From the NCBI GenBank assembly GCA_021234155.1, contig JAJEKV010000003.1:17716386-17780385 (forward strand): a DNA stretch of 64,000 bases. The letters are read 5' to 3'. The position numbers and the translations under genes were made by a program. Shown piece after piece: positions 1 through 64,000 of this stretch. Below the pieces are notes generated by a model, which searched no databases, was not told the DNA's origin, and saw nothing but the letters and a program-made list of their open reading frames with translations. Position 1 is the stretch's first letter. Each line of letters begins with the position of its first letter. This stretch comes from Isoetes taiwanensis. Its lineage: Eukaryota > Streptophyta > Lycopodiopsida > Isoetales > Isoetaceae.

Positions 1-655
1 CAATACATATCCTGGTAGTTCTGCAGTTTCGTTTAGGAATGCTCCCAAATAGAGGTTGAATCCTATGTTTGAAACATTCAGACTTATGCCATAGTATGTT
101 ATTGTTACGACAAACCATATGAAGGAGATTAGAAAAGTCCTTTTTCGTGTCTCTGAATACATAAGAGCATCCCAAAGCGTTGATGTAGTTTTTCCTCTAA
201 TCTTAAACTCACATTATTGGGTAGATTTCTGCCATTGTTTTTTGCAAATTTTCTGAGAGAATTCATGCATTCATCTATTCTTCCCTGTACAAGGAACCAT
301 GTTGGAGATTCATCTACAAAAGGCAGCATCAAGGCCAGGTATAGAATTCCTGGTATGGAGCATATGACATAGAGTTGCCTCCAAGATGAAGAAATATATG
401 ACACAGCTGGAAGTATCATGTAGCCAAAGGAAAAGAGATAAAATGTACACATCCCTACAAAGCCTCTCTTGGAGGGGCCTATAGGTTCGGTTGCCAGAAC
501 AAAAGACGTGAGACCCAGGCTTCCTGTGCTAAATCCAGTGAGTACTCTAAAAGTAAAATACATCCAATAATTTGAAGCCATGGAGGCAAGAGTGTGCAAA
601 CAACAGAGAGTATAGGCTAGAAAAGAATCTGAGAGACTACCCAGAAGACCAGCAC
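1..655 (-). pseudogene. organic cation/carnitine transporter-like MFS gene, partial, frame-disrupted
   Basis: The minus strand encodes a piece of a plant organic cation/carnitine transporter (MFS, 12-TM membrane carrier). Recognisable stretches are the TM2-TM6 part (RVLTGFSTGSLGLTSFVLATE), the loop ESPTWFLVQGR that follows TM6, then LWDALMYSETRKRTF and a further TM with YYGISLNVSNIGFN and LNETAELPGYV, running off the left edge. The exon opens at a TTTGCAG acceptor just above 655. Two defects are visible. The usual GRK/GRR after the TM2 aspartate loop is missing (SDSFLAYTLCC). The frame of VSLRLEE and the frame of KTTSTLWDAL differ by one base at the T-run 189-193 (A-run on the coding strand), as if one base were lost. 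It could still be a working gene with an assembly error there. Upstream exons were not found. Family assignment is good; functional status is uncertain. Confidence 0.62.
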
Positions 656-725
656 CTGCAAAGCATGGAAGAAAACACTCCCCGATTCTGAGTTCAATCT
701 GAATGCTTTCAAGTCTGGTAAACAC

Positions 726-2085
726 ATGGATGCAGAGAGGTTAATTCTGCAAGATCGGGTATATGGACTTCTAATTGTTACTAAATTTGTACTTCCAATG
801 AGAGATTATTCATTGGATTATGTTTGCAAATTTGTTGTATTTTGTATCTGGAGGTGAGACATAAGAAGGGAAGCTTCTCCAATTGAAGCAACAAAATATG
901 CTCTTTGGTGTAATTTTACAGTAGCGCATCTTTATAGGTATTTATAAAACTTTTGCTATGTGGTATTAGTTTCTCTCTATCCATTTGATTAGTTGTTATA
1001 TGCTTAGAAAATATTGCCAGATTGGAATCGTGAAAGCTAGGTTGGCAGATGGGAATTGGGTTGATGTCCAGATCCCATGCTTTTACGAACTGAGTTTATG
1101 TTTTACGAACTGAGAAGTTCATGTAGTTGTATGTGCAATAGGCTCATTGTTGTACTAGGTCACAACATCCCTTTTTGTCCATATAATGTATAGTAAGAGC
1201 AATGTACAGAGGTAACCACATAGGATAGTAGGATGAACCATAATAGGGCCTCAAATCTTCTTTTCTACTACATTGGGAAGTATTCTTCTTTTTCCACATT
1301 TGTAAATATTTAAAAGTCCAAACTTTGTGATGTTATAATTAAATATGCACTGAGTATTTAGTATGTTAGTCTATCTACTACTTAAAACACATGTTTTATC
1401 TACGGAACTACCAAACGCTTTGTGAGGAATATGCATACTTCATTTATTTCGTTGAACTACTTACAAAAAAAATTGATCCGTTTCATGACGTATACCCTTT
1501 ACATAGGCACATGTATGCAAGGACTCTCCATGAACCATTTCTTTTCAATGGCCCATTGTATCTACCAACCAACTCCCATATTCCATTCTCTATTTAACAA
1601 TCACATTATAAACAACTACAACGTGACACACATCCATGGCCCACTACCTCAAATCCAATAGAAGAGAAGAGACTTGACCATGATAGACATATTGGCCACT
1701 GGGATTACCAACTTAATCTATATATGTTTTCCTATAATAAAACTACATTTAGGCCTACTTCAGTTCTCCCATTTCTCGCTTACCCTTCAATTTAGCAAGG
1801 CGATCTACATACGCTACTTCATGTTTGCCTACAATAGCACTTAACCCTAACAACGAGTCCCTTTCGATAAGGCCATTTTATTTTGTTATTACAAAGGGTT
1901 CTTTAGGTCTTACACAACCTATTTACATCAATATAGCGCACCTAGCATTAAGCTTTTGGCTCCATATATTTAAATTTCTCTACAACTTCATCATTGCCTA
2001 CAACAAACCCATAACTATGCCCGGTATAATATTGTTAAATTTGTCTTGTTTGATAGCCATTGTAAAAGAAACAAGGTAGGCTCAT
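726..2085. other. intergenic or intronic stretch, no supported gene
   Basis: AT-rich sequence with only short unconvincing ORFs. It may be intron or 5' flank of the transporter-like gene to its left, whose earlier exons I could not identify. Confidence 0.4.
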
Positions 2086-2089
2086 TCTC

Positions 2090-2560
2090 AATTTATACAG
2101 ATGATTTGGGGGAGGATGTTCTAAATCTTGTCAACTACAATTGTCTTATAGACGGACTCCGTAAAACAAGGAAATCAAATGAGCCCTACAATGTTGAAGA
2201 CATGTTTTATAATTATTTCATAGATTGTTTTGTAAAGCAGGCCAGATAAAGCGCATGCTTTTCTGAAGACATGATTAAAAGGAGTTGCATTGCAGGTAAG
2301 GCAAAGAAGGCAACATGAGGCTCATTCTTTATGTTAATAAATGATTTCATGGACATGTAATCTACAATGTTTAACAAGATATGATTAGACAGGACATCTT
2401 CCAGATGATTCAGAAGGGTGCATACTGGATGAGATTCCTTCAATTCTCTTATTGTGGAGTTTGTAAGACAAACAGGATAAGTGAGAGAAATATTTTTGTT
2501 GCGGAGTTGCTTAAGAGAGGATACATTCCAGATGCTCCTGCACAAGCTTTCAGATGAGAT
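2090..2560 (+). pseudogene. pentatricopeptide-repeat (PPR) relic
   Basis: Short plus-strand stretches read like PPR motifs (NYNCLIDGLRKTRKSNEPYN, then a shifted NYFIDCFVKQ and ACFSEDMIKR, and near the end ELLKRGYIPDA) but lie in different frames with several stops. PPR proteins normally bind organellar RNA; nothing here could make one. Matches are degenerate, so confidence is moderate. Confidence 0.42.
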
Positions 2561-3569
2561 GACTATAAATGGATGCTTCTTAGATGCTTACTATCAAGAT
2601 TCATTCACCATTCTAAGATCGCACAATGAAAAGATCTTGGATATTGTGAACTTTTGAAACATTGAAGAGTAATGCAGAAGCAAATAGACATTGTTGTGCT
2701 AGGTTTATGGTATGGTCATGTATATCAAGGAAAGTTGCCCATATCCAAGTTCATTTCTAGTTGTAGAAGGGCCAAGATTTACCTTATTTGCAACAAAGAC
2801 ATATTGTCATCAACGTATTATCATCCCTCATTCATCTGCACTCATATTTGAATCCATTTGGCAAAGTTGAAGACAAAATATTACACCCTAATAAGGACCC
2901 TCATGTGCTTGAATAGTCATCCTACTTATTGTAAGCAACCCAGATCTATATCACCCCCTTATCATTTTGTGCGGCCTCGAGAAGCAACTACAGACTTAAA
3001 GATCTGATAGTGGTTAATCATAAACATTAATAGATTGACATTGATGACATGGTTTGCTTTGGGATCGTTGCTTAGACAATTTTTAAATGGGGGCAAGATC
3101 TTTGCTTAGCACCATTTTTGAATGGGGGCAAAGACAAACAAAAAGCAAGATATTTACACACTTAAATGTTACTCAAGCTTGGACATCTTTCTTCTATTTG
3201 CCTAGCAGTAAGAGCTTATGATCCATTGTTCTAGTTGTTTGTTTTTATTTTAAAGCATTGCATCTTAGATAGCACCATTTCTTAGGACAGTTAGAACTTT
3301 TGTTGGACAAAATTATTTTGGTTTATAAATTTTTATCATCTTTGTGAGCATTGTGCAGTGATACTACCACCTAACATGGCCTTGCATTCTCTTATGCAGA
3401 AATCTAGTGCACTTGATATGGTTTGCAATTTGCTGGTGGAACATATTCGTATGAAAATTTTCATCCTTTTTAGACGTGCGATTTATTCTACATATTGCAA
3501 GTAAGGACATCTATAATATAAAAATAGAAAGAAACCAGACTTTGATGCTCACCTTCTGAACATTTCTTC

Positions 3570-6010
3570 TAATAGTGATAAAGTTATTCACATGGAAAAA
3601 TCACACGAAGGATGCGCTGGTGAAAATAGATGACAAAGTGCAAATGGATAGAATGGGGAAAAAGATGCATCGGAGAATGGAGGACGTCGAGAGGTTGAAA
3701 GCTAAAATAATAGAAAGGTTGGTAGTTCTAGAAAAGCAACCAATTGATACCTTCGATAGGATAAAACCCCACTTCACTGAATTTGAGGAGCAGAATAGAA
3801 TTAAACATGACGTTGTAGTTGCTAAATCTTGGTGAGATTGTTATGAAATCCAAGGACAAGGGGCCACTAATATTGCTGGGAGATCTGAACGCACGAACAT
3901 GTCAAGAACATGCATGAATATTAGATATAGATGAAAGAGATGGACAATGGATACAATGCGAAAGAGGAAGCGAGTGGCAATGAATCACATCTGGTAGCAT
4001 GGATATCAATACAAAAGGGGAGATATTGCTAGAAATATACACTATAACAATTGCAGTCATCCATAGTGGAATGCACATAACAACATTTGGGCAAGGTAAT
4101 AAGAAAACATCCTCATTTTGGTTTAACAACGAATGTAAAGAACAAATAAGGAATACCAAACAGACGAGGGGAACATAACAATATTAAGAAGAGCTAAATA
4201 CATTAAAATATTGAAATCCAAGAAAAGTAGAAACCTAAGACAACGCCAATGGAATCTGGCCAACCAATTGAAGCGATACCCAAAAAGCTAGATTGGGGTA
4301 AGGATAATAACAGGAATCTGGAAAGCATCGATTGGATCCAGTATCTAGTAAAATAGGAGCAACACCAATAATCGCCCCAGAGGAAAAACACATATTTAGC
4401 TTCACCCAACAGGAAGTAACAAGGGCCTTACAAAGATATCAAACAATAAAATGGACTAACAGTGGAGATGCTCAAATACGTAGAACCGCTCATAGGGGGA
4501 TATTCCCATATATTTTCAATAGAATAGAATAGAATAGGTTTTTAGCGTCCACGGAGACCAACTGGCCTATGGGACCCAAACAAAAAGAGAGCAGCAAAGC
4601 ATATTACACGACGAGATTAAAAACCCCCGCCCGGCGGGTTTTCGAGGGAAAACCTTAGCGATAATAAGCATCTTTGGCCACTAATATAATTGCATAGGGC
4701 GGTTCAAGACCGTCCCCGTAGGACACAAACGAAGTCCGTGCATCCATAACCTCCCCGGAGGTATGACCCCAACAAACCCACCGCCAGTAGTAGTCAATAA
4801 CCCATGCAATGGTGGCCGGGCACTAGTAGTCGAACATACCTCTCTGATATGGGCAAATCTTGCAGATCTGGAGGGTATGACATTCATCCTCAATCGCATA
4901 CCGGTGGCAACACTGGCAAAGCCTTTGCTCTCGTGCTTCCCGAGCCCAACGCCCTGTTTCAATGCGGAGGCGATGTGCACCCGTGCGAATGGAGGCTATA
5001 AGTCTGCGCTTCTTCATGGGCAGCTGGGTGTACAAGTACTGGTGTGGGCCTCTTGTGAGCCTAGGATTGACTTGCTGCTGATAGTGTGCCAGCTTAACGT
5101 GCGTCAGAGCCTCTGCATCCCAGAGCTTGCGAAGGAAAGTAGCATCCAGGTACAGTTTAAGTGCCTCGCGATCTTTCTTTGTCCTGACCTGGACGCATCT
5201 GTTTGCCTGCACGCCCCAGCGTGAGAACCACTGAGCTTGCTTGTCTTTCAATGAGATAGTGCATACAGACATGCCAGAAAAACGACAATATAATAAGTTG
5301 ATTGCATTACACAAAGAGGGAAAGAACGAAGCGAGCAAACACAAGACTATAATGGTATGCTCAATCTTTACCAGATAGTTTGGAAAGGTCCTAGATGAGA
5401 AACTTAAGCATTGGGTAGAAACAGGAAAGCTAAGGGCTCAAAGACATGCGGGATTTAGACTAGACCACTCGACCACGAATCACCTAGTCACTTTAAGGAT
5501 CATGGTAGAACATGCAAGAGACCAGGATAAAAAAATAAATAAAAAAAAATCATATGTGGTTTTGTGGATTTCAAAAAAAGCATTCGGCACAGTTCCTAAG
5601 GAAAACCTACTACAGATAAAACTACAGGTGCCAGAGGGGCGAGTAGAGTCAATTGTCAGGCTGCATCTACGGGTCTATGCAAAGATGGAAGATGAAGGAC
5701 AGGAAAGTATATGTGATACAGAGGTAAAAGAGGGATGTCCTCTATCTCCACACTATTGAAATCTACATAGACGCGCTCCAGGAGTGATGTAAGTTAGAGG
5801 AACGCGCAATATACATCTTTAAATCCGAAGATAACGATAAATTCCTGCATGTCCAAGAAGCCAACTATAAGTGAGATGCGGATAAGCCCCCATGATGGCT
5901 AAAACAACATTGCATTATATGCTGATAGCATCCTCCCTTTGGAGAAATCTCGCAGATGCTACATAAGTCCAAGGTCCGCCAAGTCGAAGGGACATAAATG
6001 TATTCTAATC
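3570..6010 (+). mobile_element. decayed LINE with endonuclease and reverse transcriptase remnants, split by a nested LINE
   Basis: Plus-strand remnants of a non-LTR retrotransposon. About 3850-3900 holds GPLILLGDLNART, an endonuclease-type motif. From about 5360 follow RT pieces: SIFT.FGKVLDEKLKHWVETGKLRAQRHAGFR, then HSTTNHLVTLRIMVEHARDQ, then KKAFGTVPKENLL and EGCPLSP (motif before the catalytic block). Stops and frameshifts are frequent. The middle (4519-5249) is occupied by an unrelated-orientation LINE 3' end, so this element is older. A lysine-rich ORF at 3575-3835 probably belongs to the same decayed coding region. Confidence 0.6.
4519..5249 (-). mobile_element. 5'-truncated LINE, 3' end copy A with (AGAAT)n tail
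   Basis: Minus-strand copy of a LINE family seen four times in the window. It encodes the C-terminal part (KLYLDATFLRKLWDAEALTHVKLAHYQ, LPMKKRRLIASIRTGAHRLRIETGRW) and a zinc-knuckle CQCC...ECHTLQIC, broken by frameshifts. Its 3' end has a GC-rich hairpin (about 4625-4655), the terminal block with CCGTGGAC on the coding strand, and a pentamer array at 4519-4537. It sits inside the older plus-strand LINE. Flanks share TTTCAAT, a possible short target duplication. Confidence 0.75.
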
Positions 6011-6060
6011 TACGATATTCTATTCCTCGACGCTAAATTCGGCATATTCATGAGAAAATG

Positions 6061-6179
6061 CTAGGATCAAGTGATCCTAAAAAGAGAAGTACATAGGAAA
6101 GTTCATTTACTGGACTTTCCTGACGTGACGTGGGGAGGTAGGTTGTCATGCGAGGAAAATCCAGTAAATGGACTTTCCT
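6061..6179. repeat. palindrome and 27-bp inverted repeat upstream of eIF3b
   Basis: AGGATCA-AG-TGATCCT at 6063-6078 is a perfect 7-bp palindrome. It is followed by inverted arms at 6095-6121 and 6153-6179, which match in 25 of 27 positions around a 31-nt spacer with ACGTGACGTGG. It could be a small MITE or a folded promoter element about 220 bp upstream of the eIF3b start codon. Confidence 0.7.
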
Positions 6180-6400
6180 ATAACGTGGATGACAGATAGG
6201 CGTCCATTCCGTGCCACATGGCGGCCAATCCAACGGTCACAGAAAAAAAAAGAAAAAAAGAAAACGGAATGTTAGTATATGAATTTCCTGGAAATGAAAA
6301 TATGGCAGAATCGCGTCTATCTGTTGTTTACGTACTGTGATACACCCTAAAGTATAGGGGAATTTTTTTAGGGTTGTCGTGTAAGGGTTTTGTATCAGAG

Positions 6401-9398
6401 ATGGCGGACCCTGAACAGGAGGCCCCCAAGGTAGCGATCAATATTGATTGGTCTCAAGTTCGGCTCGATGAAATCCAACTTCCACCCGGCGAAGACATGG
6501 GCATCAAGAGGTAATTCTTGTTTGTTACTTGTTTGATTTTGTCACTTTTGGTTGAGTGCATTCATAAACATCTTTTGCCACGTAACAGTGAAGATGAGAA
6601 GGAAGAGGAAGAAATACAGGAAACAGAAACAGGTTTTGGCAATATAATAGTAGTGGATAACTTGCCAATCGTGGCGCCAGAGAAGTTTGGAAAACTTGAA
6701 ATCGTGATTCGCAAGATTTTTGGTCAAATTGGAAGCATAAGGGAGAGAGGATTTTGGATGCCGACTGATCTTGAAACAGGAAAGAGCAAGGGCTATGCAT
6801 TTATTGAGTATTCTACCCCTCAAGTATGTGGTTGAAGTTTTTGAGATTTTTCGTTTTACCGCAAAAGCTTTAAGCAGCAAATTTTCAGCTGCCACAAGGT
6901 CATAGTGGAGAGCGCAAATGGAAAAATAATTTTACAGTGTTGAGATTGTTAACATTTTCTACTCGTTTGATGGGAAGATTATGATAACTTCGTTTGTTGC
7001 AACCTCTTTATACAGGAGGCAGAAACTGCAAAGGAACAGACAAATGGTTATAAATTGGACAAAGCTCATATATTTACTGTAAACATGTTTGATGATTTTG
7101 AAAAGTATACAAGAGTACCAGATGAATGGGCCCCTCCAGAGACTAAACCATATACACCGGGGGTATGTTTTTTCCATCCTTCAGAATTTGTTCGTCATTT
7201 TGATTACTTAATTGTTGATTTTGCGGTTCACTTCAGGAGAATCTGTTAGCCTGGTTAACAGATGAGCGTGGTCGTGATCAGTTCGTGATCAGATTTGGGT
7301 CAGAAACTGAGGTTTACTGGAATGATGCACGTCTGAAGAAGCCAGATCCTGTATACCATCGCTCGGTATGACTGATAAAGGAGTTCAAAATTTCCTGATG
7401 AAAAATGAATTGAGTATGTTTGCGGGCCAGTTTTGGACAGAGAGCTTTGTGCAATGGTCACCCCTTGGTACATATATTGCAACAATACATAGACAAGGAG
7501 CTGCTACTTGGGGAGGGGCGCAGACATTTAATCGCATTATGCGTTTTGCTCATCCACAGGTAAGCACGGGCCATTTGTATTGATAATGCTGCTACACATA
7601 AAACTTAAAATGTTCACATTTCGAACAGGTTCGACTGATAGATTTTTCACCAGGGGAAAGGTACCTTGTGACATACAGCAGTCATGAGCCAAATTCGCCG
7701 CAAGACACTCAGGCAGGCTAACTGACTCATATTTTCTTTTTTATTCTTCGCATGTGACTTTATATAAATCCCTGTGCAGAGAGTCAGCTTAAATTTGATA
7801 AATCCCTGTGCAGAGAGTCAGCTTAAATTTGTTTGATATTCGAACTGGAAAGATTCTTCGCGAGTTCAAGGGAAGCGCAGATGATTTTGTTACAGGTGGG
7901 ACTGGTGGAGTTGTATGGCCAGTCTTCAGGTGAATGCTCCTTTTGAGAAATACACTTCATTTCATGAATGATGCTAATATTTATATTTGGTGCTTGTAGA
8001 TGGGCAGGAGGACGTGATGACAAGTACTTTGCCAGGATAAGTAAGAATGCGATAAGTGTGTATGAAACTGAGACAATGGGGCTTTTGGATAAGAAATCTA
8101 TTAGGGTCGATAACATTATGGATTTTAGCTGGTCTCCCTCAGATCCGTTGCTGGCCCTTTTTGTGCCAGAAGGTGGCGGAGGAAACCAGCCGGCGAGGGT
8201 CTGTGCCAAGGGACTGCTTTCACTTTGCATTAATATGTTGTTTCTTTTTAACGTTTGTGTCCTTTATGGCAGGTCAGTTTAATGCAAATTCCGTCCAGGG
8301 AGGAGTTAAGGCAGAAGAATCTATTTAGTGTGAGTGAATGCAAGATGTACTGGCAGAGCAATGGAGACTACCTCGCAGTTAAGGTAGACCGCTACACAAA
8401 AACAAAGAAGAGTACCTACACTGGTTTCGAACTATTTCGGATAAAGGAAAGAGATATACCTATTGAGGTCTTAGAACTAGAAAACAAGAATGATAAGGTT
8501 ATTGCATTTGCATGGGAACCCAAAGGCCATCGCTTCGCTATAATACATGGAGATGGTAGTAGACCAGATGTGACATTCTATTCTATGAGGAGCCCCACCA
8601 ATGTTGGCAGGGTAACTAAGCTGTTGACCTTGAAAAGTAAACAAGCTAATGCACTTTACTGGTCTCCAATGGGTCGCTATCTTGTGATTGCTGGTTTGAA
8701 GTCATATAATGGTCAGCTGGAGTTCTATAATGCAGACGAGATGGAAACAATGGCAGTAGGGGAGCACTTTATGGCCACTGATGTCGATTGGGATCCAACT
8801 GGAAGGTTTGTGGTTGTAAATTTTGTACTACTTTGGAAAATTAAAGTTTTGACATTAAATTTTGAATCACAGATACGTTGCAACAACTGTTACATCTACG
8901 CATCAAATGGAAAATGGGTATAATATATGGTCTTTCCATGGCAAACTGTTGTATCGGGTCCTACGTGACAAATTTTACCAAGTAAGGAAATAGTGTTGGA
9001 TATTTGTCTTTTTGCTTTAGATTGGTGGTTGAACATTTTATGCTTTACAGTTCTTATGGCGGCCAAGGCCACCTTCGCTACTGAGTGCTGAAGACGAGAG
9101 TGAGATCGCAAAGAATCTGAAGAAATACAGCAAAAAGTATGATGTTGAAGACCAGGAGTCATCTTTGATTTCTAACGCTCAAGAAGTTGAGGAAAGGCGT
9201 AAACTGGTAGATGAATGGAGGAGCTGGGTAGCAGAATGGAAGAGACTAAATGAAGAGGAGAAAGCTGATAGGCAGGCTCTGAGAGATGGGGAACCAAGTG
9301 ACGAGGAAGAGGAATACGAGGCTGAGGAGGTTGAAGTCGAGGAAATCATTAACATTGAAGAGGAAGTAGTGTCATATGGCTTTGAACAGTTGGACTAA
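6401..9398 (+). CDS. TIF3B: eukaryotic translation initiation factor 3 subunit B (eIF3b)
   Basis: Scaffold subunit of the cytosolic eIF3 complex, which helps load the 43S pre-initiation complex on mRNA. My splice model has exons 6401-6510, 6589-6823, 7016-7162, 7237-7365, 7431-7559, 7629-7712, 7814-7929, 8000-8198, 8273-8805, 8873-8981 and 9051-9398. They add up to 2139 nt, 712 residues plus stop, the length expected of plant eIF3b. The start MADPEQEAPK is the first ATG of an open frame. Residues about 54-135 form the RRM (IIVVDNLPIV and GYAFIEYS as RNP-like motifs). A beta-propeller follows (FVQWSPLGTYIATIHRQGA, TFNRIMRFAHPQ, ALYWSPMGRYLVIAGL, DVDWDPTGR). The C-terminus has the conserved EWRSWVAEWKRLNEEEKADR helix and an acidic tail. 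All introns have GT-AG ends except intron 6, whose donor is GC (after 7712). The gene is intact and single-copy in the window. Confidence 0.96.
7764..7831 (+). repeat. exact 34-bp tandem duplication spanning the exon 7 splice acceptor of eIF3b
   Basis: The 34 bases 7764-7797 are repeated exactly at 7798-7831. Each copy carries CCCTGTGCAG followed by the first bases of exon 7, so there are two identical acceptors 34 bp apart. Only the downstream one (exon starting 7814) keeps the reading frame; the upstream one would frameshift. Confidence 0.92.
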
Positions 9399-10557
9399 TC
9401 GAGTGCATTGTAGTAGCACTCAGTTGTGACCGAATGTAAACGTATTGGAAGATCAAGCATTCAGAACCATTCTTGTGTTACTTGATGTTCAGCGGTATTT
9501 TGCATGCGTCATAGCATCTGGAGCAGTGGAATCGCCTGAAGGGAAATGCGCTTCAGGAAATTTTGAAATTGCTAACTGCTCAGTAATTCAATTGTGCAGA
9601 TCATGCCAGCAAATTTGATAGAATTATATCAATATTGTTTTATTTTTTTTAGCGTATATAAAAATTGGGGAAAGGTATTAAGCAGGGGGGTTTGGTCGCG
9701 TAAATGCTGGGGGCGAGCTTCAGACCAGGGCAAAAAAGGCACGTCACATGATGGATACCATCCGGCAGTTTGCACGGCTCTCTTTACTGCCAAATGCTTG
9801 CCGCCAGTTTTCTTGCAGCATTATAATCTTGCAGATCAGAAATCAAATGCAGATGTAGCCAATCAACTGCTTATCTAATCCTCTACCGCGACATTTCTTG
9901 TTGAATTTATCTGTGTTAATATGTTAATTTATTGTAAAACGCAGTGCAGATTAAAATTAAGGCCATATTTTTTCATCATCAAGTGTGAGTTAGAAGAATA
10001 TACAGAAGGAAGAAATTTTACTGGCGGATTTGCTTATGAAGAATATACAAAAAGAATCTCTTATAAAGGAGTTGCAACAAGAATCAAAGACGGAGCATTA
10101 AATTATTGCAAGAGCAGAGATGCAAGACGTGCATGTCAGAGACAGAGCTAGCTTGCTACATTACAATCTACCTGAAGGGAAAAAAAATTTACTGCAATAT
10201 ATGCAGCTGCGGAAATGCAGGAAACTTGAGAAATAATATTGCTGCAACGATCAACAAACCGTCTCAAAATAGCTCCAACCATGTTTACCACTACCATGCT
10301 TCTTCAGTACACAAGTACACAGTTTCTTCCTGTTCAAAACCTCTTAGCTATTCCATTTGTATTCGATTTATATTTCTGGTTACCCAATTCTTAGAATCTT
10401 TAAATCTTTTGGAGATCTTACTAGTTTACTTATTATCAGCTACTGAATTTCCTTCTCTAAAACCTTATCCTTGAATTTGCGTGTTTACGAAGGTGTTCTT
10501 TAGTGATTTTAACTTGAATTAATTTCTTTTTTATGCCTTAACAAGATTTAGATTTTG
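9399..10557. other. 3' flank of eIF3b and unassigned sequence
   Basis: Contains the 3' UTR region of eIF3b and AT-rich sequence with no convincing gene. From about 10480 it resembles 11970-12030 (see the dispersed repeat entry). Confidence 0.4.
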
Positions 10558-11037
10558 CTAGAGAATAGAATATAATAGAATAAAATAGAATAGATTTTTG
10601 GCGTCCACGGAGACCGATTGGCCTATGGGACCCAAACAAAAAAGAGAGCAGCAAGTGTATTACTGACAGGATTAAAAAACCCCCGCCTTCACCCCCGCCC
10701 CGAAGGGTTTTCGAGGGAAAAACCTTAGCAGTAATAAGTATGCTGGCACGCTGTACAACTGTATAGGACAGTTCAATATCGTCCCGGAGGACACAACTGA
10801 GTCCGTGCATCCATAACCTCCTGGAGGTATGACCCCAACAAACCCACTGACGCCGTAGTCAATAACTGATGCAACGGCTGGCCAGACACTAGTAATCGAA
10901 TATATCGCTCTCGGATATGGGCAAATGCTGGGCAGATCTGGAGGGCATGACATTCATCCTCAATGGCACCCTGGTGGCAACACTGGCAAAGCCTTTGCTC
11001 TCGTGCTTCCCGAGCCCAACGTCCCGTTTCAATGCGA
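10558..11037 (-). mobile_element. 5'-truncated LINE, 3' end copy B
   Basis: Shortest of the four copies (about 480 bp). It keeps the pentamer array (10561-10595), the CCGTGGAC-type terminal block, the conserved 3' hairpin near 10675-10720 and the zinc-knuckle coding end, then stops abruptly near 11037. A related uninterrupted sequence near 12022-12090 shows what the target looked like. Confidence 0.72.
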
Positions 11038-12180
11038 AGAAAGCTCTAGTGTTTACATTGAATCTCCTTTAAGCCTTTCCTTCTCTAACACTTTCCTTCC
11101 AAGCCAAAGCCAAATTTTGAATGTTTGTGTTAAGTTTGCCTTAGAGGAAATTCTAAGGTGCTTCATTCCCTAATTCGTTTCTTTGTCTTAAGCCTAGCTT
11201 AAAACTTTGATTCTTGTATTGTAACCCATTATTTTGGTTCTGATCCTCTATATTACTAAGCCTGTTACAGATAACGTTTTGGGACAACTAGTATGACTGC
11301 AGCATAATAGTTGCTCTTGTAAATTGTTAGCCTTAAGGGATAGTCACATTTTTAGCCTTAAAAACTACCAATCAAGGTTGTAACCATGGAATAGATTATA
11401 TTAATTTGCTATATCATTCCTCGCGAAGGGAAGGAATTGATATGGTGGACTCGAGGAGAGGCTATAAGAACAATAGAAAGAGAAAGAAAGTCAAATGTCT
11501 ATGCCAAACCATTTAATGGAACATCTAAGTCAAATTATATAGATGATATTGTTTGACCTTTAGGAAACAATGGAAGAGAAAGGGAAGCAACACCTTTTTT
11601 ATAAGAAAAAGGCATCAAACCTTTTAGAAAACATCATCGGACTGCCTTTGTGACATCGTGGATCAAAGGCAGACAACTACAATACTTGTTGGACGAACAC
11701 TACAGTACTTGTTGGATGAACACTGCTAACAAGATAAAGTGATCAGTACGGCAAAGATTTGCAACGAATTCCAATCTAACACTACAGTACTTGTTGGATG
11801 AACACTGCTAACAAGATGAAGTGATAAGTAGGGCGAAGATTTGCAACGAATTCCAATCTAGTTTTAGATACAAAACATCTTCTTCTAATTCCCCTTAAAA
11901 CCTTCTAAATACTAAGTCTAAACACTTGGCGTAGTGATTGTTTGATTGGGGAATCCTTTAGTTCTTATGTGCATTCCCGATTTTAGCATATTCTTAAGAC
12001 TATTTCCTTGAATTTGTTTGTGATTTTGCTAGAGCGGAGCTTCTAGTGGTTAAATTGGTTTTCTCTTAAAGCTTTCCTTCTTCGAAACATTCAGTCTTTC
12101 TTGGAGTTTCTCTTGCTCAGGATAGCTCTGTTGTGGTAATGTGTTTAATTCCTTTATCTCCTATTGATTGTTCTTGCAGA
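11038..12180. repeat. dispersed repeat pair (10480-10557 plus 11038-11280, versus about 11960-12180)
   Basis: CCTTGAATTTG...GATTTTGCTAGAG followed by AGCTTCTAGTG-like and TTTCCTTCT-like sequence occurs at 11998-12090. The same order occurs at 10470-10557 continued at 11038-11100, with LINE copy B between the halves. The copies are diverged. The interval between them holds an 82-bp tandem repeat and no supported gene. Confidence 0.5.
11696..11859 (+). repeat. 82-bp tandem duplication
   Basis: Two adjacent units, 11696-11777 and 11778-11859, each from AACACTACAGTACTTG to TTCCAATCT, differing at only a few positions. Not coding. Confidence 0.88.
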
Positions 12181-12285
12181 TATAACATTGGGATTGCACT
12201 TCAGATCAAAGCCAAGCAAACGGCACCACAACATAAAGTATGCATCGAAATATAGCTACAAAGGGGAAGCATCTATATATCTCTC

Positions 12286-12451
<166 letters not shown>

Positions 12452-12455
12452 AGAA

Positions 12456-12790
12456 GGTCGGATTTCCACTAACGGAAGTGGGAATATTCCTTAAAAATAG
12501 TAGCCAACGACAAATTTCCACATCACATTTTGCCGTTCTTGCATCTTTCCATTAGTTGTGGTAACTGCATAGGTGGCATTGGTTTTATGTTGCCATTGAA
12601 TTTTCATTAATAAAAATTCAACGGCAATAGGAAGAACTTTACCTAAAAATAGCTAAAAGTCTTTCCGCTGTTGCCGTTAGTGGAAGGCTTCAAAGTAGAA
12701 AATGCCTGCAACTCTAAGTTTTTCGTTGTTATCGCCTGGAAGCTACCAGACCACGTCATTTTCAAACCTGCCGTTAGTGGAAATCCGGCC
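12456..12790. mobile_element. MITE with 20-bp terminal inverted repeats inside a (TAG)n array
   Basis: A 335-bp segment bounded by GGTCGGATTTCCACTAACGG (12456-12475) and its inverted copy at 12771-12790 with one mismatch. Trinucleotide arrays abut both ends. No coding capacity. The target duplication cannot be read because the flanks are repetitive. Confidence 0.78.
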
Positions 12791-12934
<144 letters not shown>

Positions 12935-13840
12935 AAGATTTATTTCACGCCTGCTTAGACCCTGGGGGCCATGGAGCAACAAAATTACTTTACATCAGTT
13001 TGATAAGCTTAACACTACGCTTCTATGCAACTCTATTTCTCGTATATAGCGTCCTAGGATTTCTAGTTTTAACATCAATAAGGAAGAAAAGTATGGCAAA
13101 TCTATCTGGTACTTCTCTCTTATATGTACATATGCCAGACAACAAAGGAATACATGAGACTCATCTTCTACCTATTGCCAATCGCAAACCTTGCACTTCC
13201 TTTCTTCTTTGGGAATCTTAGCTCATCTTCCAGTCTTTATTTGCGGTTATGCAATCTCGTCCTGTATCTAGCTATCGTCTGTTTGTTCTTCGTGGAGATG
13301 TGGGCTTTTTAGATACTCTTGTTCTATGTAGAGGACCATAACATTTACTTCTGCGGTAAAACTCCATTCTAGATCCTGTCTTTTCCCAAAGTTTCTCTAC
13401 ATAAAAGTTGAATTGGGCTATATAAGGACTTGTCGGCATGCCCAAACAAATAGATCAGAATCATCTTCAGATTTTGCGACCAGATCGACTCCAAATCTGT
13501 GGCCAGCTCCAATCTTCAGCGACCAATAATGGTAGGAAGGCAATAATGATAGAAAGCTGAGCTTATATCTGGAATGGAGCACACAGTCACAGGAGCATAG
13601 ATGCACATGCCAAATGGTTCTATTTTGTTATAGAAGAAAAGAACTATGCTAAGTCCTAAAAGAACAAAAGAACAAAAGATAGATGAGAAATAAAAGGATC
13701 TCACCATTTAGAACTATGCAACACCATAATGACAAGCTACGAACCAACTAAAAGCCAGAGTAGCTTGCGTTCTGCTAATATTTGAACTATCATGTTTTGG
13801 AATGCTACAACATAAGGGGCTACCTGTTCATTATGCCTGT
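12935..13840. other. unassigned sequence
   Basis: No gene, transposon domain or clear repeat recognised; only short ORFs without similarity I can name. Confidence 0.35.
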
Positions 13841-13844
13841 GGCT

Positions 13845-13985
13845 CTTGAACCCCCCAATGGGAGACAAAGCCACGGTCGAAGGAGAGGAAAAAAAAAGGT
13901 ATGACGTGGTGGGACACTTGGCATACACGTGGCATAACTAGAATTGCACGAAATCATGCATCTCGGGTTAGGCAACCTTGCTAAA
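13845..13985. repeat. dispersed double-hairpin repeat, copy 1
   Basis: Member of a family ending in two adjacent small hairpins, TGCACGAAATCGTGCA-like and GGGTTAGGCAACC-like. Other members are at 46905-47058 and, in triplicate, at 54673-55155. Preceding conserved parts are GACAAAGCCACGGTCGAAGG and GACACTTGGCATAC-CGTGGCATA. Confidence 0.7.
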
Positions 13986-13989
13986 CATA

Positions 13990-14530
13990 TGAAATGGACA
14001 AAGGAATCGAATCTAAGGAAACATACGAGTGTCAGCACTCTGCCCATTGTGCAAGCAAAGGGACGAGACCATTGAGCATTGTTTCTTTTTATGTGATCAT
14101 CTCCAGCCTGTCTGGTCTTGGCTGCTTTCTTTTTTTCATGTGACTTTGACAAGTCAGCAAGTGCTTCTGGCTATTTATCCAGATATTTGGAATAAGGTGC
14201 GGAGTCAAGCATTTCATTTGGCATCAGGATGGTTGCTGTGGTCCATCTGGAAGCGCAGAAGATTGTGTATCCTTCAGGGTTTGGATACTCCTCCTGCAGT
14301 AGTCCTCCAGGACGCACAAGCTAGAATTGCTAAGGCCTACCATTGTTCTTCGCTTGCTCCTGCCAAGCGACAGTTGATATTTGAGTCCTATTTGAGTGTG
14401 TTGTCTTATGCATAAGCTGGTGGTTCTATTCAGTGGACCATGATTTCTGAAATTTTATTCCCGCCTCTGCATTTGTATCTGGCTTTTGGCTTGGTGTTTC
14501 AATAAAGTTTGTCGTTCTTCAAAAAAAATA
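13990..14530 (+). mobile_element. L1-type LINE 3' fragment (zf-RVT) with short A-rich tail
   Basis: The ORF ending at 14415 encodes CPLCKQRDETIEHCFFLCDH (cysteine/histidine motif of the plant zf-RVT domain downstream of reverse transcriptase), then AFHLASGWLLWSIWKRR and AKAYHCSSL. It is followed by a 3' UTR and AAAAAAAATAAAATAA at about 14520. It is closely related to the L1 insertion at 32892-33890. The 5' boundary is approximate. Confidence 0.78.
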
Positions 14531-14867
14531 AAATAATTATATATGTGTAGACATGGGCATGCAACCATCGAGCAATTAAATTATAGGGTTTCTTCAGGTA
14601 GAGCTGCTTCTTCTTTTTCTTCTCCTTCTCATCACACCAACAATGGCTTGGACGAGCGTCACTAGTCAGGGCCGGATTTGAAGGTGGTTAGCTATGCCAC
14701 ACTTAATCTATGTTGCGACTGTATGAGTTGTGTTTTCGGCCAGGCAGGACTACAATTCCAGGCTTTTCAAAAAACTATGGGCAAGATCTTGCTCCATCTA
14801 TCTTCCTAGCTTGTTTTTCCAGAATGCCCACACTTTTTTGAGTCATTTTTGGATCGGAAAAAAAGAC

Positions 14868-15062
14868 TTCGCGTAAGCGAAGATTCAATTTTTTTTTTTT
14901 CACTCTGTTTCGCATAAGCTAAACTGAAGTCTAAGCGGCGCCCATAATTAAAAGACATTTTGCATAAGCGAAGCATTATTCGCTTACGCAGTAAAAAAAA
15001 ATTCGCGTAAGCGAAAGAACGGTTTCGTTTACACGAAATTGTTCTTTCGCTTACGCAGAAAT
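14868..15062. repeat. cluster of TTCGCnTAAGCGAA-type palindromes with a 16-bp hairpin
   Basis: Variants of TTCGCGTAAGCGAA recur about six times in 195 bp. The clearest structure pairs 15005-15020 with 15041-15056, a perfect 16-bp stem whose loop contains a second small stem (TTTCG...CGAAA). Function unknown; it may be a foldback element remnant. Confidence 0.75.
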
Positions 15063-15299
15063 TTTCCAATGCCGGAATTTTTTTCGCCGTATTTTTGACG
15101 TATTATAATTTAAAATTGTGACATATTATTCGAATAATATGTATTTGTATAAAACGCATGCAGTATTGAATCTATCCCTGCTATGGTAAGAAATGTGATG
15201 CCCATCTATTGGTATTTATGGTTTACGGGACGTCTTGATCTGACCAAACGCAATGTTTTAAATGTACTATGAGTCTACGACATGGAGTTCATGGATACT

Positions 15300-15800
15300 A
15301 TGGTTGTGCGATAAAGGTCAACGCTTGCGTACAATTCAAGAAAAGACTGTTGGCATATCTGAAAGGGACTTCATAGGAAGGTCTCTTTTATCAGAAGTCC
15401 TTTGATTTCCAGTCGAAGTCTTTGTTGATGCAGATCATGCTAATTGTCATGATAGTAGGAGGTTCACAATAGGGATGGTCATATTCATAGGGCCTAATGT
15501 GCTAACCTGCTTGTCCAAAAGATAGTCTACAATGTCAATCAGCACCACGGAAGCAGGATTCAAAGCACTCAGTATTGGGACGTAGGAATGGTTGTGGCTT
15601 AAACATTTGTAGACAGATCTATTTACAAAAGGCAACACTTTATTAGCACTGAGTTTGGCACTCTAAATCGGTGTCGTAATTAGTGGGCAGTGGTTAAACG
15701 ATAGACTAGTCTCACCGGTTGTATATATATTCATTGTACGTTACAATGCTCAGAAGTAGAGATTGTATTTCCTATTGCTTTTCTCAATAGAGTTCTTCTT
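15300..15800 (+). mobile_element. Copia polyprotein 3' end relic and probable LTR start
   Basis: With stops ignored, the plus strand reads LKGTS, then FVDADHANCHDSRRFTIGMVIFIGPNVLTCLSKR, STTEAGFKALS, WLWLKHL and TDLFTKGNTL. This is the RT/RNase H end of a Ty1/Copia polyprotein (usual ADWAGC, RRSTTG, SSTEAEY, DIFTK blocks) with several in-frame stops. The AT-rich sequence after about 15670 may be LTR. Confidence 0.68.
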
Positions 15801-16400
15801 CTATTCTCTCTTTAGTTGATTTTGCGGGATTTATGTTGGTCTTGCACTAGTTCTATCACTAATTTAGTAGTGGAGATTAGGAATTTGTTTGCATCCACAG
15901 TTGAGGTCAAAACATCTGAGATAGTAGGTGATTTGATTACTGTTGATTGTCACGATATGACATTAGGGCGGCATCTGACCATCGAGTGCTTACTGTTAAT
16001 CTTTGCATATGTGTTTAAGGCCTAGAGGCTCGAATCCACTGGAATAAGGAGATGGATTGATCAGTGCAGCAATGCCAAGAAACACAATACAAGGCTCCTC
16101 ATTAGGATATTTTCACAGCCAGGAGATAGAGATGGAGATAAATTCATCAATAAATTGCCCCTCGATGATGCGCGAGGAATCCTTATTCTCCGCATGTATC
16201 CTCCCCAACCGTTCGTTTGTGCTCATCGCATTCGACAGTAGTTATTTTTTCCTTCTTTCCTATCTTAGCATTAGCATTATCTTATCTTATTCTTGGTAGC
16301 CTTTTAATATTTGGTTATTGTGTTTGGTGATGGGGCCTAGTCCCCAGGTTTTAGATGGGCTGTTGCCCTTGCATGTGCCGTCCCATAATCCATTGGGTTC

Positions 16401-16440
16401 CCGTGGACGTAAAAATTTATCTTATCTTATCTTATCCTAT
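16401..16440 (+). mobile_element. LINE 3' terminus with (TTATC)n tail
   Basis: CCGTGGACGTAAAAATTT directly precedes an array of TTATC pentamers. The same CCGTGGAC-nn-TAAAA block ends the (ATTCT)n-tailed LINE copies, so this is probably the end of a related LINE. The sequence just upstream (from about 16050) may belong to it but has no recognised domain. Confidence 0.5.
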
Positions 16441-17066
16441 TGTGTCGGCATGTATAAGAATTTGAAACCATAAATGGAATCATGTTTCTTGGAGGTGATT
16501 CTTCTTTTAATGATGACTCTTTTTATCGTGCTGTAGAAAAGCTTTTCAAGGCGAACCATTTCTTGGCGTAAGTCCTCTGTAATTAAAACCAGTTGGACGG
16601 GCAGTTTCCAATTCCTGCAAATGACTTTACAAGCAAATGATAAAGGAGACTATTTCCCCTCATGGGGGCATTTTCTGGAGTTTGAGCTATCTCATTGCGA
16701 GCCAAGTTGGTGTACTGGCCTGTAAAGCTTTAGGTTGGATCCCTTCATGCTTACGACTATATCTCTTATTCTAGAACCACTCTATATTGGACCATTTTCC
16801 TGCAGTTCATGTGTTTTATTTATTGTTCTGTTTTATTTTCTTGCCATAGTGTAAATGAGAACCTAGAAATCATTATTTGGAAGTTGTCTTTCTAAACTTA
16901 ATCAAGCATGTCATAGTCGAAGATTGCAATTCCTCATGGTAAAAAAATGCATTGGACTCTTCTCTTCCCTTGGCAAACCATGTCATATTCCTCCTTTTAG
17001 TACATAAAAAGTGTGAACGGTGTATAAACAAGTTGATCTTATCGATAGGTTTTTTCAAATTGATAG

Positions 17067-17428
17067 AATCGATAAAACAAGATCTTCAACTTATAATATT
17101 ATGCAGTTTGCTTTGTAGTCAAAGTGGAAATAAGGTAAAGGCATTTCAGCTTATGGAAGGTATCCAGAAGAATCATTTGGCATCAGACATATATATGTAT
17201 ACCACACTTATCAAGATCAGTGCACTTACGTCTCAATTTCTAGACCAGCACACTAATGTAAACAAAATTGCAGGCACGGTAATTTGTGGCTCTATTAGTG
17301 TTCTTTGGTTTCGAGTTTCTCTAAAATAAGAGTACTGTAAAAATTGGAAGGAATAATTATGTAATAACATGATATTGATGAGCTCACAAACCTAATTCGT
17401 TTATACCAATAATGTATGCATGTCTTAA
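17067..17428 (+). pseudogene. PPR relic, tandem copy 1, left part
   Basis: LCSQSGNKVKAFQLMEGIQKN followed by SDIYMYTTLIKI is a recognisable PPR motif, but stops and lost frames surround it. This is the left part of a unit of about 0.65 kb that is repeated at 19114-19760. LINE copy C interrupts it here, and it resumes at 18829. Confidence 0.6.
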
Positions 17429-18828
17429 GAATAGAATAGAATAGAATAAATTTTTAGCGTCCACGGAGACCAATTGGCCTATGTGACCCAAACAAAAAGA
17501 GAGCAGCAAGCATATTACTGACAGGATTAAAAAACCCCCGCCCCGAAGGGTTTTCGAGGGAAAAACCTTAGCAGTAATAAGTATGCTGGCAAGCTGTACA
17601 ATTGTATAGGACAGGTCAATACCGTCCCGTAGGACACAAATGAGTCCGTGCATCCATAACCTCCTGAAGGTATGACCCCAACAAACCCACTGACGCCGTA
17701 GTCAACAACTGATGCAACGACTGGCCAGGCACTAGTAATCGAACATATCGCTCTCGGATATGGGCAAATGCTGGGCAGATCTGGAGGGCATGACATTCAT
17801 CCTCAATGGCGCCCTGGTGGCAACACTGGCAAAGCCTTTGCTCTCGTGCTTTCCGAGCCCAACGCCCTGTTTCAATGCGGAGGCGATGTGCACCCGTGCG
17901 AATGGAAGCTATAAGTCTGCGCTTCTTCATGGGCAGCTGGGTGTACAAGTACTGGTGTGGGCCTCTTGTGAGCCTAGGATTGACTTGCTGTTGATAGTGT
18001 GCCAGCTTAACGTGCGTCAGAGCATCTGCATCCCAGAGCTTGCGAAGGAAAGTAGCATCCAGGTACAGCTTAAGTGCCCTGCGATCTTTCTTTGTCCTGA
18101 CCTGAACGCATCTGTTTGCCTGCACACCCCATCGTGAGAACCACTGAGCTTGCTTGTCTTTCCAGCAGGATTTCAGGCATTGGGAACCCATCGCCGTGGC
18201 CAAAGCAAGGTGGGGCAAGCGTGTATCAGCCATAGCGACCACCTTTTGGAAGTAAACGATATGGCGTTCCAATGCAGCCCGTTGAAGGGGTAGAAAGCCT
18301 ATCTCCTGGAGTAGGATCTAGTATGGAACTGTGGACTTCACCCCCAGGGCCCGTGCCAAGAAGGCCTTCTGCACCTGCTCTAGGTCATTCCAGCCGTGAC
18401 CCGCAACCTGATGGCAGCATCCCAATGGGTGGTAGTTAAGAACTCGATCCCCAAGTACTTGTAGGTCGGAGCCACCTCTACCTCCTGTCCCTGGTAAGTG
18501 AATGAGGGAAGCCTTGGCTGACGGGATGATGCAACTAGCAGCACCCTAGTTTTGGCCAAATTAACTCGCATGCCAGTGAATTGGCAAAAAGTGTCAAGAG
18601 CATCCAGGTGACGTTGCATGTCCTCTGGAGTATAGGCCAGGAGGTTGACATCGTCAGCATATATGCGTTGCCGGATTGTGTGATGCATGAGATGTGCGCC
18701 CGCACCTCCATGCTCAGAGAGCCAATCTTCCAGTTGATCAATGTATAGGCCAAAGAGTGTGGGGGAGAGGGGGCAACCCTGACGCACTCCAATGCTACTG
18801 ATTACCTGCTGCGCTGATGATGTGATCA
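17429..18828 (-). mobile_element. 5'-truncated LINE copy C with RT and zinc-knuckle end
   Basis: Longest copy of the (AGAAT)n-tailed LINE. The minus strand encodes an RT fragment (GVRQGCPLSPTLFGLYIDQLEDW, catalytic YADD in RIYADDVNLLAYTPEDM, then GMRVNLAKT and YKYLGIEF). The C-terminal region follows with LPMKKRRLIASIRTG and the zinc knuckle CQCCHQGAIEDECHALQIC. The frame shifts between the two pieces (about 18272-18380). The 3' UTR has the conserved hairpin and the pentamer tail lies at 17430-17450. The 5' truncation near 18828 is defined by the duplicated empty site. Confidence 0.85.
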
Positions 18829-19113
18829 TGGATGAGTGCACTCCAGTTAATGGATTGCATGGCATGCCTTTTCATGATAAAGCCTTATTGATTTCATGAT
18901 AAAGCCTTGTTGAAGGTATGACATGTAGGTGCTAGGGGTGCTATGCATTAGTGGAAAACTAGATTCTGGAATTGACAGGATAGAAACGATGAAACCTTCT
19001 GGAATTGAACCAATGTAGTTTCAACACTATTGTTACTGCAGCGAGTCCTCCTTTACTAAGCAATATAATTTTTCATCATGAGTGGCATTTTCTACTTGCA
19101 TGACAGTAAATAG
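18829..19113 (+). pseudogene. PPR relic, tandem copy 1, right part
   Basis: Continues copy 1 after the LINE. It includes GATGAAACCTTCTGGAATTGAACC, which reads like the M-K-x-SGIEP segment of a PPR motif, but an open frame is lacking. It matches 19455-19760 in order. Confidence 0.5.
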
Positions 19114-19760
19114 GGATAAAACTGAATCTTCAGACTTATAACACTATGCAATTTGCTTTGTAGTCGATGTGGAAACAAGGTAAAGACATTTCAACTAATG
19201 GAAGGCATTCATCAGTTGGCACCAGATATATATTTGCATAACATGCTTATCAAGGTCTGTGTACTTATAGACCAACACATCAGTGCAAACAAAATTGTAG
19301 GCGCGGTAATTTATTGCTCTATTTAGTGCTCTTTGATTCCGAGTTTCTCTAAATTAAGAGCACTGTGAAAATTGGAATAATTATGTGATAACGTGATATT
19401 GATGAGCCCATGAACCTAATTCGTTTATATGGATAATGTATGCATGCCTTAAGGAATTATAGATGAGTGCAATTCAGTTAATGGGTTGCATGGCATACCT
19501 TTTCATGATAAAGCCTTCTTGATTTAATGATAAAGCCTTGTTGAAGGATACCATTTGATTTGTATGTAGGTGATATGTATTAGTGGGAACTGGAGTCTGG
19601 AATTGACATGATAGACACAATGAAAGCTTCTGGAATTGAACCAGATTAATGTAGTTTCAAAGATATTGTTACTGCAGCATCGTCTTATGTAAGCCCTCCT
19701 TTACTAAGTAAATTTTTTCATCACGAGTGGCATTTTCTACTTGCATAACAATACTGTTTT
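19114..19760 (+). pseudogene. PPR relic, tandem copy 2 (empty site for LINE C)
   Basis: Second copy of the unit of about 0.65 kb, beginning at the CTTATAACACTATGC block and ending after GAGTGGCATTTTCTACTTGC. It runs without interruption through the point (about 19455) where copy 1 carries the LINE, so it preserves the pre-insertion sequence. No intact PPR frame. Confidence 0.62.
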
Positions 19761-20040
19761 TTGACATACATGATTTCTTGTTTATCAATCTGTTATCTCT
19801 AATTGTCTGTAACAGTCCATCTAGAAAGATCTCATGTAAAACAAATTGTATTTACCAAAAAATTTGACAATAGATAAGGAGTTAACTATCATTATGCGTT
19901 GCTAAATTATCATTTTTCTTATCAAACAGCCATTGCCTTTGATCACCAAGAATGCATTTTTTATCTTCCAAGAATAGTGAAGACATGGTCTTTAATGCCA
20001 CCTTATTTCCTGCTCTGAAAAAATATCATCATTTTTGCAG

Positions 20041-20207
20041 ATTCTGAGGACCTATCAAAAGGAAAGAAGAAGAATAACTTTGGCCATTCCGAAGTGCAAG
20101 AACTGGAGGCAGACAGTCTGGCTTCCTCAGACTTTGAGGAAGAGGACGAAGCAAGGGTGTGGAAGGAGGCATTGGCATGGGCAACAGAATTAGAGATGGT
20201 CTCATAA
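20041..20207 (+). CDS. probable terminal exon of an unidentified acidic-tailed protein
   Basis: After a good acceptor (TTTTTGCAG at 20040) the frame beginning with a split codon reads SEDLSKGKKKNNFGHSEVQE, then LEADSLASSDFEEEDEARVW and KEALAWATELEMVS, and stops at 20205. Composition and splice signal look like a real C-terminal exon. It lies just downstream of the duplicated PPR relics and might have been the end of that gene. I do not recognise the protein. Earlier exons are not identified, so it may be part of a pseudogene. Confidence 0.42.
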
Positions 20208-21228
20208 GAGTTGTAGTTGCAAGAAAGGGAACAGATGGGATTGTGCGTTGGAATGATCCAAATATTGGTGAAGAGAATGCAATGGTTCTATTCAGCATGA
20301 ATAGAACCACATTCTTGGGAAAGGGACACTTCCTTTGACTCAGGTCTCATTTGGCTCCTTTCTCCCCTACATATACTATATTTTCTCTCTCAATTCTCAT
20401 CGGCGTTCTCTCTGAGCTGAATCTTTGATTCTTGGTGTCAGCTTCTTTTCTGCTTACACTTAGTTTATTAGATTTCTTAGTTACACCCTCTCAATTTTAT
20501 TGCTATATTCTTGTTTTTGAGCATCACATCCGTTCAAGCTTTTCTTCAAGCCCTTTTTCCCCTGAATCTTGCCGAAATTTCCAATTGGATTTTTTGCAAG
20601 TCTTTTCCTCCCAACCGTAGTCAAATTTATATCATTGAAAAGTCTATTCGATAAGCTTTCTATTCATTAAAAAATTGCCTAAATCCGATATTTTGGGAGG
20701 GAGATATACGAAAAAATATTCTGCCAAACTATTTCTGGCCGAAATCATTAATCTGTATTTTTCACAGCTCTTTTACTGTCCAAAAATGTTTGATTTCTAT
20801 ACCCTTGGGCACGTTGCTCCGCTTGTTCCATGGTTAGTTGGTCTCTTTAGTTCTTTGGACATGTTCCATCTTGCTTTTGAAAAGTTTCCAAAATTCTTAT
20901 GGTTATCTTCTTGGTTACCTTCTACCTTCTTCATATTTCCTTTCTATCTTTGCTCTCGCCCTCATTTGAACCTCAACTAGCAATATACTAAGGGTGCATC
21001 CCCATTTAGGGCGAAACTGGGTTTCTCCTAAATCAGCTTCAGGCGCTCATGCTGGCGCTTAGGGTTTCAGCCCTGCTCTTTTGCTCATAACTCGGGATTC
21101 CGGTGTCAGATTCAGGTGTTCTTGGGCTCGTTGGAAAGCTTATCGAACGAGCTTTCCGTCGGTGTATGATTTGTATGGTGTTTCCTCTGTTTTAGTCGCC
21201 GGAATCCACCTGACAGTCCCGGCCCTCT
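20208..21228. other. unassigned sequence between exon remnant and Helitron region
   Basis: AT-rich, pyrimidine-rich sequence with short ORFs and no recognised domain. The last 200 bp is more GC-rich and may be leader sequence of the coiled-coil ORF that follows. Confidence 0.35.
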
Positions 21229-21681
21229 ATGGCGACCCCTGACAGCATGCATGCGCTGAAGAAAAGAGCCCGCAATTTGGATACCTCGTCCCCATCAGAG
21301 CAGGTATCACAGGCTGAGGCAATCAGGGTTGTACAGGAACAGGCCGGTTCCCTCCAGGCTAAGCTGGCAAGCTTGGAGGCATCACGGGACCATCTGCCAG
21401 GGGCTGCGCTCAAGAAGCAGCTTCTCCAACAGAAGGAGCGAATTTCCCTTGTGGAAGTTCGGCTCGGGGATTATGATTGCAGGGGAGCCCAAAAGGCTAA
21501 TGACCAGATAAGAGGGGAGATACAAGCAACAACGCAGCTAGTCACGGAGATGGGGCACCGCTTGGATAAGGTCCACCAGCAGTGGATGGAAGACATGGCG
21601 CAAGCACGGGCTGACATGAAGGGGTTGCTGCAGCAGATTGTACAAGTCACAAGCATGGCTGGTCGGATAGAGAGGCTACTC
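21229..21681 (+). CDS. coiled-coil ORF joined to Helitron coding sequence
   Basis: An open frame of about 150 residues beginning MATPDSMHALKKRARNLDTS, with heptad-like glutamine/leucine stretches (LQAKLASLEASRDHL, ALKKQLLQQKERISL, MGHRLDKVHQQWMEDMAQAR) typical of a coiled coil. At about 21680 the protein similarity switches to Helitron sequence in another frame (LLYHDFPKKFTYDQ). It could be a structural, gag-like ORF of another element truncated by fusion, or a captured gene fragment. I cannot name its family. Confidence 0.45.
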
Positions 21682-22271
21682 AATTGCTCTATCATGATTT
21701 TCCTAAAAAGTTTACCTACGATCAACCCAGTCGAAAATGGAAGGTCAGAGAGAATACCCAGAAGTTTCCCACTATTGGACGCATGTACTTTGTTAATCCT
21801 TCAGAAGGAGAGCGATACTATTTACGACTCATGTTGACCCGCGTGACAGGTGCAATTAGTTTTGAAGATTTACGCTCCTTTGACGGGGAGTTGTGTGCAA
21901 CATATAAAGAAGCTTGCATTCGTCATGGGCTGCTTTGGGACGACACAGAATGGCTCGAGTCTCTTCAGGAAGCAGCAGCATGGGGCATGCCACCACAATT
22001 GCGACATATGTTCGTCATGATACTTTTAAATTGTGAACCATCGAATCCGCTGCAACTGTGGGAAGAAGTCAAGCTTTCTATGGTCGATGACTTCTTGCAT
22101 GAGGCACGAAGGGTTGCGGAGGATCAAAGTGTGCAAGTGTGTGATCGGTTATTTGATATGGCACTTCTAGACATTGAAGACTACATGAATTACGCGGGAC
22201 GATCTTTGAGAGAGTTTGAATTCATTCTTCCCGAAAGTGCAATAGATCCATATATGATATTTCGGGGATGA
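21682..22271 (+). CDS. Helitron replicase/helicase segment upstream of PIF1 domain
   Basis: YHDFPKKFTYDQPSRKWKVR, then YFVNPSEGERYYLRLMLTRV, GAISFEDLRSFDG and EACIRHGLLWDDTEWLESLQ are blocks typical of the Helitron RepHel protein just before its PIF1-like helicase. The N-terminal Rep (HUH) part is not seen upstream. The frame ends with a stop at 22271, and the helicase continues in other frames downstream, so the element is a truncated, broken copy. Confidence 0.82.
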
Positions 22272-22321
22272 GGTGTTTCAAGAAGACATGGCGTAGGGTG
22301 CAAGAAGTCGAACCACCTATA

Positions 22322-23700
22322 TCACGACCAACGTATTATCTTTGACCGTGTGATCCATGAGCACGTGATGTTGGAAAAAGGACGGGTGTTCTTTGTTCAT
22401 GGTGCAGGTGGATCGGGAAAGAGTTTTCTTTTTAACACCCATGTTGTCTTATGTTCGTGCCAGAGGTTTCATTGCACTTGCAGTTGCTTCCTCTGGAATT
22501 GCATCCACTTTATTGAAGGGCGGGCGCACTGCACATTCAAGGTTCAAGATACCGATAAATATAGATGAGACATCAACGTGCAATATTCCAAAGCAGTCCG
22601 AGCTGGCAAAATTGATAAGAGCAACACGTATGATTATATGGGATGAGGCCCCAATGATGCATAAACATGTTTATGAAGCACTGGATAGAATGCTCCGTGA
22701 TGTGATGTCATGTGACAAATTATTTGGAGGACTCATTGTTGTTTTAGGAGGAGATTTTCGCCAGGTTCCACCTGTGGTACCACGAGGAAGTCGACCCCAA
22801 ATTGTGCAAGCTTCCTTGAAGTACTCTTACATATGGGATCATGTCGAGGAACATAAGCTCAACACAAACATGCGGGTAATGAACAATGTGGGGAGCGATC
22901 TGGAAGAGCAAAGGGCATTTGCTGACTATCTTCTACTGGGTGGAGATGGGCTCGAAACCACATTTCCGACATTGGGTCGGACGTAATATGTCTTCCTCCT
23001 CCTAAGAGATTTGTGTCAAGTCACAGGACTTGAATGATTTGCTAGCCGTGGCATTTCCAGATGTTTCCACGAATTATGAAAGTGTGTCCTATTGGGTGCA
23101 AAGGGCAATCCTTATGCCACTAAATGACGATGTAGATGAAGTAAACAAGAGGATGACAGGGTGGTTGCCTGCTACGCCTGTTGATTATTACAATGCCGAT
23201 CGAGCTGTGGATGAGAATGATGCAGGGGTCTATCCCCGTTGAATTTTTGAATCGCGCCAAACTCAGTGGGATGCCTCCACATCAATTGACATTGAAGGTT
23301 GGCATGATTGTCATGTTGTTGAGGTCGGTTTCTACCCGGCAAGGACTCTACAATGGAACTCGCCTCATCATAATGCTTCATTGGGAAGACGTGCTATAGA
23401 TGCCGAGATTGTCACCGGAAAAATATTGGGAGCAGAGTGTTCATATTTCAATTCCTTTGGTGCCAAATAATGCGTAACTTCCATTTCAATTTGAACGCAT
23501 GCAATTTCCGCTCGCCAGACTTTTGGCATGACAATCAACAAGTCCTGGGGCAAACGATAAAAATGGTTGGTTTGTATTTGCCAAACCCGAGATTTAGTCA
23601 CGAACAACTCTATGTGGCACTCTCGAGCTCAAGGAATCCAAGGCATAAAGGTACTCATTCTATCGAAGGATGGAGAGGCAAGCCTTGACGTCGACCGATC
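22322..23700 (+). pseudogene. PIF1-like helicase of Helitron, frame-broken
   Basis: SF1 helicase of the PIF1 family, used in rolling-circle transposition. Walker A is visible as GAGGSGKSFLFNT (about 22402-22440), then ARGFIALAVASSGIAS, TAHSRFKIPI, Walker B as MIIWDEAPM with MLRDV, and VLGGDFRQVPPVVPRG (22745-22785). The C-terminal parts GLYNGTRL and FSHEQLYVALSSSRNP (about 23600-23640) follow. At least four frame changes or stops occur (near 22440, 22985, 23240 and 23400), so no functional protein is made. Confidence 0.87.
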
Positions 23701-23852
23701 AAGATATACAACAAATATTGTATACAAAGAACTCCTCTAATTGTGAGCCTAATGCTTAGATGTCTCTACTTTCGATTTCTCTTTTTTTCATTGATTTCTT
23801 TTATTTTATTTCTTTTTTTCTTATGTACTTACTTACTTATTTATCCATGTAG

Positions 23853-24188
23853 ATGGTGCGTATTTTGGTCCCTTGGTATGTCTTTGGTCACCACGTCGTC
23901 AAATGCCTAAAAGGTGACAGGAGTTATCACGTTACCAGTGTTATTTTTGTCGTACGTGCTCTTGGGTCATGGTATGATTGGGAACGAAAATACCATGCTC
24001 ATATGCATGGGGTAGCAAGCGTGGAAATTGAGGAGCTTATTGGAAAGCTCAAGGATATATTTTGCACTGACGAGGTTGTCAAGTTCGAGCAGTTCATCCA
24101 ACTAATTGATGACTTCCTATTTGATCAAGCCTATCCAAGTGAACGGTGTTTACGCGGATGTGCTTTGAGAGAGGTAGGTGGAGGATAA
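23853..24188 (+). CDS. unidentified ORF downstream of Helitron helicase
   Basis: 111 codons with no domain I recognise (VFGHHVVKCLKGDRSYHVTS, WYDWERKYHAHMHGVASVEI). It lies inside the Helitron, between helicase and 3' terminus, and may be captured or accessory sequence. Coding status uncertain. Confidence 0.35.
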   Translation: MVRILVPWYVFGHHVVKCLKGDRSYHVTSVIFVVRALGSWYDWERKYHAHMHGVASVEIEELIGKLKDIFCTDEVVKFEQFIQLIDDFLFDQAYPSERCLRGCALREVGGG

Positions 24189-24206
24189 AGTGCATGTATC
24201 TATCTT

Positions 24207-24614
24207 TTGGGTAAATGTAGTGCTTTGAGTAAACGTGCAATTATTTGTCTTCTTTTTCAGATGAGAAACGATACCGTGCACTGGCGAATTGGTGTCTTAG
24301 TAGCAAAGGAACTCACATGTGTTGGAATATGTAATGGAACCCGTTTTAGGGTCTACAAATCATTCCTTCCTGAGGCGGTATCTTATTCCATCATACGAGT
24401 CTACCTTCGGGATGAGTTGTCTCACATGCTTGATAGTCGTGAGACGTCGTGGGCAGTTCGAATCAATGATTCGCCCGTGCATTTCACTTTTACCCCAGCT
24501 AAGATGTTATCTGTCGGAGAAGTGAAGATATCACGGGAGTATCCAACAAAGTACAATATTAGGCCCTTGGTGATGTGCGCCATATGGAGATGTATATTTA
24601 GAGTTCCATCATGA
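24207..24614 (+). CDS. second unidentified ORF near the Helitron 3' end
   Basis: 135 codons, partly continuing the preceding ORF in mood (MRNDTVHWRIGVLVAKELTC, SHMLDSRETSWAVRINDSPV). Its 3' part is repeated almost unchanged in the second Helitron copy at 29392-29470, so the sequence is part of the element. Function unknown. Confidence 0.35.
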   Translation: MGKCSALSKRAIICLLFQMRNDTVHWRIGVLVAKELTCVGICNGTRFRVYKSFLPEAVSYSIIRVYLRDELSHMLDSRETSWAVRINDSPVHFTFTPAKMLSVGEVKISREYPTKYNIRPLVMCAIWRCIFRVPS

Positions 24615-24958
24615 ACTAAAGTACGTCAATGAGCTAGGACAAAATTTTGTGTTTTGTATTTTTGTACCTATTTTTTGTTCGTGTACTTAACTACTTCTAA
24701 GGGTGACATTTTGAGCATAAGTTCTGGATCCAGCTTTCCAAAATTTTGTTTTTTTTTAGGGTTAGATTTAACACATTTGTTACAAAGCATTATTTTCTCT
24801 GTTGAAATTGATAAACGCAAAGTTAATAGATTGATGACACTGTCATTAGACAAATTTCAATAACAAAAAAAATTACAAAAGCAAATATTGTCTGATCTTG
24901 CCTATATCAACGTGTATGGACGTTAAAGGCCGAGTAAAAACACATGCCCAGGACATTA

Positions 24959-24988
24959 GCCCGGCAACGCCGGGCACATGTTTACTAG
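24959..24988 (+). mobile_element. Helitron 3' terminus (hairpin plus CTAG)
   Basis: GCCCGGC-AAC-GCCGGGC hairpin (24959-24975), ten bases, then CTAG (24985-24988) followed by T. This is the Helitron signature: a GC-rich hairpin just inside a CTRR end inserted before T. It closes the helicase-bearing element on its left. The 5' TC end is not identified. Confidence 0.88.
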
Positions 24989-27900
24989 TTACTTCTTCTA
25001 AAATGTGGCTTTCCGGCAGTGCTAACCACGGCGCTTACGCTTTTCCCGGCGGAGGTTACGCCGATTTCTTTATTTTCCGACCAATTTTTCGTACATACAT
25101 TTCTTCACTCGAATTTTTACTCCAGGGGAGGGGATGGAAGGCGTTTTTTTTCCAGCAGCTAACATCATGGGGAGATGATCCCCTCCACCGGCCACGATTA
25201 AGGCAATGGAGTTTAAATTTGAAAGCTTTTGGGGCTCTAAACGAAGTTTAGTTTGTTCATCAGGGATTTCCCAGTTTTCGCCACAAGCAGGTCAGTATGT
25301 TTCCTCCTCCGGCTCCATCGTGGGTTTGAAGATAAGATTTAACTTACCTCTCTCAGTTTTTGCAGCTGAAGAGCATTCGGCTACACAAAGAAACGCCAAG
25401 GTAAATTTTTCCTCTGTTTTCTATGTTTGTTTTGAGTTTTCATTCCAGAGTGCAGCCAGCGAGTTCGGCAAAGGATATTTCATATATGACGCCCTTCCTT
25501 CCACGCCCATTTCTTCAAAACCCTTTAAAAGCTTAAAAATCCCGCTGTTGAAGACACGAAATGCAGATATTCATTGTTTGTTTCGTCTGTTTTGTTTCAT
25601 CTATTGGAATCACTCCTGCCCAGAAAATCTTGCTAAATTCTGCCCCACTACAATGGCTAAGTTGTGCCCTTCCTGCTAAGTTCTGTCCTTGCATCAGATG
25701 CATGCTCTGTTAGGTTAAATGCTCTAATGCATGCTCTAATGCTGTGCAAGCATCCTGCAGCGTTGAAGTTGAGGCCGCCTTTGCAGTTGCAACCACAGCC
25801 ACAAAGGTAACTAAATCTTCTTTTATCTGATGTTTTTGGTAATCCGATTATTTTTCCAGATAGGTAATCTGGCAGGTTATAGATAGGTAATCCGACAGGT
25901 TATGGATGGATAACTTTGGCATGTGCTTGCAATTGGTTGCATGAGATTTAGGAAAGGGTAACAGATACGCTGTGAATATGCAAAACAAATGTAAATGCAG
26001 GGGAAGAGAAGCTGTAGATGGATCCAGATTGAAATGTTACAACAAAAGCACCAAGAAGAAGGCCATTATTTCGTCAAAGCCAAGGACATGCACGTAGATA
26101 TGAGATTAGAGTTTGGGCTTGACGGATTTCCCACAGGGGATTTGTGCTTGCTAAAATTGTGGAGCTTGTGGGCTTACTACAAGACGAATTCTTAGAGATC
26201 TTTAGTAGGTAACCATGTCGTGTTTTTTTTTCTTGGTGAGCAAGCAATAATCTAAACGTCAACATGTTTGCTATTCAGGATTCATGAATTTTGCTATGCC
26301 GTCTTCTTTCATCTTTTTATTTGATATAGCATGTTATTGTAAAATTTCTTATTTAACTTTAGTTTATCACTATCTTATGCATCTTTGCTGTCGCAAGTTA
26401 CATCTTTACATGGCAGGGGATCAAGCTTCAAATTTCCAAATTGGTTCAAGAACTTATATGAGAGGATGCCACGTTGTAGGTAGGTTAGTTTTGTTTGCTG
26501 AAGGTAAAAGGTTTTACCATGAACGTATGAGTTTCTGATCTGTAACATGTTTTTTTTCTACAGCAGATTATACTTGCTTTCCTTGAAGGTAATTCTAATG
26601 AAGGAACTAAAGGCCAGTCATATTTATTCTGGCCTCATAGAAAGATATGTTGCTATACAGTCTGGCATGTAAATGTTCATGCATTTGCAGCACAAATGCA
26701 TAAAACATGTCAGATGATATTTCTAACTGGATTTTTCAGTGGATTTTGAGATTTGCTGGAGATTTCAGTGGGTTTGCTGGAGATGCAAAATGTTGCTCGA
26801 AACCTTATGGTATCAGGGTTGTGCTTACAATCATCCCAACCCAGGTTTTGCAGATTGCTATAGCTGCTCAACATGCTTTGATTAGAAAATGAAAGCTTTA
26901 AAAAGCTTAGTGAATTGTTGCAAGATCTGGAGCCGGTTTTACAGGAGCTACAAAAGGAGGACATGCACCAGGGATTCTTTGTGTAAACTTGAAATTGACC
27001 TTTTTTGTTCTGAAGAGTTTTAGATTTGACCTTGATTGATTGTGTGTAAGTTTTGCAAGGACCTACACAAAAGTGCCATACTTTGCTCTAAAACATTCAG
27101 TTTTTTTATTTATTTAACGTCTGCAAATTTGATTCCTGACATGGTAACCTTTTAATGACATTTTTTAACATGGTTTTTTATTTTCACATGCTTTTTTGTC
27201 AACTATTATCCATAATGCATCATTTGATTTTGTTTTATACCTGCAACATTTTAAAGTTAGATATAGCTTCTTGGGGTTCCGTAAAGAGAATTTGTTTGTA
27301 ACATGTTAAACAATGGCTGCATTATACTGATAGCGCTAGAGTGCATTATTATTTTAAAAATTCTAAAGGTAGAAAGACATGACTCTTTCTTAGCGACAAC
27401 TTTGTAATAAATTATTTGCCTTTTAAAGGTTGCATTCTAAAGACCAACTCCAGACTTAGACATTCTATTTGTTACAATGTTCCTATTTCTATGCAATTTG
27501 ATTTAAATTGATGTTATTTGGCGACTTCTCTTTTCGTGCAAAACTCACACTAAAAACACAGTATTCCCAACATAAAGGAACTACAAACTCTATAAACAAG
27601 AATGTTAATATACATTTAAGCAATCATTCCTAGGATGGGTCCTATGACAACATATATGTCGGCCGAAGTGAAGTGGTGTTCTCATTGAGCTTTGTAAAAT
27701 CATTGAGTACACATTGATTCCCCTACTGGGGTAGAACTTTTGAAAGAACTTGAAATTTGAGTGCTCCGAAACTAGACAATCATCGAGAGCACGAAGAAAC
27801 TAGGGAATACAAGATAAAAAGATGATTTATCTGCCGCTTGGTCTATACAAAGGTGAGAAAACTGACGATCGCTTCTCATCGGGATGAAAAACCTCGTCTT

Positions 27901-28130
27901 TTCGAGTTTTCGAGGAAAACCCTAATGGAAACAGTCGCCAACGCCCTCGAAGGATGTCGCTGGCATACGTCCGCTGAGAAGTGAGTTAATAGACCACATG
28001 ATGGCGCTGACAACTGAGAGACCTGCAAGAAACTGACCTGCAATGAAAAGTTTAAAAAGGGGGATGACCCGTTACGAAGTCAGAAGCTTCAGGAATAGGC
28101 ACATGCCAAAGCGCAAAAATCAAGAATATA
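24989..28130. other. region with splice-like blocks, no identified gene
   Basis: Short open blocks bounded by plausible splice sites occur: MEFKFESFWGSKR at 25206, VEVEAAFAVATTATK at about 25760-25807 ending in a GTAACT donor, and GKRSCRWIQIEMLQQKHQEE after an acceptor near 26000. They may be exons of an unrecognised gene or captured fragments. From 26900 to 28130 I see AT-rich sequence only. Confidence 0.3.
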
Positions 28131-28136
28131 ATAGCA

Positions 28137-28454
28137 CTCGGAGGCTCCAGGGCCACGCCGAGGAAGGAAAAACAGCCGACTAATCGGGAACTATCCGCGG
28201 AAAAAAACCATCGCATGAACAAACATCCGATTAGTGCTGCCTCGGAGGCTATAGCGCCACGCCGAGGAGAAAATAAATAAATACTTTCTCGGAGGCTACA
28301 ACGCCACGCCGAGAAAAAGAAAACCATGCAAACAAAGTTGTCGACCCACGAGCCACAAAGTAGACGTAACAACACGCTGTGGAAATGAATAATAAATACC
28401 GCTCGAGAGAAAAATGAACAAGAATTAAGTCACCGAGGCTACATCTATGCCGAG
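28137..28454. repeat. four dispersed CTCGGAGGCT...GCCGAG mini-hairpins
   Basis: Units at 28137-28163, 28241-28267, 28288-28313 and 28432-28454 share CTCGGAGGCTnnnnnnGCCACGCCGAGG or a decayed form. Each can fold through CTCGG/CCGAG. The sequence between units is not conserved. Confidence 0.7.
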
Positions 28455-28798
28455 AAAGAGAGAGATCATAAGAATGAAATGATAAGAACATATGTATTAT
28501 AAAAAACATAAAATGGAAACCTGGAAGATTTAGAGGATGCAGAGCGACCCAAAAATATGGAAAGCAAAGACAGAGATGGTTAACGGACTGAAAAGGAAAA
28601 GAAATGGAAAGGGGTAATGGGAAAAGGAAAACACAGATACGGTCAGATGCAGACAAACTATCAAGGGAGGGAGGGTAAGGAACTGGCAAGATAAAGGAGA
28701 AGGAAAAAACTAGCTCAAGAGAATGCCGATGACGAAAAAATGAAAAGAGGCTGAATAAATAGGGAGTGCGAAACAGGGCGTCCCCATCCAAGGAATGT

Positions 28799-28826
28799 CG
28801 GTTCTATTGCTATCGCAATAGAACCG
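28799..28826. repeat. perfect 12-bp hairpin with tetraloop
   Basis: CGGTTCTATTGC at 28799-28810 pairs exactly with 28815-28826 around TATC. Role unknown. Confidence 0.85.
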
Positions 28827-29391
28827 TGGCATTGTATTTTTGAACCTAGAGGTTATATCAGTTATTTTGCATAGTCGAGAATCTATGCAACAACTGAAGG
28901 TCCATTTTCCTTAAACCTTAGGTATAAAGGACCACCTTATGCTATAGGCACAACCTTAGACTACCAAAAGTAGATATTTGAACAGTCTCAAGGAAAATAA
29001 GTTCCATTGGGCATTATGGTATCATTCTCAGGTCTGGGAGGAAAAGTGAAGGCAATGCGATAAAGAGAATGTTGAAGCACCGAGTTCGACAACTCTTACC
29101 AAAATATTGTTGAATGCGCCTTCCATGTCTAAATTATTCTATCTTAAAATAATGGGCATGGTTACAACAACATTTAAAATGTCCATGCGTGGTTAGAAGT
29201 CAATGCGTGCATGTCATATGATAATGAGGTTATTTCATGGGTAATTGATAATTGCCAATTAAGACACATGTGGACGTTAATGGCTAAGTAAAAACACATG
29301 GCAGGGCATTAACCCGACAATGCTACTTGATAGCTTTAGCTTTACTCTCAGCTACTGAACTGCCCTTCATCAACTTCTATCACAGTAGCAT

Positions 29392-29838
29392 CCAACAAAG
29401 TACAATATTAGGCCCTTGGTGATGTGCGCCATGTGGAGATGTATATTTAGAGTTCCATCATGAACTAAAATACATCAATGAGTTAGGACAAGATTTTGTG
29501 TTTTATATATTTTTGTACTTATTTCTTATTGATGTACTTAATTACTTCTAAGAGTGACATTTTCAGCATCAATTTTGGATTTGTCTTCCAGATTTTTGTC
29601 TTCAGAGATAGATTTAACTGTCTCCTACATTCCTTATAAAGCATTGTTTTCTCTACTGAAATCTATGAACGCAAATGCTACTGGCATTATACTATTTCAA
29701 TAACAAAAATAATTACAAAAGCAAATAACAAAGTTTTACATATGGACGTTTGAGGCAGATATTTACTAGGGTGTTAAAGGCCAGGTAAAAACACGAGCCA
29801 GGACATTAGCCCGGCAACGCCGGGCACACGTTTACTAG
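29392..29838 (+). mobile_element. second copy of the Helitron 3' end
   Basis: About 450 bp matching 24530-24988, including the CCATCATGAACTAAA block, the GCCCGGC-AAC-GCCGGGC hairpin (29809-29825) and CTAG (29835-29838) followed by T. It is a non-autonomous relative or truncated copy. Another, decayed terminus-like sequence lies just upstream (29270-29325). Confidence 0.85.
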
Positions 29839-30194
29839 TCTTATTTATTTAAGGGGGTGGTCCCTTCAACCACATAACTTATTTCTTAAACACTAATGTA
29901 TTCACTTCTACAGGCCAGTAGAGCGTACTGATAAGCTGCAGAAGCATCAAGGCCTCACTTCGTAGGCCAACTTGTGTTTTTGAAAAATAAAATAAAATTT
30001 GTGTTCAAAATGTACTTTTGAATGTGATCTCTTACTGTTTATGTTGAGGCAGGACTTCTTGTCCTGCTACCTTCAGATGTAACCCTTTGACGTTTTCAAT
30101 AAATTAAACTTGTCTTTGCCATAATTACTCTCCACTAACTCTAATGCTGAGGATAGCATTAATCCAGGGGAGGGGGAGGGGGGGGGGAATAGAA

Positions 30195-31703
30195 TGTGAC
30201 GTTCCAGGTATCTATACGGTATACGTATGCATACCATGACACGTCACCAGTACATAGTAGGCCTAAGGGCCCAAGTGGGGGTTCGCATATAATGGATTTT
30301 ATTAGCTATGCTAATAAAACCAATGGATAATTATGGATTATAGTGGCATAATTAACCTAATTACGCTATTATGGTCTAATTAACTAATTGTCACCAATGA
30401 GGGGGTGCCACCTGGCCCAAATCGATTGGCCAGGAGGGACTTACCATTTTGGGGCATGGAATAGGGGTCCTACCCCTCCCAATTCATCCCAAATTCGAAT
30501 TGGAAGTGAAGAGGAGCAGCAGCCAGCAGCTTACACCCATTTTTGCCAACACCTACCAACCAGCCTCGGACTATGGATGCGTACCGTGACCACGGCTCTA
30601 GCCAAGAGACTGCTTAGTCATTAGATAGCTTCTATTCCGCTGACACTTCTTTGAATAGATGGAATGATTAATTCTCTTTTGTATGTTGTTCTGGATACTT
30701 AGATGGTGTTTATATTCTTTCTTTCTGCTTCTTCCGTGTATTGGGAATTAAGGGAAGGGTAGAGACCTAAAAGCCTCTTAGCAGTAGCGATGTCTCTAGC
30801 TAGATCCCTTAATACCCAATAAATGCGGCCTGTGCACAAGAGCCAACCTGGTTGTGGATGCTATGATGTGGTTCAGCACCAGATAACGGGTATGAGGGTG
30901 AATCGGGGGTGGGGTCTTGCCTAGCGCGGCTACAGGACTCCTATAGTGTGCTAGGCTTATAGCCGGTCACTGTGTGTGGGTCGGGTATGGGTCTGACACT
31001 CTCTGGGCCGGAGGGCGAGAGTCTTTATGGCCGTCCTGGGCTCGAACGGGCTGGTGATCTAGCCTTTAGATTTAGAAGAGTAAGTCGGGTACAGATGCGG
31101 GGGTCGCTGATGCGGCACGTGTTCTCTAGCACACCCAGGGATCCGTCATGCTCGAGAAGGAGCGCCTCTCTGACCTGCCTCATCGGACCGGGGAGATGTA
31201 ACCCGGAGTAGTCCCGAAGGGTGATTCCTTGGGATTGCGTCTCCGGAGGGCTACAAGCACGTCATAGCATGATTCAACCTATCTGCCATTGTCTTATGCC
31301 AGCCAATGCCATGTTATATTTCCGTCTGTTGATATCTTGAGGCCCTGGCCGTCAGTTGACACCTTGGAGTCTGAGCCCAGGATAGTGCCTTGCCATGATG
31401 TTATTTCGTGTTATTATGGATGTATTGTCTTTTCCGTGATGATGTTGGATGGGCCACCCTTCGTGGTGGTATATTATTTTGCATGATGATTGTATGCTAA
31501 CGTATATGTATGCTTTCGCTGTATAGGATTTCCCATAAAGGACGTGGGACGAATGACACCTCCGTGTTCCTCGCCCGGACACTTGGCCATCCCAAGTGGT
31601 CCGAGTACGACGGAGGGCCTTTCCATGGTGATGTAGTCGCCATGGGCGGGGAATTCCCGTATTTATACGATGGGAGCATCGTATAGACTCTGGGAGCGTC
31701 ACA
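30195..31703 (+). mobile_element. isolated LTR related to the LTR at 48290
   Basis: Begins TGTGACGTTCCAG and ends GCGTCACA. Shared blocks in the same order as the 48290 LTR include the start, TGTATTGGGAA...TAGAG, CGGCCTGTG-ACAAG, CCTGGTTGTGG, CATCGGA-C-GGGGAGATG-AACCC and CCGTCAGT..GAGTCTGAGCC. No primer binding site follows, so it is a solo or 3' LTR. The 5-bp flanks (TAGAA, TTTTC) do not match. Short ORFs inside it are not genes. Confidence 0.82.
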
Positions 31704-32874
31704 TTTTCCTGATATTCCTGGGACAAATCATGGCCCTCCACAAACCACGGCCCTAGACATTTGGATAAACAAGCTCCTACATCATGAGCACAAGATCCAC
31801 ATATCCCTTATATTCTCTAGAGTATCTAGGAACATACCCTGCTTAGGCTGAGATTCTACTGGTGTCAATTGATGCGTGGAAGTTGAACATAGATCGATCA
31901 TGTTGGATGATTTAAAATCTCTCATGTTTTTTGTGATTCCACTAACATAAGTAATTTAGCATCAAATTTTGCTTCGGGAGAGGATGTGGATGTATAAACA
32001 GTCATACTTTTAGGGGATTCCTCTTGCCTTGTTGCAGCGGAATCAGTTAACACTCATCGGCATGAATCAGACCGCCGGAATAGATCTCCAGTTGAAGAAT
32101 TACCCTTTTCCAAGTCGAATCCCTACTTTCGGCTATGATATGTTTTGCAACATTTGATGCCACAAAAGTAATCACGGCTTTTGATACTGGAATATTAGCC
32201 TTAGTTTAGCCAACCCAGAAAGAGCGAAAAGTATAGGAATAATATTCATCAATGTCAATATCATACTCAATTCTGGAATGTAAATGGCAGGTCCAACCCT
32301 GTGTTGCCACGTGGAACCTTGAAGATCATTTTTTTTTTGTTTTGCTTGCAATTCTTAGACTTTGTACTTTATGTTACGTTTTTACTTGACAATCTATAAG
32401 TTTTTACCCTACATTCTTAAACTCAAAATCAAACTCAACATGTTAAATAGAAATTTCAAAACTAGTTTACAATCACAAGTTTACATCAAATAAGAGACAA
32501 TGGAGTCAAATAAAAACTGTGTTAATCAACAATTGATACAACAATTTTGAACACAGAAAACCAGTTCTGGAGCTAATTGTTTGTCATCTGCTACATGAAA
32601 TCGTCGAAAAACTACTGACATATGTGGCATCTGCTGCACCACCCAACACAATATAAAAATGACATGCATGTAATAATAAAAAAAAAAAAGCATTTGCATT
32701 AGGAAATTGAAAAAGTAGCTAATATATTATTACGAAATTTTTTTAATCTAGGCAATAGTGGCCATTATATTGTAGGAAGCTATGTCCATATCCAGAATGC
32801 CTAGAGAAGAAGAAATGTAGCTTTAAAGCTAAATATTAGGCTATTTCTAGCCATCTCTGTAATGAATCCAAGTC
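31704..32874. other. unassigned sequence
   Basis: AT-rich interspersed DNA with no recognised gene or element domain. Confidence 0.35.
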
Positions 32875-33907
32875 AAGAATCAAGACAACTCTTCTGGTCT
32901 CTTCTGTACATCCATTGACGCAACGTCGGTGGCGAGCAGCAGGTGTGCTCGCAGTATCTGCATGGTATAATGAGACAAGATTGTTGACGTGGAATGAGTT
33001 CAAATTGAAGTTCCTTCTCCTTCGTTGGGACCGGGCCATTTGGGAAAAAGTAGCTGCTACACTTCCTCCACACCCACAAGACGTGGCTCCCCAGCTCTAG
33101 GTGGTTCATGGCAGTGTTAAGGAGGAGCGCCTGGGCACTCGATGTATGTGGTCTTGCTTCATCCTGAGGTGTTGCCTCCATCGCCAAAGTGGCCTTTAGT
33201 TATCCCCGAGCCTCATCGTAAAGCAGTCTAGCGATGGGTGTGGGATAAATTGCTTCATCCTAAGCTGTCCATTTTATGGTGGCAAATCACTCATAGATGC
33301 CTACGGGTAAACACTGTTGTTCATCGATTTCGTCCAGAAGTCTCTGTGATCTGCCCTCTTTGCACGCAGAGGGATGAGACAATTGAGCACTGTTTTTTCT
33401 TGTGTCACCATGTTCGACTTGCTTGGCAGTGGCTTCTGAGTCTTTTCCGTGACTTGAATAGTCAGCAGGTCCTATTGTCAGTCTATCCTAGTTCTTGGGA
33501 CAAGTTGGCAAAGAGGGCTTTCCACTTAGCATCTGCTTGGATCATCTGGTCCATCTGGAAGAGACGAAATCTCCTCATCTTCAAGGGACAGCTCTTTTCA
33601 GATATGCAAGTGCTTAGCGATGCCCGTAGTCGCATTGTGAAGGCGTACAAGTGTTCTTCCTTAAAGGATGACATCAAAAGTGTCATTTGGGAGCAATATC
33701 TTCAGATTCACACCTACTCATAGCAAACAGTTGTGCTCATAGTGATATGTGTTCTCTGGTTTTCTATGTTATGTATGTGGTGGGTAGTGTTGCTCTAGTG
33801 GATATCTTCTCCACTGGGTTTTGAGTCCCCCATGTACTCTTTGTATTCTTTTGAGTAATAAAGGTCCACGTTCATCAAAAAAAAAAAAAAAAGAATCAAG
33901 ACAACTC
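32875..33907 (+). mobile_element. 5'-truncated L1-type LINE with poly(A) and perfect 17-bp target duplication
   Basis: AAGAATCAAGACAACTC occurs at 32875-32891 and again at 33891-33907. Between them is about 1 kb of L1 3' end. The ORF 33238-33723 encodes the zf-RVT-type region (LSILWWQITHRCLRVNTVVH, ICPLCTQRDETIEHCFFLCH, AFHLASAWIIWSIWKRRN, KAYKCSSL) with an intact stop, followed by a 3' UTR with AATAAAGG and a poly(A) run (33877-33890). The clean tail and duplication indicate a fairly recent insertion. Confidence 0.93.
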
Positions 33908-34218
33908 CACACGATTCAGCCAACAACAAGATAAGGGGTGCCATCCAACCATAGAATAAAAGCACCTCTGATTCAACTATCGAGCAGAGAGCCAGCATGA
34001 GAGAAGTGCTCATTTAGAGATGATCCCCCTTGAACATCCACCCCTCCCCCGCAAATTTTATATGCACAACTGGCTCCCCACCCTTTCCTCTCAAGACTTT
34101 TCACCAAAGGTTGCTTGGCTTCCACCTTATATGGTTCTTTGACCCCTTTTTAGACTGTGCCTCAGAATGCCTAAAAAAGCCTCAAGCGAGTGCAACAAAT
34201 CCTAGCTCTGAATTGTAA
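33908..34218 (+). repeat. dispersed repeat, copy matched at about 40913-41240
   Basis: AATCCAAGTCAAGAAT (left of the L1) and the sequence right of it (CCAACCATAGAA, CATGAGAGA, GATCCCCC, TTATATGCA, GCTCC) recur in order at 40913-41240. The older repeat was thus split here by the L1. No protein domain recognised; probably part of an LTR or other element. Confidence 0.62.
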
Positions 34219-34858
34219 CAGCCCACCGGGATAGAAGACAAGTGTCCTCAGTTGTCATTCCTAATGCTAGGAAATAAATCATACGACTTTGATTAAGAAT
34301 GATATCTCTAAGTTACAAGAGCTTACAACATAAAATGCAAAGGAAAGTGAGTGAACTCGCCACCCATCACCTTTGCCCTTTGCCTTTCTCCCATTGTCTT
34401 TTGGCCAAAAGCTGACGCACAAAGATCAATATATATTTGGGGTCATGACTCCCAACATATACGGCCTGGCCATCTGCCTACTTCCTGATGTCACGTCCTC
34501 TTTGGACTCTTGCCTATTCAAGCAATAGGGTACACTACCAGTATTAACCTTGCTAATACCTCTTAGGGCGATAGGCTCCTCCCAAGGCTGAGCATCATGC
34601 TCAAGTCTAGTTGGCCCTCGACCTACTGATTGGAGATTTGTCTACACGGATCCTAGTATCTGTTGCTTAGCCAGATTCTAGCTCCATATAATCTGCGTAA
34701 CAACCCACCGGGGTAGGAGACAATTGTCGGCAATTCTCAAAACGTCCCTTAGTTCCTAAAGGTCCACACTTTTATCTCTTTGGTTTTCTTCCTTAGCACC
34801 ACCTCGCTTATCCCTATTAGAACGTGGCATTTTGCCACCTTTGGTACAGTCCCGAGCT
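34219..34858. other. unassigned repeat-like sequence
   Basis: A phrase close to GTAACAGCCCACCGGGATAG appears at 34217 and 34699, each followed by AGACAA. This suggests remnants of an LTR-like repeat. No gene seen. Confidence 0.4.
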
Positions 34859-37800
34859 ATCATTAGGGCGGATTTGGGGTCTCAAAATGGCCCATATCTT
34901 GGATGCCAGAATTCCACGTCATGTTTCTCGCGACCAATGATGTTTGCGCATTTTTTTCCAAAGTCAGTATTAGTTGGCAAGTAGAAAGAGGAGCAGGCTT
35001 ACTTGGCATCCACATGGCGAAATTTCATAGGACATGTTTGTGCATTCATTGCAACCACATTAATGGCCCGCATTTTTCGAAAATCGTATCGCGGACCAAA
35101 ATAATGGCTACTTTTCCCGCCTACTATGCACATGCCCACATGCACCAACCACCTTATCAAATTTTGGCACCAAGATTTCCATTGTTCACATTAGCGCCGC
35201 TACGTGCATCCTCTCCACCTTCGCTCTTCATTTGGAATCCAAGTCTCCAATAGTGTATGCGTTTTTGCGGGGCGAGCATAGAGTTAAGCAACAACGACGA
35301 GGCGATGTGCGGACAAGCAAACGTATGTTACATGCCATGTTTTTACTACTCAAATTTTCATTCTGAAGTTTTCCTACTTTTCAGCTCTTCCCATTCATCG
35401 TATTGCTCCCTGCCATTCATTCTTACAATTCAACGATCGATCTGTATCTCTAATTGCATCCATCATTGCTCCTAGTACTCCTACATTGCTTCTGCAGTTC
35501 ATCACTTACAAAACAATAAAGGCATGACGGTGGAAGGATATCTATCCATAGGCTCGTGGGTGAGAATGCTATTCTTAACGAAGGGTGACTATGGAGTTAC
35601 ATCGCCGGAGCGACATTCATACGCAATGAATAGGTAGAACTATAGGGTTCAAAATAAATGCTATGGATAGTATATTGCAAAAAAAAAAGGGAAGGGAGGG
35701 GGGAAGGGATTTGAAGAGGAGGATATTTGCAAATTTGCACCCTCAATAATACATGGATCACACCATGCGAAAATGCATATGCACTTTGTAAATGTGTAGT
35801 GAGATTTCGCGTCATGTGATCCTTGCTTCTTTTTTCTTCCCTCTTCTTGATTTATATTCACTCTATGAATCAAATATTTTTCTTTGAGCTATATTTATCA
35901 GATGTCGGGGATTTGAGACTAGGGAAAAGCATTACTAGCATCGTTGTTGTCCAACATATGGACATAAGAGACATGCTTTTCCAAGATATACATTCAGGGC
36001 AATGGGCATCTAGTTTTACGTTGTAAAGTTGTGGGAGCCGAGCTTGAAAGTCGTCCCATGACCTCTTTTAAGCGAATTGTGCAAGCCTTATGAGAATGGT
36101 GTCCTTGCAATGAAGAAATGTTTGATAAGACGTGCATCCAGGGTTGTTGAAAAAATGAGTTACAAAATATTTGCTCCATTAGAGGTGTTTACTAATGCCA
36201 CGACACAAAAGCTCCAAAGATATATTGTATAAAATGTCGCTTTCATGAGCCTTTGGATCAGTTAACTCAAAGTGTCACATATGGAAACATTGTTAGGTTT
36301 GATAAAATAACATAAAAATCTTATTTAATAAAGCTTTGGTTGTTGGTAAAGTGTTGGCTTATTGATTAAGTGTTTGTATTTTGCTTTGGGACCCTCTTTG
36401 AAAAAGTTTAGTTCATAAAACATAATATAACTTGGAATGATACATATTTTATATGCAAATGGGAGACTATTGATGAGGGACTTGGTGTTATTATCTATTG
36501 ACAACAAACAAAGAAAGTGGATCACACCATGCTAATTTAGTAAATTCCAACCTTTTAGCTTATACAAAATTAAACTTGGTGTGATCTTTTTTTGGAAAAA
36601 GATGACTTCCTATAGTAAAATTACTTTGATTATCTTTTAATAAAAGAAATATATATGTGTCTTATTTGAAGTTAAGTGTGGATATGTGACGTGCTCATTT
36701 ATTGATAAAGTGTTTGCTTTTTGAAAAAGGCTAATAACTTTATGTACTACTAGAGTTGGTAAAGTATTTTAGATGCAAATAGGATGCTTGATGTGATCCT
36801 TCTTAAAAAAAATATATGCTCTTTGAAAAGGACTAATAACTTTATGCACTTGGGGTGGTAAAGCATTAAATGAGAAGGGGTACTTGTGTTTAATTTTAAT
36901 TTGACAACAAATAAGAAAGTGGATCACACGATCTTGAATTTAGTGTGTTCCATTTTGTTGCATATGTACTATTAAGCTTGGTGTGATCCTTCTTGAAAAA
37001 TAATATGCTCTTTGAAAGGGATAATGACTTATGTACTTAAGAGTGGTAAAGCATTTTAGATACAAATAGGAATGAGTACTTGTGTTTAATTTTAATTTGA
37101 CAACAAATAAGAAAGTGGATCACACCATGCGAATTTAGTGTGTCCCTTTTTTTTGGCATATGTATTATTCGCTTGGTGTGATCCATCTTGAAAAAAAAAA
37201 AAGCTTTCAAGTAAAAGGAAAGAAAGAAATATATTATTTAAAGTATAAAGTGTTAATATGTAAAGTTTTGGTTTATTAAAATACTATTTGTTTTACGCTA
37301 AGTTGTAAGTTTAATATTTGTGTTTCTATTTACTTTTTTTACGCAAAAGGATCACACCAGTAATTTCTTATATGCAATTACTTACAAGATGAAGATTTCA
37401 GCATCATATGATCCTCTTTAAACAAAGATGGCTTTGACCTTCAATGTTCATAAATTTTATGAATGTTTGCATATAAGAATGTGACATATCATATTTTCTT
37501 AAAAAATGGTCATCAAATGGATAACTAGTCAAAGAGTTCTTCTACTACTTAAAGAGTTTCAAGACTCATTTTTGCTATAATTTAAATAGCAATAGATTTT
37601 TAAAGGAATCTATTGTGAAAAGTAGTCAAAGACTTCTTGTATTAGAGGTATCTAAACACAAACACCATAACCTTTGTACTTCAAGAATGTATAAACCCTT
37701 CGCATTGCAAAGTATAATGTCATTTATTAGCATCTTCACGGACAGTTCCCCTTCCTTATCGGAAGCAGCTCATCTCAAGGAACTGTATCCGATTCCGAAT

Positions 37801-38905
37801 GCCTTCATCCTCTCTCAATCTCTCACAATATTCCAGGAGGCCAGAGTTACCGTCACCACAAAATCGGACTAAACTTGAAACGTCCCGAAATGACGGTTTC
37901 TTGCCACTCAACGGATCCAATGGATATAAACGCCATCCCCCGGATGTCGACACTTTTTGAGCCCGCAAGACACAACACGCCGAGGTCTAAGTTCTTATTT
38001 TTAGACCTCCTTTTTTTGCGATTGAAGACCTGGAGCATATTAGGTGAGTCGAGTTGGATCCTTATCTACACATCATTTGGAGCTTCCATATGCGTGGGAT
38101 CGCGACGGGCGAAATGAAGGTGTACAATTTGTATGCCCGAAAGACAATTAAACTTCGTGTGAGCCCAACGTCCGCATTAACCTCGTTTTGAAATTTGCAA
38201 CGTGCATATGGAAATCGAAAAGTCCATTCTCCTACAATCCATGCTTTTATACATTAAGCAAATTCAAATTTCGAATTGTAGGGGCGGGAAGCCCAGATGG
38301 GATGAAGTAAAGATCTCGGTTAATCTTTGGGTTCACATGGACGAACTATGAAGCTACCGGCTTAAAACCCGTTGAACTTGGGTTGAGGCAAAAAAATTCA
38401 GCCCCGTTTTGGAAAATCAGCCCTCGCAAGATCCAACTTGCGTGAGCCGATCAACATTGATTTTTTAATCAAAGCCGACTCACCCGTAACTTCGGCGGGA
38501 GGGCCTAAACTTCTCCATGTGAACCACCCATAAGGCGCAGCCACAGCGTCTCGAAATGAAAGCTGATACAAAGCTCTAAATGAAAATAGCGCAAGAATCG
38601 GTGACGCGCACGCTTGGTATCTGACAAACCAAGAGACACCGTCATGAGTTGCCGGTATGCTATAATGCAAGTGGCTTTTTAGAAGCGCCACGTGTTGCAT
38701 CAGTCTGTCTGACAACCAACAGAATTAAATACATATGGCGCCATGAATGCGCGACCCCCCTTATTCCGGGAGAATATTCTAAGTAAATCTGTAATGATGA
38801 GATTTTGGTATCCTAGGTGGCATGGAAAAAAGGAGCGAAAATATGACGTGGAATGGCTGATAGGAGGCCATTTTCAGACCCCAAATCCGCCCTAATGACG
38901 TCCCA
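34859..38905. mobile_element. possible 4-kb DNA element with long terminal inverted repeats
   Basis: TCATTAGGGCGGATTTGGGG near 34863 and its inverted copy near 38884-38904 open two inverted regions of about 70 bp that also share GTCT-AAAATGGCC and ATTCCACGTCAT. The interior has no transposase I can recognise and includes tandem AT-rich repeats. No clear target duplication, so the call is tentative. Confidence 0.5.
36480..37190. repeat. diverged tandem array with GGATCACACC / GGTGTGATCC motifs
   Basis: Units near 36517, 36795-36918, 36985-37115 and 37170 repeat GACAACAAA-AAGAAAGTGGATCACACC, then 40-60 nt, then CTTGGTGTGATCC and a GCTCTTTGAAA-GG-ATAA block. The two decamers are mutually inverted, so each unit can form a hairpin. 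Outlying half-units are at 35755 and 37350. Non-coding. Confidence 0.72.
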
Positions 38906-40912
38906 GATATCCACAGTTGTAGCAACGAAATGGATGTGATTCTAGTTTACACAACTGCTTGAAGATCAAAGTCGTCATCGAGTCATTTGAGAGCTTGGTT
39001 GGTGAATCTTTCTTCGACTTGGCCGTCTCATTTCTGCCTTTATACTTTTTTCATTTTCCATAATAAAGACCATTATTCTAGCCTGATGCATAGTTCTTGG
39101 CCGCAACAACTTAATAGATGGAAACTCCCTTCACAATGTCGTAATGAGTCACATGCCTATTAGAAGTAAAGATCCCTGGTAGGAGACTGAGCAAAGTATT
39201 AAATCGACTCGTGAAGTCTTTTATCGACTAATAAATTGTTGACAAAGAGTTTGTTGTTGGTGTTTTAATCATCCTTATACATCTAGAAGAAATTGTCATT
39301 AAGCGTTTTCTTCATACTCTCCAAGTAGTAACAGGATATCCAACCTCATGTTCATTATTTGACTACCACAAAACTTCTATTTGGCATCGCGCCCAATACA
39401 AATTTCATTTCTCTGAGTGACCATGCTCCTAGAAGAAATCATCCATCTTGTTATCTAAAAGTGTGATACCATCACGTTCACCTCTAAAAAAATAAAAACT
39501 TCCTTGAGATCCTTTAGAAACTTTTTTTTAGAATCCTTCCTTTTCTCACTGGGATGATAAGAACCATCGGAATCATTCTTCAGTCCGAAGGATTACCATC
39601 AAGCAATTTGCCTTTAGGAGAACCTTGACCTTTTGAATCGGTTCTAAGGCTCAACATGTCGGGCTCGACATGCTACTTCAAGCTAAAAAGATCGTTGATG
39701 TTTTTTATTTTCGTTAATAATTTCCGCAGTTCTCCAATGATCTTTCTTTCCCCATTATCAACCAACACTTTTCGTGCAAGGCCCACGCATCAGAGAGTCT
39801 GCTTGAAGGCTCCATTCAACAAGGAATTTTGTACTACGTAATCAACGGCAGGGGGGCATTCCGCCCTCGTAGTGCCGTTGATTACGAAACATAATAAACA
39901 TGGAGGCTAAATTTTCCACCAAATTGCTCTTGTGATCAGAGTAGCAGAAAAAAGAAACCAAAGCAAGGTCTAATCGCTTAAAAAATGAATTTTCTTAGAA
40001 TCTAAGCCTAACAACCCAGTCAATAGAACTGGAATCAGAGCTTTCATTCTGATAAAAAGACTAAAAAAACAATGAAAGACTAAGCTTTTAGATATGGATC
40101 AAGGCCTTAAGTTTCTATCTGCTGCATTATGTTAAAAAGGGGCTCCCCAGTTTTCAGAACCTGAATCAGCCGATTGATGTCTGTTAGCTGATAGATACAA
40201 AGAAAATTCTCTTTCTGGCGGCCCAAACAGGCCACAAAGTACCTGATTCATGAAGACGGCAGCAGGCTTGAGCTCTGTGAGGGTGATCCAAAAAAACCAT
40301 TGAAAAATCAATTATCTAAGGGTTTTGCAGAACCAGAGAGGCGTAAAGACGCCATCGCCCGAGAACAGGGGACAGAGAGTAATCAAAGAGGGCAGAACAA
40401 TGCCATAACAGAGAAGCCCGAAGTGCCATAACTGGAGAATCGAAGAAGTCCGAAGGACCACACGGAGAAGCTTAAGCAAGCAACTTGTTTTGCGCCATAA
40501 CCAGAGAAAAATGCGCTGACCAAGGGAACAATGCAAGCGGCGGAAATGGGGGCTCGAACAAAAAAAGCAGCGCAAATGAAAACAGGGGAAGCGGCGCCGC
40601 TAAAGACCAATTACGCTTTATAATTTTTCTGAAATATTAGCGTAATTTTAGCCTCCTGTTTATTACGGTTTATAAAGGTTGGAGATGGCATTCTATGTTT
40701 TTTTTGACCTTTTTAAGAACCTTTAAGCAACCCACTTAAAGTTTAGCACGACTCTCTTTCATTTCCGGCCGGGCTTCCAGCGACAAACCTATTCGCTTCC
40801 TGAAACACCGACATGAAGCGCTCAACAGATTGCTTTCTTCAGCACCAAACCTCACCTCTTAGTGAAAGCACTACTCTGCTTGTTTTGCTGCAAATTGCTT
40901 CCAAACCTCACC
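38906..40912. other. unassigned sequence
   Basis: No gene or element recognised. Short ORFs lack similarity I can name. Confidence 0.35.
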
Positions 40913-41240
40913 TTTTAGTGAAAGCACTACTGTTACAAATCCAAGTCAAGAATTATGCTAAAGTGCACATGCTTCAGCCAAGAGCAAGGAAAGGGATAGA
41001 ACTCGTCACCCAACCATAGAAGCAAAGCACTTCTAACTCACCCAACGAGCAGACATCTAGCATGAGAGAGGACTGCAAAGTGCACATTGAGAGATGGTCC
41101 CCCATAGATGCATTTCTCCCATATTTATATGCAGCTAGCTCCATTTTACCCTTCACTCTTTTACTCCCTTTTGCACTGTGCCTCAAAAGATATCACGCGA
41201 CTACTATAGATCTTAGCTCTAAATTGCAACAATCTCGCAC
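40913..41240 (+). repeat. dispersed repeat, uninterrupted copy
   Basis: Matches the two sides of the L1 insertion at 32.9-34.2 kb (AATCCAAGTCAAGAAT ... CAACCATAGAAGC ... GAGAGATGGTCCCCC ... TTTATATGCAGC). No L1 here, so it shows the ancestral arrangement. Confidence 0.6.
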
Positions 41241-41610
41241 CTCCAAGAAAAGAAAAACGGCATGCATGAACAAAGAAAACATAAAGGAAGGGATGGCGAT
41301 ATTTCTTCTGTTTTCAGCCCATTTTATATCCAGTAATAGTGCTCCTGATGGTCACCTGATTTCTAACACTAGGGTGGAGGAATTGCAATGGAATTTCATG
41401 GAGCTTGCAGATGGGCACCTGATTTCTAGCAGCACAGCTTCAACGATCTAGAAGCAGTGCCTCCCGATGGTCACCTATTTCTAACAGCAGGGTGAAAAGT
41501 GATTCTATTTCTGCTGATTTCATGGATGATCTCATGGAGCTTGCAGATGGGCACATCTTCAACGATCCAGCGGCAGTGTCGAAATATCGCCATCCCTTCC
41601 TTTATGTAAG

Positions 41611-41712
41611 ATAATGGCCAAGAGCAGGCCAGTTCGCCTGGCTCGGACCTGGCTCGCCCTAACGGGCTCGCCAGGCCCTTACCAGGCGAAATGGCCTGCT
41701 CTTGGCCATTAT
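41611..41712. repeat. 102-bp foldback element
   Basis: Arms starting ATAATGGCCAAGAGCAGGCC and continuing to GCCTGG are inverted at both ends with one mismatch in about 30 bp. The GC-rich centre repeats GGCTCG. Size and pairing resemble a small MITE or an RNA hairpin precursor. Confidence 0.82.
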
Positions 41713-43101
41713 CTATTACGAAAATTCAGAATGAAATAATCAAGAAACACAAAATATGATACAAATCTACTAAATCTAGATCTCAGTGAAGATCGTCGCT
41801 AAGGAAACTCAGATTTGATACGAAAAGCTTGAGAGCGCGGAGGCTGCTTTGTCCAGCCAGAAATTTGCCCACAGGAATGGGAAAGATGGCTAGGCCCAAT
41901 CCAGCCATGCCCCTTGTCATGCTGCCAGGTGAAAAAAAAAAGAGGGAGTAAAAACATCGCAGAATGACAATAAAAAGGGCAGAAAGTCAGTAAAAAGTGC
42001 AGAAAGTATCGTAGAATTTATTGCATGCTTTTCAGGAAAAGAAGGGGCGACGACACATATCACGACAGTATTGCACAAGACGGTTGGATTGGACCCAGCT
42101 GTCTTTTCCGTACAGAAATTCAAAATTCAGGCACATGGCTCTTACAAGGACAGATCCCCATTTACGTTGTTGTTTCAGCTTCTTTTCTCCATTTACGTTG
42201 TTGTCTCAGCTTCTGTGCCATGTTGAATATCATCAGCTTCCTTACCTTGCCACGTCATCGAACTATGGCATCCATTTCCATTACCTCAAGAATGAAAGCA
42301 TTGATCAAGATACGAGAGCAAAGAAGCAGAGGTTAGAAGTTAAAAGATGAAGCTACTAGACAAACTTGAGTTTTTCAAATAATCTCTCTGAGCATCTGAG
42401 GTCGCATGTGCCATGTAACGTAGGGTATACACCTCTAACGATTTTCTTGGATATTTTCTTTTTCCTTGTATCTTGCTCCTTGGAATGCATGCTTTGAAGG
42501 CCTTCTAAAACGCACCAGCTCATCGACTTTTATTCCCTTTAAGCCAATAAGATGTTAGGTTACCTCCAACTTAAAGCATCAAGAACCATAAGAAGAGACA
42601 GATTATAGTGCACATAGAGAACGCTCTGCCTTTACAAGAAAGAATTTTCCATTGAGCACGTGGCCCTTTATTGTTGTGTATTAGTTGTTGATCCATATGC
42701 CTTTGCATATCTTCACAAACGAATGCTTTGCATATCTCACAAACGAATGCACGGCAATGTGCCAGTGATAATGGTAGCATCATATTACTATTCCAAACAG
42801 CAATAGCAGGAGACCTTGTGAGGCTCTAAAGTTGCATTGTTATGTTTTGGGTAGGATCCAATGATAAGGAAATTGCAGGCTGTTTTCGTGCCAAATAAAA
42901 GGACTACCCTTTTGAACTGCAACCAGACCTGAGCAGGGATGATTCATAAATTCCGGCAATTAAGAACATAGGCACAGGCCAGGCAAAACCAGGAGATAAC
43001 ACAACAGCTAGTGGACCATAAGCTCTGGCAATCCAGGAACATTGCTGCACAGAAGACAGACAGTCAGTTCGAATAATCTTCCAAATTTCAAGCCAAACAA
43101 G
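41713..43101. other. unassigned sequence downstream of TMEM62-like gene
   Basis: Includes the 3' flank of the minus-strand gene that ends at 43102. No other gene recognised. Confidence 0.35.
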
Positions 43102-45436
43102 TCAACTGGAGGCCCAAAGACTATAATATCTCACCCGATAGTGGAAATAGGCAATTATGGAACTGCTACATATTAGAGCTTTCCGTATCCAACGCCTACA
43201 AATTTTACATCTGCAACGACTTTCTAGAGTCCTATCTACCTTCTCAATTGACAAAAGTTGTATATTGCCATCACCCTTTTTATTATTTTCCACAACCATT
43301 GCTTGCTTCCCATCATAAACTATTTCCTGTTTTTTGTGAGAACCAAATCTTTGAGCAGCATGAAACTCACAAAGAGATCTTTCTGCGAATAGAAAAGCTG
43401 ACAGAAGAAAGAGGGGAAGAATGATAAAATATAAAAATGGAATAACAATCACCATAATATCCGGTGAACCCAAATTTTGCCACTCATGACTTAGATGCAC
43501 TGTCCAGCCTGAGAATGTCATGTATCCTGCTGGAAACTCCTCTCCAAATGGGTATCCCCAAAACCATGGAAGTTGGGTCAAATAAAGGATATACAGACAT
43601 TGGAGCCAGCAAAAATATGGACATTGGCAACCTTCAATGAGAATCCAGAGGATAACTTTAATAGTCATGGAAAAGGAGTTGCAACATGAGGTGGAATTAC
43701 ATAAGGACAGTGCCCACTTGCCATTGGAGCATGAATCTTTCAAATAATATTGTAGCAACTTTGGAATAACAAGCATTGTGAATAGAAATCCAATGTTTGC
43801 CCAAAATAAAAGTGGATACAGATCGTCCCAACAAACACCCATGACAAAGAACTCTGATAATCCCCAACTAACATGACTGCTTTTGCCATCAACTGAGAAG
43901 GGCATCAGCTTAGTGGTGCTCTGCTGGCCAGATGCATCAGTCACAAGAAATTGCAACCAAAATCGTGTTGGTGATGTGCCCGAATATTTTGTAGCCTTCC
44001 ACTTTGATTTATATAAATGGGTGTGTTTTGAGGAAGGCTGCAACTCCAGCTCTTCAGCTAGAAGTAAAACTCCCGATTGCATATCAAAGACTTTGGCAAT
44101 AACGTTTGTCACCTGGTATACTGAAAATACAAGTGCCTTGATATCATTTCCAAACTGCTTATTCCTAGTCAGAAATGTCCTTTGCATTGATCTTGAATCA
44201 ATGGGATAAGTTGGAATTACTATTGTTCTTGAATCAAATGTATCAAGGGAAATGTCATGAAAAGATACATGCCCATTGTCAATTGCGAGCACTCGCATTA
44301 TCCTACTGCCACGCCAATCTCCCATTTCCCATTCCCAAAACTCGCCATTTTCATAAATATGATGCCTGTAAAGTTGTTCCCCAAATTTTGTATGGAGGTG
44401 TCCACAAATATAACAATCTATATCATGACTTGCAAAAACTCTATCTAGCCGCTTTCCGGTCTCTGTAGCTGCAGTAAATGATAATGGGAAGTGGCCAAAT
44501 ACTATCTTTGATCTTAAGCTGTTTTCTTTTTCCCACTGTCTCAACTCTAGGTCCAGTTCAGCAAGGCGCGAGTCAGTTGGATGTCCAAAAAAATTACAGG
44601 GTCCACGAAGGCCAGTGCTCATGGCATTATCCAATCCAACAAACAGGTGTTTTGATCCAGTATTGTCCTGCATACAGACAGATGTTGTCAAGAAAGAGTT
44701 CCAGATGCATAAGAATATTGCAGGGCTATGTCAAGAGAGCAGCTCCGGCTTTACCAGAATTGTAACACTTTGAACTCGACTAGTGCGATTTAATTGAGCA
44801 CTTATACTGTACTTTGAAAAATAATCCAACATGCTCCCTTCAAAAGGGACACCAAATTTGTCATGATTGCCTCGAAGGTCAAAAAATGTGTTCTTTGGAA
44901 GCCCACTTTTCTGCATCACCCTTTCCATTGTCTGTTGGTATTGGACCCATTCAGCTTCATCCTGACGGGTTACAGTGCGATCTTTATTTTTTGCATCTAA
45001 TAGATAGAATGGAAAATTAGTGCAAACACAATTGGAGGTGGAAGATGCTTATTTAATTTAAATTTGACTCGTGAGATCATTTATTCCTTCTGTTTTCCTG
45101 CAGGCCTTTCCTCCTGACATAGTGCAATATTAATCCTAAATTTCGCTCACAAGAAATGATACTTATGACTTTACCGGTAAGATCGCCAGTGATAAGAACC
45201 AATGCAGGCTTCAGCAAAGCTAGCATCTTGCCTCCCAATTCTTCTAAGTCTTGTGCTCTTTCAGGATGATAGATGCTTATATGCAAATCCGAAAGTTGCA
45301 CTACCCACACAACATCCTCCGCAACACCATTTTGCGAGGAGAGCATTTCTCTTTGCGCAGCAACATAATTCCATATAAGCCCACAGAATAACAAGAAGCA
45401 GATCTGAGGATTTTTTACAATCGTCGCCCGCGCCAT
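43102..45436 (-). CDS. TMEM62-like calcineurin-type metallophosphoesterase, membrane protein
   Basis: Three exons on the minus strand, 45436-45175, 44996-44755 and 44667-43102, join in frame with GT-AG introns to 690 codons including stop. The protein begins with a hydrophobic signal-like segment (QICFLLFCGLIWNYVAA). It has all metal-binding motifs of the family: DLH at 50-52, GD in ITGD (84-85), GNHD at 130-133, GH in FGHFP (226-227) and GHLH at 257-260. A conserved middle domain follows, then several C-terminal membrane spans (for example FFVMGVCWDDLYPLLFWANI and PDIMVIVIPFLYFIILPLFL) and a basic tail. Family members are thought to be membrane-anchored hydrolases with the catalytic domain on the lumenal side; the substrate is unknown. 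A large foldback lies about 120 bp upstream of the ATG. The gene appears intact. Confidence 0.92.
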
Positions 45437-45558
45437 CGAAGTTAAAGATGAAGGTCAACCATTTCGAGGTGTAGCTCCCGGCACCAAACCTAAAACATCT
45501 CCATTTTCCAGTTCCAAAATTGCGAACATTCATATTCCAGTTCCATGGAACATTCATC

Positions 45559-46274
45559 AAATTTACCAAAATAAACCTTAAAAAAACCCTTTCTATTTTT
45601 GAAATCCCCAAAATGCCCTTAATTCTTAAGTATTTTCCCAAATAGCCCTTTGTATCCAAAAAATCACCAAAAAGCAAAATCACCAAAAAGCAAAATCACC
45701 AAAAAGCACATATTTACATAGAGGATCATTTTTACAGAGGAAGTGTTTCTTATAGAGACAATAATGTGGAAAATAAATTTCAGAAAATCATTATGACAAA
45801 AATATTCAACAGAAATGTCAAATAGGATTTCTGTAACTGCGTTCATTTTGTCCGACATTACCACAACGTGTGCACTTGTACACATGCTTTTCTCTATCCC
45901 TATCTTCTATCTTATCCCATTTTCTTTTAGGTATGCCAGGAGGATGACATGTTGCAGAGACAGCATTTCATTATTTTCAAGCTCAATATTTGGGGGATCA
46001 ATAGCAAAATAAGCTCTACAAGTAATCTGGATGGGTATGAAGCAGCTTCTCCACAAGATGCCCACAAAGCTTCTTCTTCAATACGATTTTTGTAAAAGCA
46101 TTAAATTAGTTGGCTCGATCATTTCTGGTATTGGAATGATAGGCTTATCTCTAGTGATTTTTACAAAGGGCTATTTGAGAAAATACTTAAGAATTAAGGG
46201 TATTTTGGGACTTTCAAAAATACTAAGGGCTTTTTGGGAAATAAGTCAACAATTAAGGTTATTTTAGTAAATTT
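45559..46274. mobile_element. 0.7-kb foldback/MITE in the 5' flank of the TMEM62-like gene
   Basis: The left arm (about 45559-45672) and right arm (about 46150-46274) are inverted copies over roughly 110 bp: AAATTTAC-AAAATAA-CCTTAA, CCCTTAATTCTTAAGTATTTT and AAATAGCCCTTTGT occur in both. The centre is non-coding. The arms and position fit a MITE inserted in the promoter region. Confidence 0.75.
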
Positions 46275-48289
46275 CCCAAGTATCTACCTCCATCCCCGAA
46301 GTCAATATGCCACCCCGAAGTCAACATGCCATGCGGACTCAACATGCCACTCCGAAGTCAACAATTCAAGTACGACTAACCCGAGGTCACGGGTTCAAGT
46401 ACGACCAACCGCTCTTGTGGGAGAGATCTTAAACCTGTCATATGTACTCGATAATCACATGCAAAGCAGGTCCTAGCATATCTCGCTTAGGTAGTGGATT
46501 GGCTTCTATGTGATATGTAGAATAAAAAGATGTAGAATGTACTCATGATGTAATGATGAATAGATGACGTCCTTCAATATAAAAAGAACTAGCGGAAATG
46601 CAGGGTTGGGGAGAATGTTAGGGTGTTATAGGGTAAGGTGTGAATTTCAATGCCATATGATGGGGATGTGTATGTAATTCTAGTTCGAGGAATAGATAGA
46701 AGGGAGAAAGTTTTTACACAAAAACACCCCAGACAAAAAGAGTATCTGCCAAACACATCACCAAGATGTCACCCATTATAGACGAATAGTTGCAAATCAC
46801 ACTCAAGCACAAGAAAAAAGTTGACAAATGACCTGGGGTTCCCATACGCACTGGAAATCCTTAAGACAAAGTTACTGCAAGAGGACATCCTGTAGCAACA
46901 TACCGGAAAGGAAGGAGGGAGAGGGACGAGCATGGCTGGAGCTCGAAAAAGAGGAATTTTGCTGACGTGGCATGGAAGGTTGAGTGACGGGGTGCCTATG
47001 TGTATAGGTTAGAATTTCATGAAATCGTGCACCTCAGGTTAGGCAACCCTAAAAAAAAAAAAAAAAAACCAATTTGCACCATGCTGTGATATCTCTAACT
47101 GAAGACATGCCCACATTATTATCATGGGAATTGCCTCCATTTGAGTTGAGCATATCCCATTGCCTCCATTTGAGTTAAGATACACCAAACTATACTTCCA
47201 CACAAGGCCTTGAACGCCACCTAGAAGATTAGGGTTTTACAACGAATGATAATTTAACGGTCTATGTGTCATCTCTAGTCTTATACTCATAACTCGATAG
47301 TCTATCTTGCAAAAACAAAACATTGACATCCTTTAAATTAGAGCCTTAATCAAATCGTTTACATGAGCAATATACTATCAAAACCAAGTACTTACACATA
47401 TCCACGATACATTGAGTGGGCACACTGTCTAAATTTTGTTGTACCATTAAAACAACACAATCGATAGAAACATTGTATATATCATAGAAGATGCACCAAT
47501 TACAAAGACATATCCATCATGGATATATGTACAAATTAAAGAATCCATCCACTTTGATATACAACCGATGTTTAATCCAGCAATTTTTGTCCCATGAATA
47601 TATAGGTAGAGCGAGCAACAAAAAAGGAATAAAGCATTGGACTATGTTAGCGCTATAACAACAAATGTAGGATAAATAGTATGAGTTGAACTTAAGAGCA
47701 GAAGCTAAGGAAAGAGGCAAAGAGGCTAAGGAAAGTAGAGAAACTGAGCTGATTTTGGAAAAAGTACTTGAAAACTACTTTAAGGATCCTTCTGCTACCT
47801 TCTTGTGAAGCTCCATCATCATATGGTAGCACACTCCCTGCAACCAAAACAACATCACAAGCTTGATTCAACATAACCAGCACTACCAAAACCTTAAAAA
47901 ACATAAAACTAGAATAATAAATCAAAACCCATACTTCTACTGCCACTTGCTGTAATCGAAATGTCTCTTCAGCATACAATTCCAGTAATGTGGCCTGGTA
48001 TAGTATGCAATATATACTGCTGCTGCTGCTAGATGTGAGATGGAAATTCCCCCATGTTATAATCCATGAGACAAAGTTTCACAAGGAACATGTTCATCTG
48101 CATGTGAGTATGAAGCAACAATTTAGATTGTAGTGCAGTAAAATTTGAATCTAGCATTACCAAACAACACATGTTCATCAGACATTGCAGCATTAGAAGC
48201 CTAACCATAAACACACAGAGTTTGGACAGTCAAATTAAAAGACAATGTCTTCAGCATTTTTGTTTCCTGCAAATGTCAAGCAATCACGT
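46275..48289. other. unassigned sequence with one double-hairpin repeat copy
   Basis: About 46905-47058 carries copy 2 of the double-hairpin repeat (TTTCATGAAATCGTGCACCTC, GGTTAGGCAACCC then an A-run). The remainder shows no gene. Confidence 0.5.
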
Positions 48290-49852
48290 TGTGACGTTCC
48301 AGCACAGCATACGGTCCCAGGACGTATACTGTACTGCCTCGTCACGCGTACACGCCACCCCGACTGACATGTACGCCGACGTGTAGCCAGGCGGGTAGCC
48401 CCTAGGGGGCAACTTGCAAGGTATGTGCATTTATTATGCACATTTACCAATGTGCACATTTATCTAGGTGCACATTTTCCCATGTGGACACCTTTATGCC
48501 ACCTAGCCATTAAAGGCAAGTGGGCCATACCCAATTATCCCACATGCTTAAAGGGATAATTGGAAACCCTAGCCCTAAACCCTTGTCTATTTAGGTTAGG
48601 GAAACCCTAACTTGCTATTTTCGTCCATAGGGTTTTAGAGCTCTGTTTTGGCTGCCCCAGGAGCCAAAATCGCCTCCTAGACGCTGTTTAAGCGAATTGC
48701 ACCATTAGTTTCCCTTGATTCGAGCAGTTCAGCAGGATGGTCGAACTCAGGTCAGGAGGAGCAACCCAGGGATCAGGTATTTAGTAAATTTAATAGCCTA
48801 AACCGTCTTCCAGTCATTGTATCAGTAGGTTTAGCCTATTAAATTGCCCATAGCAGCCTCCTAGATTCCCAGAACTAAAGAACCTAACTATATGATATAG
48901 ATTAGATCTAGTTCTTTAGTTCTTCTGTGATGTATATGGATGATGTATCTCTGTGAACTCCTTGTATTGGGAAGGGGGGTAGAGGCCCTAAAGCTTGGTA
49001 GTTGATGTTCCTAGAGTAGCCTCTCTAGCACACTATAGATTCGGCCTGTGTACAAGAACCACACCTGGTTGTGGGTGAAGGGGCCAGACTGGCTAAGAAG
49101 GAGGTTCGTGTTCTGACTCTTGAACGATCCCTCTGGTGTGTAAGGCCTACCGGGGATCATTGTGACTAGGTCTAATAGCTTGCCACTGAGTGCGGGCAAG
49201 GCATGGGCTCGACACCCGTGAAGTGGTGTTCACTTTCCAGTGGGTTCAGTCGAATATGGGCAGTGGCCCTCTAGTCACCTTGGGTCAGCACGTAGATCTC
49301 TGGAGGGAGTGATCCCTACCTGCCCCATCGGAACTGGGGAGATGCAACCCAGGAGTAGCCCTTTTGGCTATGCATCCGGCGGGCTACAGTCAGGTCCTAA
49401 CACTTTTCAGCCTACTCTGCAAAGTGTGCACAGGAGGGGCGGATGGAGTGGACAACCCTATGCCATGTTCTAATGCCAGCCAAATCCACATGAATTCTGT
49501 CTGCAGTGAACTCCGGGAGACCCAAGCCGTCAGTCGTCCCTTCGAGTCTGAGCCTTGGGTAGGAACCCCTATGTATGATGCTGATCATTGTCTATGCAGA
49601 TGTTGATGCACCCCACTCCTGGGTGGATATGTGATTATGTTGTTTACTGACATGTATGTTTACGCTTCCGCAGCTAGGTAGGCCCTGAGGGAGACAGGGT
49701 AAAATGACCCCTTCACTCTTCCCACTGGGACTCGTTACGGGTGCAGTGATATGTGGAGGGCCCCGTGACGTAAGATGGAGCTGGTATGGGGATGAACTCC
49801 CGCTTTGTATACCTGGTCGAGTGCGCCAGATATACGGGTAGGGGACGTCACA
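48290..49852 (+). mobile_element. 5' LTR of histone-carrying retrotransposon
   Basis: A 1563-bp LTR bounded by TGTGACGTTCC and GACGTCACA (TG...CA), followed two bases later by a primer binding site, which fixes the orientation. The family is shared with the isolated LTR at 30195-31703. A matching 3' LTR was not found downstream in the window, so the element is truncated or rearranged. Confidence 0.87.
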
Positions 49853-49853
49853 G

Positions 49854-49866
49854 TGGTATCAGAGCA
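49854..49866 (+). promoter_or_regulatory. primer binding site, initiator tRNA-Met type
   Basis: TGGTATCAGAGCA, complementary to the 3' end of plant initiator tRNA-Met, the common primer of plant LTR retrotransposons. It begins one base after the LTR end. Confidence 0.93.
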
Positions 49867-50059
49867 ATGTTCTTGGAGACCAAGAGCAAAGCACTGGCAA
49901 TGCTCCCAGTAGTATTAACTTGATAGGATCCTCAAACCTCGAAAAGTGGGAAAAAAAAATTTCTCATCTTTGTAGTTTATGCTAAGCTAGTAACAGTTAA
50001 GCGAACTGGAACATAATAAGACTAAAAATAAGTGAGCCAAAACCTTCTCAGGCAAGGTG

Positions 50060-50126
50060 GTCTCACACGTCGCGCCTGGTCAAAGAACTGAACTTTAGTT
50101 TTTGAGCAGGGCGCTACGTGTGAGAC
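50060..50126. repeat. 67-bp inverted repeat in element leader, copy 1
   Basis: Perfect 11-bp outer arms GTCTCACACGT / ACGTGTGAGAC, with further pairing inward (GCGCC-TGGTC against GAGCAGGGCGC and AAAGAACT against AGTTTTT). As RNA or DNA it can fold into one long hairpin. Repeated at 50254-50319 and, half decayed, at 52157-52212. Confidence 0.88.
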
Positions 50127-50253
50127 ATTGAGACAAGAATACCTTAAAACTTGATAAATTTCACAAAAGTAATATGGTAAGGCGAGTTCCAAGGTAAGAA
50201 TCAGTTAGAATAGTATGTTTAAATCACTTAAATTACTTAAAAAAGTGTAAAGA

Positions 50254-50319
50254 TCTCACACGTCGCGCCTGGTCTAAAAACTAAACTCTAGTTTTTGAAC
50301 AGGGCGCTACGTGTGAGAC
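50254..50319. repeat. 66-bp inverted repeat in element leader, copy 2
   Basis: Same unit as at 50060, with both arms intact (TCTCACACGTCGCGCCTGG ... AGGGCGCTACGTGTGAGA). It lies about 100 bp upstream of the TATA box of the histone-like gene. Confidence 0.88.
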
Positions 50320-50417
50320 CAATAATTAGAAAACTCTGAAATAAGTGTATGTTTTAAGTAAATGGGTGCCTTGGCACGTTAAATAGAGCAACTTGAATTT
50401 TGACCTAAAATTGCCAA

Positions 50418-50428
50418 AGCTATAAATA
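50418..50428 (+). promoter_or_regulatory. TATA box of the H3-like gene
   Basis: GCTATAAATAG lies about 110 bp upstream of the ATG at 50530 and downstream of the LTR and leader. It suggests the histone-like gene has its own promoter in addition to the LTR. The 5' leader after it is CT-rich, as in many plant transcripts. Confidence 0.65.
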
Positions 50429-50529
50429 GATGTAGACCCCACCCTTCTGCACGTTCCTGCCCTAGAAATCCGCTCTCCCTCACCTAGGCGATCTTCGGGC
50501 GCTGACATTCGATCGACGAGCCGTCAAAC

Positions 50530-51881
50530 ATGGCACGGACCAAACAGACTGCCAGGAAGGCCCGCCCAGGCGAATCTCCCAGCGCCCATGATCCTGGCCT
50601 GATACAGAGGATGCTTCAGGAGCGCCTTCTCAGGCTTGACCAGTCTTCATCAATGAGAGAGCAGCTTCGGGTGAACACCAAAACGAAGGATCCCAGCAGG
50701 TCGAGGACGATGCACACTCCGACGCGGGAACAGAGGTCCTAGGCGAAGAGCAGCCGGATGTTATGCAGAAAATTCTCGACGAAGTAGAGGAGGAGCAAAG
50801 GAAGAAGAAGCAGGAACAAGATCGGGTAGCCGAGGAACGTGAGGAGCAAAGGCAGCCGACTCCCGAGCCAACCATCGAGGAGCAACTCGAAGCTTGGGTT
50901 CAAGAGAAGGAGGCCGAGGAGCGAGAAGAGCAAAGGGAACCAATGCTCGAGCCAAGCGAAGCACAGGACCTCGCGGCGTGGATCAGAAAGCACGAAGCAA
51001 AGGAACGCCACCGAGAAAAGAAGAGGGAAGAAAAGAAGAGGAAGAGAGAAGAGGAGGAGAAGAAAGCAGCAGAGGAACTGAAGAAGAAGAAGGGGAAGTT
51101 TGTGGTGGGGCCAAGGAAGCTCAAGGAAGTTCCGCCAACTAAGAAGCCCAACCCCAAGATCGTCATCAACGAACGAACAGCTAACCAGCCCCCGCCCTCC
51201 TCCGACGATTCTGATGAAGACTATGACCCCAACACTGAGGGGGCAAGCTCTTCCAAACCCCCGGTTGTTGAGTACGTAGTACCTGAGCAGATAGCGGCCG
51301 AGCAGGAGCAGCCGAACCCAGTGCAGAAACCCCCTAAATATCCGGCTTGGGACAGGAAGAAACAGCCACGGCCTGCCAGAGAATCCTATGTCACGGACCC
51401 CGTCAAGATCTACGAGCGAAAGATGAGGGAACACGAGGCTTATATGAAGATGTGGGAGGCTTACAACTCCTACTACCAGGGGAACAGGGTCAGAACCATC
51501 GAGGGTGGACATCCAACGAAGAGCCAGACACTAAGGCCGCCACCACCAAAGCCCAAGGTTCCTAAGAAGCCAGCCAAGAAGAAGCCCAGCAGGAAGGAGA
51601 TCGAGAGAAGAGCACTAAGAGAGATTAAGCACTTCCAGCGCAGTTACGGCCTCCTAATTCCCCGTGCCCCCTTTGCTCGTCTAGTTAGAGAAGTCATGCA
51701 GGACTTCAACACTGGCATGAGGGTCACAGATGAGATGCTGCTGGCACTGCAGGAAGCGGCTGAGCAGAGGATAGTGCAACATTTTGAAGACTCGACAGCT
51801 TGCACTGTTCATGCAAAGCGAGTAACCCTCATGAGGAAGGACATGCAATTAGCTAGCTTAATTAAGGGAGATCCCAAATAA
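50530..51881 (+). CDS. giant histone H3-like protein carried by an LTR element (tail and fold in two frames)
   Basis: The first frame (50530-50742) opens MARTKQTARKARPGESPS. The first nine residues after Met equal the canonical H3 tail, with K4 and K9 kept, S10 replaced by A and K14 by E. The second frame (open from 50640, stop at 51879) encodes three parts. First come charged coiled-coil repeats with two related units ending EEQLEAWVQEKEAEE and AQDLAAWIRKHEAKE. A K/E-rich nuclear-like stretch and a proline-rich linker (PPPPKPKVPKKPAKKKPSRK) follow. Last is a complete H3 histone fold of 89 residues from ALREIKHFQRS to IKGDPK (51612-51878). It aligns to H3 residues 47-135 without a gap, roughly half identical by hand count. 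Retained: F78, R83, C110, H113, K115, R116, K122, D123, L126. Changed: K56R, K79N, R128S, R129L. The two frames overlap from 50640 to 50742 and differ by one base; a lost base is the simplest cause. No CENH3-type loop insertion. AATAAA overlaps the stop. Role in chromatin is inference. Confidence 0.88.
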
Positions 51882-52156
51882 ACATTTTGTAAATAATAAA
51901 AAAATTTTGTAATATAAAACAATTTGAGTAGTTTATGTGTCCATTCTTGCTTAATTAGGACAAGTTAGCAAGTAGTAGCTTTTGTTTTAGTAAAATAGCA
52001 CATTCCTAGACCAAAAAGTGTGAGACCTTGGCCAAAATTGCCCAAAACAGCTCCAAATTGACCAAGTAAGGGGTCGATTCTGCTTAATTTGATGAGTCTG
52101 TCATCCTTACACCCTTAGTTACCCAATGGACATGTTTTGATCAAAATGGGACTGAT
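51882..52156. other. 3' flank of the H3-like gene
   Basis: AATAAA at the stop codon and AATAATAAAA just after it could serve polyadenylation. GTGTGAGACC at 52019-52028 may be a decayed arm of the leader repeat. Confidence 0.45.
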
Positions 52157-52212
52157 GTCTCACACGTCGCGCCTGGTCAAGAAACTAAAGTCCAGCTTTT
52201 GAACGAGGCGCT
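52157..52212. repeat. inverted-repeat unit, copy 3 (right arm decayed)
   Basis: GTCTCACACGTCGCGCCTGG and the centre AACTAAAGTCCAGCTTTTGAAC match copies 1 and 2; after GGCGCT the right arm diverges. It precedes a second TATA box at 52349 at about the spacing seen for copy 2. Confidence 0.8.
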
Positions 52213-52348
52213 CCTTAGGTAATCTAGTCATGCTCAAACCCTTAAATTAGTCTTCCAATTCCCATTTAGACCTCAATATAGGCTAGAATTGCCCAACCCC
52301 AAGAATTTTTCAAGTCTCCCAAAAAAAAAAATTAGGGTTTCCCCCTTT

Positions 52349-52358
52349 TTCTATAAAT
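52349..52358 (+). promoter_or_regulatory. second TATA box after inverted-repeat copy 3
   Basis: CTATAAATAG, about 190 bp after the start of copy 3, followed by a CT-rich leader like that of the H3-like gene. The sequence beyond has ATGs (for example 52474) but no open frame I recognise. This may be the promoter of a second, decayed gene of the element. Confidence 0.45.
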
Positions 52359-53080
52359 AGGCCCCTCATTTCTTACGTAGCACCCTACGAGTTTGCTCCT
52401 GCCCCATTAGCCAATTTCCCAGCTCCCTGAGGCGCTCTTGCATCCGTTTGCTAGTCTCTTCCTCGCTAGATTCATGGCAACCTCTGATTTCAGGTGATGG
52501 TACAGCGCCAGCGCTCATGCTGCCGACGCGGACGTCAATGAGATTTTTGCGAGTCTTCCGGAAAGAGATAGATGTCCAAGCAACCTTGCACGCAACCCCA
52601 GCATACACAAACATACACAACCCAACACCCATACACAAACATTTTTCAACAGGAATTTAACAGCAACCTTTGGCCTCCATGGATTCTTGTGGTGAGAAAC
52701 TAAAGTGGGAAACTTTTCTGCTTGTTAGCACAAGGATCTAGAAGCCTTGGAATTTGCTTAATAACTGCCTCAAAATCTAAAAATGCATGGTAATTTTTTG
52801 CAAGCTTCATTCGGAATGAGCCATAAAACAATATCCAATAGCGCAATCCTGTATTAATCAGCTGGTAGGATATGAAAGCCTACCAAACCCGGCCGAAAAA
52901 TTGCTGTTTTAGCATAGATAACTTAACCAAACATATCCATATCATACACTATCAAAAAGATCTCGGAGAGAGCTTTCCAACGCAATAAAAATCATCTCAA
53001 ACAGAGCTCTGGATCAAAAGTTATGATAAGAAATGTGTTGCCGGCGGGGAAACTGCACTACATGCGCCCTTCAAGCCCTT

Positions 53081-53257
53081 CATGTGCCCATTATGCATTA
53101 CACGCACAAAAAAAAGGCTTTTGTTGTGAGCCATTGGTTCATGTGCCCATTATGCACCACACGCACAAAAAAAGGGCTTTTGTTGTGAGCCATTAGTTCA
53201 TGTGCCCATTATGCACCACACGCACAAAAAAGGGGCTTTTGTTGTAAGCCATTGGTT
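53081..53257 (+). repeat. three 59-bp tandem units
   Basis: Units at 53081-53139, 53140-53198 and 53199-53257, each CATGTGCCCATTATGCA-CACGCAC then an A-run and GGCTTTTGTTGTGAGCC, with few differences. Confidence 0.9.
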
Positions 53258-53512
53258 GTTGACCACTGAAAAAAGAGAGGCTAAAATCAATGGCTCAGAA
53301 ATGGTGCACTCTAGATGTACGCATTAGTACATCCATTTGAATACATCACGAAATCATAGGAAAACCTTAGTGAAAAGTGTACAAAAACACAAAGAAAACC
53401 CCCTGTTATTATGCTACATATTAATATCTGAGTGTAGCTTCTTGCCGAAGGACATGGCTGCTACACTTGCACGTGCACCAAAGGTGCTAATAAATGTAAC
53501 TATTGATATTCC

Positions 53513-53720
53513 TCAGCACCATTTGATCAAAAGAATAAGAGCTTCTTCTGCATCTGCAATATGAGAATATTTTGATATCAGTGTTGTCCACGTGAAGACG
53601 TTATGGGCTGGGAGTCCACCTTGAGCATAAAATATACTCCCACAATTTGCAAGCAAATGTACGAGTGAACTGCCAACAAGGATATCAAGCTCGTGACCCA
53701 AATTCAAAACACGTGAAATC
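53513..53720 (-). pseudogene. PPR (plant combinatorial type) relic
   Basis: The minus strand reads GHELDILVGSSLVHLLANCG, then AQGGLPAHNVFTWTTLISKY and DAEEALIL. It corresponds to consecutive PLS-type PPR motifs (VGSSLVDMYAKCGS..., WTTLISGY). A single short stretch without start or neighbours; a fragment. Confidence 0.68.
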
Positions 53721-54448
53721 TCTTCCCTTGTTTCACAGAATGTATAACCAACCAAGAAGAAAAATGACCATAGTAGGTAAAAACACCACTGCAACACATA
53801 GGAGAACAGTTAGAAACATAATTCATCAACCATCTCTTTTATCCAAGGCTTATCTGTTGCAAGGTATATCTGTTGAATAACGAAGAGATGTATTGAAGTA
53901 CTTATGCACAACCTTGTAAAATCTCATAAAAAATTCCCTGATACAACTCATGGCATCTATTCCTGAACAATTCACAACCTAAATTTACTGGCCAGTTCAT
54001 CTCATGGATCAATTGCTCCTAATAGGGTGCTAGGAGTACATAATTGGTGCCAAGCACCAGCTAAGGGTTAGCAATAGATTTCACTATGGCAAGTATGTTA
54101 GAGGCCAGACTATTTGCTCATTGATGTTATTTACTCAACATGTACACATGGGCTTACTTGCATGACCTTGCTATAGGCGATACCAACAAGATGACATAGC
54201 CTGTATTTTATATAAAGAAGAGATTTGAACTTTCATGCATGAGATGAAGCCGACGTATACCCTCAAAGGGTTAAAATAAAAGGCCCTATAACCACGGTCC
54301 AAGGCCAGACCATATAGTTCCTGGAGGGAAAATAAATTGGAAAGTTGGAAGAAACTATCCATGATAAATGACCAAGCAAGAAGAGCTTCTGAATGATTTT
54401 CTAATCAATCCAAGCTTGAGCTTCATCAGATTCTTCAAATGCTCATAG

Positions 54449-54654
54449 AACAATGAGAAACTTCGGATGCTCATAACACAACAAGTATAACAATGAGAAA
54501 CTTGAGATGCTCATAAAACAACAAGTACAAAGAGAAAAACCAATTTACCTTAACAATGAGAAACTTCGGATGCTCATAACACAACAAGTATAACAATGAG
54601 AAACTTGAGATGCTCATAAAACAACAAGTACAAAGAGAAAAACCAATTTACCTT
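54449..54654 (+). repeat. 103-bp tandem duplication
   Basis: 54449-54551 and 54552-54654 are essentially identical. Each unit itself contains two related halves around CAATGAGAAACTT-GATGCTCATAA. Confidence 0.9.
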
Positions 54655-54672
54655 ATATTGTTTATCATATAC

Positions 54673-55155
54673 TGCTTGTAAACAACCTGTAGAATAGAGA
54701 AGGAGATGGGAGACAAGCCACGGTCGAAGGAGATGGGAAAAAAAGGTAAGAATAAAGATATGACATGGAGGGACATGTGGCATACCCGTGGCATAGCTAG
54801 AATTGCACGAAATCGTGCACCTCGGGTTAGGCAATCCTGTTTGTAAACAACCTATAGAACAGACAAAGGAGATGGGAGATGAAGCCACAGTCGAAGGAGA
54901 GGAAAAAAAAAGGTAAGGATAAAGGTATGGCGTGGGGGGACATGTGGCATACATGTGGCATAGCTAGAATTGCACGAAATCGTGCACCTCGGGTTAGGCA
55001 ACCCTGTTTGTAAACAACTTGTAGTACAGACGAAGGAGATGGGAGATGAAGCCAAGGTAAGAATAAAAGTATGGGGTGGCGGAACATGTGGCATACACGT
55101 GGCATAGCTAGAATTGCACGAAATCGTGCACTTCGGGTTAGGCAACCCAGCTTAA
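54673..55155 (+). repeat. double-hairpin repeat in three tandem copies
   Basis: Copies at about 54673-54838, 54839-55012 and 55013-55155. Each runs from TTGTAAACAAC through GGAGATGGGAGA, a GGTAAG-AT-AA block, TGTGGCATAC-CGTGGCATAGCTAG and the hairpins TTGCACGAAATCGTGCA and GGGTTAGGCAACC. The last copy ends in an A-run. Single members occur at 13845 and 46905. Confidence 0.85.
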
Positions 55156-55819
55156 AAAAAAAATCTATTTAATAAAAATATTGACATGAACTAGTGCAAT
55201 ATGTGGAATATATATTTCTACATTTATTTGCTTTATATTCGTAAGCATTTATTGAATGCCTTTTGAGTGTTGTGATACTAAAATATTGTTGTGTAATATG
55301 TGGGATCACAGTATATTCTGTAGGGCTTTCACGAGTCCATTTGGACCAATTCAATCACATACCTCGAGATATTATTCACTAAGACATGCTAGCTATTTCA
55401 AAGACATGCTAGCTATTTTATAGAGCCTAAGTGCTTGATTTATTTGATTCATAGAAGTCGCATTTAATTAAAGTGGGTTTCATTCCATTCCCACTTTTTT
55501 TTTTGGAACCCTGTTGTTTTACACGAAAAGGACGAAGGAAACTTTTAAAACCGCATTATTGCTTTAAAGATGCCTGTTTTTCTGTGAGAAAAAAAAATGT
55601 TAAGGAAAATTACGTGGTCTATTTTTCTCGGTTAGCGAGTCGAGAAGATAAAGAGCACAACTAAAACCAATGAAAATGCTATCTCTCTGTAAACAAAGTG
55701 CTGATCTGCCCTGAATTTTTATTCATAAATAATTTCATTACATTGTATTTTACAATGGTTGAAGATACTATGATGGTCGGGCTGACATAAATATTACATC
55801 ATCTTCGCACACAGACCAC

Positions 55820-55999
55820 CTACTGGGAACAACATGCAGAGCAAGGTCTGAGGTGTTCCAAGTCACAAGAGCAACTTGAAGAGAATAGAAATCTGAACAC
55901 GCTAGCCTGACCAATGCATATCACCAACCTCTTCTCGACCTCTTTCCTCAATGAACGGGCCTTTCCATGGCTCTCGATCATGTCCTTTCTGTTCGCGAT
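55820..55999 (-). CDS. possible terminal exon, unidentified
   Basis: After an acceptor (GGTACAG on the minus strand) the frame reads IANRKDMIESHGKARSLRKE, VEKRLVICIGQ and ends LRPCSACCSQ. The first half has the look of a conserved helical exon. No other exon or family recognised. Confidence 0.3.
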   Translation of the reverse strand: MANRKDMIESHGKARSLRKEVEKRLVICIGQASVFRFLFSSSCSCDLEHLRPCSACCSQ

Positions 56000-56138
56000 C
56001 TGTACCGAGAAAGGCAAAATCAAGTTAATGCAAGTGATGCTACAGACAATACAAATAAGAAGACAACCAGTTTTAAGGTCCACTTCTAAAGAATGTAGGT
56101 CTGAGGCCTTTTCTGCTACTATGGGCAAAGATGAAATT

Positions 56139-56189
56139 AGATAGGTAGGTAGGTAGGTAGGTAGGTAGGTACAATTTTAAGGTCCACGG
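56139..56189 (-). mobile_element. LINE-like 3' terminus with (TACC)n tail
   Basis: A tetramer array (TAGG on the plus strand, 56139-56170) is followed at 56172-56189 by the inverse of CCGTGGACCTTAAAATTG. It is the same terminal block found at the LINE ends with ATTCT and TTATC arrays. No coding part recognised to the right. Confidence 0.5.
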
Positions 56190-57690
56190 AGATGATCAAG
56201 AGCCGTGGGATGGTGCAATGACCAAGGGGCATTAGTTCCACAATCATGCAAAATGACAAGGTTCCATTACCAAACAATGGCATCAATGCGAGCTATTGGA
56301 TAGGCATTTTGGAGGGGGACGAGCCATCCATATAAGCAATATCATTTCATTTGGACAGTTATCAACATCTTTTTACATCAACACTTTCTAGTTGCCCCCT
56401 CGGCCCCAAAACACCCTCCATTGTTTCGTGTTTTTGTATCCATGTTATAAAAAAATTATAGCTCACATGGCATGCATAACCAACTCTTCCATTTTATAGA
56501 CGTTTATATGAGCATGGCATGCTTGGCCAGCTCTACTAGAGGTTTATTTCATCTAGTATGTTGAGATTTTTTTACATGTTGGTGAAGCTATTACTTTCCT
56601 TCCACTTGTTGTTGAAGCTATCAATTTCCACCTATTAGCGAAGCTATTAATTTCCATATATGTTGATGAAGCTATCAATTTTTATCTATTGGTGAAGCTA
56701 TCAAACATGCCAGTGATAAAATTCCTTTTTAATATATCTGGATCATGGATTCTTAATTAACAGGTGTTAATCGGATTGCTTCTGCCTTCTTTTCTGGTTA
56801 GCTCGACCAAAATGTGGATCCATTACATGTATATGTTGCTATTACTAATGTTTCTATAGGTGCTTGGTATGTGTTTGGCATTATTTTCTGGTTTCAGCTC
56901 AGGCATGGCACAGGACCGCCCTTTGCTGATGTTCAGATTGGTGATGCTTTGCCATCATTGGTGACACATGCATTCCTCAAGGCCACTACGGCACTTCTTC
57001 ATTAGAGTTTTTCTCGAGAATTCACAAGGGTGAGGTCTTCTCTCCTTTTTTTTCCTTCCCAGTGAAAGCTTGTCATCGGTATTCTCACATGTGCTTAGCT
57101 ATACTATTGTATTTTCCAGTTTTATGGGGTATTCTAACATTGTGTCTATAGTTATCTACGCACTCATTTCTAGACGATGACAATCCTCATCTTCTTACTC
57201 CCCAAGTACGTGCTATCTAACTCTTTGTCATTTCTCATCAGTTAGAATTATATACTGAAGTTCTCTGGTAGTCTATTGGTTTTCTTTGTTTGCGATAAAA
57301 TACATATTCTTCACTTTTTTTGTACTTTTATTCCTGGAAGTTCTCTAGAAAAAATTACCAATTGCAGAGTTTTAAATTACTAAACCCTTGGTGTAGGTAC
57401 TTTGGTAGGTTCTAAAAGTGGTAGGATGCAACGTGCTTATGCCCCACTATTCATTTTTTTGTTACTGTAGTTCTCTTACCTTACCTAACTCTTCTCTTCT
57501 TTTATAGAGTTGGAGTGGAATGAGGTCTTCTTGAACTAAGAAATTAGTGCCCTTTAAATGACTACTGTCTTGCAGAATTTGTAGCCTAAAAGGGAGTTGG
57601 TTGTTCTAGATAAAGATAAGATAAGATGAAGTTTATAATGACATTATATAAATTAGCCAACTATGTGGCTTATCAGAGACTAACATCCTC
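56190..57690. other. unassigned sequence with a short minisatellite
   Basis: 56578-56705 repeats GTTG-TGAAGCTATCAATTTCC-like units of about 40 bp four times. The ORF near 56814-57005 (MDPLHVYVAITNVSIGAWYV) has no match I can name. Confidence 0.4.
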
Positions 57691-57692
57691 AA

Positions 57693-58487
57693 GTGGCGAT
57701 GGGCCCGCAGCGACTCAAAGCCTGCTGGAAAGACAAGCAAGCCCAGTGGTTCTCACTATGGAATGTGCAGGCACACAGATGTGGACCAGTGCATACACCG
57801 AAGGAACGCGCTGCCTTGAAGCAGTACTTGGATGCTTGCTTCATGGCCAAGCTTTGGGATGCAGAGGCCCTGTCACATGTCAAGGTGGCAAATTATCGAC
57901 AGCAGGTTAATCCCATGCTCACGAGGGGCCCACACCACTACCTGCGCACCCATCTACCCATGAAAAAGCGCAGGGTGATTGCTTCCATTCGCACATGTGC
58001 ACACCACCTACGCATTGAGACAGGGAGATGGATTCGGGAGCCGCGTGAGGACAGAGTCTGTCAGTGCTGTCAACAGGGTGCCATTGAGGATGAAAGTCAC
58101 GCCCTCCAGGCCTGTCCGGCGTACGAGCATATCCGGGCTCGGTATGCTCGGTTAGTTGTGCCCCATCAGGCCTTGCATGAGCTACTGAGCACGGCCTCTG
58201 TAGGCTTGTTGGGATCATACCTCCGGGAGGTAATGGATACGCGGACTCAGTTATGCCCCCCTGTCCGACATTAACCTCAGCTGTACTGGTGATTATGTAT
58301 ATAACTGTGCAGTATGTCGGCATCCTTATTGCTACTAAGGTTTTTCCCCCGAAAACCCTTCGGGGCGGGGGTTTTTTAATCCTGGTAGTAATACGCCTGC
58401 TGCTCTCTCTCTTTGTACTTGGGTCCCATAGGCCAGTTGGTCTCCGTGGACGATAAAATCATATTCTATTCTATTCTATTCTATAAC
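57693..58487 (+). mobile_element. 5'-truncated LINE copy D with intact C-terminal ORF
   Basis: The open frame 57693-58274 encodes the LINE C-terminal region (LKACWKDKQAQWFSLWNVQA, LPMKKRRVIASIRTCAHHLR) and the zinc knuckle CQCCQQGAIEDESHALQACP, where one conserved Cys is Ser. The 3' UTR holds the hairpin CCCCGAAAACCCTTCGGGG followed by a G/T run, the block CCGTGGACGATAAAA and (ATTCT)n to 58487. It is the only plus-strand member and the best preserved end. Confidence 0.85.
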
Positions 58488-58699
58488 TAATAAAGCATAC
58501 CGTGTATTCTTTAAAAAACTTGCAAAAAAATGCGATGAATGAGTTAGTGCTCAGATTTGAGGCATGGTCATTTTAGAGGTAACCATCTTGTTCTTTTCTT
58601 CACCTGGGCATGACATTTATGTCACTTCTCATGGCAAGCAGACTTTGGCCACAATAGGATTGGCAGCATAGAGAATGTAGTTACAGAATTCCGGATAAA

Positions 58700-59320
58700 T
58701 CATCAAACTTAAAAGAAAGTTTAATGTGCTACAGTGATGAAGAGATAGGGGGCAAGAGGACATCCTTGTCTAACCGATGGGAAAAAGATCGCTTAAAAAG
58801 CCATTAGTTGGGACACATGAGAATGCATTTTGGTTGAGACCCATGATAAGCTTAATAAGTTGGGAGTGGATGCCAACATGGATCAAAGATTTCTAGAGGA
58901 AGGTCCAAGAAATACAGTCATAAGCACGTCTAAAATCAAGCTTAAGGAGAACACAGTTCTGCGTGGTCAGCTTGTTCTAGTGAACAACTTCATTTGTAGC
59001 AGTGTAATTATCTAGAATAAATCTTGTACTTAAGAAGACTGACTGGCACGCGTTGATATTATCCTGAAGGTGCACGACCACCTTGACATAAAATAATATT
59101 GGCCACTAACTTATACATGGTAGTATCAAGGAGATAGGTCTCCATTCATTACTCTTGCTGGAAGCTTCAGTCTTAGGGATTACTTGATGGGCCAAAATTC
59201 CACAAAAGTTTCAGGTTGGAATCCATCAATTCCTAGACTTTTACCATGTTTCTTTTTCTTCAGGATTTCAAAAATTTCAGAAAGGTCAGGTAGCTCAATC
59301 CATTTGTCTCATCCATTTTT
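58700..59320 (-). mobile_element. L1-type LINE reverse transcriptase relic
   Basis: The minus strand reads LSEIFEILKKKKHGKSLGID with GFQPETFVEFW, then NKLTTQNCVLLKLDFRRAYD, CISWTFL, LIKLIMGLNQNAFSCVPTNG and DLFPIG, with stops between. These are the fingers/palm blocks of plant L1 RT (usual KAPGPDG, KLDFEKAYD, QGCPL). Decayed. Confidence 0.75.
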
Positions 59321-59479
59321 TCCCCAGGATTTCCAATCATGTCAAACACTGCTTGAAGGCCTTGACTGACTCTTGAAAAAGGTCAGTTTAGAACCTTTGA
59401 AAAGCTGAAGCAATTTGTTTTTTGCCTATGGTAGTGGTGCCCTTATTCGTCTCTAGGGTGATAATAAAAAAAGATAGTT

Positions 59480-60580
59480 GGGCCTCTATCCATCAATCCA
59501 ACATATTGTTTGCTTCTACTCATGGAATAATTTGAGGGCTAAACTTAATTATTTGTTAATTTTTTAGCATATTCTAAAAATATGTTGGCTAAAGTAAGTT
59601 GAAAAAATTGGAGAAAAAATAATAATTTTAGCTTAAAGTTTTTTGTGCCTATATCAATCTTTGAGCTCTTTAGTCCAATCCAAGAAAGTAAGAGAGTGAA
59701 AATTTGCAACGTTCAGCTAAATTGTAGAAAGTTTTGAAATGCATTTCAGGTTAATTTAGCTAGACTAATTCTAGGTAATAAGAAATATATGAATAATGAT
59801 TTATTTCCTAGCATCAATGCAATAATTTGAGGCCCTAGACTCAGTTAGCTAACATTTTTTAGCATGTTTCCACAAAGAAATGACGAAAGTAAATGAAAAC
59901 AATAGGGAAAAGATATAATAATTTTAGCTTAACATATCTCGTGCCCACATCACAAAAAAGATTGGGATGAATTTCAGGTTAGCTTAGCTAAATGCAAAAA
60001 ATATGTGAGCGAGAATTCGTAAAGTTTAACTAAATTACAGAATGTTTTGAGATTAGTTTCTGGATGTCATTATAGCTAATAAGGAATATATGATTAGTAA
60101 TTTAATTTCTTGCATCCAGTTCTTATGTGGCTAAAATATTTTGCCATGTCAAGAGTGCCTTATTTGGTTCTTCTAGGTTTGCAAGCATTGGATATTTGAT
60201 TATGGTTTTTACCCATTCATTTCCTTGGTAATCTGTATTTCAGCTAAACATTTCTCTTCTGATATTTTATTGCCCATTCTCAGATAACATGGACATCAAA
60301 AGTGTCATGCACTACATGTTTTTAGCTTATATTCTCTTGTAATTAACTAGAAGTTGATCCAATTTCTTATATAGGTGGACTAATTTTTCCAGTGTAAACA
60401 ATGCCCTATTTTCTTCTTCTAGGTTGACGCTCCTGCAAAGAGTATCTTATTTGATAGGGATTATTTTCTCATACTTTTCCATTTCATTGGTAATCTATGT
60501 TCTATTGTTCAACATCTAAATCTTGCATCTCTGGCATTTTATTGCCCATTCCTCGTATAATATAGATAGGAAAATTGTCA
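59480..60580. repeat. diverged AT-rich tandem segments
   Basis: Similar blocks recur (TTTGAGG-CTA-AC, TTTTTTAGCAT, ATAATTTTAGCTTAA, GTGCC) near 59525-59650 and 59822-59945. A second pair (TTATTTG..., TTTCATTGGTAATCT, TTTTATTGCCCATTC) occurs near 60165-60300 and 60455-60560. Non-coding. Confidence 0.5.
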
Positions 60581-60644
60581 TGCATTATATATGTTTAGCT
60601 TATTCTCAGCTTATTCTCTTGTAGTTAAGTAAAGTTAACTATTA

Positions 60645-60673
60645 CTAGGAACGTATGCCCGGCGATGCCGGGC
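60645..60673 (-). mobile_element. Helitron 3' terminus, minus orientation
   Basis: Read on the minus strand: hairpin GCCCGGC-ATC-GCCGGGC (60673-60657), nine bases, then CTAG (60648-60645) followed by T. Same end type as the two plus-strand termini. The element would extend to the right; its 5' end is not identified. Confidence 0.78.
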
Positions 60674-61413
60674 ATTAATCACGGATGCACAAAATGGATA
60701 GATGCAAGAAAATGCATAGGTGAAATGGAATGGAATGCAATAAGTAGTATAGAAAGGAATGGAATTGAACAGATAGGTGGGATGGAATAGATCAACATCA
60801 TGGAGTATGTGGATCGAATAGAGTACCATAGGTTTAGGGTATTTGTCGATATGCATTAAAAATGGTAGTAGTTGTTCTTTTATTTTCTAAGAATTTCCAG
60901 AATGCCAAAATGCCAAGTTGCAAATAGTGCAGTGTATAGTTGGGAGGTGAAGATGTAGAGTGTACGGCATGCAATGGTTCTAGCAATAAGGATGAAAAGG
61001 ATACATTATTATACAGACCTAGATGTTAACCAGCTACAAATCCATAGGCTAGGGCTGCAAGCAAGTAGACATTGTCATGGAAATCTTTAAATATGCAAAC
61101 AAAGGCAGCATGTGATTCATTCACTTCTTTTATAGCAAATTTATGCATGCTTACAAAAAAATACAGTAGTCTGTAATGATGAAATAGCTTTTACACCCAC
61201 AAAAAAAAGCAGGGAGGGGGGATTAAATAATACGTTGGCTGAAAAACGTAATGTTGTCCTACCATACCCCTAGAGATTCTTCTAGGCTAGTAATGGCATG
61301 ATGCAAAATATATACCCAAGTTGGAATGTGACTTGCCTAAACCCTATGTCTAGTAGTGAGTTGTCTTTGAGTGAGGTCAAGAGAGAGGTGCTAATATCAA
61401 AGACATTTCATCA

Positions 61414-61652
61414 AAAAGCAATTGGCATCATGGCATCATATTGCCTTCAACTCACATAGCAAAAGTTGTATTTAATGTAGCATACTTCAAAAAAGCAATG
61501 CACATCATGGCATCATATACCTTTAACTCACATAACGATGTTGTATTATAAGTAGCATACGTAAGACATCATATTGCTAAAGGTTGATGCAGCAAAAACC
61601 ATAAGGCAAGACATCATATTGCTAAAGATTGATGCAACAAAAACCATAAGGC
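61414..61652 (+). repeat. two sets of tandem duplications
   Basis: A diverged pair of about 75 bp (GCATCATGGCATCATAT ... AACTCACATA ... GTAGCATAC) is followed by a near-identical 45-bp pair at 61563-61607 and 61608-61652 (AAGACATCATATTGCTAAAG...). Confidence 0.82.
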
Positions 61653-63153
61653 AGACACATGCAAAGTTGTACATTGTTACACCATTACCTAAACATGAAG
61701 ATTAACATTGAAGAGCAAATAGTTGCTATAGACATTATAAATTCTAGTGAGCATATAGTACATTGTAATTGCAAGGCTCTACCTTTTCAACATGTAGCAT
61801 TTGAATCTGCAATGGTGTTGTAAAAAGTAAGCAAAATGTCCCATGGTTGAACTGATATAAAAAATATCCATTGTTAAAGTTATGCTGCATTGCAAATAAA
61901 GCTATAAAAGTTGAAACAAACATGTTTTTTATTAAGGGGGGGCCAATGGCATTAAAAACACATCTGAAAGGTCATCATTTTATTAATACTTGAAAATGAT
62001 GGTTTTTCAATTTCTTCATATAGTCTTTATATTGTCCGACCATATCTGACCATATCTAATTTCCAACAGTGTTTAGCAGAAAGGGAATTAGATTTTCCTT
62101 AGGGTATCTTCATAAATTTGAACTACATTGTTAACAGGGCAGTAATCTGGAGCACATGACTTTGACTAACCACTCCGAGATATCACCCTATTATGCTATT
62201 CATAGAAGGGCTCATTCAAAACTATTACGTCTGACTGCATGTCTTGGCAGCTCTGCACAAATGTTTTCATTGGTCTAGCCTTGAATCCCCCCGCCAAAAA
62301 AACAATTTGTCTTCCAGTTGGATGGTGTCAATGAATGAATCTAACACAACAAAGTTGCAAGTGGACGAATTTAGATTGCCTGAGACTTCTAACAATTGAG
62401 CTCAATCAAACCTATTTCAACTGAAACAAAGTAGACTGGCTCTTAACTCTTAACTGCCTTTGTGCGATGCCAGTTTCACCTCATCCCAGCTGCAGCCTGC
62501 TAGCAATTTGCCTTCCAGATTTGTTTCACCCTACACGTTCCTGCAAACCCACAAAGTTGTTGCTCTACTATATGATCCATATTGTAATGGTATCTGCAAT
62601 TCCGTCACATGGAAAATGTCTCGTGTCAAAGCTTGCTGATCTCTCAGGCTGACAAATCCATTACCTTGCGACAATATAAATGTGCTTTTAACTGGCTTTC
62701 TTGGCAGCATCTGCAAAAAATTTATCATGTAAAATATAGAAGTTTGGCTTTTTAAATTCTCTTCGGAGGCCCCTCTAGGCACACAAAGCCCTTTGTTATA
62801 ATGTATATGTACTCTTAACTGGCTCTTTTCTAATGGCATCTACTATCCATGAAAAGTACGTGGCTTGCAAGTGATATTATCCCGATTTATAAACAGAGAT
62901 AGAGCAAATACAACAATGTCCATACCCAAGCTATATGCTTTAATCTCCACAAGCCAGGATATCAAAACGTAGGCTGCAACCTTTCAGCTTTTGTGGAAAG
63001 ATCTATTGGAACTTTACATATGCTATATGGAACATGATCAGTAACGGTAAGTTAAAATATCAGACTCCTTATTTGCAGCACAAAGTCAAAATAATTGCAA
63101 TATATTCCAAATCAAATTGTATGGTCTTTCTTTCCTTCAGTTGGCTTAACTGC

Positions 63154-63712
63154 TTAAGGGTATGAAGTATCAGATCCCAAATCCTCAATTGTGCTACAAC
63201 TATCATGTTCGTATTTTGTCGTATCATTTTCTAACTGCTCAGGTCGATAAGAAGGATTTTGATCCAGAAATATCTTGCAGATATGTTCTGCAGGTCTAGA
63301 AATGTTACAGCTCTCTTCAGATGCAGCATAGAGCTCTTGAACTTCTAGCGTGGGAGAATATAGTTTGTGTTTATCCAGCTTCGATCTGTCTCGATCTGTC
63401 TTTGATTACACTGTCTTGATCTAGGCTATCAAGAAAGAAAACCAGGTCTTTACTTGTTCGCATGAGTTGCAGGTTGTTTTCGTCATCATGGCTGTGAGAC
63501 TTTGAGCTGGCAGTACGATTTTCATTTTCTGATAGAAATCTCTGGGCCAACCGAGGTTGAGAAGCATGCATTGTGCCCTTTGAGACGGAATCAGCATCAG
63601 CAAGCCATTCCTTATGCGTAGATGCCTCTATATTAAGTGTGATCTCTCCATTAATCATCAGCAGAATAAATTTTGAGTTGAATGCTTCTGATATTACTCT
63701 TTTGTATTTGTT
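63154..63712 (-). pseudogene. terminal exon of unidentified gene, frame broken by a 10-bp duplication
   Basis: From the acceptor (TTAACAG, minus strand) at 63712 the frame reads NKYKRVISEAFNSKFILLMI, then NIEASTHKEWLADADSVSKG, to FFLDSLDQDSVIKDRS, then stops. An exact 10-bp tandem repeat (63381-63390 and 63391-63400) causes the shift. The other frame continues as KLDKHKLYSPTLEVQELYAA, ISRPAEHICKIFLDQNPSYR, to EDLGSDTSYP and a stop at 63154. I do not recognise the protein. It may be a pseudogene, a truncated allele or a gene that tolerates the shorter end. Confidence 0.5.
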
Positions 63713-63948
63713 CTGTTAATTTAGCACCTGTACAAATAGTCGGAAATAGGTACAGAAAAGTAGAAATATATAAATAAAAACGTTCATACATATCCCTAAA
63801 TCCATTTTCGTTCCATTATTACATATTTGATTAAGAGGATGGCAAATGGTTCCAGCTGACACAGTAACGCATTTGTACAGTATATGTAATCTTAGATTAG
63901 AAGCACTACTACATCTCAACACGTAAAAAAGAAGAAGAAATAACTCAC

Positions 63949-64000
63949 GATGTCTATGGACTGACTGACGAATGTTCTTGGATCTTTATGAATTGCAGTG
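63949..64000 (-). CDS. upstream exon of the same unidentified gene, partial
   Basis: At the right edge the minus strand reads TAIHKDPRTFVSQSIDI, followed by a GTGAGT donor. It can join the exon starting at 63712 in frame. It runs off the window. Confidence 0.35.

Follow-up and report, generated by a model that had tools for sequence, protein, structure and literature searches.

LTR retrotransposons of Isoetes taiwanensis carry their own selectively maintained histone H3 gene

A large group of LTR retrotransposons in the lycophyte Isoetes taiwanensis carries its own selectively maintained histone H3 gene, which suggests that these elements alter the chromatin in which they reside. Histones have so far been known in cells and some DNA viruses. 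A retroelement that keeps an H3 under selection, and for which a single genome offers thousands of candidate places, would represent direct transposon action on nucleosomes and not on silencing enzymes, and it would make the escape of an element from chromatin, or its choice of chromatin, testable in one plant. It would also supply nucleosome biochemistry with natural H3 variants in which the N-terminal part is very long, including one that combines a CenH3-like fold with a canonical tail start. Such elements may make up most of what automated gene counts report as H3 in this genome.

The window holds the 5' piece of an H3-carrying element

We analysed a window of 64,000 nucleotides from contig JAJEKV010000003.1 (assembly GCA_021234155.1), in which a Ty3/gypsy chromovirus is represented by its 5' part, at positions 48290-52605; all features given below lie on the forward strand. 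The piece opens with a 5' LTR at 48290..49852 (TGTGACGT...ACGTCACA), whose limits were set from the primer site on one side and from the polypurine tract seen in other copies. The primer binding site TGGTATCAGAGC (49854..49865), which we take to be of the initiator-Met tRNA type, also follows the LTR of a second family described below. An earlier sequence-only reading had reported the LTR, an initiator-type primer site and a leader, all of which were found at the 5' end; the two-base gap that it placed between LTR and primer site is in fact a single base. Two copies of a 66-nt imperfect palindrome follow at 50061..50126 and 50254..50319, and a third, partial copy at 52158..52223 precedes a second gene, ORF2. 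Among the loci compared, matches to this palindrome were confined to the window and to the loci that we call family A, the family of the window copy. A TATA box (TATAAAT, 50421..50427) lies in the leader, 109 nt upstream of the ATG of the H3 gene. Of 31 family A loci examined, including the window, five had no recognisable start; in 23 of the remaining 26, a TATA box was found between -108 and -110 (L022 and L051 are one copy).

The ATG at 50530 opens MARTKQTARK, with the first nine H3 tail residues exact after the Met, as had been claimed. This tail frame of the H3-fusion gene (50530..50742, MARTKQTARKARPGESP...) is like the beginning of the frame that joins tail and fold in another copy, L050, and stops at 50740-50742. 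A frame of 372 codons at 50763..51881 encodes a charged middle segment and ends, again as reported, in a gap-free H3 fold, which covers 90 codons (51609..51878) and bears the CenH3-type residues P63, A65, T85, E87 and L89. The fold matched PF00125 at E = 1.6e-27 in a profile search, and its best PDB match was histone H3 (E = 2.4e-26). An AlphaFold single-sequence model of the window fold was poor (pLDDT 68.9) and uninformative, with no Foldseek match at E <= 0.001 and no histone among the 50 matches listed. The claim that tail and fold form one gene holds in other copies and fails in the window, where the fold lies in a different frame, out of register with the tail. Downstream, a TATA box (52352..52358) stands ahead of the ORF2 region (52474..52605), whose candidate start is placed at the first ATG past this box; the ORF2 frame seen in copy L039 would open at about 52562 in window coordinates. 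Similarity to L039 ends at 52605, where the window copy is truncated, and no 3' LTR follows, leaving a single LTR of the H3 element in the window.

Elements of two families share one gene order

A genome search scored at least 40 copies of the LTR, at 88-100% identity, and at least 110 matches to the fusion protein, the window's own being included in both counts, so the arrangement in the window is not due to chance. The first-look candidate numbers (8705, 8979, 8870, 2734 and 3211) are loose; the best 40-150 were scored per search. Among the matches listed, the copies are spread over many contigs. Examination of 30 of the 40 scored LTR loci yielded ten five-prime LTRs, including that of the window, and the H3 region was present at nine of these ten and missing at one. 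An MARTK tail start and an H3 fold occurred in one frame in 15 of 22 other copies chosen for open frames. The joined protein of L050 lies in a stop-to-stop frame of 488 codons. The search pattern for the tail fixes most of residues 1-8, and tail conservation is free of this bias only from K9 (23/26) onward.

A family A element at C1034:24.72 Mb has an LTR pair differing at 16 of 1557 positions and a 5-bp target site duplication (TSD), ATAAT. Its genes stand in the order H3-fusion, ORF2, gag, pol and chromodomain. The same order was found in a second family, family B, in which a fold 85-89% identical to host H3 stands behind a different N-terminal domain. In the family B element at C1056:6.92 Mb, a 1624-bp LTR and the primer site are followed by a 484-codon stop-to-stop H3-fusion frame, ORF2, gag and a 948-codon stop-to-stop pol frame with a chromodomain; the 3' LTR begins after these, and its first 155 nt, the part compared, are identical. 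Pol has the order RT, RNase H and integrase both in L039, where the frames are split, and in L052, where a single frame of 948 codons covers it, and the integrase of each ends in a chromodomain (PF00385, E = 1e-9 and 3.3e-9, respectively). The H3 folds of the two families are 48% alike; copy L042 matched PF00125 at E = 3.2e-42, and the PDB matches were H3 chains. None of the ten family B frames read starts with ARTKQTARK, and one of them (L048) starts with MARTKGTK. ORF2 gave no Pfam match, and the one piece tried against the PDB gave no useful match (best E = 0.044). ORF2 of family A and that of family B are weakly similar (23%, E = 1.8e-6). Frames are broken both in the window copy and in the family A element with the TSD.

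These copies bear out the sequence-only reading in assigning the H3-like gene to an LTR retrotransposon, and within this genome they exclude both a single host locus and LTR copies that always lack H3. That reading did not extend to family B, to ORF2 and the gag-pol-chromodomain body, or to the CenH3 character of the fold in family A.

The H3 fold is under purifying selection

Many of the copies above were picked for long frames, L055-L074 from the best protein matches for long stop-free frames and L040-L049 from the best histone-profile matches, mostly for the same property. We therefore drew a separate sample selected by the spacer, in which 7 of 20 folds were not intact. For these copies together with the window, dN/dS of the fold was 0.154 (20 rows, with a single rearranged one set aside), or 0.246 when that row was kept. 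The integrase end with the chromodomain gave 0.147, against 0.62-0.93 for noncoding sequence of the same elements, a control that is not an ideal neutral yardstick because it is less diverged (dS-like divergence 0.07-0.09) than synonymous sites in the integrase (0.22) and the H3 fold (0.33-0.36). Deeper pairs gave 0.074 for the family A fold and 0.035 for the family B fold. These codon comparisons show purifying selection on the H3 fold, similar to that on the integrase end. Selection on the tail, which had been proposed together with that on the fold, is weaker or unclear: the first 20 residues gave a ratio of means of 0.402 and a median of 0.145 (166 of 276 pairs).

Family A has CenH3-type residues in its fold and family B a near-canonical fold

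H3 residues were scored by functional role, such as contacts within the H3-H3' interface or with DNA. In both families, the majority residue is that of H3 at C110, H113, A114, D123, L126 and I130 and also at R69, R72, R83, R116, V117 and T118. By this sequence comparison the H3-H3' contact residues are kept, and the contact residues overall are kept in part. Family A differs from H3 at the outer DNA contacts H39, Y41, R42, T45, R63, L65, F84 and S86, has mostly Q at K122, and has R129 in only 48%. Because of these changes, a family A nucleosome would differ from the canonical one, if it forms at all. Functional residues are kept more often than the others, but not significantly so, in family A (17/23 vs 33/63, Fisher p = 0.088) and in family B (21/23 vs 56/63, p = 1.0).

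Of seven residues diagnostic of CenH3, family A has five and family B none. In a tree of 100 columns with long branches, family A (10 of 24 rows used) grouped tentatively with three plant CenH3 reference sequences at 96/92. On the same tree set, which includes no host CenH3, keeping four CenH3 together without family A gave p-AU 0.031. Loop 1 of family A has the length of that in H3, and the longer CenH3-type loop is absent from the alignment. A first DNA pattern for the host CenH3 had no match in the genome. A second had 46 matches (20 forward, 26 reverse) against 34 for a backward control, and the 11 of these that were read comprised nine family A-like copies and two seemingly unrelated sequences (L103 and L105), so that host CenH3 was not found among them. 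The test of a single H3 capture for both families gave a weak p-AU of 0.037; the MARTK start of L048 speaks for a shared origin of their H3.

A probable role in nucleosomes and its alternatives

We consider it probable that the H3 variant encoded by the element enters nucleosomes together with H4 of the host and that its long extension acts on silencing or integration. The gene follows the primer site, precedes gag and has a TATA box to itself; its product, an H3-variant fusion protein, would pair with host H4. A search for H4 gave 69 first-look candidates, all of which were scored (16 full-length), against 8870 loose first-look candidates for the family A fold; no amplified H4 was found by this comparison, and the elements presumably borrow that of the host. 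Host chaperones would deposit the variant, nucleosomes would form, and the N-terminal part of about 300-400 residues would project and alter the chromatin that it enters. Most probably it would prevent silencing from closing the chromatin of the element, or serve as a docking site for the integration complex. The protein of family A, which combines a CenH3-type fold with a canonical tail start, would be loaded through the CenH3 route or be in competition with that route, and that of family B, with its near-canonical fold, would take the general H3 route. The tail could act as a decoy, as the sequence-only reading had suggested, in family A only, because no family B frame read starts with ARTKQTARK. 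More tentatively, Isoetes chromoviruses may have taken two H3 paralogues into one pre-gag slot and may write their own nucleosomes, centromeric-type in A and canonical in B. A chromatin reader (the integrase chromodomain) and a histone substrate in one element would then specify its own chromatin state or integration address in place of host marks.

A selfish centromeric role, with the protein of family A joining or nucleating chromatin at centromeres so as to steer integration or segregation, seems rather unlikely. The diagnostic residues and the tentative grouping with CenH3 sequences speak for it, but loop 1 has H3 length, the listed copies lie on many contigs, the missing host CenH3 precludes direct comparison, and family B manages with an ordinary H3. 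Lycophyte meiosis, moreover, is treated as symmetric in PMC11687628, which leaves little room for centromere drive. It is also unlikely that the protein acts only in the particle or on cDNA, condensing nucleic acid like a nucleocapsid or pre-loading cDNA with H3-H4, with no role in host chromatin. The H3 gene does travel with gag-pol, the part before the fold is basic, and certain DNA viruses are known to use histones of their own to package DNA (PMC9145170). However, no amplified H4 partner was found, the gene is separate from gag and is preceded by a TATA box of its own, and for packaging alone it might be unnecessary to keep the H3-H3' contact residues, as these proteins do.

Chance capture of H3 pieces, amplified as functionless cargo, is highly improbable. 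LTR elements do acquire host sequence, many copies are broken and one five-prime locus lacks the gene, but the dN/dS of the fold relative to its controls led us to reject this reading, against which also stand the long open frames in many copies and the same gene position in two families with such different folds. We likewise rejected, as scarcely credible, a separate repeat or host locus merely adjoining LTRs, which would fit the single LTR and the cut at 52605 in the window but not the run of LTR, primer site, leader and H3 region at nine of ten loci, the copy with a TSD and downstream gag-pol, or the same layout in family B.

Comparison with known systems

The H3-carrying elements of Isoetes have their nearest parallels in several known systems. 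Family A shares P63, A65, T85, E87 and L89 with plant CenH3 and tentatively groups with it in the tree (96/92). It differs from CenH3 in the absence of a longer loop 1, in V84 where two of three CenH3 have W, in not sharing T75 and G131, and in its canonical-H3 tail start and long insert.

Our searches of open-access papers turned up no description of a core histone encoded by a retrotransposon. With Ty3/gypsy chromoviruses the Isoetes element has in common the LTRs, an initiator-Met-type primer site, gag, RT, RNase H and an integrase with a C-terminal chromodomain, and it adds two genes that lie ahead of gag and downstream of the primer site, the H3 fusion coming first. The available text of a study of chromoviruses that includes non-seed plants (PMC2864245) uses the word 'histone' once and notes no encoded histone. 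The AlkB/2-ODD Gypsy elements of Phalaenopsis (PMC9289625) likewise retain a gene of host type as an extra ORF. In that work 121 angiosperm genomes were screened and 15 additional domains were listed; its section text names PMD, G-patch, AIR1, DUF1409, YgdH, L26/KOW, B3, ArgoL2 and 2-ODD, with no histone among them. Ogre-type giant elements (PMC6431247) also have extra ORFs in plant gypsy elements and long LTRs; the review describes those ORFs as being of unknown function, and 'histone' does not occur in it.

Scans of IMG/VR with six short peptide patterns each found no viral relatives of the family A and B proteins. Single viral H3 histones are described, in the available sections of PMC9145170, from xenomavirus, the phycodnavirus DSLPV1 and others, and a bracovirus H4 in those of PMC5423620; the former review does not contain 'retrotranspos' or 'retrovir'. 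As far as these sources go, such proteins are single core histones without partners, as ours seem to be from the H4 search, and they resemble ours in a near-canonical fold and, in some, an extended N-terminal tail; the FAIL or HAIL of family B at the chaperone site is like the viral SAIL/TAIL. What sets the Isoetes proteins apart is that a retroelement carries them, where the others belong to DNA viruses, that the stretch preceding their fold is several times as long, and that those of one family are CenH3-like.

The window copy is a fragment of an H3-bearing LTR element

The element fragment at 48290–52605 opens with an LTR (48290–49852, TGTGACGT...ACGTCACA), and the primer site TGGTATCAGAGC (49854–49865) lies one base beyond the LTR end. 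The leader ahead of the H3 gene contains two 66-nt imperfect palindromes (50061–50126 and 50254–50319) and a TATA box at 50421, upstream of an ATG at 50530 from which the frame reads MARTKQTARKARPGESP before a stop at 50740–50742. A charged middle and the C-terminal H3 fold follow in a different frame (50763–51881). The sequence-only reading had described an LTR unit with one H3-like gene, in which H3 tail and fold were separated by a long charged segment; both parts are present in the window copy but out of register, and the observation holds in substance. Likeness to the family A relative L039 ends at 52605, and downstream of the fragment there is no 3' LTR of the element in the window. Elsewhere in the genome the element is well formed; the copy in the window is a broken piece of it.

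A third, partial copy of the palindrome (52158–52223) stands with a second TATA box ahead of the start of the next gene. The palindrome recurs ahead of both accessory genes of family A, the window's own element family, and is possibly a control element. Short tandem repeats with units of 59, 103 and approximately 144–167 nt lie downstream of the fragment (53079–53257 and 54449–55192). Elsewhere in the window, a diverged LTR-like stretch (29852–31703) is 71–86% identical to parts of the LTR of the second family, family B, and its preceding DNA. Proteins of both families gave no match at E ≤ 1e-6 in the window outside the H3 fragment locus.

The complete family A element

Across the genome (1,658,258,908 bases in 1110 contigs), at least 40 LTR copies were scored, including that of the window. 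Among 30 LTR loci extracted for inspection, ten were five-prime LTRs, and an H3 region adjoins nine of these, window included, the exception being L029. In the copy at C1034:24.72 Mb (L039), both LTRs are present and differ at 16 of 1557 aligned positions, with ATAAT as the target-site duplication. Its gene order is H3-fusion, ORF2, gag, RT, RNase H, integrase and chromodomain, and because of this content it is a Ty3/gypsy chromovirus. Breaks interrupt several of the frames in L039, among them the H3 frame near its start. ORF2, located between the H3 gene and gag (6470–7904, minus strand, in L039; 96–985 in L052, a family B element), has no Pfam match in either copy and is weakly alike between the families.

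The 372-residue window protein yielded at least 110 scored matches, its own included, at 68–100% identity and nearly all longer than 300 residues. Of 22 further family A loci read (L050, L051 and L055–L074, most chosen for open frames), 15 have a MARTK start in frame with the fold, and a similar start is in frame in L058 and L063; the frame of L050 spans 488 codons from stop to stop. An H3-gene start is recognisable in 26 of 31 family A loci, window included and with L022 and L051 being one copy. Among these 26, a TATA box 108–110 nt upstream of the ATG and a conserved K9 were each found in 23. At G000:C1032:11104019-11107648, three family A folds on one strand at a spacing of approximately 1.68 kb suggest a tandem array. 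Another family A-like form (L099, C923:871400-871850) carries LIPAAPF and a divergent stretch behind alpha-1.

Constraint on the H3 fold

In 20 copies selected by likeness of the noncoding spacer downstream of the H3 gene, the fold is intact in 13, as it is in the window. Its dN/dS is 0.154 (20 rows, one rearranged row removed), 0.246 with that row kept (21 rows) and 0.125 for the 14 rows with an intact fold. Computed in the same way, the integrase end with the chromodomain (13 LTR-selected copies) has 0.147 and noncoding sequence in three pseudo-frames 0.62–0.93. Constraint on the H3 fold is thus roughly as strict as on the integrase end, a statement that covers the fold and not the tail. The noncoding control has diverged by 0.07–0.09, against 0.22 at synonymous sites in the integrase end, so recombination or constraint may make it a less clean reference. 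Deeper pairwise comparisons of picked copies, as ratios of means with dS near saturation, gave, for family A, 0.074 for the fold (usable pairs, 225 of 276), 0.215 for the middle (276 of 276) and 0.402 for the first 20 residues (median 0.145; 166 of 276), and, for family B, 0.035 for the fold (18 of 45), 0.286 for the linker (25 of 45) and 0.092 for the N-terminal domain (12 of 45).

A second family with a different N-terminus

A histone profile search of the genome, in which the best 150 of 8705 first-look candidates were scored, also yielded the long frames of family B, which have a different N-terminus. The ten frames read span 396–494 codons from stop to stop and comprise an N-terminal domain of approximately 190 residues, a variable linker and the fold (eight aligned). 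The N-terminal domain shares conserved IPY...E.F and YLG motifs (frames L042, L046, L048 and others), and a Pfam scan of two family B proteins gave nothing above chance level outside the fold, which is 85–89% identical to host H3 in the four compared. The copy at C1056:6.92 Mb has an LTR of 1624 bp that starts as in family A, followed by an identical primer site, an H3-fusion frame of 484 codons, ORF2, gag and a pol frame of 948 codons that includes the chromodomain. The beginning of its 3' LTR is also present, without a difference over the 155 nt compared. The same order recurs, degraded, downstream of the family B frame L043.

Between L039 and L052, identity is 88% for a 105-residue RT piece, 79% for RNase H, 78% for integrase-chromodomain, 52% for gag and 23% for ORF2, and the folds of L050 (family A) and L042 (family B) are 48% identical. 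The 5' genes have thus either diverged far more rapidly or been exchanged.

Which H3 the elements carry

Provisional CenH3, Arabidopsis H3 and human sequences served as references in the tree and residue comparison. In a 100-column tree with 10 of the 24 family A rows (a separate comparison took all 24), modest support (83/66) places family B beside canonical H3, and family A adjoins three plant CenH3 (96/92). Constraining the two families together, or four CenH3 together without family A, was weakly rejected (p-AU 0.037 and 0.031, respectively). At seven positions the three plant CenH3 share a residue that differs from H3; family A has the CenH3 residue at five of them (P63, A65, T85, E87 and L89) and family B at none. 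Several observations count against a CenH3 type: in the alignment, family A has a loop 1 of H3 length where that of CenH3 is longer, its raw identity to host H3 (53/100) and rice CENH3 (55/100) is about equal, all 60 matches listed in a PDB search with the window protein were canonical H3 chains, and its tail start is of the canonical type. A centromeric-H3 type for the family A fold is a strong lead, short of proof because the references are provisional and DNA-pattern searches of the genome, with matches partly read, did not turn up the CenH3 of the host itself.

Many H3 but few H4 candidates

For H4, a search of the genome found 69 first-look candidates; when all of them were scored there were 43 matches, and 16 genes were full-length (frames of 107–146 codons). 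The family A fold gave 8870 first-look candidates (best 150 scored, to E = 5.7e-44) and the family B N-terminal domain 2734 (best 150 scored, to E = 2.4e-79); such counts are only rough, yet H3 and H4 lie far apart even so. The elements presumably borrow host H4, with which their H3 protein would pair to join nucleosomes, the long N-terminal part staying outside. Candidate effects are anti-silencing, self-marking or integration docking, and a chromodomain and an H3 in one element could be a reader-substrate pair.

At residues that make the H3-H3' contact and the inner DNA contacts, the majority residue in both families is that of H3 (C110, H113, A114, D123, L126, I130, R69, R72, R83, R116, V117 and T118). 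Family A departs from H3 at the outer contacts H39, Y41, R42, T45, R63, L65, F84 and S86; its position 122 is mostly Q, and R129 is retained in 48%. The excess of conserved functional residues is not significant (family A, p = 0.088; family B, p = 1.0). At the chaperone site (87–90), family A has EMLL, close to the CenH3 residues there. Family B has FAIL or HAIL there, close to the SAIL/TAIL of viral single H3s (PMC9145170).

Comparison with known systems

The main text of the I. taiwanensis genome paper (PMC8566536) uses the word "histone" 0 times, and no retrotransposon-encoded core histone was found in searches of open-access PMC papers, including passages of PMC2864245, PMC10952607, PMC11687628 and PMC6431247. 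LTR elements with captured domains have been described (PMC9289625), single H3s occur in DNA viruses (PMC9145170), and a bracovirus H4 enters host nucleosomes (PMC5423620). The pol part of the elements in both families is that of an ordinary chromovirus, and the kind as a whole is a chromovirus carrying a new sort of cargo, the core histone H3.
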